Part shown: positions 1 to 64,000 of the stretch, in pieces
Position numbering within the stretch: the stretch's first letter is position 1
Layout of the letters: each line of letters begins with the position of its first letter
NCBI GenBank assembly: GCA_947497475.1
Contig: CANMGS010000001.1
Coordinates: 992,001 to 1,056,000 of the forward strand
Reading direction: 5' to 3'
DNA length: 64,000 nucleotides
Source of the DNA: an uncultured Amylibacter sp.
Lineage (GTDB): Bacteria > Pseudomonadota > Alphaproteobacteria > Rhodobacterales > Rhodobacteraceae
The notes under the pieces: model-generated
Told to the model about the DNA's origin: nothing
The model's input: the letters and a program-made list of their open reading frames with translations, nothing else
Database searches by the model: none
Program-made: the position numbers and the translations under genes

Positions 1-1
1 G

Positions 2-1306
2 CTAGAACAAAAAATAGCTGATCTAGAAGCACAGCTTAAAGCATATGAAGCAGCAAATGCTGCACCAATGGTTTCTCCGTTGGCGCCTAAAGCAGGCTTT
101 CCAAAATTACCTAGTATTGCAGGTGTAAGATTTGCAGCTGGGCAAGCTGGTGTGAAATATAAAGGCCGTAATGATGTGATGTTGGTTGAAGCCGTAGCTG
201 GCAGTTCTGTTGCGGGTGTATTCACACGTTCTGCTACGCGCTCTGCTCCTGTTTTAGATTGTCAGGCAAAACTTGCAAAGTCTTTGCCTGACAATAAACC
301 GATTGCGATCTTGGTGAACTCTGGAAATTCAAACGCTTTTACGGGCGCACGTGGAGACGGGTCTGTTCAGGCGATTTGTGAAACTGTTGCAAGCCAAATG
401 AACACGGATACGGATTGTGTATTCACGGCATCCACTGGCGTAATTGGCGAACCGCTACCGCACGATCGTATTATAAAGCAGGTTGCCGATTTGTATGCAG
501 ACCTGTCTGCAGATGCAGGCGAAGCTGCTGCGCGGGCGATTATGACGACAGATACATTCCCGAAAGGGGCGTCTGCAGAAATTATGTTGGATGGTAAACC
601 TGTGCATATTTCTGGATTTGCAAAAGGGTCTGGGATGATTGCACCCGATATGGCGACAATGCTGGTTTATATCTTTACGGATGCTGCTGTTGAGCAATCA
701 GTTCTGCAATCGATGGTGTCTGGTATTAATGAAAACTCATTCAATTCCATTACGGTTGATAGCGATACATCAACATCTGACAGCTTAATGTTGGTCGCAA
801 CAGGTCAAAGTGGTGCGTCTGTGATTACGAATGCGGATAGTGAAAATGGTAAAGCCTTTGCTGCTGCATTGGAGCAGGTGATGTTGGAGCTATCCCATTT
901 GGTGGTCAAAGACGGTGAGGGTGCAACGAAGTTTGTGACTGTAAAAGTCAATAATGCAACGTCTGATGCTTCTGCCCGCACGATTGCTTTGGCGATTGCA
1001 AATTCCCCATTGGTGAAAACCGCGATTGCTGGCGAAGATCCAAATTGGGGCCGTGTTGTTATGGCGATCGGTAAATCAGGGGAGCCAGCAGACCGCGATA
1101 AAATTGCAATCTCTTTTGGTGATATTGTTGTGGCTGAAAACGGTTGGGTGTCTGATAGCTATACCGAAGAAGCAGGCGCTGCCTATATGAAAAATGAAGA
1201 AATTACCATTTCAACGGATGTTGGTATGGGGTCGGGAAATGCCACAGTGTGGACCTGTGATTTGACGCATCAATATATCACGATCAACGCGGATTATCGC
1301 TCATGA
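2..1306 (+). CDS. argJ: Bifunctional ornithine acetyltransferase / N-acetylglutamate synthase, 5' end outside window
   Basis: ArgJ moves the acetyl group from N-acetylornithine to glutamate, closing the cyclic arginine pathway in the cytoplasm. The autocleavage motif ATML is present; counting from the ATG at 68, the nucleophile Thr is about residue 197, and the 412-residue body is full length for the family. The conserved start VSPLAPK follows that ATG directly. However, the frame stays open to the window edge, there is no ribosome site before base 68, and the upstream codons read LEQKIADLEAQLKAYEAANAAP, a charged, helix-forming segment. I therefore treat the gene as starting left of the window with an N-terminal extension. 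The last four bases overlap mutT, so the two are co-transcribed. Confidence 0.93.
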   Translation, partial: LEQKIADLEAQLKAYEAANAAPMVSPLAPKAGFPKLPSIAGVRFAAGQAGVKYKGRNDVMLVEAVAGSSVAGVFTRSATRSAPVLDCQAKLAKSLPDNKPIAILVNSGNSNAFTGARGDGSVQAICETVASQMNTDTDCVFTASTGVIGEPLPHDRIIKQVADLYADLSADAGEAAARAIMTTDTFPKGASAEIMLDGKPVHISGFAKGSGMIAPDMATMLVYIFTDAAVEQSVLQSMVSGINENSFNSITVDSDTSTSDSLMLVATGQSGASVITNADSENGKAFAAALEQVMLELSHLVVKDGEGATKFVTVKVNNATSDASARTIALAIANSPLVKTAIAGEDPNWGRVVMAIGKSGEPADRDKIAISFGDIVVAENGWVSDSYTEEAGAAYMKNEEITISTDVGMGSGNATVWTCDLTHQYITINADYRS

Positions 1307-1701
1307 AGACTGTATTGGTGTCTGCCGTTGCATTGATTGATGCAGATGGCCGTGTGTTGTTGGCGCAGCGCCCCGAAGGGAAATCTATGGCTGGTCTGTG
1401 GGAATTTCCTGGTGGGAAAGTCGAGCAAGGTGAAACGCCTGAAACAGCTTTGGTACGTGAATTGGACGAAGAACTGGGTATTCAAACATGGAACAGCTGT
1501 TTGGCCCCATTGACCTTTGCCAGCCACAGCTATGACGATTTTCATTTATTGATGCCTGTGTTTGCATGTCGCAAATGGGAGGGAATTCCTGCACCTAAAG
1601 AAGGCCAAACGTTGGCTTGGGTGCATGTAAAAGACTTGAAATCTTATCCAATGCCAGCCGCAGATATCCCTTTGATTGCAGTTTTGCGCGATTTGTTGTA
1701 A
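1303..1701 (+). CDS. mutT: 8-oxo-dGTP diphosphatase, Nudix family
   Basis: Small Nudix hydrolase expected to clean oxidised GTP/dGTP from the nucleotide pool and so prevent A:T to C:G changes. The complete Nudix box lies at residues 38-60 (GKVEQGE, then RELDEELGI, fitting Gx5Ex7REUxEExGU). At 132 residues it matches MutT size. The start codon overlaps the argJ stop in an ATGA arrangement, giving translational coupling; argJ-mutT adjacency is common in Rhodobacterales. Members of this family also hydrolyse other nucleotides, so the exact substrate is inferred. Confidence 0.88.
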   Translation: MKTVLVSAVALIDADGRVLLAQRPEGKSMAGLWEFPGGKVEQGETPETALVRELDEELGIQTWNSCLAPLTFASHSYDDFHLLMPVFACRKWEGIPAPKEGQTLAWVHVKDLKSYPMPAADIPLIAVLRDLL

Positions 1702-1731
1702 ACAATACCTATAAATGTGGTGATATTGTTT
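1700..1731 (+). terminator. Weak hairpin after mutT
   Basis: AAACAATA (1700-1707) pairs with TATTGTTT (1724-1731) directly after the mutT stop codon. The stem is A/T-rich and only a short T-run (inside the stem) follows, so it is at best a weak terminator. Confidence 0.3.
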
Positions 1732-1815
1732 CCGTTCTGTAGGGATTAAAGCGCCATATGTGTAGAGTAGTTGGTTTTTGAGTACAGTAAATTAATCTAT
1801 TTTGGGGATAGAGAT

Positions 1816-1953
1816 ATGTATAAAACCATTATGATGGGCAGCTGTATTGCTGTTCAGGGACTTTTTGTAAGAGCAATGAAGGACGGCAAAATTGCTATCC
1901 GTGTTGGCAGCAAAGAATTTGTTGGCACGCCTGTGGAATCTTACGCAGCTTAA
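1816..1953 (+). CDS. Conserved-looking 45-residue small protein, unknown function
   Basis: Short protein beginning MYKTIMMGSC and ending in Ala-Ala. I chose the ATG at 1816 because GGGGA sits 7 bases upstream; an in-frame TTG at 1771 has no ribosome site. It has a hydrophobic first third and then a basic, valine-rich part (KIAIRVGSKEF) that could form a small beta unit. There is no cleavable signal peptide and no known domain that I recognise. It stands alone between mutT and the convergent hemH. Similar very short MYKTIM proteins seem familiar from roseobacters, but I cannot verify that here. Confidence 0.5.
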   Translation: MYKTIMMGSCIAVQGLFVRAMKDGKIAIRVGSKEFVGTPVESYAA

Positions 1954-1990
1954 AACAAACTAAATCAGCATTATTGTAATATCTGGCGGG

Positions 1991-3037
1991 CTATACCCAG
2001 CCAGACATTTCGTTTTTCAACACGTTCATCAGTACATCAATATGCTCGTCATCATCGTTGAGGCATGGAATATATGTGAATGTTTCACCACCAGCCTCTT
2101 CAAAGCTTTCTTTGATTTCTTCGTTGATCTCTTCTAGTGTCTCAACGCAGTCCGCTGAAAACGCTGGGGCAATCACGGCAATATTCTTTTTACCAGCTTC
2201 TGCCAAACGTGCGACTTCTTCCACGGTATAGGGTTCGATCCACTGCTCTGGGCCAAACTTGGATTGGAAGGTCACTTTGATATCTGTATCTTCCCAACCC
2301 AGCTCTTCTTTCAGAAGTCGCGTGGTTTTTTGACATTGGCAATGATACGGATCACCTGCAGTTAAATAACGCATTGGTACACCGTGATAGGATGTGACCA
2401 GAATATCAGGTTTCTTATCCATTTTATCGTAAACAGCACGCACAGAATTCGCCAATGCTTTGATGTAATCTGGGCGATCGTAATAGGCTGGTACTGTGCG
2501 GATATACGGCTGCCAGTTCATTTTCATCAACGCACGAAATACTTCATCATTTGCTGTTGCAGTCGTTGGCGCTGCGTATTGTGGGTATAGCGGGAAAAAG
2601 ACAATGCGTTCACAGCCCTGACTTTTCATGCGTTCAATAACGCTTTCCGTTGATGGATTTCCGTAACGCATGCAAAAATCTACCACTACATCGCCACCGT
2701 ATTCTTTGGCCATAGCCTCTGAAATCTTACCTGCTTGATTGCGTGTGATTGTCAAAAGCGGGCTTTCATCCAACTCATTATTCCAAATGCCACGGTAAGC
2801 TTCACCAGATTTAGAAGGGCGTAATGTAAGAATGATCAATTGCAGAATAGGTTGCCATTTCCATGATGGGTAATCAATGACGCGTTTGTCAGATAGAAAC
2901 TGATTCAGATAGCGGCGCATAGACCAATAATCTGTCGCATCTGGGGTTCCCAAATTTGCCAATAAAACACCAACTTTGGCGCGTTTTACAGGAGGGTGGT
3001 CAGCGCCCGCATGGGCAAGTCTATCAGATGTGGTCAT
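1991..3037 (-). CDS. hemH: Ferrochelatase
   Basis: Inserts ferrous iron into protoporphyrin IX, the last step of protoheme synthesis, at the inner face of the cytoplasmic membrane. The 348 residues start with the family motif VLLANLGTP (24-32). The active-site histidine is in SYHGVP (about His218) and the conserved glutamate in ADCVETLEE (about Glu299); FQSKFGPEQW precedes the C-terminal part. The two Cys in HCQCQ follow the usual bacterial pattern. It is a single gene with short spacers on both sides. Confidence 0.95.
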   Translation of the reverse strand: MTTSDRLAHAGADHPPVKRAKVGVLLANLGTPDATDYWSMRRYLNQFLSDKRVIDYPSWKWQPILQLIILTLRPSKSGEAYRGIWNNELDESPLLTITRNQAGKISEAMAKEYGGDVVVDFCMRYGNPSTESVIERMKSQGCERIVFFPLYPQYAAPTTATANDEVFRALMKMNWQPYIRTVPAYYDRPDYIKALANSVRAVYDKMDKKPDILVTSYHGVPMRYLTAGDPYHCQCQKTTRLLKEELGWEDTDIKVTFQSKFGPEQWIEPYTVEEVARLAEAGKKNIAVIAPAFSADCVETLEEINEEIKESFEEAGGETFTYIPCLNDDDEHIDVLMNVLKNEMSGWV

Positions 3038-3097
3038 TGCTTTGGCTATACCTTGGCTTTTGTGTTCCCTACGGATTTAAAGCAGTCCGCGTTTGAA

Positions 3098-3922
3098 TCA
3101 ATGGTTCTTTTCAGGATCGCGCTCTTTCGTCCCTAATGCATCTGCCAACCTTTGTTGTGCAGATCCGGGGCGCAATGGTTTTTGTTGATCATCCGATGGC
3201 GCCCAGCCCGTTAGGAAAACCAGCTCAAACGTTGCATTCACGCGCTCGTCGGCTGTGCTGTAATTAGACGCATAAATATCCGCAGCAACAGCCAATGTGT
3301 CCCGTTTCAAAAAGCGGCGGCGATCGTGCATTATGTTGGTTTCTGCCATGTGGCGCAGATCATTCATCAAATGGATTGGCGTATCGTATTCGACAGTTAA
3401 CGTGATGCTATCCGCCACGGGCAGTGCAAATCCTGCGCGTTGTAATAACCCACCTAAATCTCTGATTTCTGCCATAGGTGCGATGCGTGGGCTGATCCCA
3501 CCTTCAACACGAGCTTCTGCCTCTGCAAAAGCTGTGCGTAATTCATGCAGTGTTTGCCCACCAAACATAACAGAGACCATTAAGCCATCGGGTTGCAATG
3601 CGCGTCGCATTTGAATGAGTTGCCCAATCGGATCATTCGCCCAATGCAAAGTTAAACCATTAATCACTAGGTCATGCACAGTTTCAGATAATTCTAAAAC
3701 CTCAGTCGCAGGTACCGCTGGCCCAGAGGTTTGTGTCATCTTTTGCCAAATATCGGGCGTCCAACCTACAAAAGCAGGTTTGGTAAAGGTTCTGTTAACG
3801 TCTTGTAGTCTTTCATAAACACAATCGGCTGCCTGTTCGTGCAAGAACAGCGCGTTTGGGTCAGCACGGTTGCGACGCAGGTTTAGCACGTCTTGGTCAA
3901 ATAGTTGTGTTGGTTTTTGCAT
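3098..3922 (-). CDS. SAM-dependent methyltransferase-like protein, BioC/NDUFAF5 type
   Basis: The N-terminus (LFDQDVLNLRRNRA) and central DLVINGLTLHWANDP resemble the NDUFAF5/BioC-like group, whose mitochondrial members hydroxylate an arginine of a complex I subunit during assembly. A glycine-rich SAM motif of the DLGCGxG kind is not visible where expected; the stretch reads AFVGWTPDIW instead, so cofactor binding is uncertain. It is divergent from comF with only about 50 bases between, an arrangement I recognise from other Rhodobacterales. Function in this organism is inferred only from family resemblance. Confidence 0.7.
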   Translation of the reverse strand: MQKPTQLFDQDVLNLRRNRADPNALFLHEQAADCVYERLQDVNRTFTKPAFVGWTPDIWQKMTQTSGPAVPATEVLELSETVHDLVINGLTLHWANDPIGQLIQMRRALQPDGLMVSVMFGGQTLHELRTAFAEAEARVEGGISPRIAPMAEIRDLGGLLQRAGFALPVADSITLTVEYDTPIHLMNDLRHMAETNIMHDRRRFLKRDTLAVAADIYASNYSTADERVNATFELVFLTGWAPSDDQQKPLRPGSAQQRLADALGTKERDPEKNH

Positions 3923-3972
3923 AGATCACCTTTTGCACGTCCCTAAACTTTTGCAATAGAAAGGGAAAGAGT

Positions 3973-4689
3973 ATCTTAAATCAAATCATCGAAACACTCT
4001 ATCCAACGCGGTGCATGGCTTGTGGTGCAGAAACCGAAAGTGAACGTGGCTTGTGCCAATCTTGTTGGGTCGGCACCCATTTCGCAACGGGTCAGGTGTG
4101 TGACAGCTGTGGTGTACCAGTTCCAGAAGGAACACAGGAGATTATCCATTGTGATAGCTGCCTGTCATTCCCCCCTGCATGGGATCAGGGGCGATGTTCT
4201 GTTTTATACGAAGGCGCTGGGCGCAAATTAGCGCTATTGTTGAAACATTCTGACCGGTTGGATCTAGTGCCTCAGATGGCGCAATGGATGTATACGAGTG
4301 CGGCTCCATTAATGGAACAGGATACAGTGATTATCCCTGTTCCATTGCATCGTTTTAGGTTGTTGCGGAGGCGATTTAATCAAGCGGCAATTTTGGCGCA
4401 AAAACTGGGGAAGCTTTCGAAACGACCTGTTTATGTGGATGCTTTATGGCGTGTTAAGTCTACGAAAACGCAGAAAAACATGAACCGCGAAGAACGGTTT
4501 CAAAATCTAGATAAATCTATGATGCTTAATCCAAGGTTTACAAAAAGATTGAAAAACCAGTCCATTTTGCTGGTAGATGATGTAATGACAACTGGGGCTA
4601 CTTTGTCAGCTTGCGCTGAAATATGCAGGGCTTCTGATGCCAAAAAGGTGAACGTTGTTACATTCGCGCGCGTTGCAAGACCCGAATAA
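3973..4689 (+). CDS. comF: ComF family phosphoribosyltransferase-like protein, apparent non-AUG start
   Basis: ComF proteins pair an N-terminal zinc ribbon with a type I phosphoribosyltransferase fold and help take up transforming DNA. The PRPP motif is clear near the C-terminus (ILLVDDVMTTGAT). The zinc ribbon should read CMAC...CQSC, but the first Cys codon (4012) lies just upstream of the first ATG (4015), and family-like residues ETLYPTRC come before it. No ATG, GTG, TTG or CTG occurs in this open frame back to the stop at 3922. An ATC at 3973, six bases after AAGGGA, is the best start candidate and gives 238 residues, normal for ComF. It begins a rightward group with grxC, nit and marR. 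Confidence 0.8.
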   Translation: MLNQIIETLYPTRCMACGAETESERGLCQSCWVGTHFATGQVCDSCGVPVPEGTQEIIHCDSCLSFPPAWDQGRCSVLYEGAGRKLALLLKHSDRLDLVPQMAQWMYTSAAPLMEQDTVIIPVPLHRFRLLRRRFNQAAILAQKLGKLSKRPVYVDALWRVKSTKTQKNMNREERFQNLDKSMMLNPRFTKRLKNQSILLVDDVMTTGATLSACAEICRASDAKKVNVVTFARVARPE

Positions 4690-4724
4690 ATCCTTATATG
4701 CTTGGCGAAACAAGGAATATTGGT

Positions 4725-4982
4725 ATGAAAAAAGTAGAACTTTATACATCACCGTTTTGCGGATATTGCGCCCGCGCTAAGCAATTGCTGAAAAGTAAAG
4801 GCGTGCGTTACAGCGAAACGAATGTCATGGCAAAGCCTAACAAGCGTGGCGAAATGCTGAAACGCTCTAATGGTGCGCGGACTGTCCCACAAATTTTTAT
4901 CGGCGACAAACACGTTGGTGGTTGTGATGAGTTGTACGAGCTCGAGCGCCAAGGCAAGCTTGACAAGATGCTGGCAGCCTAA
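4725..4982 (+). CDS. grxC: Glutaredoxin 3
   Basis: Glutathione-dependent thiol oxidoreductase of 85 residues with the CGYC active site at residues 12-15, the cis-proline motif TVPQIF and the glutathione-binding GGCDEL. The ATG at 4725 is chosen because AAGGA lies eight bases upstream and the protein then begins directly with the thioredoxin-fold strand (KKVELYTSPFC); an ATG nine codons earlier has no ribosome site. Only two bases separate its stop from the next gene, so it is co-expressed with nit. Confidence 0.93.
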   Translation: MKKVELYTSPFCGYCARAKQLLKSKGVRYSETNVMAKPNKRGEMLKRSNGARTVPQIFIGDKHVGGCDELYELERQGKLDKMLAA

Positions 4983-4984
4983 AA

Positions 4985-5848
4985 ATGCTTAAGGTTGGTC
5001 TGATACAAATAACATCATCTGACCAACCCGCAGAAAATCTGCAAGCCGTTTCTGCTATGATCCGTGAAGCACATGCCAAAGGGGCACAGTTTATTGTGAC
5101 GCCCGAGGTAACGAATTGCGTGTCAGCAGATCGGAAACACCAATCGCAAGTATTATCCTTGCAAGAAAATGATGTAAGCTTGCAAAGCTTTCGTGATTTG
5201 GCAGCAGAGTTAAACGTTTGGTTGATGATCGGATCACTTGCGCTAAAATCTGGTGATCCTGACGGTCGGTTTGTGAATCGTTGTTTCCTGATTTCACCCG
5301 ATGGTAATATCGCGGCAAAATATGATAAAATTCATATGTTTGATGTAGCGTTATCAGAAACGGAAACCTATCAAGAATCCAAAGGATATCGCCCAGGTGA
5401 TGCTGCTACGATAGCTAAATGTGATTTTGGCACTGTTGGTTTAAGCATTTGCTATGACCTGCGTTTCCCACATTTGTTCCGCGATCTTGCACAGGCAGGC
5501 GCTCAAATCATTACGGTACCATCCGCATTTGCGACGATATCAGGCGAGGCACATTGGCATGTTTTATTGCGCGCCCGTGCGATTGAAACAGGGTGTTTTA
5601 TCATTGCGTCTGCGCAAACTGGCCAACATATGGCAACAGTAGGCAAACAGCGCGAAACCTATGGCCACAGCTTGGTTGTCAGCCCATGGGGTGAGGTTCT
5701 TTTGGATGCTGGAACAGCCACAGGCGTATCAATCATTGAAATTGACTTGGAAACTGTAGAAACTGCACGCAGACGTATCCCGTCATTGCAACACGATCGA
5801 AAGTACCAAGCGCCCAAATGTCAGACGCCACCACAGAAGACTCCTTAA
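4985..5848 (+). CDS. Carbon-nitrogen hydrolase, Nit1/deaminated glutathione amidase-like
   Basis: Nitrilase-superfamily amidase of 287 residues. The catalytic triad is visible: Glu41 (TPEVTN), Lys115 (YDKIHMFDV) and Cys156 (SICYDLRFP). The KIHMFDV signature and the position next to grxC fit the Nit1 branch, which repairs deaminated glutathione made by transaminase side reactions; other amides remain possible. The last 31 bases overlap the marR gene in another frame, an unusually long overlap. Confidence 0.85.
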   Translation: MLKVGLIQITSSDQPAENLQAVSAMIREAHAKGAQFIVTPEVTNCVSADRKHQSQVLSLQENDVSLQSFRDLAAELNVWLMIGSLALKSGDPDGRFVNRCFLISPDGNIAAKYDKIHMFDVALSETETYQESKGYRPGDAATIAKCDFGTVGLSICYDLRFPHLFRDLAQAGAQIITVPSAFATISGEAHWHVLLRARAIETGCFIIASAQTGQHMATVGKQRETYGHSLVVSPWGEVLLDAGTATGVSIIEIDLETVETARRRIPSLQHDRKYQAPKCQTPPQKTP

Positions 5849-6258
5849 CCATCGCGCTGTTCAGCGAGATTATGACGTCTGACCAATTGATCCGTGCACA
5901 ACTATCAAAAGCTTTGCCCAAAGGCATGGAGTTGTCACATTTTTCCGTTCTCAACCACTTGGCGCATCAAGGTGGCGAGCGTTCCCCTGCACAATTGGCA
6001 CGGCTTTTTTCTGTTACCAAGGGTGCGATGACAAACACGCTGACCAAACTGGATTTGGCTGGCTATGTACACATCCGCCCAGATTGGGATGACGCGCGCA
6101 AAAAGAAAGTTGCATTGAGTGTCGCGGGGCGTTTGGCACGAGATCAGGCTGTCAAAGCCGTAGAACCCGTCTTCGATGATGTGATCGAACGACTTGGGAC
6201 AGATAAGATTAAAACGATCCTACCGATCCTACGCGAATTGCGCGGCGCACTTAGCTAG
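5818..6258 (+). CDS. MarR family transcriptional regulator
   Basis: 146-residue winged-helix regulator. The DNA-binding region is [20 protein letters not shown] followed by a wing with [13 protein letters not shown], the usual DxRxxxxxLT-like MarR pattern. No ligand can be deduced. It begins within the end of nit and its stop overlaps that of the convergent ubiG by eight bases, so this gene pair is very compact. Its targets may include the operon it ends, but nothing in the sequence proves autoregulation. Confidence 0.82.
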
Positions 6259-6997
6259 CTGGTTTTGTGCAGGCGGTTACGTAGTTCACGCTTAAATCTT
6301 TATCCGAAATCGACCATGACCACGCCAGCGGGTTAAATACAAACCCTTTGCGATCCACTGGTGTTAGATTGGCGGTTTTAATCAACTCAAACAGCTCATC
6401 AGGTGTAATGAACTTGTCCCATTCATGTGTGCCTTTCGGCAACCAGCGCATAATGTGTTCTGCGCCGATAATGGCCATCAAATAGCTTTTCGGATTGCGA
6501 TTGAGTGTTGAGCATATCATTAATCCATTTGGTTTTAACAAGTCATGACATGCGTCCAGATAAGCTTGTGGATCGGCAACATGTTCAATCACTTCCATGT
6601 TAAGAATCGCATCAAACTGTTCACCATCTGCCGCCAATTGTTCAGCAGTGATATGGCGGTAATCAATCTCTAAACCAGATTGCTTTGCATGTACTTGCGC
6701 CACAGGAATGTTACCTGCTGCGGCATCCGCCCCAACCACAGTTGCACCCAAACGCGCCATTGGTTCGGACAATAACCCACCGCCACAGCCAATATCCAAA
6801 ATACGCAATCCCTCAAAAGGCAGCTTTTGCGTTAAATCGCGGCCAAACTCTACAGCGATTTGATCTGTAATATAATCCAAGCGACATGGGTTTAGCATGT
6901 GAAGGGGTTTGAACTTACCTTCAGTATCCCACCACTCGGCCGCCATGGCTTCGAACTTGGCAACTTCATTTGGGTCAACTGTTTTTGTAGAATCCAT
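6251..6997 (-). CDS. ubiG: Ubiquinone biosynthesis O-methyltransferase
   Basis: Carries out both O-methylations in ubiquinone synthesis, at the membrane surface. SAM motif I is [19 protein letters not shown], and the N-terminal [19 protein letters not shown] is typical of UbiG. I place the start at the Met beginning [12 protein letters not shown], which gives 248 residues; an in-frame start eight codons upstream adds residues not seen in the family. It is a single gene, divergent from pip. Confidence 0.93.
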
Positions 6998-7057
6998 TGA
7001 TCTTACGCCTTCAACCTGCAAAGTAATTGGTAACTTAATTTATTATATAGGTCATAA

Positions 7058-10101
<3,044 letters not shown>

Positions 10102-10125
10102 TTATTTGTCACGAAAAACGCGACG

Positions 10126-10509
10126 TCACCCCATAGTTTCTACACAATGGCGGCGGAAAGCACGTTTCAGCATATCCAATTCTTCGCGAAGCAGGTTGAT
10201 TTCATTACGTAAATCATCATCTATAGCCTCACCTGAAGCAATTGAAAAATTATCCATTGCCGTTGTGTCTTCGGCGCAGATAAAGAAAGTCTGTAAGCCG
10301 TCTGAGATAATATTCACTGGAATACGGCAACGAATAAGCCAAGTGTTTTCTTGTGTGTTTATTTGATCCGCATAGACATCACCAACAGTTTCACCTTGAT
10401 AAATCAACGTCAATACGGGGGCTGCCGTTTCGGTTTTTGAGCCTTGATAAACACCCTCATAGATACCGTTGTTGATCCGTTTACGCGTCAGTTTAGCTGT
10501 ATTCGACAT
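10126..10509 (-). CDS. Uncharacterised 127-residue protein with C-terminal coiled coil
   Basis: I do not recognise the family. The first 90 residues look like a small beta-rich domain (APVLTLIYQGETVGDVYA, then TWLIRCRIPVNIIS). Residues about 92-120 form a leucine-heptad helix (LRNEINLLREELDMLKRAF) likely to dimerise. There is no signal peptide. It lies nine bases downstream of the DUF6478 gene on the same strand, so the two are probably made together. Confidence 0.6.
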   Translation of the reverse strand: MSNTAKLTRKRINNGIYEGVYQGSKTETAAPVLTLIYQGETVGDVYADQINTQENTWLIRCRIPVNIISDGLQTFFICAEDTTAMDNFSIASGEAIDDDLRNEINLLREELDMLKRAFRRHCVETMG

Positions 10510-10518
10510 ATCAGACCT

Positions 10519-11289
10519 CTATGTATTGGCTCTACGGCGACGTATTATGGATACATCGCGAATTGTAATTTGGTTCATTGACGGGCTTTCAAAAATCAAA
10601 TCAAACCATAGGCTTTCCGCGCGTGTTTCTTTGAATTTTGTATAGAATAGATCAAACTCTACAAATAGCTCGCGTGTGGAAAAATCTAGTTCACGCACAA
10701 TTTGCTCTGTGTTTGGGCCGTGCCTCAGATTCAGGCGTGCAAACATTTCTTGCGGCCGTTCACTGTCAATGATCAGCGTTAATCGAATGATATGTTCACG
10801 CTTGAGATTCTCAATGGCACTTGGTGGCATTTCAACAGCAAGGGATAAAAAAGACCCCTGAAAACTAAAAACATCTAGTCGAATCCCAAACGGTGCCAAA
10901 TCTTCTTCTTGGCTATTGCGAACTTGGCGTAGGGTGAGTTCTGAGCTTTGACAGTCGTGAAATAGCGCTAATTCGTGCCCGATACGTGCTTTACTTTTTA
11001 CAGAAGACATTCCGCTTGGGCTAACTGGACCAGACCATGCTTGTGGGCGATGTGCCCACTCTGTCCCCTGTGGTTTCTTGATCGCTTTTGATCCAATCAC
11101 TGGCAATGTTAAGCGTGCAGAAGCGATATGGTTTATTTTGTTTACACGATTTCTAAACTGGCGCGCTTCGGTGCGTAAATCGCGTAAATCTGCAAGATCC
11201 ATAGTTTCTGCAGCAATCGCCTTGCGGTCCCACCATTTCAAATTGCGCGCGTTGCGCCATTCATCAATAAATGTTTTGATCTTACCCAA
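10519..11289 (-). CDS. DUF6478 family protein
   Basis: 256 residues of a type I know from Rhodobacteraceae as DUF6478; function unknown. Conserved-looking blocks are GTEWAHRPQAWSGPV, LFHDCQSSELTLRQVRN, APFGIRLDVFSFQGSFLSL and RLNLRHGPNTEQIVREL, suggesting a beta-sandwich that could bind ligand or carbohydrate. The N-terminus is basic and helical, with no signal peptide. It is followed immediately by the coiled-coil gene. The family assignment is from memory of these blocks. Confidence 0.65.
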   Translation of the reverse strand: MGKIKTFIDEWRNARNLKWWDRKAIAAETMDLADLRDLRTEARQFRNRVNKINHIASARLTLPVIGSKAIKKPQGTEWAHRPQAWSGPVSPSGMSSVKSKARIGHELALFHDCQSSELTLRQVRNSQEEDLAPFGIRLDVFSFQGSFLSLAVEMPPSAIENLKREHIIRLTLIIDSERPQEMFARLNLRHGPNTEQIVRELDFSTRELFVEFDLFYTKFKETRAESLWFDLIFESPSMNQITIRDVSIIRRRRANT

Positions 11290-11355
11290 GTCGTCTACTC
11301 GTCCGTTGGAAATATTTTTGTCTACATGTCGCTTAAATAGTATTGATAAACTATT

Positions 11356-12150
11356 TTACAGTAGCAGGCGACGCAAAAGGCCAACTTTTTTCAACTTGTT
11401 CTGCCCGCCTGCTGCATTTTCAGTTGAAATATGCGGGCTGATTGGCTGGGGCGCTATAGCTGTTTGCGAAGCAAGTACCGTATTAGTATTCGAAATTGTT
11501 TCTGAATAACTTTGCAAAAACTGCATGGCCTGTTCGTCTGTTAATCGATCATCTTTATCTTTTAGCATTGTGACGGTGACCAAGTGATTATTTTTGTTTA
11601 AAAAGCTTTTCCACACATTTTGTGAAACAGGCGAGTTTTGGTCTTTTATTTGCAAAAATACAGCATCGCTAGATTGCCGCTTATCTAAAATTGAAACAGC
11701 ATTCGCATCGCCAGATGTGCTGAGTGTTTTCAATCCTTCTGGAGAGCTCAAAAATTCTGAAATAGAGTTGATGTCATTTTCAGTTTCAAAAGAAGCAGTT
11801 TTTGCAACACTTGTGGTGACAAGCCCTGAAAACAATGTGCCATCCGTGGAATATTTGCCCTCTGTGCTAATGTTTCCACAGTTTGCAAAAATAAAGAATG
11901 TAGATTCTTCTGTGGTTTTACTGCTGGTCGTATCCTTGCAAAATCCAGGAGGTGGCGAAATTGTTATACTGCCAGAATCCAAAATCACCGTTTCGGTTTG
12001 AGGTGTAAGAATATGCTTTGTGGCGGTATTGGGTTTGAACGCCGAAGGAAGACCCGTATTCCCACAAGCACTTAAAACCAGCATGCCGCAAAGCAAACCA
12101 GTACCTACAAAAAAGCATCTTGGCTTATGCGCCAATGTCTGCTCGAACAA
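11356..12150 (-). CDS. Uncharacterised lipoprotein
   Basis: The N-terminus has a basic and hydrophobic stretch ending in the lipobox LSAC, with Cys29 as the lipidation site, so the mature protein is membrane-anchored and faces the periplasm. The remainder is Ser/Thr-rich and hydrophilic, with PPPGFCKD and IFANCGN supplying two cysteines that may form a disulfide. The C-terminus is basic (KKVGLLRRLLL). I recognise no domain. It is divergent from the CPBP protease gene across 129 bases. Confidence 0.6.
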   Translation of the reverse strand: MFEQTLAHKPRCFFVGTGLLCGMLVLSACGNTGLPSAFKPNTATKHILTPQTETVILDSGSITISPPPGFCKDTTSSKTTEESTFFIFANCGNISTEGKYSTDGTLFSGLVTTSVAKTASFETENDINSISEFLSSPEGLKTLSTSGDANAVSILDKRQSSDAVFLQIKDQNSPVSQNVWKSFLNKNNHLVTVTMLKDKDDRLTDEQAMQFLQSYSETISNTNTVLASQTAIAPQPISPHISTENAAGGQNKLKKVGLLRRLLL

Positions 12151-12279
12151 GATATTCCCCTCCGAAACCCGTTGTCCCTGATTACTCAGTTCGATACGCT
12201 ATAACAAGTTTCTGGTGAAAACGCATAACTTTTTATTAATCAATGTTGCGTTTGGCTGTCAGTTTTAAGGAAGATCAAA

Positions 12280-13173
12280 GTGTTACCGACTAAAAACCCC
12301 AAGTTTCAAGAATTTTATGCACCTGCAATGGCTACAAACCAAATCTGGAGATTGGGTGTTGGTATTGTCGTATTAGCAGTATTTTACTTTGTCTTCGTTT
12401 TCGCCCTTTTTGGTTCAATAAGTTATTTAGACAGTTCATTTGATGCAATGGGTTTGAATATGAATGACCCGAAAAGCATCATCATACTGCTGCTTAGCTT
12501 TTTTGGCATGTTCTTTGGCGTATTGCTTTCGGTAAGATTGCTACACAAACGCGGTTTAAAAAGCTTACTTGGCCAAAATATGCGCACCGTTACCCGAAAT
12601 GTCATTTACGGTTTTGCAATCGTATGTGTTCTGGCTGTCATAGGTATGTTTGTATTTTCCTTTATCGACCCGCCAACGCGTCAAATGGAACTCTCGGTTT
12701 GGCTGTCATGGATGATCTTTGCGATACCTTTGCTGTTTATTCAAATTCTATCAGAGGAATTAATTTTTCGCGGTTATTTCCAACAACAACTTGCAGCTCG
12801 ATTTGACAGTCGCTGGATTTGGTACGTATTGCCGTCTGTTGCATTCGGTATGCTACATTATGATGCTGAAACCATGGGCTCAAATGCATGGTTGGTTGTC
12901 GCACATACAACGCTATTTGGTTTGATTGCTGCGGATATTACAGCACGCACTGGCAATTTGGGCGCTGCAATCGGCATGCACTTTGCCAATAATTTGTTTG
13001 CATTAACTATTGTTACGCTTGATGGATCACTATCGGGATTAGGTCTCTATTTAACATCTGTACATGTGTCTGATGAAGAGCAAATCAGAAATATATTAAC
13101 TTTTGATCTTTGTCTGATGATTGCGCTCTATGGAGCGTTTTTATATTGGGCCAGAAACAAAGCCGAGTTGTGA
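12280..13173 (+). CDS. CPBP family intramembrane metalloprotease
   Basis: Multi-pass membrane protein with the CAAX-protease/bacteriocin-processing motifs: EE at 159-160 with Arg164 (SEELIFRGYF), His193 in FGMLHYD, and His234 in GMHFANN. About eight hydrophobic segments span the 297 residues. The start is GTG at 12280 with AAGGA seven bases before it; no better start is near. Such proteins cleave within the membrane, but the substrate is unknown and no bacteriocin or prenylation gene is nearby. Confidence 0.85.
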   Translation: MLPTKNPKFQEFYAPAMATNQIWRLGVGIVVLAVFYFVFVFALFGSISYLDSSFDAMGLNMNDPKSIIILLLSFFGMFFGVLLSVRLLHKRGLKSLLGQNMRTVTRNVIYGFAIVCVLAVIGMFVFSFIDPPTRQMELSVWLSWMIFAIPLLFIQILSEELIFRGYFQQQLAARFDSRWIWYVLPSVAFGMLHYDAETMGSNAWLVVAHTTLFGLIAADITARTGNLGAAIGMHFANNLFALTIVTLDGSLSGLGLYLTSVHVSDEEQIRNILTFDLCLMIALYGAFLYWARNKAEL

Positions 13174-13237
13174 TTGCAATTTCCAATGCCGCAACGTAAT
13201 TATAGTACCTGAATAACAACAAAGGTTCCCTTTACCC

Positions 13238-14143
13238 ATGAACTGGATTTCCAATTACGTCCGCCCACGGATTAACTCCTTGTTTTCACGTCGTGAAACA
13301 CCTGATAATTTGTGGACGAAATGTTCTGAGTGCGGAACTATGCTGTTTCACCGTGAATTGACTGAATCGCAAAACGTTTGCACCAATTGTGATCACCACA
13401 TGCACATCACGCCGCGTGAACGCTTTCAGGCGTTGTTTGACGGGGGTGTCTTTATTGAACTTGAAACTCAGCCACCTGTGGCTGACCCGCTGCATTTTAA
13501 AGATCAGAAAAAATATCCTGATCGTATGAAGGCAGCTGTGAAAAAGACAGGCGAACATGAAGCGATGCTTGTAGCCGAAGGTGAAATCGGACGCACACCA
13601 ATCGTTGCAGCCGGTCAAGACTTTTCATTCATGGGCGGCTCTATGGGCATGGCCGTGGGTAATGCAATTATCGGCGCGTGTGAGCGTGCTGTACAACGCA
13701 AATGCCCATTGGTTCTTTTTTCCGCTGCAGGTGGCGCGCGTATGCAAGAGGGTATCCTTTCGCTTATGCAAATGCCACGCACGACAGTTGCACTGCAAAT
13801 GTTAAAAGAGGCAGGTTTGCCGTTCATCGTAGTTCTGACACACCCAACAACAGGTGGTGTAACAGCCAGCTATGCCATGTTGGGTGATGTACATATCGCT
13901 GAACCAAAAGCGTTGATCTGTTTTGCGGGCCCACGCGTGATTGAACAAACGATCCGCGAAAAATTGCCAGAGGGCTTCCAACGGTCTGAATACCTTTTGG
14001 ATCATGGTATGCTAGACCGCGTCACACACCGCAAAGATATGCGAAATGAGTTGATTACGATCTGCCGTATGTTGATGAACTTACCGCCACAGATTGTGGG
14101 CGATCTTCCTGCGCCAAAAGCAGAAGAAACTAAGGACGCTTAA
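13238..14143 (+). CDS. accD: Acetyl-CoA carboxylase carboxyltransferase subunit beta
   Basis: Beta part of the carboxyltransferase that makes malonyl-CoA for fatty acid synthesis. The N-terminal zinc ribbon has Cys29, Cys32, Cys48 and Cys51; the crotonase-like domain holds SAAGGARMQEGILSL and TGGVTASYAMLGD. Length of 301 is normal. folC begins one base after its stop, the same accD-folC order known in E. coli and many proteobacteria. Confidence 0.95.
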   Translation: MNWISNYVRPRINSLFSRRETPDNLWTKCSECGTMLFHRELTESQNVCTNCDHHMHITPRERFQALFDGGVFIELETQPPVADPLHFKDQKKYPDRMKAAVKKTGEHEAMLVAEGEIGRTPIVAAGQDFSFMGGSMGMAVGNAIIGACERAVQRKCPLVLFSAAGGARMQEGILSLMQMPRTTVALQMLKEAGLPFIVVLTHPTTGGVTASYAMLGDVHIAEPKALICFAGPRVIEQTIREKLPEGFQRSEYLLDHGMLDRVTHRKDMRNELITICRMLMNLPPQIVGDLPAPKAEETKDA

Positions 14144-14144
14144 C

Positions 14145-15419
14145 GTGGCAACCCCTTCAAGTGATGTTGTTTTAGAACGACTTATGTCGTTGCACCCAAA
14201 GATCATCGATTTAACTTTGGATCGTATGACGCAATTGTTGGATGCGTTAGGGTCGCCAGAAGTGAACATTCCACCAGCAATTCATATTGCGGGTACGAAT
14301 GGCAAAGGCTCAACAGGTGCAATGATCCGCGCAGGATTGGAGGCATCTGGTGATAAGGTTCATGCTTACACGTCCCCACACCTTGCAAGGTTTCACGAAC
14401 GTATCCGTTTGGCGGGTGAGCTGATTGATGAAACGCTTTTGTCCGAGACTTTGGAAGAATGCGAACGCATCAATGGTGGCGTTCCAATCACTTATTTCGA
14501 AATCACCACTTGTGCTGCTTTCTTAGCGTTTTCGCGTGTTGCAGCAGATTACACAATTCTAGAAGTTGGGTTGGGTGGTCGTTTGGACGCAACCAATGTG
14601 ATTGATGAGCCTGCGTTAACATTCATCACGCCAGTTTCTGTAGATCATCAACAATATCTTGGTGAAACACTTGCGGAAATTGCTGGTGAAAAAGCGGGCA
14701 TATTAAAGCGCAATTGTTTCTGTGTTGTGGGCCCTCAAGAGGATGCAGCGCTAGAGGTTATTGAACGTCAAGCTGCACGCGTTGGTGCTACACTTAAAAT
14801 TCATGGTCAGCATTGGCATGTTTCGGAAGAAAACGGACGTTTAATTTTCCAAGATGAATACGGCCTGTTGGATTTACCGATGCCTGTTTTGTTGGGCGCA
14901 CACCAAGTACAAAATGCAGGTATGGTTGTGGCTGGTTTGCGGTTGCTTGGTAAATCCGAAGAGGATTGTGCAGCAGCATTAACCAAAACAGAATGGCCTG
15001 CGCGTATGCAGCGCCTGAAATCTGGCCCATTGATTGATGCGGCACCTGAAGCAGAGCTTTGGCTGGATGGCGGTCATAACGAAGCGGCTGGCGCAGCCAT
15101 TTCAAAACTGATGGCCGAACTACCCCAAAAGCCAACGCATATGGTTGTGGGTATGTTGAACACCAAAGATGTGTCTGGTTATTTGAACCACTTCTTGGAT
15201 GGCACAACCAGCCTGCAAGCCGTTTCTATTCCAGGTGAGGCAGCAACGCTCACAGCAGAAGAAACATCTACAGCGGCTGCTAAGCTAGGTTTTGATGCAT
15301 CTGAAGCGGATGATGTTTTTTCAGCTGTAAAAAACATCGTTGCCAAAGACAAAGCTGCGCGCATTCTGATTTGCGGGTCGCTTTATCTGGCTGGTAACAT
15401 CTTGCGCGAAAACGCATAA
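14145..15419 (+). CDS. folC: Bifunctional folylpolyglutamate synthase / dihydrofolate synthase
   Basis: Mur-ligase-type enzyme adding glutamate to dihydropteroate and folates. The ATP loop is IAGTNGKGSTGAMI, and LEVGLGGRLDATNV and LDGGHNEAA are the typical central and C-terminal motifs. I choose GTG at 14145 (AAGGA eight bases upstream, protein starts ATPSSDVVLERL), giving 424 residues; an earlier in-frame ATG lies inside accD. A hairpin begins at its stop codon. Confidence 0.93.
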   Translation: MATPSSDVVLERLMSLHPKIIDLTLDRMTQLLDALGSPEVNIPPAIHIAGTNGKGSTGAMIRAGLEASGDKVHAYTSPHLARFHERIRLAGELIDETLLSETLEECERINGGVPITYFEITTCAAFLAFSRVAADYTILEVGLGGRLDATNVIDEPALTFITPVSVDHQQYLGETLAEIAGEKAGILKRNCFCVVGPQEDAALEVIERQAARVGATLKIHGQHWHVSEENGRLIFQDEYGLLDLPMPVLLGAHQVQNAGMVVAGLRLLGKSEEDCAAALTKTEWPARMQRLKSGPLIDAAPEAELWLDGGHNEAAGAAISKLMAELPQKPTHMVVGMLNTKDVSGYLNHFLDGTTSLQAVSIPGEAATLTAEETSTAAAKLGFDASEADDVFSAVKNIVAKDKAARILICGSLYLAGNILRENA

Positions 15420-15445
15420 AAAAGGGCACCCAGTGAGTGCCCTTT
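15418..15445 (-). terminator. Intrinsic terminator of trxA, overlapping the folC stop
   Basis: AAAGGGCAC (15421-15429) and GTGCCCTTT (15437-15445) make a perfect 9-base stem with a 7-base loop. Read leftward it is followed by a run of six T, a standard terminator for trxA. Rightward there is no T-run, so it would stop folC transcription only weakly. Confidence 0.8.
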
Positions 15446-15466
15446 AGAATTCTATAATCTTAGCAA

Positions 15467-15787
15467 TTAAACAGAAGCGTCAATCCAATCAGCCAAAGCT
15501 GCTTTTGGTGCTGCGCCTGTTTTGTTTGCAACAACTTGACCATCTTTGAATAGGAACAATGCAGGGATACCACGCACGCCCAGCTGAGCTGGAGAGTTCG
15601 GGTTTTCATCTACGTTCACTTTCGCGATTTTCACTTTGCCAGCATATTCTTCTGACAGCTCTTCTAGAGAAGGGCCAATTTGTTTACATGGACCACACCA
15701 TTCCGCCCAAAAGTCTACAACAACAGGGATATCTGATCCTGTTACTTCTGCTGCGAATGTGTCGTCTGTTACTTTTACAGTTGCCAT
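15467..15787 (-). CDS. trxA: Thioredoxin 1
   Basis: Cytoplasmic disulfide reductase of 106 residues with active site WCGPC (Cys31, Cys34), the buried Asp in VDFWAEW, and the cis-proline loop [10 protein letters not shown] strong AAGGAG ribosome site lies upstream and an intrinsic terminator follows, so it can be a single-gene transcript. It sits between folC and addA as in other Rhodobacterales. Confidence 0.97.
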
Positions 15788-15819
15788 AATCTCGGCTCCT
15801 TAGTGTTTACGTTTTCCCC

Positions 15820-15848
15820 AACCTATGAACGCACCCGCAAAGGGTCAA
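15820..15848 (-). promoter_or_regulatory. Candidate sigma-70 promoter for trxA
   Basis: On the minus strand TTGACC (15843-15848) and TAGGTT (15820-15825) are separated by 17 bases, upstream of the trxA ribosome site. The -35 box is good and the -10 box only fair. It overlaps the last codons of addA. Confidence 0.4.
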
Positions 15849-18800
15849 GACATAGTCGAATTTTTCAATGCATCTATCACCAAATCGTGCGGTAATGACA
15901 TAAGTTTCTGCGTTTCTGTCCATAAAATAGCCCCTTCAACGCTGTGATCGGGATAGATTTGTTTCAAAGCGGAAACATATGCCCCCATTTGGCGCAATAA
16001 TCCATCGGGAATATCTTCGACTTTATCAGGGACAGTTTTGTTGCTTTTGAAATCAACTGCTAAAACGGTGTTATCTCGAACGATCAGGCGGTCAATGGCG
16101 CCATATACGGTTTCATTGTTCAATTCAGGGACCGCTGCACAAATATTGACTTCGGTTAATGCATTAGGGTCGAATAGGAATTCTAAGTCCGACTTATCCA
16201 AAATACGTACAGCAGTGCCATATATTTCGGCTGTATCCAGCACAGAGTTTTTCGGAAGCAATCTATCCGAAAGCTCTTTCCATGTCGACTTATGTGCATT
16301 GGGCAAGTGTTCTAATAGGCTGTGAATTAACGTTCCACGCAGTTTCGCAGTCTCTTCATCCATATGCTGCGATTCTGTTGGCAATGCTTTCGCACCGCCA
16401 AGGTTTGAAGGGGATAGCGTTACAGCACGTGGAGCAGCTAAAGGTGCCATAGAATGCAACCAATCAGGTTGTTCCACCTTCTGACCAGCATCTTTACTTT
16501 GCGCAGGCTTCAATTCTGTGGGCCAAAATTCATTTTGTAAAACCAACCCGCCATTAACGTGTTCTGCTCCAGCATTTTCCATGCCCTCAGAAACCAAGCG
16601 ATACCAAGGGTTACCGGACTTGCCTAACTTGCCAGCGCCACAAACCACCAACCAGTTTTCGGCACGTGTTAACCCCACATATAGCAACCGCAACCGTTCC
16701 TGTTGATCCAGTTCTTTACGCGCATCCAACACAGCGCGTTCCGCTTGGTTGGCATTTTCTTTGGCCGACTTCCAGCCAACCACATCTTCATCCAACGCAA
16801 CAACTTCCTGACTATCCCTGCTGCGGGCATCAACAGTGTCTGGAAGGATCACAATAGGTGCTTCCAAACCCTTTGACGCATGAACCGTCATCACCCGAAT
16901 TTGGCCAGAGCTACTGTCCATTTCCCGCTTGATTTCCACAGCGCCAGAGGCAAACCAGTTTAGAAATCCTGTTAAGGTCGGCGTTTCCGTTTGCTCATAT
17001 CGCATGGCTTGCGACAGTAGTTCGTCAATGCCATCTTCCGCTTCTTCACCCAATCGGTCCAACAGATTTTCACGCCCATGATGCCGCGTTAAAATGCGAT
17101 CGATCAATTCAAACGGGCGCATCCAATCGGCATGATCTAAAATGTCGTCAATTATTGCCTTAGCTGTTGGGAAAGCCTCTGCCTGTTCTCGAAAGCTTTG
17201 CCAAAGCGTACTTTTGCGCCCATGCGAAAGCGTAAATAATGCGCTTTCTGATATATTCAAAAGCGGCGACCGCATTGCTTCTGCCAAAGACAAATCATCC
17301 TCTGGCGTTGCAGCGAACTTTAGCAAAGACAATATGTCTTTTACCGCCAACTCATCGCCGATTTTTAAACGGTCAGCACCTGCCACATTTAAATCACGTG
17401 CTTTCAATTCTTTTATAATGGCGCGGAACAGCAAAGACCGTTTTTGCACAAGGATCAAAAAATCTCCCGCATGGACGGGCCGCAATCCATCATCCGTTTC
17501 AATCTGATGCCCGTTGGAAATTGTTGTATCAATCCATTCTGCGATCTGCGTTGCCAGCACCTGACGGGGGTCACTTTCACTGGGACGATCCAGTGGTTCA
17601 AACCACGGTTTATCATCTGGTTCAGGTTGTGCTTCAACCAATGGCCACAGTTCTACGCGGCCAGGCTTTTCAGATTTAAACGCGCGGTGTTTCACATCGC
17701 CAATAATCCCGCTTTTGGCATCGCCTACAAACGTATGATCCACTAAACGCAAAATCGGTTCGGCAGAGCGGAATGAAAACAACAGGCTTTGTTTGTGCAA
17801 CTGATTTTCAATGGCTGTTAGGCGCTTTTCAAACCAATCGCGCATTTCCCCAAAGTATTTTGGATCCGCCCCTTGGAACGAATAAATCGATTGTTTTTCA
17901 TCCCCCACAACGAAAATTGTGCGTTCCGTATCACTTGCACCTTGGCCTGAAGTGAACTCTTCGGTCAGGCACTCAATCAACCGCCACTGATCTGGGCTGG
18001 TATCCTGTGCCTCATCGACTAACACGTGATCAATGCCGCCATCCAAACGGTATAACACCCATTGCGACATAGAACTGTTTTGCAGCAGAGCCTGCGATTT
18101 TTCGATCAAGTCTTGGTAATCCAACTTACCATGCAATAATTTGTAGTTGTTATAGGCTTTCAGGAATGGTGTTGCGAAATCATAAAGTACAACAGCCCGT
18201 TCATAAGCTGAAACAGATACAAACGCCTCACGTGCGGCCTCTACACGCGCCATCAAATCATGCAGCTGTGATACCAACGCAACATTGGCTTCGCGCACAG
18301 CTTTGGTTGGTTTTAAGTTTGGTAACGCTTCAAACCGTTCTTTGTGTAGCATACAATTGATTAAAATTTGCAAGCGCGCTTGATCACTTTGTGCTGAAAG
18401 CGCCGCTTGAAAAGCCGCTCCCAGTTTTTTGTCATTCGCACCGCTTGCCAAAAGCAATGGTACCATATCAGTAAGCACAGCCAGATCATCTGCTTTCACC
18501 GTTGTTTGCGCAATCGTTTCTGCAGTCATATCTGGGATCAGACCAAAGTCAGCATGTGTTGGTCGCTTTGCAAACCCACGATGATTTTGTGCGATTGCTT
18601 GCAACAAGCTGTCTGGATCGGCTCCTGTATAAAACTCTGCCAATCGCTCAAAGGCGGGGCGTGCTTCACCTTCTGCCAAATGCTCTAAAATATCCGCGCG
18701 CACTTGCTGCGCTTGCCGATCTTCCAGAATTTCAAACTGGGGTGATACATGTGCTTCTAACGGGAATTGCCGCAACAGCGCATCGCAAAAGGCGTGAATG

Positions 18801-19171
18801 GTTTGGATTTTTAAACCACCAGGTGTTTCCAAAGCGCTGGCAAACAATGTACGTGCTTGCCGCAACCTGCTGTCATCTAAAAGCCCCGCGTCTTCACCTA
18901 GTTTTTCCAAGGTTCCGCGCAAGTCAGCATCAGGCATCATCGCCCATTCACCCAACCGTTTAAACAAACGGTTCTGCATTTCGGCAGCGGCTGCATTGGT
19001 ATAGGTCAGACACAGGATTTTTTGCGGGTCAGTGCCGTGCAACAACAAACGCGCCACGCGATCCGTCAAAACACGTGTCTTACCAGAGCCAGCATTAGCA
19101 GATACCCATGTCGATGCATTCGGGCGCGCCGCTGTGACCTGTGCTTGTGTTGCCTCATCAAACTGGATCAT
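15845..19171 (-). CDS. addA: Double-strand break repair helicase-nuclease subunit AddA
   Basis: UvrD-like helicase plus C-terminal RecB-type nuclease; with AddB it resects double-strand breaks for RecA loading. Motifs in order: Walker A NAGSGKTRVL near the N-terminus, Walker B VLVDEAQDTSPDQW, GDEKQSIYSFQGADP, MTVHASKGLEAPIV, LLYVGLTRAENWLVV, then GTLIHSLLEHLP and the nuclease residue block AVDFKSNK. The 1108 residues are full length for the alphaproteobacterial form. The start overlaps the addB stop by four bases. Confidence 0.95.
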   Translation of the reverse strand: MIQFDEATQAQVTAARPNASTWVSANAGSGKTRVLTDRVARLLLHGTDPQKILCLTYTNAAAAEMQNRLFKRLGEWAMMPDADLRGTLEKLGEDAGLLDDSRLRQARTLFASALETPGGLKIQTIHAFCDALLRQFPLEAHVSPQFEILEDRQAQQVRADILEHLAEGEARPAFERLAEFYTGADPDSLLQAIAQNHRGFAKRPTHADFGLIPDMTAETIAQTTVKADDLAVLTDMVPLLLASGANDKKLGAAFQAALSAQSDQARLQILINCMLHKERFEALPNLKPTKAVREANVALVSQLHDLMARVEAAREAFVSVSAYERAVVLYDFATPFLKAYNNYKLLHGKLDYQDLIEKSQALLQNSSMSQWVLYRLDGGIDHVLVDEAQDTSPDQWRLIECLTEEFTSGQGASDTERTIFVVGDEKQSIYSFQGADPKYFGEMRDWFEKRLTAIENQLHKQSLLFSFRSAEPILRLVDHTFVGDAKSGIIGDVKHRAFKSEKPGRVELWPLVEAQPEPDDKPWFEPLDRPSESDPRQVLATQIAEWIDTTISNGHQIETDDGLRPVHAGDFLILVQKRSLLFRAIIKELKARDLNVAGADRLKIGDELAVKDILSLLKFAATPEDDLSLAEAMRSPLLNISESALFTLSHGRKSTLWQSFREQAEAFPTAKAIIDDILDHADWMRPFELIDRILTRHHGRENLLDRLGEEAEDGIDELLSQAMRYEQTETPTLTGFLNWFASGAVEIKREMDSSSGQIRVMTVHASKGLEAPIVILPDTVDARSRDSQEVVALDEDVVGWKSAKENANQAERAVLDARKELDQQERLRLLYVGLTRAENWLVVCGAGKLGKSGNPWYRLVSEGMENAGAEHVNGGLVLQNEFWPTELKPAQSKDAGQKVEQPDWLHSMAPLAAPRAVTLSPSNLGGAKALPTESQHMDEETAKLRGTLIHSLLEHLPNAHKSTWKELSDRLLPKNSVLDTAEIYGTAVRILDKSDLEFLFDPNALTEVNICAAVPELNNETVYGAIDRLIVRDNTVLAVDFKSNKTVPDKVEDIPDGLLRQMGAYVSALKQIYPDHSVEGAILWTETQKLMSLPHDLVIDALKNSTMS

Positions 19172-22122
19172 GGTACATCCCTTGTTTCAGGCATGTCAGT
19201 TTCTTCCCATTCGCCAAAGCGTGATAGGTGATCATAATCTGATCCGTATTTATCCTTTTGCATTTTCAAACGGGCGCCATATCCAACACCGTTTTCAAAA
19301 TGGCAGCGCAGCAATTGGATCAGCTCTGCCCATGTGTCATCCGCAAGTGTATCTGTCACAGGAACACTGCGCGAAACATCTGGCCCTTTCAGGCTGATAT
19401 ATTGCAACGCCGAAACGCTTAAAGGTGCCATATTGGCAAACCCGCCAGCCGCTGCAATCGCTGCCTCTAATTGTAGCTGTTTGTCAAAATGATGAATCTC
19501 TCTCGGCCCAGGAGGATCGCCAGATTTATAATCATAAATCATCAATTGCCCTTTTGGGTCTAGGTCTAAACGATCCGCTTTAGCGGTCAAAGTGAATTCA
19601 AACTCCGTAGCTTGACGCGCCCCTTTGATTTCCTGTGCTGCAATGCGCCCCAATTGTGCACGTTCTTGTTCAGCTGCAACCAACCAAGGTGCAATTTTCT
19701 TTAAGCGACCAAACCACAATCGACGTGCTGATTGCCAAGGGACATCACGCTCTAAAATATCCGTTGCGATATCTAGAAAATGTTCGACAGAATACGCACC
19801 ATCCCCGAAATGCGTGGACTGATTGAAGGTTTCCAAAATCGTATGCAAAACAATCCCGCGCGATAACGCATCGGGTTCTAAGCCATAGGGTTTTAATGCG
19901 CGTAATCCCAAAACTGATTGAGCATAAATTTCGTATGGATTGCGTACCAGTGTTTTAATCCGCGTCACAGACAGTTTTTTCGGATGTGCCGTTACAGGTG
20001 GAACAGGTGCTGGACGTGTTGCTTTTTCCAGCACGCCCGTAGGCCTGTCCAAACTACGCGCAAGATGTAACCAGCGATCGCCGCGTTCGATCATGTCTTT
20101 AATAGCAGTTTCCCCAACAGGCCCCAAACCTGTCAGTAAATTATTCAAACGAGTCAGCCAGCGGGATGAAACAGTCGGTGCATCACCGTCACGAATTGCA
20201 CGGGATAAAACAACCTTACTCTGCCCAAATGCCTGTTGGAAATCATGGGCGGATAAACCGATATTGCGCTCAGGTAACAGCAAACCAAGCTGTTTGCGCA
20301 TAGAACGGTTTAACCATGGATCAGGGCTTGGTTTTTGTGGCCAAATCCCTTCGTTTAATCCACCAAGGATCACCAAATCAGCCCCTTGAACACGCGCCTC
20401 TAATGTACCCCAAATCGCAATGTTTGGATGGGGTTTAACAGCATCGCGCACTTCGCCACTTTGCAATACAGAATAAAGCAGTGCAGCATAATCAGGTGCT
20501 GACCAAACCGTTTCACCGTCCGCTTCTTGTGCAAGGTTTTCGAACAGCTTTTGCGCTTGTTGCCCATCATTTTCGCGCCACAATGCATGTTGGTCTGCAA
20601 CAGCACCTTTCGAAAGCGCGATCATAAGCTTTTCATGCAAAGCCAGCCAATCCGACATTTTGCGGGGCTTTGCATCACTGATGGCTTCGAAAGTTTCGCA
20701 TAACCATGCGACCCAAGGCTGCGCTTCTGTATGGTTTGCATCCGCCCATTCGCGGATCATATCAAACTGCACAAATGGCGGGCCGCCCCGAATAATCGGT
20801 GTATCACGATCCAAGCGGCCTAACTCTAGATCACGGGTAAACCTCAAATGATTACCGCGATCTTCTGCTTGGTGCGTTAAAGGGTGTTTCAATATGGCAA
20901 TGAGTTCGGCGGGGGCGATTGTTTTCCCCAAAAGGCCAGCGGTTAGACGCATGAAAATACCAATCGCAGACAAATGCAAAGGTTCCCCCGCACTGTCATC
21001 TGGCGTGATATTCCAACGGTTCAACTGCGCAGAAACGCGGCGTGTTAAGTTTCGGTCAGGTGTGATTAAAACAGCTGTTTCATCGTGCTCTGCGGCTTCA
21101 CGCAAGCAAACCGCAATCGCATTGGCTTCGTCTTTGGGCGATGTTGCCGAAATCAGACTGATGTCATTTGTTGCGGATGGTATCGCGGGAACCAGATCAG
21201 GACCTTCTTCCAGCCATTGATCGGTGACTGGTGCGGGACGTAATGCCAAAGACAGTAACTTGTTTCTATCCTGTGAAAAAACTGAAACGTCATGCCAAGG
21301 GGGTAAATTAGTTGGGTTCACATCAAGCTTACCTGAAATCCGCGCCAACATAGATTGCGGATGATCATCACTTGTTTTTTCTTTGCCCAAAACATCCCAA
21401 ACCGTATCAGGTGTTTCCGCATCATAGCCTGGTAAAACCACTGCCCCTTGTGGCAACTTCGAAACCGCTTGCATGAACAGTGCTGTCGTCCCACGTGACC
21501 CTGTCGAACCTGCAATGATAATCGGATCGTTAGGAGGATTTTGCGCCCAATGATCTGCATAGGCTTGAACTACAGCACGTTGTCGTGCCTCTGGATCAAT
21601 CAAAGCTTGCGCTGACCAGTAATGGGTTAAGATGTTCAAAAACTTCAGGCTGCGATCCCAATGTTCAGATGCATTGCCCAATTCTACGTCCTGTAAACGA
21701 TCCAATGAAACGCCTTCGCCGTGCACTTCGTCCAATAATGTGGCTAGACTATCAGCCAGTGCAAAGACGGATGACTTTGGCGCTAGATCGGGCTGTTGCT
21801 CAATCAGGGCCGCAACTAAATCCGCTAGTTTCAAACGACGCTGCAAAGGGGATGCTGGCAAAGCCAAAGCAACAGGCGCCAGTGCATCATGCGTCAAATC
21901 AGAAAGCACTTTCAACTGCGGCAACAAGCTGGCGTTTTGTTGTTTGAACAACTCTTCAACGCGTCGTGCAGCGCGGCGTGTGTTTAAATAGATTTTAGTT
22001 TTTGCAAATTCATGTGGCGCCATAGTCTTTGCACGCTCAAACAGGCCAGCCACAAAAGACTTTGAAAAATCAGCACCAATCTGCACCATAAAAACGCGTG
22101 AATGTGGGCAGGGCTCAAACAT
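19168..22122 (-). CDS. addB: Double-strand break repair protein AddB
   Basis: Second subunit of AddAB, with an inactive-helicase-like N-terminal part that scans for recombination hotspots and a C-terminal nuclease domain (YDYKSGDPP). VILGGLNEGIWPQ and SVTRIKTLVRNPYEIYA are recognisable AddB blocks. I start it at the Met of MFEPCPHSRVFMV (984 residues), since earlier in-frame codons lie inside the murU gene. That still overlaps the murU stop by eight bases, which implies coupling. It is upstream of addA. Confidence 0.92.
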   Translation of the reverse strand: MFEPCPHSRVFMVQIGADFSKSFVAGLFERAKTMAPHEFAKTKIYLNTRRAARRVEELFKQQNASLLPQLKVLSDLTHDALAPVALALPASPLQRRLKLADLVAALIEQQPDLAPKSSVFALADSLATLLDEVHGEGVSLDRLQDVELGNASEHWDRSLKFLNILTHYWSAQALIDPEARQRAVVQAYADHWAQNPPNDPIIIAGSTGSRGTTALFMQAVSKLPQGAVVLPGYDAETPDTVWDVLGKEKTSDDHPQSMLARISGKLDVNPTNLPPWHDVSVFSQDRNKLLSLALRPAPVTDQWLEEGPDLVPAIPSATNDISLISATSPKDEANAIAVCLREAAEHDETAVLITPDRNLTRRVSAQLNRWNITPDDSAGEPLHLSAIGIFMRLTAGLLGKTIAPAELIAILKHPLTHQAEDRGNHLRFTRDLELGRLDRDTPIIRGGPPFVQFDMIREWADANHTEAQPWVAWLCETFEAISDAKPRKMSDWLALHEKLMIALSKGAVADQHALWRENDGQQAQKLFENLAQEADGETVWSAPDYAALLYSVLQSGEVRDAVKPHPNIAIWGTLEARVQGADLVILGGLNEGIWPQKPSPDPWLNRSMRKQLGLLLPERNIGLSAHDFQQAFGQSKVVLSRAIRDGDAPTVSSRWLTRLNNLLTGLGPVGETAIKDMIERGDRWLHLARSLDRPTGVLEKATRPAPVPPVTAHPKKLSVTRIKTLVRNPYEIYAQSVLGLRALKPYGLEPDALSRGIVLHTILETFNQSTHFGDGAYSVEHFLDIATDILERDVPWQSARRLWFGRLKKIAPWLVAAEQERAQLGRIAAQEIKGARQATEFEFTLTAKADRLDLDPKGQLMIYDYKSGDPPGPREIHHFDKQLQLEAAIAAAGGFANMAPLSVSALQYISLKGPDVSRSVPVTDTLADDTWAELIQLLRCHFENGVGYGARLKMQKDKYGSDYDHLSRFGEWEETDMPETRDVP

Positions 22123-22813
22123 CAGCGGCCTTTTGTTCTGCCAATGCGATGCCTTCTGGATAACCGACATCAGCCCAAAACCCATCATAAACGATACCGT
22201 ACAATCGGTTATTTGCGATCATCTGTTCCCAAAGCAGATTTAAAGAAAAACAGGTATCGCGAATACCAGCCAAAGCATCTGTTTTGATGATTTGGACGCC
22301 CGAATAAACATAAGGAGCTTCTGCTGCACCGCCTCTGCGTTTTAACTGCGCTTGTTCGGTTAAAAAGAAATCACCACTGCCCGCATACCCAATCGCATTT
22401 GGTTTTTTAATCAACATCAGCAAGCCATCCATCGCACTAGCATTCCATGCGGATGATAGCTGCTGAATTGGGTTGGCATCAAACCAAATAGAATCGCAAT
22501 TTAATGTAAAAACAAGCCCTGCTCCGATTTGCGGCAATGCATTTTTTAGCCCACCACCTGTTTCCAAAATCTCAGGCTCTTCACGAATTGGCGTGATATT
22601 TTCTTTTGTTTTTAGGTGTTCTTCTAAAGGCTCTGCAAAATAATGCGTGTTTACAAAAACATTTGTAATGCCAGCATCGGATAAAATATCCAAAGTATGA
22701 TCAATCATCGGCTTACCCAAAACAGGCACCAATGGTTTTGGCGTATTTTCCGTTAAATGACGCATACGGGTCCCAAAACCAGCGGCAAAAACCATGGCAG
22801 ATTTAGGATGCAT
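22115..22813 (-). CDS. murU: Nucleotidyltransferase, N-acetylmuramate 1-phosphate uridylyltransferase type
   Basis: Sugar-nucleotide transferase with the signature AMVFAAGFGTRMRHLT, TPKPLVPVLGKPMI and LNCDSIW. Following the amgK-like kinase, it fits MurU, which forms UDP-MurNAc from recycled MurNAc-1-phosphate and bypasses de novo synthesis (known from Pseudomonas). I start it at MHPKSAMVF, giving 232 residues; this overlaps the kinase gene by 11 bases. Function is from family and context; other sugar-1-phosphate substrates cannot be excluded. Confidence 0.82.
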   Translation of the reverse strand: MHPKSAMVFAAGFGTRMRHLTENTPKPLVPVLGKPMIDHTLDILSDAGITNVFVNTHYFAEPLEEHLKTKENITPIREEPEILETGGGLKNALPQIGAGLVFTLNCDSIWFDANPIQQLSSAWNASAMDGLLMLIKKPNAIGYAGSGDFFLTEQAQLKRRGGAAEAPYVYSGVQIIKTDALAGIRDTCFSLNLLWEQMIANNRLYGIVYDGFWADVGYPEGIALAEQKAADV

Positions 22814-23822
22814 AAGCGGCCTCTTTAATCTGCGATAATATTTCTGGTGTTGGCGTCGGAATATTAGCAGCAACCCATGCTTTTAAATCTGCCAATTCAG
22901 GATGCGATAAATCGTGCTGCAGATGTTTCCAAACGCGCGGGATCAGATCAACATAATGGGGTTTGCCATCACGAACGCAAAGCCGCGCAAAAATACCTAC
23001 GATTTTTAGATTCCGCTGGGCACCAATCGTTGCATATGCATAATTAAAAGCATCCGCATCAACACCTGACTCATTTATGAAGTAATCTTTCATACTGTTT
23101 TGTAAATCTAACGAGGTGTCTCTGCGCGCATCTTCTAATAATGAAACCAAATCATACGCAGTATGACCCATCAAAGCGTCTTGGAAATCCAACAGCCCAA
23201 CATTTTGAAACCCATCACGGTCAGGCATCCATAACAGATTTTCTGCATGATAATCCCGCAATACCAAAACAGGCTCTTTGCGCTTAATGCGCCCACATGC
23301 TTGGCTGATATGATGGCGATATGCGTCGGTAATATCATGAGGTGTCATTTGCCCAGAAATCGCAGGCAAATACCAATCTGTAACCAAATCAGTTTCCCGT
23401 AGGTATGTTGCCATATCATAGGGCGCTATGCCGTCAGGTATTGTGGCTTTATGTAAGCTTAACAACACATCAATCGCCGCTTTATAGAGCACCCCTTCGC
23501 TGTTTGGATCTTGCTCACAGATACGCGCAAAAAGATCATCCCCAAGGTCTTCTAATAATAGAAATCCATTGTCCTCATCGCTGGCCAAAAGCTTTGGTGC
23601 AGACAATTTGTGATCAACAAGAATGTTTAGGATTTTCACAAAAGGGCGTACATCTTCACCCCTTTCAGGTGGGGCATTCATCAAAATGGCTTTACGTCCG
23701 TCTGATTTCGTCAAACGGACATAACTGCGGTTTGAAGCATCTCCTGCAACCATAACGGATTCTGCATCATCCCATACGATGTGTTTTAAAAAGGCTGCTT
23801 TTTTTAGTGCTCGGTCTGTCAT
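22803..23822 (-). CDS. amgK: Anomeric sugar kinase, AmgK-like phosphotransferase
   Basis: Aminoglycoside-phosphotransferase fold of 339 residues. The kinase loop reads VLRDYHAENLLW (a variant of HxDxxxxN with the aspartate before Tyr-His) and the metal site VGLLDFQDALMG. The order tsaE-amgK-murU is that of the cell-wall recycling pathway, in which AmgK phosphorylates MurNAc and GlcNAc at the anomeric position. Only two bases separate it from tsaE. Drug resistance is not implied. Confidence 0.82.
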   Translation of the reverse strand: MTDRALKKAAFLKHIVWDDAESVMVAGDASNRSYVRLTKSDGRKAILMNAPPERGEDVRPFVKILNILVDHKLSAPKLLASDEDNGFLLLEDLGDDLFARICEQDPNSEGVLYKAAIDVLLSLHKATIPDGIAPYDMATYLRETDLVTDWYLPAISGQMTPHDITDAYRHHISQACGRIKRKEPVLVLRDYHAENLLWMPDRDGFQNVGLLDFQDALMGHTAYDLVSLLEDARRDTSLDLQNSMKDYFINESGVDADAFNYAYATIGAQRNLKIVGIFARLCVRDGKPHYVDLIPRVWKHLQHDLSHPELADLKAWVAANIPTPTPEILSQIKEAAYAS

Positions 23823-23824
23823 TC

Positions 23825-24313
23825 TTAAGTATTGCCTAAATCAAGGGATTTTACATCTGCTAACTTATCGTTCCATTTGGCATCTTGCCATGAAAATGCG
23901 ATTGCCCTTTTGCCTTCACCAGTGATATCAATTTGGATGGTTAATGCATGTTCAGGTGCCATAGATCCCAACCGATCTGGCCATTCAACAAAACATGCGG
24001 CTGTTTCAAATGCGTTGTCTAAACCCAGTTCAAAAACCTCATCAGGATGGGACAGGCGGTATAGATCTGCATGGACGTATTCGACATCGCCCAAATCATA
24101 AGTTTGTACCAATGTGAATGTCGGGGATGGTACGTCTTCGACTTGCCCAGAACTTTGCATTGCTGTCTGTATAACCTTGCGGGTTAAGTCCGTTTTGCCT
24201 GCACCAACATCGCCACGCAAAAGCACCACATCGCCATTTATAATATTCGCAGCCAATACACTTGCTATTTCTGCCGTATCATCTGGGCTGTTAGATGTAA
24301 GTGTGAACTGCAC
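23825..24313 (-). CDS. tsaE: tRNA threonylcarbamoyladenosine biosynthesis ATPase TsaE
   Basis: ATPase that works with TsaB and TsaD to modify A37 of ANN-decoding tRNAs. The P-loop is LRGDVGAGKTDLTR (Lys40), followed by PSPTFTLVQTYD and the family HADLYRLSHPDEVFELG. At 162 residues it is normal length. It heads the recycling genes; tsaD is in this window at about 37 kb. Confidence 0.93.
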   Translation of the reverse strand: MQFTLTSNSPDDTAEIASVLAANIINGDVVLLRGDVGAGKTDLTRKVIQTAMQSSGQVEDVPSPTFTLVQTYDLGDVEYVHADLYRLSHPDEVFELGLDNAFETAACFVEWPDRLGSMAPEHALTIQIDITGEGKRAIAFSWQDAKWNDKLADVKSLDLGNT

Positions 24314-24357
24314 AAGACGTCCTTTGGTTCTGCTAAAGCGAAACTAAGGAATTGTGC

Positions 24358-25470
24358 CTATGCTTCGCAAGCTAAACTGACGTTTGGGGCATGATTTATT
24401 TTGGTATGGGTGTGAAATTCGCACAAAGTGTCACCTGACGGCATGGGTTCAAAGTGAACCGTGACAGGTATTCCCGTTTTTGTCTGTATATCTGCGAACC
24501 ATGGAGTTCTGTCATTTGTATTTTTAACATAGTCGCGAAAATCACCCCAAGTGGGTGTCGGATGGAAAATCGACTGCATCAGATTTGAAAAATCTTGTGT
24601 GCTTTTGCATTCATTAGCTCCGATAATTTCAGTTTGAAACACATCGTTCTGAAACATTACAGCTCCAGTGCGGTCAAAAACGATGATGCCAATTGTGGTC
24701 GCGTTAATCATATTTTTTAGATCGCATATCTGGGCTCTAAATTGCCGCTCCATTGCAAGTGAATTGGTAACATCTTCAAACAAGAAAACTACCGTTCCAG
24801 AAGAATGCGGCCGTCCAATTACACGCAATGTACGACCATCTGGCAAGTCCCAGTCTTCGCGGTAGTCGTCGCGCATGGCGCTACGTTCAATTTGTTTGAA
24901 CGTTTTACGCCACGATGTGTAATCCTTGGGTTCTGGCAAAACGTGTGTATCACGTAACCGATCCATGAAAGATAATAAATTAGGTTGTTTTAATAACCAT
25001 TCAGGCCGAAGTCCTAAATTTTGAGATAATGCTGGGTTAAACAATGAAAGCTCATTGTTGTGATCAAAAACAGCAATGCCCACCAATAATTCAGCAAATG
25101 TAGCGCTTAATGTTTGAACGAATTTGCCAGTGGCTTTATTTTTTGGCGTGCTCGTGTTTTTGGCAATAGCAAAGCAATAATCATCTTCTCCGATGACATG
25201 CTTGAGAACCGTATAATCTTGCATATGGGCGCGATTTTGCAACAGCTTCGCGGTGGTTTCAGCATTAAACGATTTTGCATGGTTATTTGCCCATACAACA
25301 CCAGCTTTTGGTTTTGCCCAAACGGCAAATGGAAAGTGATCCAATATCTTTTTTAAATCATCATTTGTTTGGTTTAAATTTTCAGAAATAGGTTTGTGGT
25401 AAAGAAAAGCGCCGACCAGAAATAGACTGATCAAAAACATACTCAACAGAATGATAACAGATAGAATCAT
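24358..25470 (-). CDS. Membrane-anchored PAS domain protein without output domain
   Basis: An N-terminal hydrophobic helix (SVIILLSMFLISLFLVGAFL) is followed by three PAS-like regions at roughly residues 40-120, 130-250 and 255-350: VGIAVFDHNNELSLFNPAL, then VIGRPHSSGTVVFLFEDVT, then IGIIVFDRTGAVMFQNDVF. No H-box, ATPase, GGDEF or EAL motif is present, so it can sense but not phosphorylate. I prefer the ATG at 25470 over an in-frame TTG nine codons upstream. It follows regB by about 50 bases on the same strand and could modulate that kinase; this is inference. Confidence 0.7.
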   Translation of the reverse strand: MILSVIILLSMFLISLFLVGAFLYHKPISENLNQTNDDLKKILDHFPFAVWAKPKAGVVWANNHAKSFNAETTAKLLQNRAHMQDYTVLKHVIGEDDYCFAIAKNTSTPKNKATGKFVQTLSATFAELLVGIAVFDHNNELSLFNPALSQNLGLRPEWLLKQPNLLSFMDRLRDTHVLPEPKDYTSWRKTFKQIERSAMRDDYREDWDLPDGRTLRVIGRPHSSGTVVFLFEDVTNSLAMERQFRAQICDLKNMINATTIGIIVFDRTGAVMFQNDVFQTEIIGANECKSTQDFSNLMQSIFHPTPTWGDFRDYVKNTNDRTPWFADIQTKTGIPVTVHFEPMPSGDTLCEFHTHTKINHAPNVSLACEA

Positions 25471-25524
25471 GGGCGTAACTTTTATTGTGCTCGTCAATCA
25501 AAGCTGTAAATTCTGAATCAGATA

Positions 25525-26952
25525 TTAAGATGCTGCTTCAAAGTTTTGATTTAGGCCAAGTGCGCCGCGTACATCATCTGGATCTTTTTCTAATTTTGAC
25601 CGCTCCCAACGTACATTCACAATCGCACCTTTGATACGCGAATCGATGATGTGATGTTTTCGATCTGTATTCAAAGCGTCAGATGCAGCATTTGCAAAAG
25701 TAAGTTCTGCACCTGATCTTTCCAGTAACGTTTTCGCAATAAACAGACCAAGCCCCATGCCCTGGTATTCAGAAAAATCCTGTGATCTCTGGCTTTGTCG
25801 ATATCGCTTACTGATAAAGGGATCGCCGATACGATCAAGCAGATCAACAGGATAGCCTTTACCGTCATCTGCCACAGTGACACGCACAGAGCTTTCATCC
25901 CAAGTTGCATCAACCCATACATTTGCCAGCGAAAAGTCCACAGCATTTTGGACTAAATTACGAAGCCCATGAATGATTTCAGGGTGGCGTGAGATAATAG
26001 GCGTATCTTCGGCAAATACATCTTCGTCTTGGCCATTTACAGTGAAACGGATTGCTTTGCCGCGGCTTTCATGTGGCTCTGCTGCCTCATGAATAATAGC
26101 AGTGAGAGGTGCATTTTTAAGCAGCAAGTCGTCTTTGCCGCTACGTCCCATGTCACGTAATATTTGGCTTAAACGGTCTGCTTGCTCTTTGATTAGAATT
26201 GCATCGTCATGAAGATCTTCGTCATCTTTTAATTCCGATGCCAGCTCAGAAGAAACCAGTTTGATTGTTGCAAGCGGTGTGCCCATTTCATGCGCTGCTG
26301 CTGCAACGACACCCCCCAAAGCGGTTAGCTTGTGCTCACGCGCAAGAGCCATTTGTGTTGCTGATAAAGCTTGGGACATTGAAAACATTTCTACAGTCAC
26401 ACGTCGGGCATAACTGGCCAGAAAAACGATCCCAATTGCTAGAGCAAACCACATGCCTCCAAGAAAAATATTAGGAAGCTCTAATACTTCCCCAGTCACT
26501 TTTTGTAACGGGGTATATACAAAACTCAGCATGGTGATGGTGATTAGGGCAGACGCGCTAATCACCAACGTTGCATTCAATGTTAAGGCGGTCGCAGCGA
26601 TTGTTACGGGTGCAAGGATCAACACTGAAAATGGATTGTGAAGCCCGCCTGTTAAATACAACAACAAGATCAGCTGTGCTAAATCAAACAGCAAAGATAG
26701 CATGGCTTCGCGTTCGGATAACCGTTTGTTTGCGGGTAAAATCAATGTGGCGGAAATGTTAAATAAAACCGCAGCGGTAATAACAATTAAACAAGCGCGA
26801 AACGGAATTGCGAGTTCAAGATAATATACTGCTGCAACAACAGCACCTACCTGCCCAACAATAGCCAGCCATCGCAAAATAACCAAAGTGCGCAATCGAA
26901 TCCAATCATTACGCGCTTCGCGGGTGAATAAGTTTGTCAGTGACTGCGACAA
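25525..26952 (-). CDS. regB: Redox sensor histidine kinase, RegB/PrrB/ActS family
   Basis: Global redox kinase that phosphorylates RegA. Six hydrophobic segments fill residues 20-185; the quinone-site signature GGLHNPF is at 102-108. The H-box is AAAAHEMGTPLATIKL with His221; the ATPase domain shows LRNLVQNAVDF, DDGKGYP and GMGLGLFIAKTLLERSG. The position 40 residues after the phospho-His, Cys265 in Rhodobacter RegB, is Leu261 here (QADRLSQIL). The start is TTG; no ATG or GTG occurs in frame upstream. It is divergent from senC-regA, the classic arrangement. Confidence 0.93.
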   Translation of the reverse strand: MSQSLTNLFTREARNDWIRLRTLVILRWLAIVGQVGAVVAAVYYLELAIPFRACLIVITAAVLFNISATLILPANKRLSEREAMLSLLFDLAQLILLLYLTGGLHNPFSVLILAPVTIAATALTLNATLVISASALITITMLSFVYTPLQKVTGEVLELPNIFLGGMWFALAIGIVFLASYARRVTVEMFSMSQALSATQMALAREHKLTALGGVVAAAAHEMGTPLATIKLVSSELASELKDDEDLHDDAILIKEQADRLSQILRDMGRSGKDDLLLKNAPLTAIIHEAAEPHESRGKAIRFTVNGQDEDVFAEDTPIISRHPEIIHGLRNLVQNAVDFSLANVWVDATWDESSVRVTVADDGKGYPVDLLDRIGDPFISKRYRQSQRSQDFSEYQGMGLGLFIAKTLLERSGAELTFANAASDALNTDRKHHIIDSRIKGAIVNVRWERSKLEKDPDDVRGALGLNQNFEAAS

Positions 26953-27031
26953 TGATGAACTTTCTTGTGACTTGTCTTCTGTGTCTGCACGTTAGATGAA
27001 TGGTGTTAACTAATCTAGGGTGGTTACAGCT

Positions 27032-27628
27032 ATGTCTAAGTCTTTAGCAATTTTAGCATCAACTGTTGCAACAGTAGGAATCGCCGTTGGCGCTTACTTT
27101 GTCTTATCTCCGTCAGAAAACCAATGTACGCCAACAGGTGTTGTTGCAGGAAATGCCACCATTGGGGGCCCATTTGAACTTGTAAATCACAAAGGGCAAA
27201 CCGTAACGGAAAAAGATGTCATTACGGAACCATCGCTTGTCTATTTCGGGTACACCTATTGCCCAGATGTTTGCCCATTGGATGTTGCGCGTAATGCAGA
27301 AGCTGTTGATATGCTCGCGGCAAAGAACATTGATGTCACGCCAGTTTTCATAACCATTGATCCTGCACGCGACACACCACAGGCGTTGTCTGATTATGTG
27401 GAAGTAACACATGAAAAAATGGTAGCTTTGACGGGAACAGACGAACAGATCAAAGCCGCATCAAAAGCTTATAAAACATATTACCGCAAAAATGGTGAAG
27501 GTGAAGATTACCTGATGGACCATTCGACATTCACATATTTGATGTCCCCAGATGGTTTCTTGGACTATATCCGCCGCGATATGACGGCTGAACAGGTCGC
27601 TGAAAAGGTTGGGTGTTTTGCAGGTTAA
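27032..27628 (+). CDS. senC: SCO1/SenC family copper chaperone
   Basis: Membrane-anchored thioredoxin-fold protein that helps build the CuA centre of cytochrome c oxidase. One N-terminal helix (residues 4-25) precedes a periplasmic domain with the copper ligands Cys77 and Cys81 (YTYCPDVCPLD) and a histidine in LMDHSTFTYL. The ATG at 27032 follows AGGG at a suitable distance; a GTG four codons earlier overlaps that site. 198 residues. Its position between regB and regA matches prrC/senC in Rhodobacter. Confidence 0.93.
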   Translation: MSKSLAILASTVATVGIAVGAYFVLSPSENQCTPTGVVAGNATIGGPFELVNHKGQTVTEKDVITEPSLVYFGYTYCPDVCPLDVARNAEAVDMLAAKNIDVTPVFITIDPARDTPQALSDYVEVTHEKMVALTGTDEQIKAASKAYKTYYRKNGEGEDYLMDHSTFTYLMSPDGFLDYIRRDMTAEQVAEKVGCFAG

Positions 27629-27699
27629 CCTACTCAAATTGACCTCAGTTGATCTTCCATTTAGAAGTTATCTTATGGAACTATATAAAGTTGGTGGAA

Positions 27700-28254
27700 A
27701 TGTCTGAAGATGAACTTGGCGAGATCGGCCCAGATAACAGTCTTTTAATCCTAGATGACGATGAACCATTTCGCCGCCGCTTAGCGCGCGCAATGGAAAA
27801 ACGCGGTTTTAATCCAACACCTTTAGATTCTGTTGCAGCAGGGCGAGCGTTTTGTACAGCTACCCCACCAGCTTATGCAGTTGTCGATCTACGTTTGCTA
27901 GATGGTAATGGCTTGGACGTGGTAGAGGTGCTGCGCGCGCGCCGCCCAGAGGCCAAGATTATTGTGCTAACAGGATACGGCGCAATTGCGACTGCTGTTG
28001 CTGCTGTGAAAATCGGTGCCACGGATTATTTGGCAAAACCAGCAGATGCAAATGACGTAACGAACGCATTGCTTGCTACACCAGGTGACAAACCTCCGCC
28101 CCCAGAAAATCCAATGTCTGCGGATCGTGTGCGCTGGGAGCATATTCAACGTGTATTTGAGCTGTGTGATCGCAACGTTTCAGAAACAGCACGCCGCTTG
28201 AACATGCATCGCCGTACACTGCAGCGCATCTTAGCGAAACGCAGCCCACGTTAA
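27700..28254 (+). CDS. regA: Redox response regulator, RegA/PrrA/ActR family
   Basis: Two-domain regulator: receiver with the acidic pocket LLILDDDEPF and phospho-acceptor Asp63 (YAVVDLRLLDGNG), then a proline linker (KPPPPENP) and a Fis-type helix-turn-helix (NVSETARRLNMHRRTLQRI). I chose the ATG at 27700, which gives 184 residues, exactly the size of Rhodobacter RegA with Asp63 in register. In relatives it controls photosynthesis, respiration, nitrogen and carbon fixation. It is the partner of the divergent regB. Confidence 0.95.
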   Translation: MSEDELGEIGPDNSLLILDDDEPFRRRLARAMEKRGFNPTPLDSVAAGRAFCTATPPAYAVVDLRLLDGNGLDVVEVLRARRPEAKIIVLTGYGAIATAVAAVKIGATDYLAKPADANDVTNALLATPGDKPPPPENPMSADRVRWEHIQRVFELCDRNVSETARRLNMHRRTLQRILAKRSPR

Positions 28255-28351
28255 TGTGATCCAATTGGATGTGTAAAATAATTGATTAAAATAATCGGAT
28301 ATGGTTCTGGAGATATACAAATATCTCCCAACTATAACTGGAAATAATCAA

Positions 28352-28723
28352 ATGTATAAAACCCTTTTACCTGCCGCTTTATTTACAATCTTTGCGGCGA
28401 CACAAGTTCAGGCAAAACCTATAGAAACTCATTTCTGCCCTGCCGATAAATCTGTAGATGGCCATTTTATTCAGATCACAGACAAGCCTTTAACGCTTAA
28501 GGTAATTAACGTTCCAAAAGGTGAGAATGATATAAATAAGGGTTCAGTGTTGCTGGAAATCCCTGGAGAGAAAAATGATCAAAATGGGGCAATGAAGTTT
28601 GGTCCAGAAGTATTTAAAGCGCCTTATTTTTACCTTCCTAAAAGTGGAGGATTTAGTTTTAAATTCAAAGACCGTACTGGAAAAGAGGTGAATTTTGCAC
28701 ATTTCCACTGTGAGTCAGTATAG
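28352..28723 (+). CDS. Uncharacterised small secreted protein
   Basis: 123 residues starting MYKTLLPAALFTIFAATQVQA, a clear signal peptide cleaved after about residue 21. The mature part has one Cys near each end (HFCPADKS and FHFCESV-like FHCESV), suggesting a single disulfide, and is beta-rich. An upstream in-frame start would bury the signal peptide, so the ATG at 28352 is used. I do not recognise the family. A good terminator follows, within the opposing LysR gene. Confidence 0.65.
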   Translation: MYKTLLPAALFTIFAATQVQAKPIETHFCPADKSVDGHFIQITDKPLTLKVINVPKGENDINKGSVLLEIPGEKNDQNGAMKFGPEVFKAPYFYLPKSGGFSFKFKDRTGKEVNFAHFHCESV

Positions 28724-28726
28724 AGG

Positions 28727-29605
28727 TTAGGTTTCTTTGGCCACACGAAGTAACCATTTTTTAAATGTAAGCAAAGAGGGCGTTTCGCGCCCTTTTTTTG
28801 TAACGATATAATACCCCAAACCATCGTCTTTGAGTTCGCATAGCTGTTGAAGATCTCCATTGGCAATAGCTTGCTCGACATGTGCATAGGGCTGCAAAGT
28901 CAGTCCTGCACCTGATTTAACAGCAGCAAGAACCAATTCGCTATTATCGAACATAGTGATATTGGCCTTCTCCAAATCCAGTCCAGCATCCTGCATCAAC
29001 ATTTTGCGTTCATGCATCATACCTTGGAAAAACCAAGGAAGATCATGTGTATTTTGAAAACAGTTGATAGGATGATCTTTTGTGTATTCAGTGCTGGCAA
29101 CAACAATAAAGCGATCCCGAACAAGGGGTGTTACATCCAACCCTGACCAGTCGCCTTTGCCAAATCGAATAGCCATATCTGCTTCACCTGATGCCAAATC
29201 TACGGCATGCGCGCTTGGGTTAAGATTGATTGTGATGTCTGGATATTTTGACCAAAAAGACCCCATTCGTGGTATCAACCAATTTGATGCAAATGCAGGT
29301 GTCAGTGAAACATTTATGGGGCGCGTTTCGCTATGGCTTCGCAAATCATCAACGCCGTCTGATATAGTTGAAAATCCCGTTTTCAGGCTTTCTGCTAAGG
29401 CGGCACCTTTCTCGGTTGTTGCCATACCCCGACCTTGTCTTACAACAAGGTTTTCCGAAAAATAGCTTTCCAAATTACGAACATGCTGGGCAATAGCGGC
29501 GTGTGTAACATTCAGCTCGCGTGCGGCTTTGCTGAAGCTATTAAGTCTGGCTGTAGCTTCAAAAGCGCGCAGGGATGCCAAAGGGGGAATCTTATTCCAA
29601 TTCAT
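28727..29605 (-). CDS. LysR family transcriptional regulator, GcvA-like
   Basis: 292-residue regulator with the LysR helix-turn-helix at residues 8-66 (LASLRAFEATARLNSFSKAA, then VTHAAIAQHVRNLE) and a periplasmic-binding-type effector domain (INVSLTPAFASNWLIPRM). The PPLASLRAFEA opening is typical of the GcvA/AmpR subgroup. The effector is unknown. It is divergent from a tiny Arg-rich ORF and convergent with the secreted protein gene. Confidence 0.85.
   Translation of the reverse strand: MNWNKIPPLASLRAFEATARLNSFSKAARELNVTHAAIAQHVRNLESYFSENLVVRQGRGMATTEKGAALAESLKTGFSTISDGVDDLRSHSETRPINVSLTPAFASNWLIPRMGSFWSKYPDITINLNPSAHAVDLASGEADMAIRFGKGDWSGLDVTPLVRDRFIVVASTEYTKDHPINCFQNTHDLPWFFQGMMHERKMLMQDAGLDLEKANITMFDNSELVLAAVKSGAGLTLQPYAHVEQAIANGDLQQLCELKDDGLGYYIVTKKGRETPSLLTFKKWLLRVAKET
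28777..28799 (+). terminator. Intrinsic terminator inside the convergent LysR gene
   Basis: AGGGCG (28777-28782), loop TTTCG, CGCCCT (28788-28793) and then seven T. It ends transcription of the small secreted protein gene while also encoding residues of the LysR C-terminus on the other strand. Confidence 0.7.
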
Positions 29606-29704
29606 ATATGATACCTCAGCTTACATATTGGAAATCGTGATGAGTCGATTTAATGCACTAAAATAGGCATATTTAGATAAATGAAGCAATGAAAGGATTT
29701 AGAT

Positions 29705-29875
29705 ATGTTAAATATTATATCAGATGCAATGATGATTGCGACGCGCACAAATTCTCCCAAGCGTGCCTTTGACGACAGAGAAGAAAACAGACGTTACCTT
29801 TATTTAGAGGATCGCCGTCGTCGCGAAGAAAAGCGTCAATTAAACCTCGCCCTTGGGCGTGGTTTGCTAAAGTAA
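29705..29875 (+). CDS. Arg/Glu-rich 56-residue small protein
   Basis: Begins MLNIISDAMMIATRTNSPKR, then contains a charged helical part (REENRRYLYLEDRRRREEKR) and ends RGLLK. AAGGA lies eight bases before the ATG, and the frame is free of stops for 56 codons. A hydrophobic N-terminus with a basic helix after it recalls the layout of small DUF1127-like proteins, but I do not see the DUF1127 consensus. It is divergent from lysR and seven bases from the convergent GST gene. Confidence 0.5.
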   Translation: MLNIISDAMMIATRTNSPKRAFDDREENRRYLYLEDRRRREEKRQLNLALGRGLLK

Positions 29876-29882
29876 GAGCTAA

Positions 29883-30506
29883 CTATGCAGAATAAGGTGC
29901 AAGAGCGATTTTCTTAAAGCTAGGTCGCTCTTGTAACTTATCCACAATACTTGCCAGTTTTTCGCGGTCGCGCCATTGAGCACCCATTCTGGATTCTGCC
30001 CATAAAACGATACAGGCAAATGCACAGTCACAAACGTTTGGTTCATCACGTATCAACCATTCACCAGCTTGCGCCTCTAACCAATCCAATGTTTTCTGTC
30101 CGCGCAAAATATGCCGATCGCGGGGATTATACCCCAAAACGTTTTTGCCAACTGGCTCTAAACCAGCCCAAACTTGTTGTTGAGCCGCTACAAGGAAATT
30201 ACCGACTTCCAGAATGACAGCCAAAATTTGGCGATCGGCCAAAGGATCTAAATAGGGTTCAGTCGCCTCTTCGGTCATCGCCCAAAGCTGCTCCACAATC
30301 TGTGATGTCGGAAAAATCGTTTCACCCACAGTTTTCAAAACAGGAACTTGACCTGTAGGCGTGATTTCGAAGTAATCATCAGGTAATGGATGATCCAATG
30401 GGATCGACTTAACAGGCAAGCGCCATTCTTCGATTAAGATGCGGCACAACCGTGCAAAGGGTGATCCCTCGATATAATATAATTTAGCTGAGTCTAATTC
30501 ATCCAT
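29883..30506 (-). CDS. Glutathione S-transferase family protein
   Basis: 207 residues. The thioredoxin-like N-terminal half has GSPFARLCRILIEEW, the cis-proline motif GQVPVLKT and FPTSQIVEQL (Gln-Ile in place of the usual Glu-Ser in the glutathione site). The all-helical C-terminal half includes WLIRDEPNVCDCAFACIV. The catalytic Ser/Tyr/Cys is not certain: Ser15 of GSPFAR is the best candidate. It is co-transcribed after the HD hydrolase with an eight-base overlap. Confidence 0.8.
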   Translation of the reverse strand: MDELDSAKLYYIEGSPFARLCRILIEEWRLPVKSIPLDHPLPDDYFEITPTGQVPVLKTVGETIFPTSQIVEQLWAMTEEATEPYLDPLADRQILAVILEVGNFLVAAQQQVWAGLEPVGKNVLGYNPRDRHILRGQKTLDWLEAQAGEWLIRDEPNVCDCAFACIVLWAESRMGAQWRDREKLASIVDKLQERPSFKKIALAPYSA

Positions 30507-31098
30507 CTGTCAAATCCGTGAATCGTTCCAAAAAGCGTCCTTTAACTTCCATAGGAGCATGTGGTCGTAATGTCCGCTTTGGCAAGTCCGATATTACCGG
30601 TTTTCCAAATAATTTGTCGGCTTCAGACTCTGAGAAGCCTGCAATTTGCACAGCTTCAAGCCAAGCCGACAATTTATCCGCTCGTTTGATCTGTTTTTTG
30701 ATCAAGTCGGGGGTCTTTGCTGGCAGACCGAACCGTACATGAATCGCCGCAACAAGGCGTTCATCAAGTGCTTCGTATCCTGGGCCAACAGCTGCTTTAA
30801 CAGGTGAAATCATGTCGCCAATTACATACTCAGGTGCGTCATGCAACAAAGCCGCCAATCGCCATTTGGGATCAATGCGTGGGTTAAGCGTGGTGAATAA
30901 CTCTTCGACAAATACAGAATGTTCGGCAACAGAGTAAGGATAATCACCAACCGTTTGCCCATTCCAGCGGGCTTGAAAAGCCAATCCATGTGCAATATCT
31001 TCGATTTCGATGTCCAACGGAGATGGGTCAAGAAGGTCTAACCGCCGTCCAGAAAGCATGCGTTGCCAAGCTCTGGGTGGGATAGAATTCTTTGACAT
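30499..31098 (-). CDS. HD domain phosphohydrolase, YfbR-like
   Basis: HD-fold metal phosphohydrolase. The metal ligands are in YSVAEHSVFVEEL, AALLHDAPEYVIGD and the later KRADKLSAWLEA. The EYVIGDM block is typical of YfbR-like 5'-nucleotidases and their phage relatives. I choose MSKNSIPPRAWQ as the start since GGAG stands six bases upstream; this gives 199 residues, while the longer open frame runs through the ahcY promoter region. Substrate not determined. Confidence 0.78.
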   Translation of the reverse strand: MSKNSIPPRAWQRMLSGRRLDLLDPSPLDIEIEDIAHGLAFQARWNGQTVGDYPYSVAEHSVFVEELFTTLNPRIDPKWRLAALLHDAPEYVIGDMISPVKAAVGPGYEALDERLVAAIHVRFGLPAKTPDLIKKQIKRADKLSAWLEAVQIAGFSESEADKLFGKPVISDLPKRTLRPHAPMEVKGRFLERFTDLTDG

Positions 31099-31120
31099 AA
31101 AATCTCCATATACCGCTAAT
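31092..31120 (+). promoter_or_regulatory. Candidate sigma-70 promoter for ahcY
   Basis: TTGACA (31092-31097), 17 bases, then GCTAAT (31115-31120). The -35 box is a perfect consensus; the -10 matches at four of six. It overlaps the start codon of the divergent HD gene and would give a leader of about 85 bases before ahcY, in which GGGTA (31135-31139) can pair with TACCC (31152-31156). Confidence 0.45.
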
Positions 31121-31211
31121 AAATGAACCCAATAGGGTAACCCCTTGTCGATACCCAATCTGAATGTTACATGCCACCCTAGAATTATATATTTGTAAAA
31201 GGACCACCATA

Positions 31212-32597
31212 ATGGCCAATGACTATATCGTAAAAGACATCGCTTTAGCTGACTTTGGTCGCAAAGAGTTGGACATCGCTGAAACAGAAATGCCAGGATT
31301 GATGTCCTTGCGCGAAGAATTTGGCGATAGCCAGCCACTTAAAGGCGCGCGCATCGTTGGGTCTTTGCACATGACAATCCAAACTGCCGTGTTGATTGAA
31401 ACACTAACAGCGCTTGGTGCTGATGTGCGTTGGGCATCATGTAACATCTTCTCTACACAAGACCATGCAGCAGCAGCGGTTGCACAGGCTGGCGTTCCAG
31501 TATTTGCGATCAAAGGTCAAACTTTGGAAGAGCATTGGGATTACCTAGACAAATCATTCCTATTTGAAGACGGCCCAAACTTGATCCTTGATGATGGTGG
31601 CGACGCTACATTGTACATCCTTCTTGGCGCACGTATCGAAGCTGGCGAAGAATTCGGCGTACCAGGCTCTGAAGAAGAAGAGTGCATCCAAGCACAAATC
31701 AAAAAGCGTATGGCGGCTTCTCCTGGTTGGTTCACAAAAATGCGCGACCAAATCAAAGGTGTTTCTGAAGAAACAACAACAGGTGTGCACCGTCTATACG
31801 AATTGCATAAAAATGGTGAACTTCCATTCCCAGCGATTAACGTGAACGACTCTGTAACCAAGTCAAAATTCGACAACAAATACGGTTGTAAAGAATCATT
31901 AGTGGACGGCATCCGCCGCGCAACAGACACAATGCTTGCTGGTAAAACAGCAGTTGTTTGTGGTTACGGTGACGTTGGCAAAGGTTCAGCGGCATCTCTA
32001 CAAGGTGCAGGTGCTCGTGTGAAAGTCACTGAAATTGACCCAATCTGTGCGCTTCAAGCAGCAATGGACGGTTTCGAAGTAACAACATTGGAAGACGCGG
32101 TTGCAGACTCTGATATTTTCATCACAACAACAGGCAACAAAGACATCATCCGCATCGAACACATGCGCGCAATGAAAGATATGGCCATCGTTGGTAACAT
32201 CGGTCACTTCGATAATGAAATTCAGGTTGCTCAGCTTGCAAACTTGAAAATGACAAACATCAAAGACCAAGTGGACATGTACGAAATGCCATCAGGCAAC
32301 CGTATGATCCTATTGTCTCAGGGTCGTTTGTTGAACCTTGGTAACGCAACGGGCCACCCATCATTCGTGATGTCAGCATCGTTTACAAACCAAGTTCTAG
32401 CGCAAATCGAATTGTGGACTAAGGGTGATGAGTACAACAACGAAGTATACATCTTGCCGAAGCACTTGGATGAAAAAGTTGCACGCCTACACTTAGAAAA
32501 AATTGGTGTGAAACTAACAGAGCTTTCCAAAGACCAAGCCAGCTACATTGGTGTGGAACAAGAAGGCCCATATAAGCCAGAGCATTATCGTTACTAA
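31212..32597 (+). CDS. ahcY: Adenosylhomocysteinase
   Basis: Splits S-adenosylhomocysteine into adenosine and homocysteine, relieving product inhibition of methyltransferases. The NAD loop is [15 protein letters not shown], with [15 protein letters not shown] and [14 protein letters not shown] as further signatures, and the C-terminal KPEHYRY that reaches across the tetramer. The ATG at 31212 (AAAGGA upstream) gives 462 residues. Codon use is more biased than in neighbours, as expected for a highly expressed gene. Confidence 0.97.
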
Positions 32598-32664
32598 TCA
32601 TCTGATCTTAGATGACAGATAACTTAAAAAAACGCCGCCCCTATTTCCAGTGGGCGGCGTTTTT
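32598..32664. terminator. Strong bidirectional terminator hairpin behind ahcY, inside the next CDS
   Basis: AAAAACGCCGCCC (32628-32640) pairs perfectly with GGGCGGCGTTTTT (32652-32664) around an 11-base loop, with flanking A and T runs that suit termination on either strand. It covers codons 6-18 of the extensin-like gene. A smaller hairpin just before (TCATCT 32598-32603, AGATGA 32610-32615) holds that gene's start codon in its stem. Confidence 0.8.
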
Positions 32665-33346
32665 GCTTGTAATAGCTGCCGCGACCTATGGCGGTTATCA
32701 GGCCATGATTCACCCTAATACATCTTTGCCACCTGAATGGAATCCGACTGTACCGCTAAGCGTCGGCCATGAACATTCACCCCTTACAATGTGGAAACTC
32801 AGAAATGCCCTAAGCGATTCAGAGCAATGCCATGCCGCTTTGGGGGATTTTGCTAAACTCACGCGCTTACCAGATTTTGAAAAAGACGAGTTGTGCCACA
32901 TCCGCGATCAAGTTGAAATCAAACAGATCGGCCAATCAAAAGTGTCGCCCTTCAACACAAGATGCCAAATGGTTTTACGTATGGCGATGTGGGAAAAACA
33001 TGGCATTCAACCAGCCGCTCAGAAGTATTTCCAGACCTCTGTTAGCGAGATCAAACATTATTCCAGTTACAGCTGTCGCAAAATTCGTACCGTTGGAGGT
33101 GATAATACTCGCATGAGCACTCACGCCACTGCTGAAGCGATAGATGTTTCAGGGTTCGTATTAAAAGGTGGCCAACAGATCGACCTTAAAGCAGCATGGA
33201 ACGGAACAGAACAAGAGGCCGCATTCCTGCGCGACGTTCGGGATAGCGCATGCGATTGGTTCAGATTAACACTTAGCCCTGACTTCAACACTCTTCATGC
33301 CGACCATTTTCACCTACAGCATAAGGGTTGGAATGCTTGTCGGTGA
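32612..33346 (+). CDS. Extensin-like C-terminal domain protein (putative peptidoglycan hydrolase)
   Basis: Has a basic N-terminus (LKKRRP) and one membrane helix (WAAFLLVIAAATYGGY), then a periplasmic extensin-like domain. Metal-ligand-like blocks of the LAS/M15 peptidase type are seen: STHATAEAIDVSGF and NTLHADHFHL, and four cysteines (CHAAL, LCHIRD, TRCQM, YSCRK) fit disulfides. 244 residues. It may cut cell-wall peptides; this is inference. No ribosome site is obvious and a terminator lies within its first codons. Confidence 0.8.
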   Translation: MTDNLKKRRPYFQWAAFLLVIAAATYGGYQAMIHPNTSLPPEWNPTVPLSVGHEHSPLTMWKLRNALSDSEQCHAALGDFAKLTRLPDFEKDELCHIRDQVEIKQIGQSKVSPFNTRCQMVLRMAMWEKHGIQPAAQKYFQTSVSEIKHYSSYSCRKIRTVGGDNTRMSTHATAEAIDVSGFVLKGGQQIDLKAAWNGTEQEAAFLRDVRDSACDWFRLTLSPDFNTLHADHFHLQHKGWNACR

Positions 33347-33806
33347 AATGGTTCAGCGCACTTACCCCTAAACACATATTAATCTTTCCCATAGTATAAC
33401 ATCCCCGTCGACAAAAAGTGGTTCATGGGTTTTCAAAGGGCGGGTAACAGCGTCAAATGCGAAAACCACCTATAGCGTTTCAACAAAAAGTCGAAACGCT
33501 TTAATTACTGGTAAGAATAGGTGCAAGGGCCCATCAAGCCCTTGGCAGGCATATAACCATAACGGTGGCGCCACCTTTTATAACTTACACATCATAAAAC
33601 GCTTAACCCCGCCAACCGGATAAGGTGACGGGGCTATAGCCCGTTGTGGTGAAAAATCCCCGTTTTTCGCTTTTTTCATCTTTTTCCTTTTTTATTGAAG
33701 GCACTTAACCTATCCTCTGGGTTGAAACCGTGCATGTATCTAGCTCCAGCACAGTTTTTTAAAGAAATTTTGGGGTACGACCCGAAAACAGGGAAGGAAT
33801 TTATTA
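33347..33806. other. 460-base non-coding stretch rich in hairpins
   Basis: No convincing gene. Stems in order: GTGG plus GTTTTC (33418-33434) with GAAAACCAC (33461-33469); CACCTAT then AGCGTTTC (33467-33481) with GAAACGCT (33493-33500) then ATAGGTG (33517-33523); CAAGGGC (33524-33530) with GCCCTTG (33538-33544); GGTGGCGCCACC (33564-33575) followed by TTTT; then the G/C stems listed separately. Successive stems abut with hardly any spacer, as in a folded RNA. I could not match it to tmRNA, RNase P, SRP or 6S RNA. The orientation is unsure; the T-run after 33575 favours a rightward transcript. Confidence 0.5.
33607..33667 (+). promoter_or_regulatory. Possible attenuator: mutually exclusive hairpins
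   Basis: CGGGG (33629-33633) can pair with upstream CCCCG (33607-33611), or ACGGGG (33628-33633) can pair with CCCCGT (33658-33663), which is followed by five T. A third small stem, GGGCTATAGCCC (33631-33642), uses the same G's. This is the layout of an antiterminator and terminator, 140 bases ahead of the DUF2853 gene. No known riboswitch core was recognised. Confidence 0.4.
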
Positions 33807-34148
33807 ATGAGCAAACGTGATGATTTAATCGCGCTATATGCGGAAGACCTAAGCAGCAAATGCGGAATGCAGGCTGACATGGATTTGCTAACAAAAGTAA
33901 CAATCGGCTGTGGCCCTGCAATCTATAATGACGATGCGGCCACGGTTGCAGGATCTCAGGAAGCTGAGCTTGAAACTGTAAAAAACAATTTCCTAATTAA
34001 AAAACTAGGTATGTCAGACAGCCCTGAATTGATGGATGCAATCAAGTCAGTGTTAACAACATACGGCCAATCAAACCGTAACAAATACCGCGCGGTTGTG
34101 TATTACATGCTTGTTAAGCATTTCGGCAAAGAGTCTGTATACGGCTAA
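33807..34148 (+). CDS. DUF2853 family protein
   Basis: 113-residue soluble helical protein (RDDLIALYAEDL, KKLGMSDSPELMDAIKSVL, KYRAVVYYMLVKHFGK) that I recognise as DUF2853; its function is unknown. AGGGAAGGA precedes the ATG. It has the structured region upstream and a strong terminator downstream, so it is a single-gene transcript. Confidence 0.85.
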   Translation: MSKRDDLIALYAEDLSSKCGMQADMDLLTKVTIGCGPAIYNDDAATVAGSQEAELETVKNNFLIKKLGMSDSPELMDAIKSVLTTYGQSNRNKYRAVVYYMLVKHFGKESVYG

Positions 34149-34170
34149 GTCACACCACGAACTTAAAGAA

Positions 34171-34197
34171 AAGGCGTCCAATAAGGGCGCCTTTTTT
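34171..34197 (+). terminator. Intrinsic terminator of the DUF2853 gene
   Basis: AAGGCGTCC (34171-34179), loop AATAA, GGGCGCCTT (34185-34193) with one G-T pair, followed by six T. It abuts the end of the convergent DUF1761 gene. Confidence 0.85.
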
Positions 34198-34199
34198 GT

Positions 34200-34583
34200 T
34201 TAAAACAAAGTTAAGACAAGACCAATAACGCCACATCCAATCGTGGCATATCCGCCATCAATCAATAGCAATTTCTTAGGTCGCCCTGCAAACCCATAAT
34301 TCGTCGCAATCCATGGCGTTGCTATAAATAGACCCAGCCCAAGCCCGCTTAGAATGCCTTTCCCAACGGTGTCTACACCAGTTCCTACAAAGACATGGCG
34401 CATCATTCCAGCCACTAAAATCGCACTGATCAACCCCGTCATATAGGTCATAGCACCTGCATTTTGCGCTTGCTCTTCAGAAACACCAGCGGCTTCCATC
34501 CATGGCTTTGACAGTGACATGTACCAAATGGCCCCAAAAGCAAAAGCTGAAACGCCTGCTGCAATAACGGATAAATATTCCAT
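34200..34583 (-). CDS. DUF1761 family membrane protein
   Basis: 127 residues with four hydrophobic segments: VIAAGVSAFAFGAIWYMSL, MTGLISAILVAGMM, ILSGLGLGLFIATPWIA and GGYATIGCGVIGLVL. The FGAIWYxxLxKPWM opening is characteristic of DUF1761. No function is known. It is divergent from ectC across 112 bases and has its own ribosome site. Confidence 0.8.
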   Translation of the reverse strand: MEYLSVIAAGVSAFAFGAIWYMSLSKPWMEAAGVSEEQAQNAGAMTYMTGLISAILVAGMMRHVFVGTGVDTVGKGILSGLGLGLFIATPWIATNYGFAGRPKKLLLIDGGYATIGCGVIGLVLTLF

Positions 34584-34695
34584 AACGCGTCCTTTCTATT
34601 TGTAGATTGAGTATGCGAAGTTACCCGCATTAAATCTATGATTTTATTTTTGAAGCCAGAGGTTAAGGTAATCTAACGAACTGAAAGGAAGTATA

Positions 34696-35076
34696 ATGAT
34701 TGTACGAGATATCAAATCTATCATCGGAACTGATCGCGATGCACATGGCCCTGGTTGGAACAGCCGTCGTTTGTTAGTGCGGGATGACGGCATGGGATAC
34801 ACGATGACGGATACAATCGTAACCGCCGGCAGTGAAATGACACTGGAATACAAAAACCACCTAGAGGCTTGCTATTGCATCTCAGGGACAGGTGAAATTG
34901 AAGACCACGCAACAGGTGAAATACATCAACTTTATCCGGGCGTGATTTATGCATTGGATCAAAATGATTATCATACATTACGCGCGCATGATGGTGCGAA
35001 TATGAATCTCATATGTACGTTCACCCCTGCGCTCACTGGGCAAGAAGTTCATGGGCCTGATGGTAGTTATTCTTAA
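34696..35076 (+). CDS. ectC: L-ectoine synthase, solitary
   Basis: Cupin enzyme that closes the ring of N-gamma-acetyl-diaminobutyrate to the compatible solute ectoine. Iron ligands known from characterised EctC are in register: Glu57 (NHLEACYC), Tyr85 (YALDQND) and His93 (YHTLRAH). The pattern TRLLxxDDGMGY and C-terminal FTPALTGQEVHGPDG also fit. 126 residues, near normal. There is no ectA, ectB, ask_ect or ectD beside it, so it cannot make ectoine from aspartate semialdehyde with this locus alone. AAAGGAAG precedes the start. Confidence 0.88.
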   Translation: MIVRDIKSIIGTDRDAHGPGWNSRRLLVRDDGMGYTMTDTIVTAGSEMTLEYKNHLEACYCISGTGEIEDHATGEIHQLYPGVIYALDQNDYHTLRAHDGANMNLICTFTPALTGQEVHGPDGSYS

Positions 35077-35085
35077 AGAACTACC
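35062..35085 (+). terminator. Weak terminator at the ectC stop
   Basis: GGTAGTT (35062-35068) pairs with AACTACC (35079-35085) around a 10-base loop that contains the stop codon, followed by the T-rich CTTTATA. It also overlaps the end of the convergent EVE gene. Confidence 0.35.
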
Positions 35086-35500
35086 CTTTATACCCACCCA
35101 TATCACAAACAATCTTCCACTCTTCATCAGTGACTGGTTGTACAGATAAGCGTGAGCTTTTCACCAATGCCATTTCAGTTAATCGCGGATCAGCTTTGAT
35201 CTGTTCTAAAGTTACTGGGTTAGGCACATCTGCCACAGCTTTTACATCCACGCATTCCCAACGATGATCATCCGTGGTACTGTCTGGATGGCATTCCGCA
35301 CACACCTCGACCACACCCACAATGCGTTTCTCTTTGACGGAGTGATAAAAGAACCCCAAATCCCCAACTGCCATTTGGCGCATGAAATTGCGCGCTTGAT
35401 AATTGCGCACGCCATCCCATTCTTCGCCAACATCACCCTTGGCGACCTGTTTGTCCCAACCCCATGTGTTGGGTTCCGATTTAAACAACCAATATGCCAT
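35081..35500 (-). CDS. EVE domain protein
   Basis: 139-residue EVE/PUA-like fold (WLFKSEPNTWGWD, WDGVRNYQARNFMR, GDLGFFYHS, GVVEVCAECHPD). EVE proteins bind modified bases in DNA or RNA. This standalone form (thymocyte nuclear protein 1 type) is widespread in proteobacteria, and its substrate is unknown. It directly follows gpsA with one base between, so it belongs to the tsaD-gpsA operon. No restriction gene is nearby. Confidence 0.88.
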   Translation of the reverse strand: MAYWLFKSEPNTWGWDKQVAKGDVGEEWDGVRNYQARNFMRQMAVGDLGFFYHSVKEKRIVGVVEVCAECHPDSTTDDHRWECVDVKAVADVPNPVTLEQIKADPRLTEMALVKSSRLSVQPVTDEEWKIVCDMGGYKG

Positions 35501-35501
35501 A

Positions 35502-36473
35502 TCAAACCTCGTGTTTTAATGGCCTCGACATCAATTGCGCCAAGGCGTCTGTAACGGATAGTTTCTCTTGTAGCACAGCTGAAACCGCTTTGCAGATTGG
35601 CATTTCCAATCCGTGTTTTTCAGCCAATGCGCCAACAGCCAGCGCTGTGGAAATCCCTTCAACGGTTTTCGTTTGCCCAAACCCCGCTTGCGACCCCACC
35701 TGATGTCCAAAGGCAAAGTTGCGTGATTGCATGGATGTGCAGCTTAAAACCATATCGCCAAATCCAGACAGTCCAGACAATGTTTCGGGTTGCGCGCCCA
35801 TCTTATGCGCCAATGTTGTGAGTTCCGCAAAACCGCGTGTTAACAATGCCGCTTGCGCACTTTCGCCCAAGTTTGATCCATTCACGATCCCACAGGCAAT
35901 GGCATAAACGTTTTTCAATGCGCCGCCCAATTGTACACCTTGCACATCATGGGACAGATACATCCGCAATGTTGGTGTTGATAGCAGTGCTTGTAGTTCG
36001 GCACCCAACTCAGGATCAGCGATGCCAAGCGTTAAGGCCGTAGGTTTCCCGTTGGCAATCTCTGCCGCAAAGCCTGGGCCAGAGATAGCACCAAATGTCA
36101 GGTCGGGGCGTTCCTCTGCCAAAATATCCGTTTGGCTGCGCGATGTGTTCAACTCAATCCCTTTGGCACACATCAACACAGGGCAGGTTAAACCCTTGAA
36201 AGCATCCGATTGAATAACTGATCGTGAAACCTGCGCAGGCAGGACCATAAGTAACACATCAGAGTTTGTTAAATCAGACAGATCACTTGTAGTCGCCAAA
36301 GCCTCTGGCAATTCAATATCAGGCAGATAAGCTGTATTTATACGCTCTGCAGACATCGCATTCATCTGATCAGCATTGCGCCCCCAAAGCGTAACAGGGT
36401 TGCCGCCACGTGCCAGAACACAGGCCAAAGCCGTTCCAAATGCGCCTGCGCCAATCACCCCGATATTTTTCAT
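35502..36473 (-). CDS. gpsA: Glycerol-3-phosphate dehydrogenase [NAD(P)+]
   Basis: Makes sn-glycerol-3-phosphate for phospholipids from dihydroxyacetone phosphate. The Rossmann loop is [32 protein letters not shown] carries the catalytic Lys, and [19 protein letters not shown] is the C-terminal signature. 323 residues. Its start overlaps the tsaD stop by four bases. Confidence 0.95.
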
Positions 36474-37570
36474 GCCTTAGCACCCTTTTTACCCGAGCCT
36501 AGCATTGGTGCCGCCGATTGATCCAGTGGCCATCTTGGGCGGGCGTTAAGGGATAGGTTGCTGAATGCACCCGCGCAGTACTTTTCAACGCCAACCCATG
36601 CGATCATAGCAGCGTTATCTGTGCAATATTTCAAGGGGGGTGCCAAAAAGGAAAACCCTTGTTCCACGCATAAATCTTGCAGTGCCGCACGAATTTGACT
36701 GTTGGCAGCAACACCCCCTGCTACAGCAAGAACAGGTGTTGTCGTGTCAGCCTGCTCCATAAACGCCAAACAAGCACGTCGTGTTTTTTCAGTTAACACG
36801 GCAGCAACCGCATCCTGAAACCCAGCACATAAATCAGCCTGATCGGTCACAGTCAGCCCGCCTTTTTCTTCAACAATCTGATCGCGTGCACGGCGCAATG
36901 CTGTCTTCAAACCTGAAAAGGACATGTCGCATCCAGCACGATCCAACAAAGGTCGTGGAAACTTAAACCGTTTCACATCACCCTGTGCAGCTTTTTCCTG
37001 AACCAAAGGCCCACCCGGATACCCAAGCCCTAACAGCTTTGCCGTTTTATCAAACGCTTCACCAGGTGAATCATCAATCGTACCACCAAGGCGTGTATAT
37101 TCATCCACCGAATGTACGATCAAGAACTGGCAATGCCCACCACTGATCAGCAACATCAAGTAGGGAAATGCAATGCCATCCGTCATACGGGGCGTCAAAG
37201 CATGCCCTGCCAAATGGTTCACACTGATCAGCGGTTTACTAGCGCCAACTGCTAAGCCTTTTGCACACATCACGCCGCTTAAAACACCGCCGATTAAACC
37301 AGGGCCTGAGGTCACAGAAATTGCATCAACCTCTGCCAATTTCAAACCCGCCTTATCCAGCGCGTTCTCAACACAAATATCCAACCGTTCTGCATGCGCA
37401 CGCGCTGCAATCTCTGGCACTACGCCGCCAAAATCAGCGTGTAGATCATATTGCTCAAACACTTCGGACGACAGGATTTCAGTGCCGTTTTCAACACTCT
37501 GACGCAAAACTGCAGCGGCTGTATCATCACAGCTGCTTTCCAATCCTAAGATCGTAATTGAATCTGACAT
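36470..37570 (-). CDS. tsaD: tRNA N6-adenosine threonylcarbamoyltransferase
   Basis: Transfers the threonylcarbamoyl group to A37 of tRNA with TsaB and Tsa[14 protein letters not shown] opens the ASKHA fold; the metal-binding histidines are in NHLAGHAL, and [13 protein letters not shown] and DNAAMIAW are conserved. I start at MSDSITIL (366 residues), since the codon two positions upstream is TTG. It is divergent from hemD. Confidence 0.95.
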
Positions 37571-37637
37571 TGCCAATCGTCGCCTTACATGTGCATTTTG
37601 GTTAAGGTTGAGTTATCACCTGACTGAAACGCAAGCA

Positions 37638-38339
37638 ATGGACAGCCGCATGAAAACACTTCTGATGATCAGGGATGAACAGCTTGCTGCTGATTTCGTG
37701 ACTGCGCTGGGTGCGGTAAACCCAGTTGTCTATGCGCCTATGGTGACGATTGAGTGGGTAAATGCAGATCAGCCTATTCCTGCCGCAGATGTATTAATTT
37801 TTACGTCCTCAAATGCTGTACGCGCCTATTGCAAAGCCATCGAAGGTCGCTCTGCAAAAGCCATATGCGTAGGGTCTGTTACTGCAAAAGCAACACGTGA
37901 TCAGGGTATTGAGGTATCTAAAACCTGTGAAACTGTCGAAGCTTTGATTGCAGATGTAAAGGGCAACCAAGATCAGTATCCATCAATTCTTTATCCAAGA
38001 GGTGAAGTTGTATCTGTAGATATTGCCCAAGCGTTGTCTGATACCGACATCAATTTAACAGAAGTTATTCTGTACAAACAAACGTTCCATGACTTGCCCC
38101 AACAGGGCATTAACGAAATCGAATCATCCCTTGTTGTGGTGCCAATTCTATCCAAAGAAATCGCTGTACGGTTCTTAGAGGCCATAACCACATTAAATTC
38201 ACGAAACGTCACTATAATTTGCATCAGTCCTGCAGTTGCTGAAATTTTCAAAGATTCCACAGGTTTTACAGTGCAAATCGCACCAAAGCCCACACGTGCG
38301 GCTTTAATACAGATGGTACAGGTCGCATTGTCGGCCTAG
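37638..38339 (+). CDS. hemD: Uroporphyrinogen-III synthase
   Basis: Closes hydroxymethylbilane to uroporphyrinogen III. The sequence is very divergent in this family; recognisable parts are DVLIFTSSNAVRAYC, AICVGSVTAKATRDQG, ILYPRGEVVSVDIAQAL and the C-terminal PTRAALIQMV. Starts at 37638 (MDSRMKTLL) and 37650 (MKTLLMI) are both possible, and neither has a strong ribosome site; a TTG at 37608 is less likely. It leads mic60 and hemY. hemC, which usually precedes it in Rhodobacter, is absent here. Confidence 0.82.
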   Translation: MDSRMKTLLMIRDEQLAADFVTALGAVNPVVYAPMVTIEWVNADQPIPAADVLIFTSSNAVRAYCKAIEGRSAKAICVGSVTAKATRDQGIEVSKTCETVEALIADVKGNQDQYPSILYPRGEVVSVDIAQALSDTDINLTEVILYKQTFHDLPQQGINEIESSLVVVPILSKEIAVRFLEAITTLNSRNVTIICISPAVAEIFKDSTGFTVQIAPKPTRAALIQMVQVALSA

Positions 38340-38411
38340 AAAACCGCAAGAAGCCCTTTAAGATCGTGAAACAGGGCCTTATATTCAATCTGTTAGTTAA
38401 AAGGTATTCCC

Positions 38412-39572
38412 GTGGCAAAAAAAGACACCGAAAACACAGATGTTGAACAGCTAGAAGACGAAGCAGAAATCGTTGAAGCTGAAGCAGAAGAAGTGATCGT
38501 CGGCGAAGATTCATCTTATGAAGATGAGTCTGAAGAAGAAATCGAACATGATGAGCATGAAGAAGAGGAAGAACATAGTTCTCTTTCTGCAAAATTCCTG
38601 CGTGCTTTGGGTATCTTTGTGGTTGGTGCAGGTGTAGCGCTTTGGGGTGGCCCGAAAGTGGCCCCTATGTTGCCAGCAGGGTTATCGCCCGTAGCAGAGT
38701 TTTTATCGCCACAAACAGATGTTTCAGCACAATTGTCTGCATTGAAAGCTGACTTTGATGCGCAATTAGAAGCGGGAAAACAAGATCCAGCCATTTCTGA
38801 TGATGTGCAGGCATTGATCGAAAAAAATGCAGCGGTGGAAATGCATGTTGATACATTAGGTGCAAGCGTTACAGAGTTGTCTGAAACTTTGCAAAAAATC
38901 CAAGCGGATATAGCAACGTTGGAAACGCGCCAAAGCTTGACCACACAAGGTGGTGAGCTGTCCGCAGAAGCATTGAAAAACTTTGAAGAAAAGTTGGCGG
39001 CAATTTCTGCAGCACAGTTAAAGTTGAACAACAGCCAAAACTCAGCCGTAGAAGCGAAACAAACCGCAGAAGAGAAATTGAAATTAGCTGCTGCAACACG
39101 CGCCGTTGGTCAGATTGCGGATGCATTAAAAACAGGTGCACCGTTTAATGATGTTCTGGCTGGGTTTGGTGATGTAAACATACCAACAGCTTTGGCAGAT
39201 ATTGCAGAAACAGGCACGACGTCTTTGAGTGCTTTGAAAAAACAACTACCGGCATTGGCGCGGACGGCAATTCGTGAAGATGCTGCTGCAAACGCAACAG
39301 ATACAGTTGTGGGTAAATTCACATCCTTCCTGAAATCGCAGGTTGGTACCCGATCATTAGAGCCACAGGCGGGTGATGCTGTTGATGCCGTATTCTCGCG
39401 GATCGAAGCAGCGCTTGCAGATGGAAATTTGAGTGATGCATTGACAGAAGCGGGTGTATTGTCAGATGCAGCAAAAACCACATTGAGTGGTTGGCTCGCA
39501 TCGTTGGGTGCATTGGATGCAGCGACAAATGCGTTGAATGAATTACAACAAAAATTAACGTCACAAGGCTAG
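38412..39572 (+). CDS. Mic60/mitofilin homologue (COG4223)
   Basis: An acidic first 60 residues (Glu/Asp tract) are followed by one membrane helix (LGIFVVGAGVALWGG), a long coiled coil at about 95-230 (Ala/Lys/Glu/Gln-rich) and the C-terminal mitofilin-like domain. In Alphaproteobacteria Mic60 shapes cristae-like intracytoplasmic membranes and is encoded next to hem genes, as here. The start is GTG with AAAGG upstream. 386 residues. Whether this organism makes such membranes cannot be told. Confidence 0.85.
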   Translation: MAKKDTENTDVEQLEDEAEIVEAEAEEVIVGEDSSYEDESEEEIEHDEHEEEEEHSSLSAKFLRALGIFVVGAGVALWGGPKVAPMLPAGLSPVAEFLSPQTDVSAQLSALKADFDAQLEAGKQDPAISDDVQALIEKNAAVEMHVDTLGASVTELSETLQKIQADIATLETRQSLTTQGGELSAEALKNFEEKLAAISAAQLKLNNSQNSAVEAKQTAEEKLKLAAATRAVGQIADALKTGAPFNDVLAGFGDVNIPTALADIAETGTTSLSALKKQLPALARTAIREDAAANATDTVVGKFTSFLKSQVGTRSLEPQAGDAVDAVFSRIEAALADGNLSDALTEAGVLSDAAKTTLSGWLASLGALDAATNALNELQQKLTSQG

Positions 39573-39584
39573 ACGGGATATATT

Positions 39585-41012
39585 ATGATTTGGTCATTGG
39601 TAAGAATTATACTTTTTATTGGCATTATCGCCCTCATTACCTTTGGCATTGTGTTTGTCATTGAAACAGGTGGCGAGGTACGCTTGTCGTTAGCTGCAAA
39701 AGAATACAGTTTTAGCCCGCTTATGGGGATCATTGGATTGGTTCTATTACTAGCGGCTCTTTGGGTTGTGAAAGTCGCTTTGGGTTTGATGTCTGCCGTG
39801 TTCCATTTCTTTAATGGCGATGAAACGGCGATTACACGTTATTTCAACCGTAATCGTGAAAAGAAGGGTTTCGATGCATTAGCCGAAGGAATGGTTGCCT
39901 TGGCTGCTGGCGAAGGCAAAACAGCGATGGCAAAGGTGACCAAAGCCGAACGTATGTTGCAACGTCCAGAACTGACAAACCTTGTAAATGCACAAGCGGC
40001 GGAAATGTCTGGTGATACGCAAAAAGCTTTGAAGTATTACAAAAGTTTGTTGGAAAATGACCGTACCCGTTTTGTAGGTGTTCGTGGCTTGATGAAGCAA
40101 AAATTGGCTGAAGGTGACACTGACACGGCTATGAAGTTAGCACAAAAAGCATTTGCTTTACGCCCTGCGCATGAAGAAACGCAAAACCTATTATTCGAAA
40201 TGCAATCTGACTCAGGTGACTGGGCTGGTGCGCGCGAAACTGTTGCTACGAAAGTACGCAAGGGCAGTTTGCCTAAAGATGTGGGTCGTCGTCGTGAAGC
40301 GATTTTAGCTATGGCGGATGCAAAAGATTTGTTGGATGCAGATAAAATTGAAGCGGGTAAAAACGCAGCGATTAACGCGAACAAATTGGCCCCAACATTG
40401 ATCCCAGCAGCTGTACTTGCCGCAGAAATGCAAACGCTTGCAGGTAATAAATCTGCGGCGGCAAAGATCATTAAAAAGGCGTGGGCTGGCAACACACATC
40501 CTGACCTTGCAGCGGCTTTTGCCGAGATTGAAGAAAACGAAACATCTGAACAACGCTTGAAACGTTTCAATGCACTAACCAGAGTGAATGCGACCGATAC
40601 AGAGACACGTTTGCTAAAAGCTGAACTTTCTTTGGCGGATGAAGACTTTCCTGCAGCACGCCGTGGTTTGGGTGACTTACATGAAACCGAACCAACAGCA
40701 CGTTCATTGTCCATTATGGCGGCAATTCATCGTGGTGAAGGTGCAGGCGATGAAATTGTACGCGGTTGGCTGAACAAAGCTTTGGTTGCCTCTCGTGGGC
40801 CGCAATGGATTTGTTCGTCATGTAACAAAATCCATGTTGCGTGGACGCCTAAATGTGACAACTGTAAAGCGTTTGACAGTATGGATTGGAAAACGCCACC
40901 TGCCAGTGATGATATTGAACAATCGACACGTACACTACCATTCGTTGCGAGCGTTTTAACAGCAGACACAACAGAGACGGTGGAAGAAAACGAAGTGATC
41001 GAAGCGCAATAA
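39585..41012 (+). CDS. hemY: HemY-like TPR membrane protein (Orf52 type)
   Basis: Two N-terminal membrane helices (IILFIGIIALITFGIVFVI and IIGLVLLLAALWVVKVAL) carry a tetratricopeptide domain at about 90-390 (KALKYYKSLLENDRT, TAMKLAQKAFALRPAHEET). The C-terminus adds a zinc ribbon, CSSCNKIHVAWTPKCDNC, as in LapB. HemY is linked genetically to heme synthesis, and the alphaproteobacterial form is the usual neighbour of mic60. Despite the name it is not protoporphyrinogen oxidase. 12 bases follow mic60. Confidence 0.87.
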   Translation: MIWSLVRIILFIGIIALITFGIVFVIETGGEVRLSLAAKEYSFSPLMGIIGLVLLLAALWVVKVALGLMSAVFHFFNGDETAITRYFNRNREKKGFDALAEGMVALAAGEGKTAMAKVTKAERMLQRPELTNLVNAQAAEMSGDTQKALKYYKSLLENDRTRFVGVRGLMKQKLAEGDTDTAMKLAQKAFALRPAHEETQNLLFEMQSDSGDWAGARETVATKVRKGSLPKDVGRRREAILAMADAKDLLDADKIEAGKNAAINANKLAPTLIPAAVLAAEMQTLAGNKSAAAKIIKKAWAGNTHPDLAAAFAEIEENETSEQRLKRFNALTRVNATDTETRLLKAELSLADEDFPAARRGLGDLHETEPTARSLSIMAAIHRGEGAGDEIVRGWLNKALVASRGPQWICSSCNKIHVAWTPKCDNCKAFDSMDWKTPPASDDIEQSTRTLPFVASVLTADTTETVEENEVIEAQ

Positions 41013-41948
41013 TTAAGCGTTTCGTTCCTGCCATCTCTTCAAAATAAGTTTGGATGTCATTAAGTCTAAATGCGCTCCACCACCGTTTTTGAATAAAGTG
41101 ATTTCGTTATCATTTTGACGTGCAAATGTGCCGTTTGTAATATCGTAGTAATCTGCAATCACATCATCCGCGGAAATCACACCTTGTGCAACCGGAGTTT
41201 TCAATTCACCGATATGCTCTATCGTGGTTTCCCGACTGTCCACAAAAATACGCGATCGTGTTAAGGCGGTATCATTCGTTTCACGCATATCAGGGCGATA
41301 AGCACCGATCAGGTTTAAGTGTTGGCCAGCTTGCAGCCAAGCGCCATCAATGACAGGGTCGCTGGACATCGTTGCACAAGTAATGATGTCTGCAGCTTCA
41401 GTTGCGCTACATAAATCTTTTACAGGTGATATGTCGTGACGACTTGAAAGTGTTTTTGCTAAAGCAATAGCTTTATCATTATTGCGATTCCAAAGCTGGA
41501 ACTTTGCATCTGGGTAAAGCTGAGAATAGCCATCAATCATATTTGTGGAAACGGTTCCCGCACCGACAATTAGAATGTTTTTGCTATCAGGGCGTGCCAG
41601 TAGCTTTGCGCCCAGCAGTGAATCCCCAGCGGTTTTCCATTTAGTCACCAAATGGAAATCAACCAATGCTTCCAGCTCACCTGTTTCATCATCAAATAGC
41701 ATGACCCCGCCATTCACCATGGGACGATCGTTTGCTACATTGGATGGTACTATAGTTGCGCCCTTGATTGCGACACCCAACCCATCAATCCATGCAGAGC
41801 GTGATAAAAGCGTGTCATCACCACGATAAGCAAATCCATCAGCAACACTTGCCTTGGGCAACTTATGGCCGTCCTCCATTGCATCCATGACATATGCCCA
41901 TTCTAAAATGGTATCCATATCGTCAAAGCTGATAAAGGGTATGGTCAT
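41013..41948 (-). CDS. Ornithine cyclodeaminase / mu-crystallin family protein
   Basis: 311 residues with the NAD loop ILIVGAGTVSTNMIDGY and the family blocks GGVMLFDDETGELEAL and SRIFVDSRETT. Relatives act on ornithine, alanine, lysine or ketimines; the substrate is not predictable. It is the last gene of a leftward operon (sthA, yaiI-like, HAD) and abuts the HAD gene directly. Confidence 0.85.
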   Translation of the reverse strand: MTIPFISFDDMDTILEWAYVMDAMEDGHKLPKASVADGFAYRGDDTLLSRSAWIDGLGVAIKGATIVPSNVANDRPMVNGGVMLFDDETGELEALVDFHLVTKWKTAGDSLLGAKLLARPDSKNILIVGAGTVSTNMIDGYSQLYPDAKFQLWNRNNDKAIALAKTLSSRHDISPVKDLCSATEAADIITCATMSSDPVIDGAWLQAGQHLNLIGAYRPDMRETNDTALTRSRIFVDSRETTIEHIGELKTPVAQGVISADDVIADYYDITNGTFARQNDNEITLFKNGGGAHLDLMTSKLILKRWQERNA

Positions 41949-42575
41949 TTACTGTCCTATTTCTGCTTGTGTTATAAGGCCGTGATCAATCAGGCACCGT
42001 GCCCAACCTTCGGGATTTTCGAATAAATGGGTTTGCCAACCACGTGCTTTTGCTGCTGTGATATTGTCCTGACGATCATCCGCAAACAAGAGTTTTTCTG
42101 GGGCGATTCCACAATCACTCTCTAGCATCTGATAAATTTGCACGTCTGGTTTGATGACGGACATATGACCAGAGATATAGCGGCGATCAAATTCACCCAA
42201 TTCAGGGTACTTCGTTTCCGCATAAGCAAAGCTTTGAATACCAAAGTTAGACAAGGCGAAAACAGGTACGCCTTTGGCACGCAAAGCCCGTAAACAAACC
42301 CAAGACAGGTCAATCGCAGGGGTTGCCATCTCTATCCAACGGTCATGCCACATGCGGATTTCAGGTGTGAATTCAGGATATTTTTCGGCCCAAGCGTAAA
42401 TCGTATCTTTAAAGTTACCACCGCGATCCACTTCGTCATTCATGCCGTGTAAATCCACGGTTGCAAACATCGCTTTACGGCGTTCTGTACCAATGACGCT
42501 GTCATAAAACCGTTCGGGTTGCCATTCGATCAAAACATTGCCGATATCAAATACGACAGCTTCTATCTGTGTCAC
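41949..42575 (-). CDS. HAD-IA family hydrolase
   Basis: 208 residues with HAD motif [12 protein letters not shown] (nucleophile Asp; Gly replaces the second Asp, as in YihX-like phosphatases), motif II Ser in FALSNFG, motif III Lys in [11 protein letters not shown] and motif [12 protein letters not shown]. It is probably a small sugar-phosphate phosphatase. The start overlaps the DUF188 gene by four bases. Confidence 0.85.
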
Positions 42576-43033
42576 TTAACCAATTTCCTTTTGGCTGCTT
42601 GAACTTCGCGTTCCAGCATATCTAAAAACCTAGAACGATCCGCCTTGGAAAATGGTTTCCCGCCCCCTTGTCTAAACGGATCAGCGGCACGTAAATCCGC
42701 CATTAAATCCCGTGTGGCTAATCTGTTGCCAATATTGCCCTCAGTAAACACCTCGCCATTGTGCTGTAAAACTTGGGCTTTATTGGCAACGCATTTTGCT
42801 GCCAGCGGTATATCATTTGTGACTACTACATCACCCACGCCTGCGCGGTCAGCGATCCACATATCCGCAATATCTGGCCCATCAGGAACGATCACAGTTT
42901 CAACCAGCGGATGCGGGTTTGGGCGCAAGCCACCGTTGGATACGATATAGATTTTCAGCTTATGACGATCCGCTACTTTGACAGCTTCGTCCTTTACAGG
43001 GCAAGCGTCTGCATCAACGTAAATCTGGGTCAT
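42572..43033 (-). CDS. YaiI/YqxD (DUF188) family protein
   Basis: 153 residues beginning [13 protein letters not shown], the family hallmark, with [17 protein letters not shown] and the C-terminal [16 protein letters not shown]. It has a PIN-like nuclease fold, but no activity is established. It overlaps sthA and the HAD gene by four bases on each side. Confidence 0.9.
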
Positions 43034-44433
43034 TTTTCCAAATCAGGGTTGGGCATTCGGTTCCACGCATCAAGGCCAGCAATTTTATAAGCTTCTGCCA
43101 AGGTCGGATAGTTGAATGTGTTCTCAACAAAGTAATCGACTGTTCCATCCAGATTTAAAACAGCTTGTGCAATATGGATCAACTCTGTTGCGCCTTCTCC
43201 TACGATTTGGACACCTAATATCTTGCGGGTCTTTAAGGATACAAGCATTTTCAACATACCTGTTTTCAAGCCCATAATGTGCCCGCGTGAGGTTTCACGG
43301 AAGCGCGCAATGCCGACTTCATATGCGATCCCACGCTCAGAACATTCTTCTTCGGACATCCCACAGGTGGACATTTCTGGAACAGAATAAATCCCATATG
43401 GAAACCATGGTGATTGTTTTAATGTAGGCTCCCCTAGTGCATGACATGCTGCGACACGTCCTTGTTGTAATGATGTTGACGCCAGGCTAGGAAAACCAAT
43501 CACATCTCCGCATGCGTAGATGTGTGGTTGGGGTGTTTGATATGTGTCTTTGTCTACTAGGATCCGGTTGCGATGATCTGTTTCTAACTCACAAGCTTCT
43601 AGGTTTAACTTGTCTGTAGCACCCATGCGGCCAGCCGCAAACAACAACATCTCAGCAGCTACATTACGTCCGTTTTCCAGTTCTACATAGACTTTCTCTT
43701 CATCTGTAGAAACTTTAGTTACTGTCGATCCAAGGCGTAAATCAACGCCCATATCACGAATTTCATGGGTGAAATCTTGGATCAAAGTTTTATCGATGAA
43801 ATCCAAAAAGCTGTTGCGCGGTTCTATCAGAATAACATGAACATCAAGGGCAGCCATCATTGTGGCATACTCTACACCAATCACGCCTGCACCGATTACG
43901 ATTAAGCTACGTGGTATACGTGGCAGATTTAAAATTTCATCACCATCCAGGACTTTTTCGCCATCAAATGGGATATAGTCTGGGCGGAATGGGACTGTGC
44001 CAGTAGCCAATAAAAAGCGATCAGCCGTAAAAGTAGCGCGTTCACCATCTTCTCCGATCACTTCGATGCTGGATTTCGATGTAAAATGAGCTTCACCAAA
44101 CAATGTATCAACGCGATTTCTTGAAAACTGATGCTCTAAGACATCGACTTCGTAATCTAATGTTTTGCGCAAACGTTCGCGCAAGTCGTGTGCTTTAATC
44201 TCGTCTTTGGCGCGGTAAGAACGGCCATAGAACGACCGCTCACGATAGCCAGATAAATTCATAATCGTTTCGCGCAAAGTTTTTGATGGAATGGTGCCCG
44301 TGTGGACACAAACACCACCCACCTTTTGGCCGCGTTCGACCACCAATACTTTGCGTTTTAGTTTTGCAGCTTGAATAGCTGCGGCGCGGCCAGCTGGTCC
44401 GCTGCCGATAACGATTAGATCATAGTGACTCAT
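43030..44433 (-). CDS. sthA: Soluble (Si-specific) NAD(P)+ transhydrogenase
   Basis: Flavoprotein balancing NADPH and NADH. FAD loop [16 protein letters not shown]; the active-site region [17 protein letters not shown] lacks the CxxxxC disulfide of dihydrolipoamide dehydrogenase, which separates SthA from it; NAD domain [17 protein letters not shown]-terminal dimer domain with [15 protein letters not shown]. 467 residues, as in E. coli. It heads a four-gene leftward operon. Confidence 0.92.
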
Positions 44434-44592
44434 GTATCCCCCAGGACGTGTTTAAATATATCAAACACGAAAAAACTATATTTAAAAACACTTAAAACAA
44501 AGCTGACTTGCAAAAATAACGTTAAAATGAGCCTTTATAGCAAATTCACTTTATATATTGACGCAAATTCCTTTGCGTGTTGTGAGTTCCTT

Positions 44593-45222
44593 ATGAAAAC
44601 ACCTACCATACTACTTTTGAGCTCTGTCATGGTTGTCATCGTGATGTGCTGTGTGATGTACGTAACCGTTCTATTTATTGGCGCTCCCAAAGGCATCTTT
44701 GTGTCAATGTTGTTTTATTGGTTTGGATTGTGTTGGCCTTTGGCATATTATTTTCAAGGCTCAGACGGTTTGCGAGCCAATTTATCGCTTGCATTGCACG
44801 GGAAATCTTACATCGCTTGGCTTGTGCTGGGCGCTGCTGTTGTTGCTGGGGTTTATGCCTTTGCAACCTTGCCAAATGGTGTGCCATGGGAAGTATTTTT
44901 ATTGGCACCTATATTCGGCATTATCAATGGAACGGCAGAAGAAGTTTATTGGCGAGGGGCTTATTTAACCATAGCAAAAAAGTCAAAGGTGGTTTGGAGC
45001 ATTGGTTTAATCTTGTTTGCAGCTTGGCACTTTGCGTTCATTTTCCCGGGCGAATTGAGCTTTGTTGGTGGCCCCGCAGCATTAATCTCAGGTGCTTTCG
45101 GCGCAGGTGTTTTCTGGATGCTAATTGTTTGGCAAACTAACCATATTGGCTGGACAGTTGTTAGCCATATTTTATTCAATTCATTTTTATTTGTAGAGTT
45201 AATTGCACAAAACTTTGCCTAA
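44593..45222 (+). CDS. CPBP family intramembrane protease, short form
   Basis: Six or seven membrane segments in about 210 residues. Motif 1 is TAEEVYWRGAYL (EExxxR), motif 2 AAWHFAFIFPG and motif 3 VVSHILFNSFLF, all intact. I use the ATG at 44593 (MKTPTILLLSS); another in-frame ATG at 44527 would add 22 hydrophilic residues. Ribosome sites are weak for both. It is divergent from sthA. The substrate is unknown. Confidence 0.8.
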   Translation: MKTPTILLLSSVMVVIVMCCVMYVTVLFIGAPKGIFVSMLFYWFGLCWPLAYYFQGSDGLRANLSLALHGKSYIAWLVLGAAVVAGVYAFATLPNGVPWEVFLLAPIFGIINGTAEEVYWRGAYLTIAKKSKVVWSIGLILFAAWHFAFIFPGELSFVGGPAALISGAFGAGVFWMLIVWQTNHIGWTVVSHILFNSFLFVELIAQNFA

Positions 45223-45238
45223 AGTCTTGTCGTAAAAT

Positions 45239-45272
45239 CCCAAGATCACCCATGTTTCAGAAGGATCTTGGG
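45239..45272. terminator. Hairpin between convergent CPBP and frmA genes
   Basis: CCCAAGATC (45239-45247) pairs perfectly with GATCTTGGG (45264-45272), with a 16-base loop. T-rich DNA follows on both strands but without a clean run, so it is probably a shared, moderate terminator. Confidence 0.5.
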
Positions 45273-45291
45273 TCTTCGTAATATATATGTT

Positions 45292-46404
45292 TTAGAATTC
45301 GACAACTGCACGAATGGATTTGCCTTCGTGCATCAAATCGAAACCTTTATTGATATCATCCAGTGACATTGTGTGTGTGATCATTGGATCAATTTCGATT
45401 TTACCGTCCATGTACCAATCAACAATCTTAGGTACATCAGTACGACCGCTTGCACCGCCAAATGCAGTGCCGCGCCATGATCGACCTGTGACCAGTTGGA
45501 ACGGACGTGTGGAAATTTCTGCACCCGCTGGCGCCACACCGATAATGATGCTTTCGCCCCATCCTTTGTGTGCAGCCTCTAACGCTGTGCGCATCACACC
45601 AACGTTGCCTGTAGCATCGAATGTGTAATCTGCACCGCCACCTGTCAGCTCAACCAAATGCGCCACTAGGTCACCATCAACTTCAGATGGGTTTACAAAA
45701 TCCGTCATGCCGAATTCTTTGGCCATTGGTACTTTGCTGTCATTTAGATCAACACCAACGATTTGGTCAGCCCCTGCAAGGCGTAAGCCTTGGACAACGT
45801 TCAGACCAATACCGCCCAAGCCAAATACGATGGCTGTTGAGCCAATCTCTACCTTGGCCGTGTTGATCACAGCACCGATTCCAGTTGTAACACCACAACC
45901 GATGTAGCAAATCTTATCAAACGGCGCGTCTTTGCGTACCTTTGCCAATGCAATCTCTGGTACTACAGTGTGGTTCGCGAACGTTGAACATCCCATGTAG
46001 TGATGGATCGGTGTGCCGTCCATCATGGAAAACCGTGTTGAGCCGTCTGGCAATAGACCGGCACCTTGTGTTGAGCGAATTTTCTGACACAGGTTCGTCT
46101 TTGGATTCAAACAGTATTCGCATTCGCGGCACTCTGGTGTGTAAAGTGGTATCACGTGATCACCGACTTCCAATGATGTAACACCTTCGCCAACTTCTAT
46201 CACAACACCAGCACCTTCGTGGCCTAGAATTGCAGGAAAGATACCTTCTGGGTCATCGCCCGAGCGTGTGAACTCATCTGTGTGACAAATCCCTGTTGCT
46301 TTGATTTCAACCAATACTTCACCTGCGCGTGGACCTTCTAAATTAACGTCCATCACTTCAAGTGGTTTACCCGCCTCTAGGGCGACAGCAGCGCGTGTTA
46401 TCAT
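45292..46404 (-). CDS. frmA: S-(hydroxymethyl)glutathione dehydrogenase / class III alcohol dehydrogenase
   Basis: Oxidises the glutathione adduct of formaldehyde, and also reduces S-nitrosoglutathione. Catalytic zinc site GICHTDE and GHEGAGVV; structural zinc cysteines in CRECEYCLNPKTNLC; NAD loop VFGLGGIGLNVVQG. I start at MITRAAVALEAGKPL (370 residues) as the family does. The next step, the S-formylglutathione hydrolase gene, is not adjacent. Confidence 0.95.
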   Translation of the reverse strand: MITRAAVALEAGKPLEVMDVNLEGPRAGEVLVEIKATGICHTDEFTRSGDDPEGIFPAILGHEGAGVVIEVGEGVTSLEVGDHVIPLYTPECRECEYCLNPKTNLCQKIRSTQGAGLLPDGSTRFSMMDGTPIHHYMGCSTFANHTVVPEIALAKVRKDAPFDKICYIGCGVTTGIGAVINTAKVEIGSTAIVFGLGGIGLNVVQGLRLAGADQIVGVDLNDSKVPMAKEFGMTDFVNPSEVDGDLVAHLVELTGGGADYTFDATGNVGVMRTALEAAHKGWGESIIIGVAPAGAEISTRPFQLVTGRSWRGTAFGGASGRTDVPKIVDWYMDGKIEIDPMITHTMSLDDINKGFDLMHEGKSIRAVVEF

Positions 46405-46537
46405 GAGTTTTCTCCCAAATGTTTGAAAGTAAAGTGCTTGAACCACGCGTCAAAATCAAGTGAATTAGCAGAAACAAAGTGACCATGTCGGCTCCTACCG
46501 CTAGGGTGACGCTAATGAATTAAGAGAGACGTGTGTT

Positions 46538-48034
46538 TTGGAAAAATATGATGTTCTGGTGATTGGTGGCGGCGTAAATGGATGTGGTATTGCCCGTGAT
46601 GCAACGGGCCGCGGATTGAAAGTGGCTCTTGTTGAGCAATCTGATTTGGCAAGTGCTACATCGTCTGCATCAACGAAACTGTTTCATGGTGGCTTGCGAT
46701 ATTTAGAATATTACGAGTTTGGCTTGGTACGCAAAGCATTAAAGGAACGCGAAGTTCTGCTGAATAACATGCCCCATATTTCATGGCCAATGCGATTTGT
46801 TATCCCACATCTTTCAGACATGCGTCCAAGGTGGATGCTGCGTGCAGGGTTGTTTCTGTATGATTATATCGGGGGCCGTAAAATATTGCGTCCAACAAAG
46901 AAAATCAACTTTTCTAAAAGCCTTCTAGGCGAACCATTAGAGGATGAGATCAAAGTTGGTTTTGAGTATTCTGATTGCTGGGTGGATGATGCACGTTTGG
47001 TTGTATTGAATGCCCGTGATGCTGCTGATCGTGGTGCCAATATTATGACACGTACGCGGTTTGTATCAGCTAAGGATAAGGATGGTGAATGGACGGTCTC
47101 TTTAAAGGATATGAACACAGGCAAAACGAGAACTGTTAAAGCGCGTGTATTAATAAATGCAGGTGGCCCGTGGGTTAAGGATATTATTGAAAAGCGGGTC
47201 AAAGCAGAAACCAATGAAGGCATTCGTTTGGTGCGCGGATCGCATATTGTTGTGAATAAAATCTACGAACACGATCGCGCATATTTTTTCCAAAATAGCG
47301 ATGGCCGCTTGGTGTTCACCATCCCTTATGAAAATGACTACACATTGATTGGCACAACAGATGCAGATCACGCAGGAGATCCATCGACGGCGAAATGTAG
47401 TGATGAAGAAGCAGCGTATTTATGCGAAATTGCATCACGAAATTTCAAAAAAGATATTTTGCCTAGCGATGTTGTGTGGAGTTATGCAGGTGTACGACCT
47501 TTGCATGACAATGAAAAAGGTGATGCCAGTGCCGCATCGCGGGATTATCAAATTAAGGTGCGCCGCATTAATGACACAGCCCCGATGATTAATATTTTTG
47601 GTGGAAAAATCACGACATATCGCAAACTGTCAGAAGAGGTTGTCGCCGAACTTGCACCGTTTACACGGATGATTGGAAAGCCCTGGACCCATAATGCACA
47701 TCTTCCTGGTGGTGATTTTGCTTTTGCACAAAAAGATGAATTGATTGCGCAGTTTCGATGGGATTTTCCGTTCTTGGAAGAAGAGCAAATGCGTCGAATG
47801 TTTAAAGCGTATGGGACACAGGCAGCCGAAATGCTGCATGGTCTGACATCGGTTAAAGAGATGGGCAAAGATTTTGGTGCTGGCCTAACTGAAATCGAAG
47901 TAAAGTGGCTGATGGACCGTGAATGGGCACAAACCGCCGAGGATGTGATTTGGCGTAGAACGAAACTTGGGTTGCGTTTGTCTGATAAACAAATCGCAAA
48001 ATTAGATGCTTGGATGCAAAAGGCGGTAGCATGA
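46538..48034 (+). CDS. glpD: Glycerol-3-phosphate dehydrogenase, respiratory
   Basis: Membrane-associated FAD enzyme feeding electrons from glycerol-3-phosphate to quinone. FAD loop [19 protein letters not shown], then [20 protein letters not shown] and the C-terminal DUF domain ([16 protein letters not shown]). The start is TTG at 46538, preceded by AAGAGAG; the protein begins directly with the FAD strand. 498 residues. It overlaps glpK by four bases. Confidence 0.94.
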
Positions 48035-49503
48035 GTTTTATTTTAGCGATTGATCAAGGAACGACATCTAGCCGAGCAATCTTGTTCGATCGCGATTTAA
48101 AACCTGTATCTAAAGGGCAAAAAGAATTCACGCAGATATTCCCAAAAGCAGGTTGGGTAGAACATGACCCAGAAGAGATTTGGAGTTCTACTGTTGAGGT
48201 TTGTAAGGAAGCATTAACAGAAGAAGCGGCCGCAATTGGAATTACCAACCAACGTGAAACGATTGTGGTTTGGGACCGCATAACAGGAACACCCATTTAT
48301 AATGCAATCGTTTGGCAAGACCGCCGTACGTCTGATTACTGTAAGGCATTAAAGGATGCAGGGCACGAGGCGGATGTAATTGTGAAAACGGGCTTACTAT
48401 TAGACCCGTATTTTTCAGCCACTAAGATTAACTGGATTCTGGATAACGTGGATGGGGCGCGTGCGAAAGCTGATGTTAATGAGATACTATGTGGCACAAT
48501 TGATTGTTTTTTGATTTGGCGGCTTACAGGTGGAACCGTTCATGCAACGGATGCCACAAATGCATCGCGAACAATGCTATATAATATTCATACAAGCGAG
48601 TGGGATGATGAATTGCTGTCATTGTTTGATGTGCCCCGCTCAATGCTACCCGAGGTTAAAGACAGCTCAGATGATTATGGAATGACTGATGCCACGATTT
48701 TAGGTGATGCCATTCCAATTCGCGGTGTTGCAGGTGATCAACAGGCTGCTGTCGTAGGGCAGGCGTGTTTTGATATTGGTATGATGAAATCTACTTATGG
48801 TACAGGCTGCTTTGCGTTGTTGAACACTGGCGATACTGCAGTTGTATCGCAAAACCGATTGCTTACGACGATTGCTTATCAATTAAATGGCAAACCGACC
48901 TATGCATTAGAGGGATCGATTTTTATTGCAGGTGCAGTTGTTCAATGGCTGCGTGATGGCTTACAGATCATTGATGATGCGGGCGAGGCGCAAGCGTTGG
49001 CAGAAGCGGCCGATCCAGAACAGTCTGTTGTTGTTGTGCCTGCCTTTACGGGTCTTGGCGCGCCCTATTGGGATGCGGAGTGTCGTGGTGCTATTTATGG
49101 GCTGACGCGTAATTCAGGACCAAAGGAACTATCCAAAGCTGCTTTACAGAGCGTTGCTTTTCAAACACGTGATCTGTTGGAAGCTATGCGCAAAGATTGG
49201 GATTGGGATGGCGATACTGTGTTGCGTGTTGATGGCGGCATGACGGCAAGCGATTGGACGATGCAGTATTTATCCGATCAATTGAATGCGCCTGTAGATC
49301 GTCCAGAAATCACAGAAACCACTGCGAAAGGTGCTGCCTATTTGGCCGGTTTTGCTGTTGAATTGTATCCAGAGCCAAAGGTTTTTCAAAACACATGGCA
49401 GTTGGAAAACCGATTCTCACCAGCCCTTGAAAGGGGAGGTCGGGACGGTGAATACAACCTATGGTTGAAATCCGTACAGCAAACTTTAGGGTTTAAGCCA
49501 TAG
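48031..49503 (+). CDS. glpK: Glycerol kinase
   Basis: Phosphorylates glycerol for GlpD. N-terminal [17 protein letters not shown], the substrate region [26 protein letters not shown] and the FGGY signature [12 protein letters not shown] are present, plus C-terminal [14 protein letters not shown]. The ATG at 48031 shares ATGA with the glpD stop and gives 490 residues; earlier in-frame codons are inside glpD. No glpF or glpR is near. Confidence 0.95.
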
Positions 49504-49663
49504 ATATCAATAGATTTTTGAATGTGTGATATTTGTCATATTAATGCTATAATACTCTCCTAATGATTGAAAAATGAGCTGTGGTAGTTGAATCTGCGTA
49601 CCGCATCATTAAATGCAATTAATAAATATAATGGGGAAGAGACCTGCCAGTCTCTAAATATTA

Positions 49664-50647
49664 ATGAGTACTTTATTACGTTCTGCCGTAAAACAATCGG
49701 CGGTGTGTGCTGTCACCGCGTTTTCTGTGATGCTTCACACACCAGCTTTTGCACAAGACATACAACTACCTCTGGAACAGGTCGAAGATAGCAGCCTGCG
49801 TACAACTGCTCTTGGTGCTGTCGTAAGTGAACAAGGCGTGCTGTCTTTGGCGCATAAAAGCTTTGACAGTTATGATGTATTAGCTGGAATTTCTGATGTG
49901 AATACATTGGTTCTGGATGGTTCAAACATTACGGATTTAACGGCTGTTTCAAAAATGAAAGGGCTGGAGATGCTCAGCCTAAATGAAACAAACGTTACAG
50001 ATTTATCTCCCTTGTCGAATTTAAAAAGCCTGAAATATTTATATCTCTCTGATACTCCCGTGGCTGATATTACCGCCCTTAAAGCTGTAAAGTCATTGGA
50101 GGATGTGGGCCTTGATCGCACTTTCGTCGAAGATGTCTCGCCACTTTCTCATGCAAAGCTTTTACGTCGCTTGAGCATCGAAGGCACTTTGGTCGCTGAT
50201 ATCTCAAGCTTGAAAACTTTAGAAGATTTAACGTGGTTAAATATTTCAGATAGTTTTGTGTCTGATATTTCTGTCGTGAAAAATTTCAAAGGCTTGCGTG
50301 AGTTCTCGCTTGGAGGGACAGTAGTGGAAAACATTGACCCTGTAGAGAATCTAGAGAAACTCAAGATTCTGCATCTAGATGGTACTTTGGTGACAGACTT
50401 GTCCGCTGTTTCAAAATTAACCAGTTTGACAGAGCTGAATGTAGGTTTGACATCGGTGTCTGATTTGATGCCTCTTAAAAAGCTGGATAGTTTGAAATTT
50501 CTTGATGTTAGTGTAACCAGTGTTAACGATGTGCAGCCTGTTTCAGAGTTGAAAAAACTACGTCAGATATTTTTACAAGGTTCTCAAGTTCGAAACACCA
50601 CAGTTTTGAATGCTTTGGTCCGTAAAGGTTTACGCGTTGAAATTTAA
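49664..50647 (+). CDS. Secreted leucine-rich-repeat protein
   Basis: A signal peptide (cleavage after HTPAFA, about residue 31) is followed by a short N-cap and eleven back-to-back 22-residue repeats of the internalin/SDS22 type, consensus LxxLxLxxTxVxDLSPLxxLxxL, from about residue 85 to the end. All repeats are exactly 22 residues with no gap. There is no LPXTG, lipobox or C-terminal anchor, so the protein is periplasmic or released. Such folds bind proteins or polysaccharides. It is a lone gene after glpK, with a TATAAT-like box at 49550-49555. Confidence 0.82.
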   Translation: MSTLLRSAVKQSAVCAVTAFSVMLHTPAFAQDIQLPLEQVEDSSLRTTALGAVVSEQGVLSLAHKSFDSYDVLAGISDVNTLVLDGSNITDLTAVSKMKGLEMLSLNETNVTDLSPLSNLKSLKYLYLSDTPVADITALKAVKSLEDVGLDRTFVEDVSPLSHAKLLRRLSIEGTLVADISSLKTLEDLTWLNISDSFVSDISVVKNFKGLREFSLGGTVVENIDPVENLEKLKILHLDGTLVTDLSAVSKLTSLTELNVGLTSVSDLMPLKKLDSLKFLDVSVTSVNDVQPVSELKKLRQIFLQGSQVRNTTVLNALVRKGLRVEI

Positions 50648-50656
50648 TAAGATGGC

Positions 50657-51148
50657 TTAAAATTTGTCCAATGTGCCAATGTCTGCGTTGGAACATTTAC
50701 CCTTCTTAAGGCATCTCTGAAGGATTTTCGTTTCCTTAGGTGTTATCTCGATTTTGAAATGTCCATCACAAGGATTGGACTCTACTCGATACCCCTCAGG
50801 TGTTTGTTTTAAAAAAGCGAGCATTGGTAATTTTGATTTTGGAAATCCACCACACCAACTGGCATAACAAATTGCATCTACAATTACAGGAACTGTGCGT
50901 TCTTCAGTTTGCCCCGTATTGCTAAAGAAAACACCTGTAAATTCTGCAGGTATATGGCGCGCGACCCCAGGTTGGCGTTTGGGAATGGGACCTTTTGCTG
51001 TTAATATACCTTGCGCCATATAGTAAGTTTCTTCGGCCTCATTTACAGTGTTAAAGGTTCGTCCAATATTTGGCTTCAAACAAGACAGAGCCATTGCTTC
51101 GGAACTCATTAAGCTGAACATCAAAGCTATGCTGGTGATATACTTCAT
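50657..51148 (-). CDS. Cys-rich secreted protein, unknown function
   Basis: 163 residues with a signal peptide ending SEAMA-LSC. The mature part has eight cysteines or so, including [23 protein letters not shown] and RCLKKGKC, so several disulfides are likely. The SCLKP opening and place after rppH are familiar from other Rhodobacterales, where it is also unnamed. It overlaps rppH by four bases, as the last gene of the gpmI-envC-ctpA-rppH operon. Confidence 0.65.
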
Positions 51149-51630
51149 GACACGATCTGTTTGAATTCACGGATGACGCGTTTGTATGTATCTCGCTTAA
51201 ACGGTACAATTGCATCTAATAATTTATCGGCGGGTAACCATGCCCATTTGCTAAATTCAGGTTCTTCAGTTTCGATGTTGATCATTGCATCATCCCCTGT
51301 GAATTGCATCAAAAACCATTTTTGTTTTTGGCCACGGTATCGGCCTTTCCACAGCTTTGGGACCAAATGATGTGGTAACTCATAAGGAATCCAATCTTCG
51401 GTTTCTGCTACCACTTCAACAGCGCTTGCAGAAATTCCCGTCTCTTCTTCTAATTCACGAAGAGCTGCGGCTTTTGGGTCTTCACCGTCTTCAACACCAC
51501 CTTGCGGCATTTGCCACGCACCAGTTGGGCCATCCAAACGTTCGCCAGCCCAAATGCCGCCATTACGATTGCAAATCATAATGCCGACACAAGGGCGATA
51601 AGGTAAGGCGTAGATCTCGTCTTCGGTCAT
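51145..51630 (-). CDS. rppH: RNA pyrophosphohydrolase
   Basis: Nudix enzyme removing pyrophosphate from mRNA 5' ends before RNase E decay. The N-terminal [20 protein letters not shown] is typical, the Nudix box is [20 protein letters not shown] followed by TGI, and [19 protein letters not shown] closes the domain. 161 residues. It starts one base after the ctpA stop. Confidence 0.93.
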
Positions 51631-51631
51631 T

Positions 51632-52963
51632 TTATTTTGCGTCTGACAGAACGGTTAAGCCTTTCAAAATATCTATTGCATATGACAATTGATAATCTTG
51701 ATCACGCAATTTCGCTGCATCTTCTTGAGCGGTGCGCTCTTCTTCTAACAGCTTCTTTTGATCATCTGTTAAGCTGTCGTTTGACAATGACCCACGAAGA
51801 TCTGCCTCAAAGCGCTGGTTGCCTAGTGTTTCGTCTTCTTCGCTTTCAGGCTTTGGTAAACGTTGCTCAACCAAGATATCAGGCGCAACGCCTAAAGCTT
51901 GGATCGAGCGACCTGATGGGGTGTAGTACCGCGCTGTTGTCAACTTAATGCCTGATCCACTTTGTAATGGCATAACTGTTTGAACAGAACCTTTACCAAA
52001 GCTACGTGTGCCAACGACAACAGCACGGTGATGATCTTGTAACGCACCAGCTACGATCTCTGATGCTGATGCTGAACCACCATTGATTAAGACAACCATT
52101 GGCAATCCTTGTGCTAAGTCACCTGGTTTTGCATTGCTACGATCACTATCGCGGCTGTCACGGCCACGTGTTGAAACGATTTCACCTTCTTCAAGGAATG
52201 CGTCTGATACGAGTATTGCTTGTGTTAACAAACCACCTGGATTGTTACGCAAGTCTAAAACAAAACCGCCAACTTTTTCGATACCACCAGCCTCTTCAAC
52301 TTGTTTTTCGATACCGTCTTTTAGGTTTTTAAAGGTCTGGTCCGTAAATCCAGACACACGCATAACAACGGTATCGCCTTCAAGACGAACACGCGCTGCT
52401 TTTACTTTGATTTGGTCACGGACGATTGTGATATCAAATGGCTCATCTGTACCTTCACGGACGATCGTAATCACGATCTCTGATCCGACTGGGCCGCGCA
52501 TTAAATCAACAGCCTCATCTAATGTCATGCCAAGCGTTGCTTCACCATCTACTTTAGTAATGAAGTCGCCAGATTGTACGCCCGCTTTTTCTGCGGGTGT
52601 ATCATCAATAGGCGTTACAACTTTTACAAAGCCGTTTTCTTGGGTCACTTCGATACCCAAGCCACCAAACTCACCGCGTGTTTGAACACGCATTGTGTCA
52701 AAGTCTTCTGCTGGTAAGAAACCAGAATGCGGATCAAGAGATGTCAGCATACCGTTGATCGCACTTTGGATCAGTTGTTCCTCATCCACTTCTTCAACAT
52801 AGCCAGAACGGATGCGTTCAAAAACATCACCGAATAAATCCAGATGTTCATATGTTGACTTTGTTTGTTGTGTTTCTTGCGCAATAAGGGGTGCCGTGAA
52901 ATTTGCTGTCAGCAAAAACCCTGCTACTGTGCCGCCTACGGCTGCTGCGAATATCTTTTTCAT
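51632..52963 (-). CDS. ctpA: Carboxyl-terminal processing protease, S41 family
   Basis: Periplasmic serine protease that trims C-termini and regulates peptidoglycan hydrolases. A signal anchor ([19 protein letters not shown]) is followed by a PDZ domain ([20 protein letters not shown]), then the catalytic Ser in [17 protein letters not shown] and Lys in [11 protein letters not shown]. 443 residues. It follows envC by nine bases, a conserved pairing. Confidence 0.94.
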
Positions 52964-52972
52964 CGTGCGTTC

Positions 52973-54124
52973 CTATATGTTGCTTAAAGCAAACCAGTCT
53001 GTCGGATCGACAGGCTCACCATTGTTTCTTATCTCTATATAGAGCGATTCTTGACCAATTGTGCCACCACCTTCTGACGCTTCGATCAAAAAATCTTGAG
53101 CTTTTGGCTGTTTTCCACCCAAAAGACCAATTGGTTCGCCCGCATTTACGATCTGACCGAACTCTCCATAGATTTGATTTAGGCCTGCAATAACCATCAA
53201 GTATCCGGGTTCAGGCTCTAGAATCACCACTTTTCCGTAATCTAAGAACGATCCAGCAAAGCGGATTGTGGCAGATGTAGGTGATGTTATCAGCGATAAT
53301 GGACGTGCAGTAATGACAATACCTGGGCGTTTAATCCCTGCTGCATCAGTTTCATTAAAGGCACGAAGTAATGCGCCACCCGTTGGTAAAGGAATTTCAC
53401 CTTTTGCAGCAAGGAAAGACAGTTGTTCGTCTTGTTCTATACCATCCAAAGGAATGTCTGTGAGACCTGTTGCGAAACTTTCAAGAGTTTCACTGTTGTC
53501 TGCCAAAATCTGTGCCCGAACTGGATCAGCGGCAAAACGCACTGGTAAATCTGTACGCTCGCTAATTGCTGTGGCAAGAGCCACACGGGCATCTTGTGCA
53601 CCAGCCAAGCCTGCCTGCAGTTCAGTTTCTGCATCTTTTTGTAGATTGCTTAGACCTTCAATTTCTTGAAGCTGTGATTTTAACTCGTTTGCCCGTGTCT
53701 GCAGCGTTGGGGCAACTTCTGACATGATCATGCCAGAACGTGCTGTCCCTACAGGGCCAGCAGGATGTATCATCAACAGTGGCGTGGTGGCACGCTCCAT
53801 AGTTTGTAACACGCCTAATAGGCGGCTAATCTGATCACGTTGGCGTGCTAAGTTTAGTCTTAAGACTTGTTCACGGATAGTGGCTGCACGCAGGCTTTCG
53901 CGCACTGCAAGCAATCCGTTTTCATAGGCTTGAACCGTTTGGCTAAGAGCAGCAACACGATCATTGGCTTCGCGTGCTTTTTTCAAGGCTACAGATGCGG
54001 CTTTTAATTCGGCAGCAGCAGATTGCGCTAATTGCATAGGGTTTTCAGCAAAAGCTGCACTAAAGGGTACAGTTGCGAACTGTAATGTGGCAGCCAGTGC
54101 TATTGCTTTTGAAAGTCTTAACAA
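52973..54124 (-). CDS. envC: Murein hydrolase activator, EnvC family
   Basis: Signal peptide (VPFSAAFA) followed by coiled coil at about 30-175 and a degenerate M23/LytM domain at the end (DYGKVVILEPEPGYLMVIAG, LYIEIRNNGEPVDPTDWF). The HxH metal motif of active LytM enzymes is replaced by LYIEIR, as in EnvC, which activates amidases rather than cutting peptidoglycan. 383 residues. It overlaps the gpmI stop by seven bases. Confidence 0.88.
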   Translation of the reverse strand: MLRLSKAIALAATLQFATVPFSAAFAENPMQLAQSAAAELKAASVALKKAREANDRVAALSQTVQAYENGLLAVRESLRAATIREQVLRLNLARQRDQISRLLGVLQTMERATTPLLMIHPAGPVGTARSGMIMSEVAPTLQTRANELKSQLQEIEGLSNLQKDAETELQAGLAGAQDARVALATAISERTDLPVRFAADPVRAQILADNSETLESFATGLTDIPLDGIEQDEQLSFLAAKGEIPLPTGGALLRAFNETDAAGIKRPGIVITARPLSLITSPTSATIRFAGSFLDYGKVVILEPEPGYLMVIAGLNQIYGEFGQIVNAGEPIGLLGGKQPKAQDFLIEASEGGGTIGQESLYIEIRNNGEPVDPTDWFALSNI

Positions 54125-55641
54125 ATCAGAGTTTCGCCTGTCATCTCATCGGGCTTCTCTAGGCCCATTAGTTCCAGCAAACTTGGCGCCAAATCAGCCA
54201 AACGTCCACCTGCGCGCAGCTTGGCCCCTTTTGGTCCACCAATCAAGACCACAGGTACAGGATTTGTTGTATGTGCGGTATGTGGCTCACCTGTTTCGGG
54301 GTTTACCATCGTTTCACAATTGCCGTGATCAGCGCATACGATCATGGCACCACCTTGGGTTTCAAGTGCAGGGATGACTTTTGCTAAGCCTTGATCAACG
54401 GATGCACATGCAACCATTGCCGCCTCTAAATCGCCAGTGTGGCCGACCATATCTGGGTTGGCATAATTCACGACGATCAGGTCGTATTTTCCAGAATTTA
54501 TGGCATCGACCAAATTATCAGTCACCTCAACTGAAGACATTTCGGGTTGCAAATCATAGGTCGCCACCTTTGGACTAGGAGCCAAATAACGCTCTTCTGC
54601 TTCGGCAGGTTGTTCTATGCCGCCATTCAAGAAAAACGTCACGTGTGGGTATTTTTCAGTTTCAGCAATACGGAACTGTTTTTTACCTTTGGCAGAGACC
54701 CATTCGCCAAGTGTGTTTTTTAGTTCTTGGTCTGGAAAAATACAATCCATATAGGTGCTGTGACGCGATGAGTATTCGGAAAAACCGCTAACAGTTGCAA
54801 ATTTTGGGCGCTTGCCTGTATCGAAACCTTTGAAATCAGGATCGCCAAAGGCAGCCATGATTTGTCGCGCGCGGTCAGCGCGGAAATTTAGGCATAAAAT
54901 ACCGTCACCATCATTCATACCTGTGTAATCGCCAAGGACACGTGGTTTGATAAATTCATCAAAGACTTCCTTGCCATATGCGTTATCAATAGCTTTCGAT
55001 GCGTTTTGTGCAGTGTACCCTTCACCGTTTGCGATGGCATCGTAGGCCAATTCGACACGTTCCCAACGATTATCGCGATCCATGGAATAATAACGACCTG
55101 AAACTGTCGCAATGAACGCACCTTTTGGTAGAGCATCATGAAGCTCTTCTAAATACGTTTTTGCAGATTTTGGAGCAACATCGCGACCATCTGTAAAGGC
55201 ATGAATAGCAACAGTTAGCCCTGCATCAGTAAAGGCTTCTGCTGTAGCGATCATATGATCGATATGCGAATGCACCCCTCCGTCAGACAATACACCCATC
55301 AGATGCGCAACACCGCCCGATGCTTTCATCGTATCAATAAAGCGGATCACACTTGGCAAGCTAGCAAACGTACCGTTTTCAATTGCGCTATCAATGCGGC
55401 GTAAATCCATTTCAACTACACGACCAGCGCCGATATTCATATGACCCACTTCGGAGTTGCCCATCTGTCCTTTAGGCAACCCAACATCTGGACCATAGGT
55501 GATAAGCGTAGAGGATGGGCAGTCTGTCATGATACGATCAAAGGTTGGTGTGTCTGCCAATGCCACAGCATTTGCTGTTGTGTCTTCGTTCAAGCCCCAT
55601 CCATCTAAGATGCATAAAACAACGGGTTTAGCGGCAGTCAT
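54118..55641 (-). CDS. gpmI: 2,3-bisphosphoglycerate-independent phosphoglycerate mutase
   Basis: Glycolytic enzyme with alkaline-phosphatase fold and two manganese ions. Metal site VLCILDGWGLNED, nucleophile Ser in GQMGNSEVGHMNIGAGR, and C-terminal ligands in NYANPDMVGHTG and CADHGNCETM. 507 residues, normal. It is the first gene of the leftward operon with envC, ctpA, rppH and a secreted Cys-rich protein. Confidence 0.96.
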   Translation of the reverse strand: MTAAKPVVLCILDGWGLNEDTTANAVALADTPTFDRIMTDCPSSTLITYGPDVGLPKGQMGNSEVGHMNIGAGRVVEMDLRRIDSAIENGTFASLPSVIRFIDTMKASGGVAHLMGVLSDGGVHSHIDHMIATAEAFTDAGLTVAIHAFTDGRDVAPKSAKTYLEELHDALPKGAFIATVSGRYYSMDRDNRWERVELAYDAIANGEGYTAQNASKAIDNAYGKEVFDEFIKPRVLGDYTGMNDGDGILCLNFRADRARQIMAAFGDPDFKGFDTGKRPKFATVSGFSEYSSRHSTYMDCIFPDQELKNTLGEWVSAKGKKQFRIAETEKYPHVTFFLNGGIEQPAEAEERYLAPSPKVATYDLQPEMSSVEVTDNLVDAINSGKYDLIVVNYANPDMVGHTGDLEAAMVACASVDQGLAKVIPALETQGGAMIVCADHGNCETMVNPETGEPHTAHTTNPVPVVLIGGPKGAKLRAGGRLADLAPSLLELMGLEKPDEMTGETLIC

Positions 55642-55738
55642 AACAAAAGGTCCTTTTGGTTGTTATTGTCTTAGTCTGCGTATGCTTAAGGTTCAACAGT
55701 CTATCCAGTAAAGGTACGTTTCATCCGCATGAAATATT

Positions 55739-56641
55739 TCAGGAAAGCTCACCCTTAATCCAATCCAGCAAAGCGGCCGTGTTTTCATTCAGTTCCAAAC
55801 TGGCAGGTTGGTAAATCGAAATACCCTCATGTAGGTATAGGTGTTCTTTGAAGGGTCGTATTAATTGACCATCTTTGATCAATTGCTCAGTTGTATGCCC
55901 CCAACCCAGCCCAATGCCATGCCCTTCTAATACAGCTTGAATCATCATGGGGTAACTGTCGTAAGTTACCCCTTTTGTTTGAATGCGTATATCTAACCCA
56001 AGCTGTTTGAACCACATATCCCAAGTGATCCAATCTTGGGGTTCAGTGACATGGTGCATCAACTGGTAGTTTGGCAAGTTTTCAAGCAAAAGGGGTTTGC
56101 TTTGTGCATCCCGATACCTTGGACTGCAAATTGGGAAAACTGTATCAGGTACGGTTAACAAACACTTTGCATTACCGCTGTCGCGACTTGCGGTTTGAAG
56201 TGCCAGATCAAAACGTTCGGATGCTTGTGTGATGGGGAGTGTGGAAACGGCGACCCTGACCTCTATTTTCGGGTGTTTTTGGTAGAATTGGGATAACCGT
56301 GGCATTACCCAATACAACCCTTCGCAAAGTTGTGCGTGTAATACGATTTCATTATCAGAAGATTTATGGCGCAAATCTTGCGTGAAATTGCCGAGTGTAA
56401 AGAGTGTTTCGGCAACAACTTTATGCAAATCGTGGCCATCTTGTGTTAAAAACAATGCTCTGTTGCGCCGTTCAAACAATTGGACACCAATGTTCTGTTC
56501 TAGTGCGCGGATCTGTTTACTGATGGCAGCTTGTGTAAGGCCAAGCTCATAAGCTGCCTGAGTGATGCTTCCCAATCTTGCCGTTGCTTCAAACGGCAGC
56601 AAGCTAGAGAGTGGCGGTAATTTTTTGCGTAAATTTTGCAT
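55739..56641 (-). CDS. LysR family transcriptional regulator
   Basis: 300 residues. The helix-turn-helix is SSLLPFEATARLGSITQAAY then GLTQAAISKQIRALEQNIG; the effector domain follows. It is divergent from a DMT exporter across about 90 bases, so it probably controls that gene. The ligand is not predictable. Confidence 0.87.
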   Translation of the reverse strand: MQNLRKKLPPLSSLLPFEATARLGSITQAAYELGLTQAAISKQIRALEQNIGVQLFERRNRALFLTQDGHDLHKVVAETLFTLGNFTQDLRHKSSDNEIVLHAQLCEGLYWVMPRLSQFYQKHPKIEVRVAVSTLPITQASERFDLALQTASRDSGNAKCLLTVPDTVFPICSPRYRDAQSKPLLLENLPNYQLMHHVTEPQDWITWDMWFKQLGLDIRIQTKGVTYDSYPMMIQAVLEGHGIGLGWGHTTEQLIKDGQLIRPFKEHLYLHEGISIYQPASLELNENTAALLDWIKGELS

Positions 56642-56732
56642 AACTAAAAGTATACTATTAAGGAAAATAAGTAAATTTACATGCGATGCTTTCTCAATAT
56701 GCTTAATTATAAGTTAGCTATTGGGTGTCTTT

Positions 56733-57644
56733 ATGACTATTGATCAAACCATACCAACGGACAGAACAAGATTTGCTGTTATTGTCATTGTATTTACGGT
56801 GTTTGCGCTTTCGCTTGGAGATGCATTGATAAAAAATACGAGCGCAAACTTAGTATTGTGGCAGATTTTTGTACTGCGGTCTTGTTTGGTTATTCCAATT
56901 TTAATCGGCATTTTGCGGATAAAATACCCAGCGGTTACAATACTTCCCACAGCGTTCTTTTGGACGTTTATGCGCAGTCTCATGCTGACCTTTATGTGGG
57001 TTATTTATTATGCCGCATTACCACATTTACAGTTATCAATCGCGGCGGCGGCTTATTACACTTTACCTATCTTTATTACTTTATTTTCTGCATTGTTTGT
57101 GGGTGAAAAAGTAAAACCACTTGGGTGGTTGGCAGTGCTGCTTGGATTTTGCGGTGTTGGGTTAATACTGCAGCCAAAAGCAGACGATTTTAATTTCTAT
57201 GCATTTCTGCCGCTGGTCTCGGCGGTTTTATACGCGTTTTCTATGATCTTAACGCGCACGAAATGCAGTAACGAACATCCGTTGGTATTGTCGCTTGCAC
57301 TGAATATCTCATTTGTTGTGGTCGGATTGCTTTCGCCAGCTTTGCTGAACTTTGCATCATTCACACCTGATGGAGGTTCTTTCTTATCCACCAGTTGGGT
57401 GGTTCTAACGCAAAGCGATGTCGCGGTACTTGTCGTATTGGCGGCCGCCATTTTGATAGGCAGCATTGGTGCGGCTATTGCGTATCAAGTTGGCAGATCA
57501 TCAGTGGTTGCAACATTCGATTTTGCCTATGTTGCCTTTGCCGTTTTGTGGGGCATTATATTTTTTGGTGACATTCCAGATATGACAATGCTGGCGGGTA
57601 TGATGCTGATTGTTGTGTCAGGAATAATGGCCGTACGCCAGTAA
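56733..57644 (+). CDS. DMT superfamily transporter, EamA type
   Basis: About ten membrane helices in two EamA repeats (first: FALSLGDALIKNT to GVGLILQPKA; second: LPLVSAVLYAFSMILTRTK to ILIVVSGIMAVRQ-like end). 303 residues from the ATG at 56733; a TTG four codons upstream is less likely. EamA proteins export amino acids or other metabolites. Partner of the divergent LysR gene. Its stop abuts the rlmH stop. Confidence 0.87.
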   Translation: MTIDQTIPTDRTRFAVIVIVFTVFALSLGDALIKNTSANLVLWQIFVLRSCLVIPILIGILRIKYPAVTILPTAFFWTFMRSLMLTFMWVIYYAALPHLQLSIAAAAYYTLPIFITLFSALFVGEKVKPLGWLAVLLGFCGVGLILQPKADDFNFYAFLPLVSAVLYAFSMILTRTKCSNEHPLVLSLALNISFVVVGLLSPALLNFASFTPDGGSFLSTSWVVLTQSDVAVLVVLAAAILIGSIGAAIAYQVGRSSVVATFDFAYVAFAVLWGIIFFGDIPDMTMLAGMMLIVVSGIMAVRQ

Positions 57645-58115
57645 TTATACGCGGTGATAGGGGCTGCCTGCCAAAATGCTTACTGCACGGTATAATTGTT
57701 CGGTTAACATCACGCGTGCCAGCATATGTGGCCAGACCATTTTACCAAAGGAAATGGAATAATGTGCCTGTGCTCGCAGCTCTTTTATAATGCCATCTGC
57801 GCCGCCAATTACGAAACATATGCATGAAGGGCCATCGTCGCGCCAGCGTGCCAATTGTTTGGCGAATTCTGGGGATGAAATCAGTTTGCCGCGTTCATCA
57901 AGCGTTACAATTACAGACCCTTTGGGAATGGATTTAAGCAGTAAATCTGCTTCGGCTGTTTGACCGCCGCCTTTTTTATCTTCGACTTCCACGATTGTGC
58001 ATTCGGTAAAGCCCAATGCTTTACCGCTGCGTTCAAACCGCGTTACATAATCATCTATAAGGTCTTTTTCAGGCCCATTGCGCAGGCGGCCAACAACTGA
58101 AAGTTGGACACGCAT
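57645..58115 (-). CDS. rlmH: 23S rRNA pseudouridine-1915 N3-methyltransferase
   Basis: SPOUT methyltransferase of 156 residues acting on helix 69 of 23S rRNA. Knot motifs VTLDERGKLISSPEFA, CFVIGGADG and the C-terminal LTEQLYRAVSILAGSPYHR are all present. It follows rsfS by three bases, the usual ribosomal pair. Confidence 0.95.
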   Translation of the reverse strand: MRVQLSVVGRLRNGPEKDLIDDYVTRFERSGKALGFTECTIVEVEDKKGGGQTAEADLLLKSIPKGSVIVTLDERGKLISSPEFAKQLARWRDDGPSCICFVIGGADGIIKELRAQAHYSISFGKMVWPHMLARVMLTEQLYRAVSILAGSPYHRV

Positions 58116-58118
58116 GGA

Positions 58119-58526
58119 TTATACGTTTTCTGGTTCAGCCGATTGCTGCCACAGTTTTTCCAACTGATAGAACTCGCGCACTTCAGGGCGGAAGATGTGC
58201 ACAATGATGTCACCGGCATCGATCAAAACCCAGTCACCAGCCCCTTTGCCTTCTAGGCGTGCAATCACACCCATGTTTTGCTTAAGGTTATCCACCAGCT
58301 TTTCAGAAATCGCGGAAACTTGGCGTGTAGAACGACCAGAAGCCACGACCATGTGATCTGCCATCTGTGATTTGCCTTGCAACTCAATCGTTACAATATC
58401 TTCGGCTTTATCATCTTGAAGGGAGTTCAGAACCAGATCCAGCATAGACATGCTGGGTATATTTTTATTCGCAGCCTTTGCTGCATCAACACGTTCAGTC
58501 AGAACCGTGTCCTCCGTATAGCGCAC
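58119..58526 (-). CDS. rsfS: Ribosomal silencing factor
   Basis: RsfS/DUF143 protein that binds uL14 and stops subunit joining in starvation. Core KAEDIVTIELQGKSQMADHM, ASGRSTRQVSAISEKL and GDWVLIDAGDIIVHIFRPE. The start is uncertain: GTG at 58526 has AAGG close by, giving 135 residues; a CTG eight codons later has GGAGGA at ideal spacing. Either start keeps the domain whole. Confidence 0.9.
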   Translation of the reverse strand: MRYTEDTVLTERVDAAKAANKNIPSMSMLDLVLNSLQDDKAEDIVTIELQGKSQMADHMVVASGRSTRQVSAISEKLVDNLKQNMGVIARLEGKGAGDWVLIDAGDIIVHIFRPEVREFYQLEKLWQQSAEPENV

Positions 58527-58593
58527 CGTACCTTGGTGCTAAGGTGATTCTAGAATACCAGACAAAGATTGGCGGGGGCAAGGGATGCGACAT

Positions 58594-58609
58594 CACGTTA
58601 TGTAACGTG
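58594..58609. repeat. Short perfect dyad upstream of rsfS
   Basis: CACGTTA (58594-58600) and TAACGTG (58603-58609) are inverted repeats with a two-base spacer, between the denD-like stop and the rsfS start. It could be an operator; without a T-run it is not a standard terminator. Confidence 0.4.
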
Positions 58610-58620
58610 GCACATATACG

Positions 58621-59601
58621 TCACGATCCCTGATTTAAGTCGGTTTCAATATAGGTTTGAATGATAGCTCTAAAATCCGCATCTGCTTGAAAACCAAGGT
58701 TTTTTGCGCGCTTGGCGTCAAAACGTTCAGGCCAACCCATAACGATATTTTGGATGATTTCATTGGGTTCACGTTTGATTAACTTCACCACATCGTCACC
58801 AGCAACGTCACGTAACGCATCGATTTGATCTGCAACAGTACAAGAGACACCCGGCAAGTTCAGAGCCAAACGCCCATCTAATTGTTTGGCGCTGATACTT
58901 GCCGCATGGGTCATAAAGCCAACAGCGCTTTTAGGGGATGCAAACCAATGGCGGGCGGTTTCTGGGACGGGTAATATTGCTTCTTGTCCATTCAGCGGCT
59001 CGCGAATGATCCCTGAATAGAATGATGAGGCTGCTAGGTTCGGCTTGCCAGGGCGGACACAAATTGTTGGTAGGCGCATGGAAAACCCATCCATGAACCC
59101 TTTGCGGACGTAATCTGCGAGCAACAACTCTACAGCGGCTTTTTGTGCGCCATAAGATGATTGCGGGGCAGTGAGAAAATCATCGGGAATAGTGCTTGGG
59201 TATGGGCCGCTGAATACGGCAAGTGATGAGGAAAAGATAACCTTGGGTATATAGCTGCCGTTGGAGGTTTCATGCTCCGCACGGATTGCTTCGAACAGGT
59301 TCCAAGCACTGCGCATGTTAATATCCCAACCCTTGGCGAAATTTGCTTCGGCATCGCCTGATACAATCGCGGATAGGAAGTAGATAATATCGGGTTTGAG
59401 GGCAGCTAGGGTTTCAGACGTTACGGGGTCAGCAATGTTACCTGTCAGCAGGGTTGGGTTGCCTATGCCATTCCATTGCGGAGTGATGATGTCGTGCAGG
59501 ATCAATTCGTGACTTGTTTCGCCATTCAGACCGTTTGCGGCAATATCATGCGCTAGCTTTTGCCCAATCATGCCAGCACCGCCGAGGATTAGAATTTTCA
59601 T
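58621..59601 (-). CDS. denD: NAD-dependent epimerase/dehydratase, D-erythronate dehydrogenase-like
   Basis: Extended SDR of 326 residues: NAD loop ILILGGAGMIGQKLA, ESDR region DIIYFLSAIVSGDAE, Ser in IFSSSLAVFSG and the YxxxK pair SYGAQKAAVEL. GFSMRLPTICVRPGKPNLAASSFYSG strongly recalls DenD, which oxidises D-erythronate to 2-oxo-erythronate. The kinase, isomerase and aldolase genes that normally go with denD are not next to it, so the symbol rests on similarity only. Confidence 0.75.
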   Translation of the reverse strand: MKILILGGAGMIGQKLAHDIAANGLNGETSHELILHDIITPQWNGIGNPTLLTGNIADPVTSETLAALKPDIIYFLSAIVSGDAEANFAKGWDINMRSAWNLFEAIRAEHETSNGSYIPKVIFSSSLAVFSGPYPSTIPDDFLTAPQSSYGAQKAAVELLLADYVRKGFMDGFSMRLPTICVRPGKPNLAASSFYSGIIREPLNGQEAILPVPETARHWFASPKSAVGFMTHAASISAKQLDGRLALNLPGVSCTVADQIDALRDVAGDDVVKLIKREPNEIIQNIVMGWPERFDAKRAKNLGFQADADFRAIIQTYIETDLNQGS

Positions 59602-59684
59602 GTTTGATATAAAATCCTTGTAATGATTACGGTGATCTCACCTTCGTATGGAGTCTAATCAGATTTATGGTGCTGGCAATTTGT

Positions 59685-60443
59685 TTATGCGAAAGAAAAC
59701 GTCTCTAACTGCTGTATTACATGCATGTATGGGAACGGCCCTCGGCTTATGCGTGAAACGCCACATTGCGTAAGGTCCGCGACTGTTGGACCATTTGGTG
59801 TTTGCATTATGTTTACGGGGATGGGGGCTTTGTCACAAAGTGTTTTGATTGCCTCTATGTCGATTAAATTGGGGACAAAGATGCAATCACATCCAACATC
59901 AGCATAGGCGTTTGCACGCTCTAGAACGTTTTTCATTTTTTCAGATATGTGGCGTGTATCATTCTCTATAAAAAAGACATCTGTTCTTGCATTGATGAAC
60001 AAACCAACGCCATTTTCGTTGGACATTTTTCTGACCGCCGCTAATCTTCTTGTTTGTTCAGTGATGTCATAGAGTTTGCCTGTGTTAATGATCTGATCTT
60101 CAACATTGATGCCAACGACCCCCAATTGTAGTAGCTCAATAATGATAGGTGTGATCTCATCGGGTGTGTGTCCGTAGCCTGCTTCGATATCGCATGTCAG
60201 AGGAATGCTGACGGCACTGGAAATTTCTTGAAATGCTTTAAGAACATAAGGGATCGGCATTTTCTGCCCGTCTGTGTAGCCATGGCTTTCGGCAACAGCC
60301 CAGCTGCTTGTACCAATAGCTTTTACTCCAGATGCCTGCACTGCTTTTGCGCTCCCTGCATCCCAAATATTGTTTAAAATGAGCGGGTTTTGTGAGTTAT
60401 GCAATTCTTTGAAATTATTGAGCTTGTCTGTATGGTTCTGCAT
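59685..60443 (-). CDS. Isocitrate lyase / phosphoenolpyruvate mutase family protein
   Basis: 252-residue barrel with NIWDAGSAKAVQASG, GTSSWAVAESHGYTDG, the metal-ligand block LTCDIEAGYG, GVVGINVEDQI and INARTDVFF. The KKCGH-type catalytic loop of isocitrate lyase is absent, so a PEP mutase, oxaloacetase or methylisocitrate-lyase-like C-C bond cleavage is more likely. The reaction is not predictable. It lies upstream of the DenD-like gene on the same strand. Confidence 0.8.
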   Translation of the reverse strand: MQNHTDKLNNFKELHNSQNPLILNNIWDAGSAKAVQASGVKAIGTSSWAVAESHGYTDGQKMPIPYVLKAFQEISSAVSIPLTCDIEAGYGHTPDEITPIIIELLQLGVVGINVEDQIINTGKLYDITEQTRRLAAVRKMSNENGVGLFINARTDVFFIENDTRHISEKMKNVLERANAYADVGCDCIFVPNLIDIEAIKTLCDKAPIPVNIMQTPNGPTVADLTQCGVSRISRGPFPYMHVIQQLETFSFA

Positions 60444-60569
60444 TATTTTAACCTTCTTTAATGTTGGTGAAGGTTGAGTAAACCAGCATGTTTTTAAAAT
60501 CTGGCTATAAATGGACTCTATTGAAAATAATGCATTTGAATATACGAATGCTTTGATAGATCTACGATT

Positions 60570-61139
60570 ATGACTTTATTTGATGTTTATAACGAAGCAC
60601 GGCTGAGACGTGACCCCGAGTATGATGGTGTTTTCTTTGTGGGTGTAAAAACGACTGGTATTTATTGCAGACCAATATGTCCTGCGCGCCAGCCGTTAAC
60701 CAAAAATGTTACATTTTATCCGACTGCTGCAGCCGCTGAGGTTGCAGGATTACGCCCTTGTTTGCGATGTCGCCCAGAAACAGCACCGTTTTGCCCAGCA
60801 TGGATGGGGACAAAGACGACTGTTGAGCGGGCATTGAAATTGATTGAACAAGGTGCCTTAGATCAAAGCCCAGTTTCTGAATTGGCAGATAAATTGGGTA
60901 TTGGGACACGGCATCTGAACCGCCTGTTTCAAAAACATTTGGACGCAACGCCCATTCAAGTTGCTCAAACCTTACGGCTTCAGCGGGCGGCTAGGATGTT
61001 ACGCGAAACAGAAGATACAATGGTGGATGTCGCGTTTCAGTCAGGGTTTGGAAGCCTAAGGCAGTTTAATACTGTCTTTTTGTCCGTATACGGATTCCCG
61101 CCATCACGTTTAAGAAGGAAGCGTGTAAAAGCACTCTGA
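60570..61139 (+). CDS. Ada-type methyl-phosphotriester sensor with AraC helix-turn-helix, no enzyme domain
   Basis: An N-terminal Ada zinc domain (Cys33, Cys37, Cys64, Cys67; spacing identical to E. coli Ada, whose first of these is the methyl acceptor) is joined to an AraC HTH at about 85-180 (RHLNRLFQKHLDATPIQVAQ, VAFQSGFGSLRQFNTVF). Relatives with this sequence usually go on into an AlkA glycosylase or methyltransferase domain; here the protein ends at residue 189. A perfect 12-base hairpin spans the stop codon. It probably senses alkylation damage and switches on repair genes elsewhere. Confidence 0.82.
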   Translation: MTLFDVYNEARLRRDPEYDGVFFVGVKTTGIYCRPICPARQPLTKNVTFYPTAAAAEVAGLRPCLRCRPETAPFCPAWMGTKTTVERALKLIEQGALDQSPVSELADKLGIGTRHLNRLFQKHLDATPIQVAQTLRLQRAARMLRETEDTMVDVAFQSGFGSLRQFNTVFLSVYGFPPSRLRRKRVKAL

Positions 61140-61154
61140 AGCTGCTTTTACACG
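61122..61154. terminator. Perfect 12-base hairpin over the Ada-like stop codon
   Basis: CGTGTAAAAGCA (61122-61133) and TGCTTTTACACG (61143-61154) with a 9-base loop holding the stop. No T-run follows on either strand, so it may act as an mRNA 3'-end stabiliser or a weak terminator between the convergent genes. Confidence 0.5.
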
Positions 61155-61172
61155 AAATATGTATTCTGCTGA

Positions 61173-62039
61173 TTAGCTGCGAACCAATTTTTCGTAGCTT
61201 TCGGAAATGTCCCGCGCCATGGTGCCAACCTCGAAATTATAATCGCCGATTTGACCCACTGGCGTGACCTCTGCCGCTGTACCTGTTAACCAGCATTGTT
61301 CGAACCCTTCCAGCTCTTCTGGCATGATGTGGCGCACATGGGTTTTGATGCCTTTTTCCTTCAACATGTCCAACACGGTTTGGCGTGTTAGGCCGTTTAA
61401 GAAGCAATCAGGATCAGGTGTGTGCACTTCGCCGTCTTTAACAAAGAACATGTTTGCACCTGTTGCTTCGGCAACATAACCGCGGTGATCGAACATCATG
61501 GCGTCAGAACATCCTTTGGCCTCTGCTTGGTGTTTAGCCATTGTGCAGATCATGTATAGGCCTGATGCTTTGGCGAAACATGGAATTGTTTCTGGGCTTG
61601 GGCGTTTCCATTTGGAGATGTCCAATTTGGCGCCTTTAAATTTAGCGTCGCCGTAATAGTTGCCCCATTCCCATGCCGCCACTGCCATGCGCACTGGGTT
61701 TGCTTGCGATGCAACGCCCATGTCGTCGCCAGAGCCGCGCCAGCACAATACGCGGACATATGCGTCGCTGAAACCATTGGCTTTCATCACTTCGTACTTA
61801 GCAGCCTCGATTTCATCCACTGTGTATGGCACAGGTACATCGATGTATTCGCCAGATTTGATCAGACGTTCAGAGTGTTGAACACTTTTGAAAATCTTGC
61901 CGTTGTAAGCGCGTTCACCTTCAAAGACAGAAGAGGCATAGTGCATTGCGTGTGTTAAGACGTGCACCTGTGCGTCACGCCAAGGGATAAGCTTGCCGTC
62001 CAACCAGATTTGACCATCGCGATCATCATAAGAACCCAT
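61173..62039 (-). CDS. ilvE: Branched-chain amino acid aminotransferase
   Basis: PLP enzyme of fold type IV, last step of Leu, Ile and Val synthesis. HAMHYASSVFEGERAYNGKIF opens the domain, YVRVLCWRGSGDDMG and KASGLYMICTMAKHQAE (PLP region) follow, then EATGANMFFVKDGEVHTP and GTAAEVTPVG. I start at MGSYDDRDGQIWLDG (288 residues); the longer frame is out of keeping with the family. It is divergent from petP, the standard Rhodobacterales layout. Confidence 0.94.
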   Translation of the reverse strand: MGSYDDRDGQIWLDGKLIPWRDAQVHVLTHAMHYASSVFEGERAYNGKIFKSVQHSERLIKSGEYIDVPVPYTVDEIEAAKYEVMKANGFSDAYVRVLCWRGSGDDMGVASQANPVRMAVAAWEWGNYYGDAKFKGAKLDISKWKRPSPETIPCFAKASGLYMICTMAKHQAEAKGCSDAMMFDHRGYVAEATGANMFFVKDGEVHTPDPDCFLNGLTRQTVLDMLKEKGIKTHVRHIMPEELEGFEQCWLTGTAAEVTPVGQIGDYNFEVGTMARDISESYEKLVRS

Positions 62040-62206
62040 CTGAACATCCTTCCATCGTAGGTAGAGTAATTTTATTACCCGAAAATAAAAACTTGCGTTA
62101 CAAAGTTGCAAGAAACTTGGATTTCGCTATCATTTGATTCTTGGAAAGTCAATAATACTGACGTAAATTGAATAAACGGCGTAATATTCGTGAACGGATG
62201 AAATAA

Positions 62207-62695
62207 ATGGTAGACCTGACTAAAGCGGCGAAAGGGGAAAACTTACTTTTCCTGACAGATGATCAACTGCTGCAAGGTATCGAGTTAATGTTTTTTGCCT
62301 ATAAAGGCTTCACGTCTGACCCTGATCAAATCTTGCAAAATTACGCTTCATATGGGCGCGCGCACCATCGCGCCTTGCATTTTATAAACCGAAACCCCAA
62401 CATCACAGTAAATACGCTTCTGGATATTTTAGGCGTTACAAAACAATCGTTGAACCGAGTGCTTCGTCAATTGGTCGAAGATAATTTGGTGGAAAGCCAA
62501 GTCGGAAAACGTGATCGTCGGGAGCGTAATTTGAAGTTAACCGAAGCAGGGCAAGAATTGGAACGCAGCCTGTCTGATGCGCAGCGTAAGCGCATGCGCT
62601 CGGCTTACAAAGCGGCTGGACCTGATGCTGTGCAAGGCTTTCGCACTGTGTTACAAAATATTATGGATCCAAAGATGAAAAACCATCTAGAGTAG
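62207..62695 (+). CDS. petP: MarR family regulator, PetP
   Basis: 162 residues with a winged helix (NTLLDILGVTKQSLNRVLRQ, SQVGKRDRRERNLKLTEAG). The place directly before petR and beside ilvE matches petP of Rhodobacter capsulatus, where petPR is needed for expression of the cytochrome bc1 genes. A different frame or start is not needed. 18 bases separate it from petR. Confidence 0.88.
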   Translation: MVDLTKAAKGENLLFLTDDQLLQGIELMFFAYKGFTSDPDQILQNYASYGRAHHRALHFINRNPNITVNTLLDILGVTKQSLNRVLRQLVEDNLVESQVGKRDRRERNLKLTEAGQELERSLSDAQRKRMRSAYKAAGPDAVQGFRTVLQNIMDPKMKNHLE

Positions 62696-62713
62696 AATGA
62701 CTGGGGGAATAGA

Positions 62714-63424
62714 ATGTCAGTACCAAATGTGAATGATGCCCATATTCTGATCGTTGATGATGATGAACGTATCCGTGGGTTGTTACAAAAGTTTTTGTCC
62801 CGTCATGGATTTTGGGTCACAACCGCTCGCGATGCAGCTCATGCACGCAGGTTATTAGAGGGTTTGGATTTTGATCTGCTCGTACTGGATGTGATGATGC
62901 CGGGCGAAGATGGTTTAACCCTGACGAAATCTTTGCGTGAAACTTTAGCGACACCAATCCTGTTATTGACAGCAAAAGCTGAAAGCGGTGAACGGATCAT
63001 GGGGTTGGAAGCGGGTGCAGATGATTATCTGACCAAACCGTTTGAACCGAAAGAATTGGTATTACGCATCAATGCAATATTGCGCCGCGTCCCTGCGGAT
63101 GCGCCAGCGAATGAGCCGCCAAAGACATTACAAATGGGCGATGTGCGCTATGATGTGACGCGAGGAGAGATGTGGCGCGGTAATGATCTGGTGCGTTTAA
63201 CGGCAACAGAAAGTGCTTTGATGCGTATTTTCTCTGCTGGAACACATACGCCTGTATCGCGTGCAAAACTGGTCGAAGATTTGGGGCGTGACAAAGGTCA
63301 AAGCCAAGAGCGCGCTGTTGATGTTCAGATTACACGTTTGCGTCGCAAGATCGAAGATGACCCAAAGAACCCACGTTACCTGCAAACCGTACGCGGTGCG
63401 GGTTATATGTTGGCGCCTGATTAA
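62714..63424 (+). CDS. petR: OmpR family response regulator, PetR
   Basis: Receiver with acidic pair ILIVDDDERIR and Asp59 (DLLVLDVMMPGEDG), Thr/Lys switch (LLTAKAESG, YLTKPFEPKEL), then a winged helix (TATESALMRIFSAGTHTPVSR, AVDVQITRLRRKIEDD). 236 residues. No histidine kinase is next to it; in Rhodobacter PetR works with PetP without an obvious kinase. Confidence 0.92.
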   Translation: MSVPNVNDAHILIVDDDERIRGLLQKFLSRHGFWVTTARDAAHARRLLEGLDFDLLVLDVMMPGEDGLTLTKSLRETLATPILLLTAKAESGERIMGLEAGADDYLTKPFEPKELVLRINAILRRVPADAPANEPPKTLQMGDVRYDVTRGEMWRGNDLVRLTATESALMRIFSAGTHTPVSRAKLVEDLGRDKGQSQERAVDVQITRLRRKIEDDPKNPRYLQTVRGAGYMLAPD

Positions 63425-63426
63425 AA

Positions 63427-64000
63427 ATGACCACAGCTTTTATTACGCATACTGACTGTTTAAAGCATGTCACACCTGATGGGCATCCCGAGCAAGTGGC
63501 GCGCTTGCAGGCAATTTTGAAACGGTTCGAAGCCTTAGAGTTTGACACTTTGGATCGGCATGAAGCACCATTAGCTGAAAAATCGCATATTCTACGGGTG
63601 CATCCAGAAGTATATTACGACAAGGTCGAAGCATCGGAACCTGCAACAGGTTGGGCGCAATTGGATGCAGATACGCATATGTCCAATGGGTCCTTTCGCG
63701 CTGGTTTACTGGCTGCGGGGGCAAATATAGAAGCGGTAGATTTGGTAGCTTCTGGTCAGGCAGATAACGCGTTTTGTGCGATCCGCCCACCGGGGCATCA
63801 CGCCGAAACATCTACCTCTATGGGATTTTGTTTGTTTGGCAGTGTTGTCGTCGGGGCAAAGCACGCTTTGGAAGAATATGGATATGACCGCGTAGCGATT
63901 GTGGATTTTGATGTGCATCACGGCAATGGCACCCAAGATTTGGTTTGGAATGACGATCGCATATTCTTTGCTTCTACCCATCAAATGCCATTGTACCCAG
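63427..64000 (+). CDS. Histone deacetylase family protein, cut by window edge
   Basis: Open frame of 191 codons without stop at the right border. HPEQVARLQAILKRFEAL, HMSNGSFRAGLLAAGANIEAV, the catalytic IRPPGHHAE and zinc-ligand VDFDVHHGNGTQD are typical of the bacterial class II HDAC/acetylpolyamine amidohydrolase group. It starts two bases after petR, and this petR-hdac order is common in Rhodobacterales. Substrate unknown. Confidence 0.88.
   Translation, partial: MTTAFITHTDCLKHVTPDGHPEQVARLQAILKRFEALEFDTLDRHEAPLAEKSHILRVHPEVYYDKVEASEPATGWAQLDADTHMSNGSFRAGLLAAGANIEAVDLVASGQADNAFCAIRPPGHHAETSTSMGFCLFGSVVVGAKHALEEYGYDRVAIVDFDVHHGNGTQDLVWNDDRIFFASTHQMPLYP

Follow-up and report, generated by a model that had tools for sequence, protein, structure and literature searches.

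The stretch at 33347-33806 of the 64,000-nt window (the whole piece of Amylibacter DNA that was analysed) contains no gene and is flanked by genes encoding an Extensin-like_C protein and a DUF2853 protein. One copy of an element that is roughly 285 bp long and scattered through the genome occupies 33354-33640 (+ strand, ends approximate). It begins 7 nt past the stop codon of the extensin-like gene, stops about 12 nt short of the stretch that is conserved with DUF2853, and resembles 11 further genomic sites. A covariance model of the element matches 33401-33581, and the DUF2853 start codon lies 225 nt beyond the end of the model on the same strand. No second copy and no tRNA or tmRNA were found within the window. 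The interval had been described in an earlier note as the sole gene-free stretch of more than 300 bases in the window, which is about right. Two other stretches were called gene-free by a crude frame picker, 22189-22802 and, when the length limit was made stricter, 30507-31163; the latter contains a listed 279-aa frame, and a nucleotidyltransferase-like frame was seen by eye on the reverse strand of the former.

Four parts make up the element: a 5' module with TATAAC at its end, a part of some 140-175 nt that folds, a palindrome of 12 nt with a T run, and a hairpin on the 3' side. In the finer order common to 99 aligned copies, the 5' module is followed by 6-7 bases, a palindromic hexamer, an A-rich linker, GTGGTT, helix P1 with P2 nested in it, P5' around P2b, P3, the partner of GTGGTT, P4, the T run, an A/T-rich linker and P6. 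The pattern of the 5' module in this alignment is CAgCGtACGCAccCCTAACaa..cct.AACC.TTt.cagtGTATAAC. The window copy, which departs from the strict module pattern at two bases, contains the conserved 5' box (consensus CAgCGtACGCAccCCTAAC in the 67 of 99 copies aligned on TATAA) at 33354-33372, the -10-like hexamer TATAAC at 33395-33400 and the palindromic hexamer GTCGAC, the predicted RNA start, at 33407-33412, all on the + strand. The predicted RNA (33407-33580, + strand) comprises 174 nt including an inserted hairpin, as judged from the module, P4, the T run and the fold.

The helices of this RNA were placed by covariation and lie on the + strand. P0 is formed by GTGGTT (33418-33423) and AACCAT (33555-33560), and P1 (33428-33467) by GGTTTTC (33428-33434) and GAAAACC (33461-33467), with 98.5% of cells paired and two-sided changes at 5 of 7 pairs. 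P2 (33439-33454; GGCG at 33439-33442 with CGTC at 33451-33454) has 98.9% of cells paired and two-sided changes at all 4 pairs, and P5' (33468-33522; ACC at 33468-33470 with GGT at 33520-33522) has 96.1% and 2 of 3 pairs. The weakest helix is P2b (TTAC with GTAA, 33505-33514; 68%, 3 of 4 pairs), and P3 (CAAGGGC with GCCCTTG, 33524-33544) shows 87.4% paired cells and two-sided changes at 2 of 5 modelled pairs. P4, the probable 3' end (33564-33579), consists of the 12-nt palindrome GGTGGCGCCACC at 33564-33575 and TTTT at 33576-33579, both of which the earlier note had named. The palindrome is perfect in 88 of the 98 distinct rows, with four sequences, and at least four T occur within 6 nt after it in 82 of 99 copies. 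The 3' hairpin P6 (CCCCGCC .. GGTGACGGGG, 33607-33633, no strand assigned) was recognized from the alignment and from minus-strand folds. Many copies have A's before P6, making it terminator-like on the - strand, and in 95 of 99 copies its minus-strand fold has an energy of at most -9 kcal/mol, a count made without a shuffle control.

The remaining stems named in the earlier note are also present in the sequence. Its 15-base interrupted stem corresponds to 33471-33484 with 33490-33503, an extra palindromic hairpin (33471-33503, + strand) inserted in the window copy and missing at that place in the other aligned copies. A strict pattern of this hairpin occurs at two places in the genome, both within element copies, and is confined to element copies in this genome and in that of a second species (G018). 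The same GTTTC..GAAAC type of hairpin was found at 17 places in genome G019 and at 8 in G030, most of them outside the listed copies, and may constitute an independent small palindromic repeat. In nine copies (L163-L169, L172 and L157) from genomes G006, G009 and G001, about 49 nt with GATTGC..GCAATC-like arms are inserted after the first part of P1. The competing hairpins proposed for the end of the interval were partly borne out: the G-rich strand at about 33624-33633 can pair back with CCCCGCC (33607-33613) or forward with CCCCG (33659-33663), the latter followed by five T. However, the forward pairing spans 33652/33653, where similarity to the G018 DUF2853 locus starts, and the forward hairpin therefore looks private to the window copy.

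Copies of the element were searched for at the levels of the genome, the genus and the family. A DNA search of 61 genomes with the interval gave matches in 17 of them, including 12 places in the own genome (the interval itself among them), mostly to 33364-33634. A covariance model (R1) was built from 25 copies, whose own matches are by construction. It detects 17 copies in the own genome, one of them partial, and is positive in 15 of 33 Amylibacter genomes, with 15 copies in G018, 14 in G006, 12 each in G025 and G009, and fewer in the others. A second model with a fuller structure (R2) is positive in the same 15 genomes. The 18 genomes without a match indicate that members of the genus can do without the RNA. 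Of the 124 genus matches, 99 (the loci fetched) form the alignment used here. Diverged matches to the covariance model were also found in two other genera. Among 295 family genomes, three (the own genome, G218 and G264) were positive when the best 10 candidates per genome were scored, a depth that missed G021, which is positive on deeper scoring. When 41 family genomes were drawn and scored with R2, the own genome was the only positive one; under this model, the G218 copy reaches 54.7 bits, and it carries GTGACGTCAC at its start and GGCGGGCCCGCC near its end. In a collection of named genomes, the 22-base core pattern occurs in 23 stretches, including 20 from Amylibacter, one from an uncultured member of the Rhodobacteraceae, one from Rhodoferax and one from an unnamed proteobacterium. 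The viral contigs searched held no exact match to this pattern, and the plasmid collection held no match to the interval.

No Rfam (release 15) family reached its gathering score in the window, and a permissive setting gave a single chance-level match (RsaJ, 12.4 bits versus 100). Element copies at 10 other loci likewise had no Rfam match. A glycine riboswitch (RF00504, 66 bits) is situated near one own-genome copy (locus L123, 1771-1866, - strand).

Both strands of the interval fold moderately better than shuffled sequences (z = -2.38 on the + strand and -2.87 on the - strand), and the predicted RNA has a z of -2.14, with 4 of 200 shuffles folding as well. Single-sequence folding alone would not settle the structure; the relatives do. 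The minimum-energy fold of the window RNA yields P0, P1, P2, P3 and P4 without input from the alignment. In a set of 68 copies, 91.3% of the cells of a 33-pair structure are standard pairs and 21 of the 33 pairs show two-sided changes; the set leaves out copies with large insertions, very diverged copies, a two-copy locus and a few near-duplicates, and the count favours P0, P5' and P2b, which were drawn from the same alignment. The covariation score is 0.324 compared with 0.189 in shuffles, none of 500 shuffles reaches the observed value on any measure, and the score falls to 0.116 or less when partners are slid by 1-3 columns. The strand was judged from 98 distinct rows. In P1, P2 and P4 together, 109 G-U and 12 A-C cells were counted on the + strand, one P2 pair supplying 37 of the 109. 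Over all 21 pairs counted, the numbers are 182 and 28, with three of the six P3 pairs out of register. Because G-U cells far outnumber A-C cells, the counts point to the + strand as the folding strand. The comparison with relatives found strong compensatory change, and the folded shape of the element, as read from the aligned copies, is under selection on the + strand.

The 5' module is promoter-like. The sequence TATAA could be placed in 67 of 99 copies, and the distance from its first T to the start of the hexamer is 12 nt in 51 of them and 13 nt in 13. This fixed-offset count, with a palindrome at 12 or 13 nt in 64 of 67 copies, is the sound one, since a scan with 18 allowed centres would give a chance palindrome in about a quarter of copies. 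The hexamer lies at about the position where a transcript driven by a -10 element would begin. The strict module pattern matches 12 places in the genome, each at an element copy and all without mismatch, and a reversed control pattern gave 5 genome matches with one mismatch allowed. A simple scan reported no sigma-70 site and did not include P4 among its terminator-like sites. Control by CtrA, whose consensus site is TTAA-N7-TTAA, was considered and dropped: a near-consensus site was present in 6 of 67 modules and a loose one in 30.

A small coding gene was also considered and rejected. The conserved ATG in P1 reads MRKPP in many copies, but the frame lengths differ widely. The AAATG that opens this frame (33457-33471 in the window) is at the same place in other copies, and the arginine codons vary (CGA, AGG and AGA).

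The copies are located beside different genes. The proteins flanking them differ, and among the own-genome neighbours a single weak similarity, between two proteins, was found. Using crude reading frames of at least 80 aa and not annotated genes, 46 of the 99 copies were placed in convergent and 9 in divergent contexts, 23 in line with and 16 against tandem frames, and 5 beside a single neighbour. In 64 of 99 copies, the closest frame downstream runs on the opposite strand; 43 of these 64 end 53-100 nt after the element model. Of 72 upstream frames on the same strand, 38 have their end 44-63 nt ahead of the model start. In G018, the extensin-like gene at the corresponding place is 88% identical and is followed by different sequence, and 33653-33812 is kept at 94% identity (one place) upstream of DUF2853 without the element, with other reading frames there. 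From this comparison, the window copy was either gained in the own genome or lost in G018. The stretch before DUF2853 (33653-33820) carries a frame of 41 aa that starts with TTG (33695-33820), extends over the start codon of DUF2853 and has no Pfam match. This stretch could represent a small gene or else a leader in its own right.

The region is probably a single member gene in a multicopy family of structured non-coding ("sibling") RNAs that would be transcribed independently and act in trans. This reading builds on the copies, their architecture, the covariation on the + strand, the fixed spacing between module and palindrome, and the conservation at shared positions, and it adds a putative promoter, predicted RNA ends, a presumed dimerization and a regulatory role that we infer. 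Two features of sibling small RNAs are present: several homologous copies per genome (17 model matches, one partial) and a conserved structure on the folding strand. The unrecognised small RNA ending near 33579 that the earlier note had suggested is supported, as a predicted RNA, by the module, the palindrome with its T run, the covariation and the lack of an Rfam family. Each copy would be a self-contained cassette with a dedicated promoter-like module. The RNA would begin with the palindromic hexamer and the A-rich linker, continue with a multibranched domain closed by helix P0, and probably end at the T run of the P4 palindrome, with hairpin P6 beyond. Transcribed on their own, mostly near gene ends, the copies would yield sibling RNAs with a common core. 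Through the single-stranded palindromic 5' end, two RNAs that share a hexamer would be able to pair with each other, and the work in trans might be done by the RNA dimer or by a protein bound to the conserved P1/P2 core.

The proposed pairing is based on the hexamer. In 95 of 99 copies it is perfectly palindromic, at the model position in 86 and upstream of the insertion of about 49 nt in 9, and seven sequences occur (GTCGAC, GCTAGC, GACGTC, TTGCAA, GAGCTC, GTGCAC and AGCGCT). In predicted folds of 68 copies, its mean unpaired probability is 0.74 compared with 0.47 for the whole RNA. It is identical in 13 of 14 pairs of copies between the own genome and G018, the exception being L114/L129 (GCTAGC and GTCGAC, respectively). 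The hexamer and P4 sequences are unevenly mixed among the copies. Since six palindromic bases cannot fold on themselves, the constant symmetry with changing letters points either to pairing between two molecules or to a symmetric DNA-binding partner. As a sequence pattern, it suggests pairing between two RNA molecules. The palindromes could also come from a mutational mechanism without function; quasi-palindrome correction is a possible source of this type. The dimerization initiation site of HIV-type RNAs is a six-base palindrome in a hairpin loop that varies between lineages and stays palindromic. The analogy is one of principle, whereas the hexamer here would form the free 5' end of a bacterial RNA that is unrelated. 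A more specific and rather tentative proposal is that RNAs with the same tag homodimerize and those with different tags do not, the seven hexamers being dimerization classes and a tag changing in its entirety through compensatory or block replacement.

A non-autonomous mobile element (MITE- or SINE-like), copied through DNA or RNA and without a host function, is an improbable alternative. Its structure would be kept for mobility, and copies would survive mainly where no promoter was disturbed, which is consistent with dispersal beside different genes, with the 46 convergent and 9 divergent contexts and with the lack of the window copy at the corresponding place in G018. Near-identical copies in G264 are also in its favour: two of them share 291 bp (94.8%) across the module, the RNA and P6, and a third, without the module, shares 237 bp with one of the two at 99.2%. 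However, 14 of 15 copies have a counterpart in G018 by flanking sequence (both flanks in 13), in a comparison that left out the window copy and the partial copy adjoining another, and the RNA is more conserved than the cleanly aligned flanks. In the 14 pairs, the RNA is 93.3% identical (1922/2060), with values of 95.4%, 87.6% and 84.3% for its first part, the 5' module and the 3' part, respectively; the cleanly aligned flanks (8 upstream and 6 downstream windows) are 86.9% identical (3517/4046), the raw flank identity of 83% taking in badly aligned windows. One pair (L109/L134) is reversed, with 86% for the RNA and 93% for the upstream flank. By eye, no target-site duplication was seen in one G264 pair, and inspection of the aligned copies, likewise by eye, gave no obvious terminal inverted repeats or target-site duplications of the kind that a MITE has. 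The Y1/RAYT transposase (PF01797), the sole transposase family tested, is absent from the own genome and G018. It occurs in 4 of 15 element-positive and 1 of 18 negative genus genomes, and a REP/RAYT-type repeat was rejected because PF01797 does not track the element.

A boundary element, in which P4 terminates transcription on the + strand and P6 on the - strand, convergent genes are insulated and the internal RNA is a by-product, has a low probability. The convergent contexts (46 of 99), the flanking stop codons that often abut the element, the T run after P4 in most copies and the stable minus-strand P6 agree with it. It leaves the fixed-spacing module, the covarying multibranched core and the 5' palindromes unexplained, 48 of 99 copies are in tandem or divergent contexts, and P4 is missing from the list of the terminator scan.

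The attenuated leader of DUF2853 that the earlier note had proposed, for which the position of the element 225 nt upstream on the same strand speaks, is contradicted and very improbable, as the G018 ortholog has no element, the copies adjoin different genes, the convergent context is the commonest and the nearest downstream frame is mostly (64 of 99) on the opposite strand. A cis-regulatory leader or riboswitch was rejected more generally, because the copies have no constant in-line position upstream of related genes and their neighbours differ.

The sibling RNAs CcsR1-4 and LhrC1-5 are short and structured. CcsR1-4 of Rhodobacter sphaeroides are four sibling sRNAs that are processed from the ccaF1 3' UTR (PMC8307010), and LhrC1-5 of Listeria form a five-member family (PMC5880928). 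Both resemble the Amylibacter element in having several similar small RNAs per genome, with four and five members, respectively, versus 17 Amylibacter copies. The Amylibacter copies also differ from CcsR1-4 in being dispersed and in having their own module and a palindromic start (PMC8307010). The Beta-proteobacterial repeat element (BRE) is a repeat of about 90 bp in Betaproteobacteria that is often in tandem and includes the sRNAs bprJ1/2 (PMC3110155). Like the Amylibacter element, it is a short, mostly intergenic repeat with many copies, and at one location or more it is associated with transcripts of small RNAs; the Amylibacter element is set apart by its length of about 285 bp, its mostly single copies and its conserved multibranched structure (PMC3110155). 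The HRC-8-4 motif is another structured RNA candidate, confined to Rhodobacterales and described as a single terminator-like hairpin tied to cco operons in one context (PMC8632094). The Amylibacter element is set apart from it by that description and by Rfam only (PMC8632094). A search of the open PMC literature, with subscription papers outside its scope, returned nothing describing the element and no paper on Amylibacter with sRNA. The element is apparently an undescribed RNA family that is missing from Rfam.

If the copies are transcribed, the element would represent a large family of sibling structured RNAs within single genomes of marine bacteria, and an example of an RNA gene that spreads in cassette form to the gaps where genes end. 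Its 5' end, variable in letters and constant in symmetry, is relevant to how cross-talk among duplicated RNAs is avoided or put to use. If the reading of the hexamers as tags is true, this would be a bacterial RNA family with an evolving dimerization code at its 5' end.
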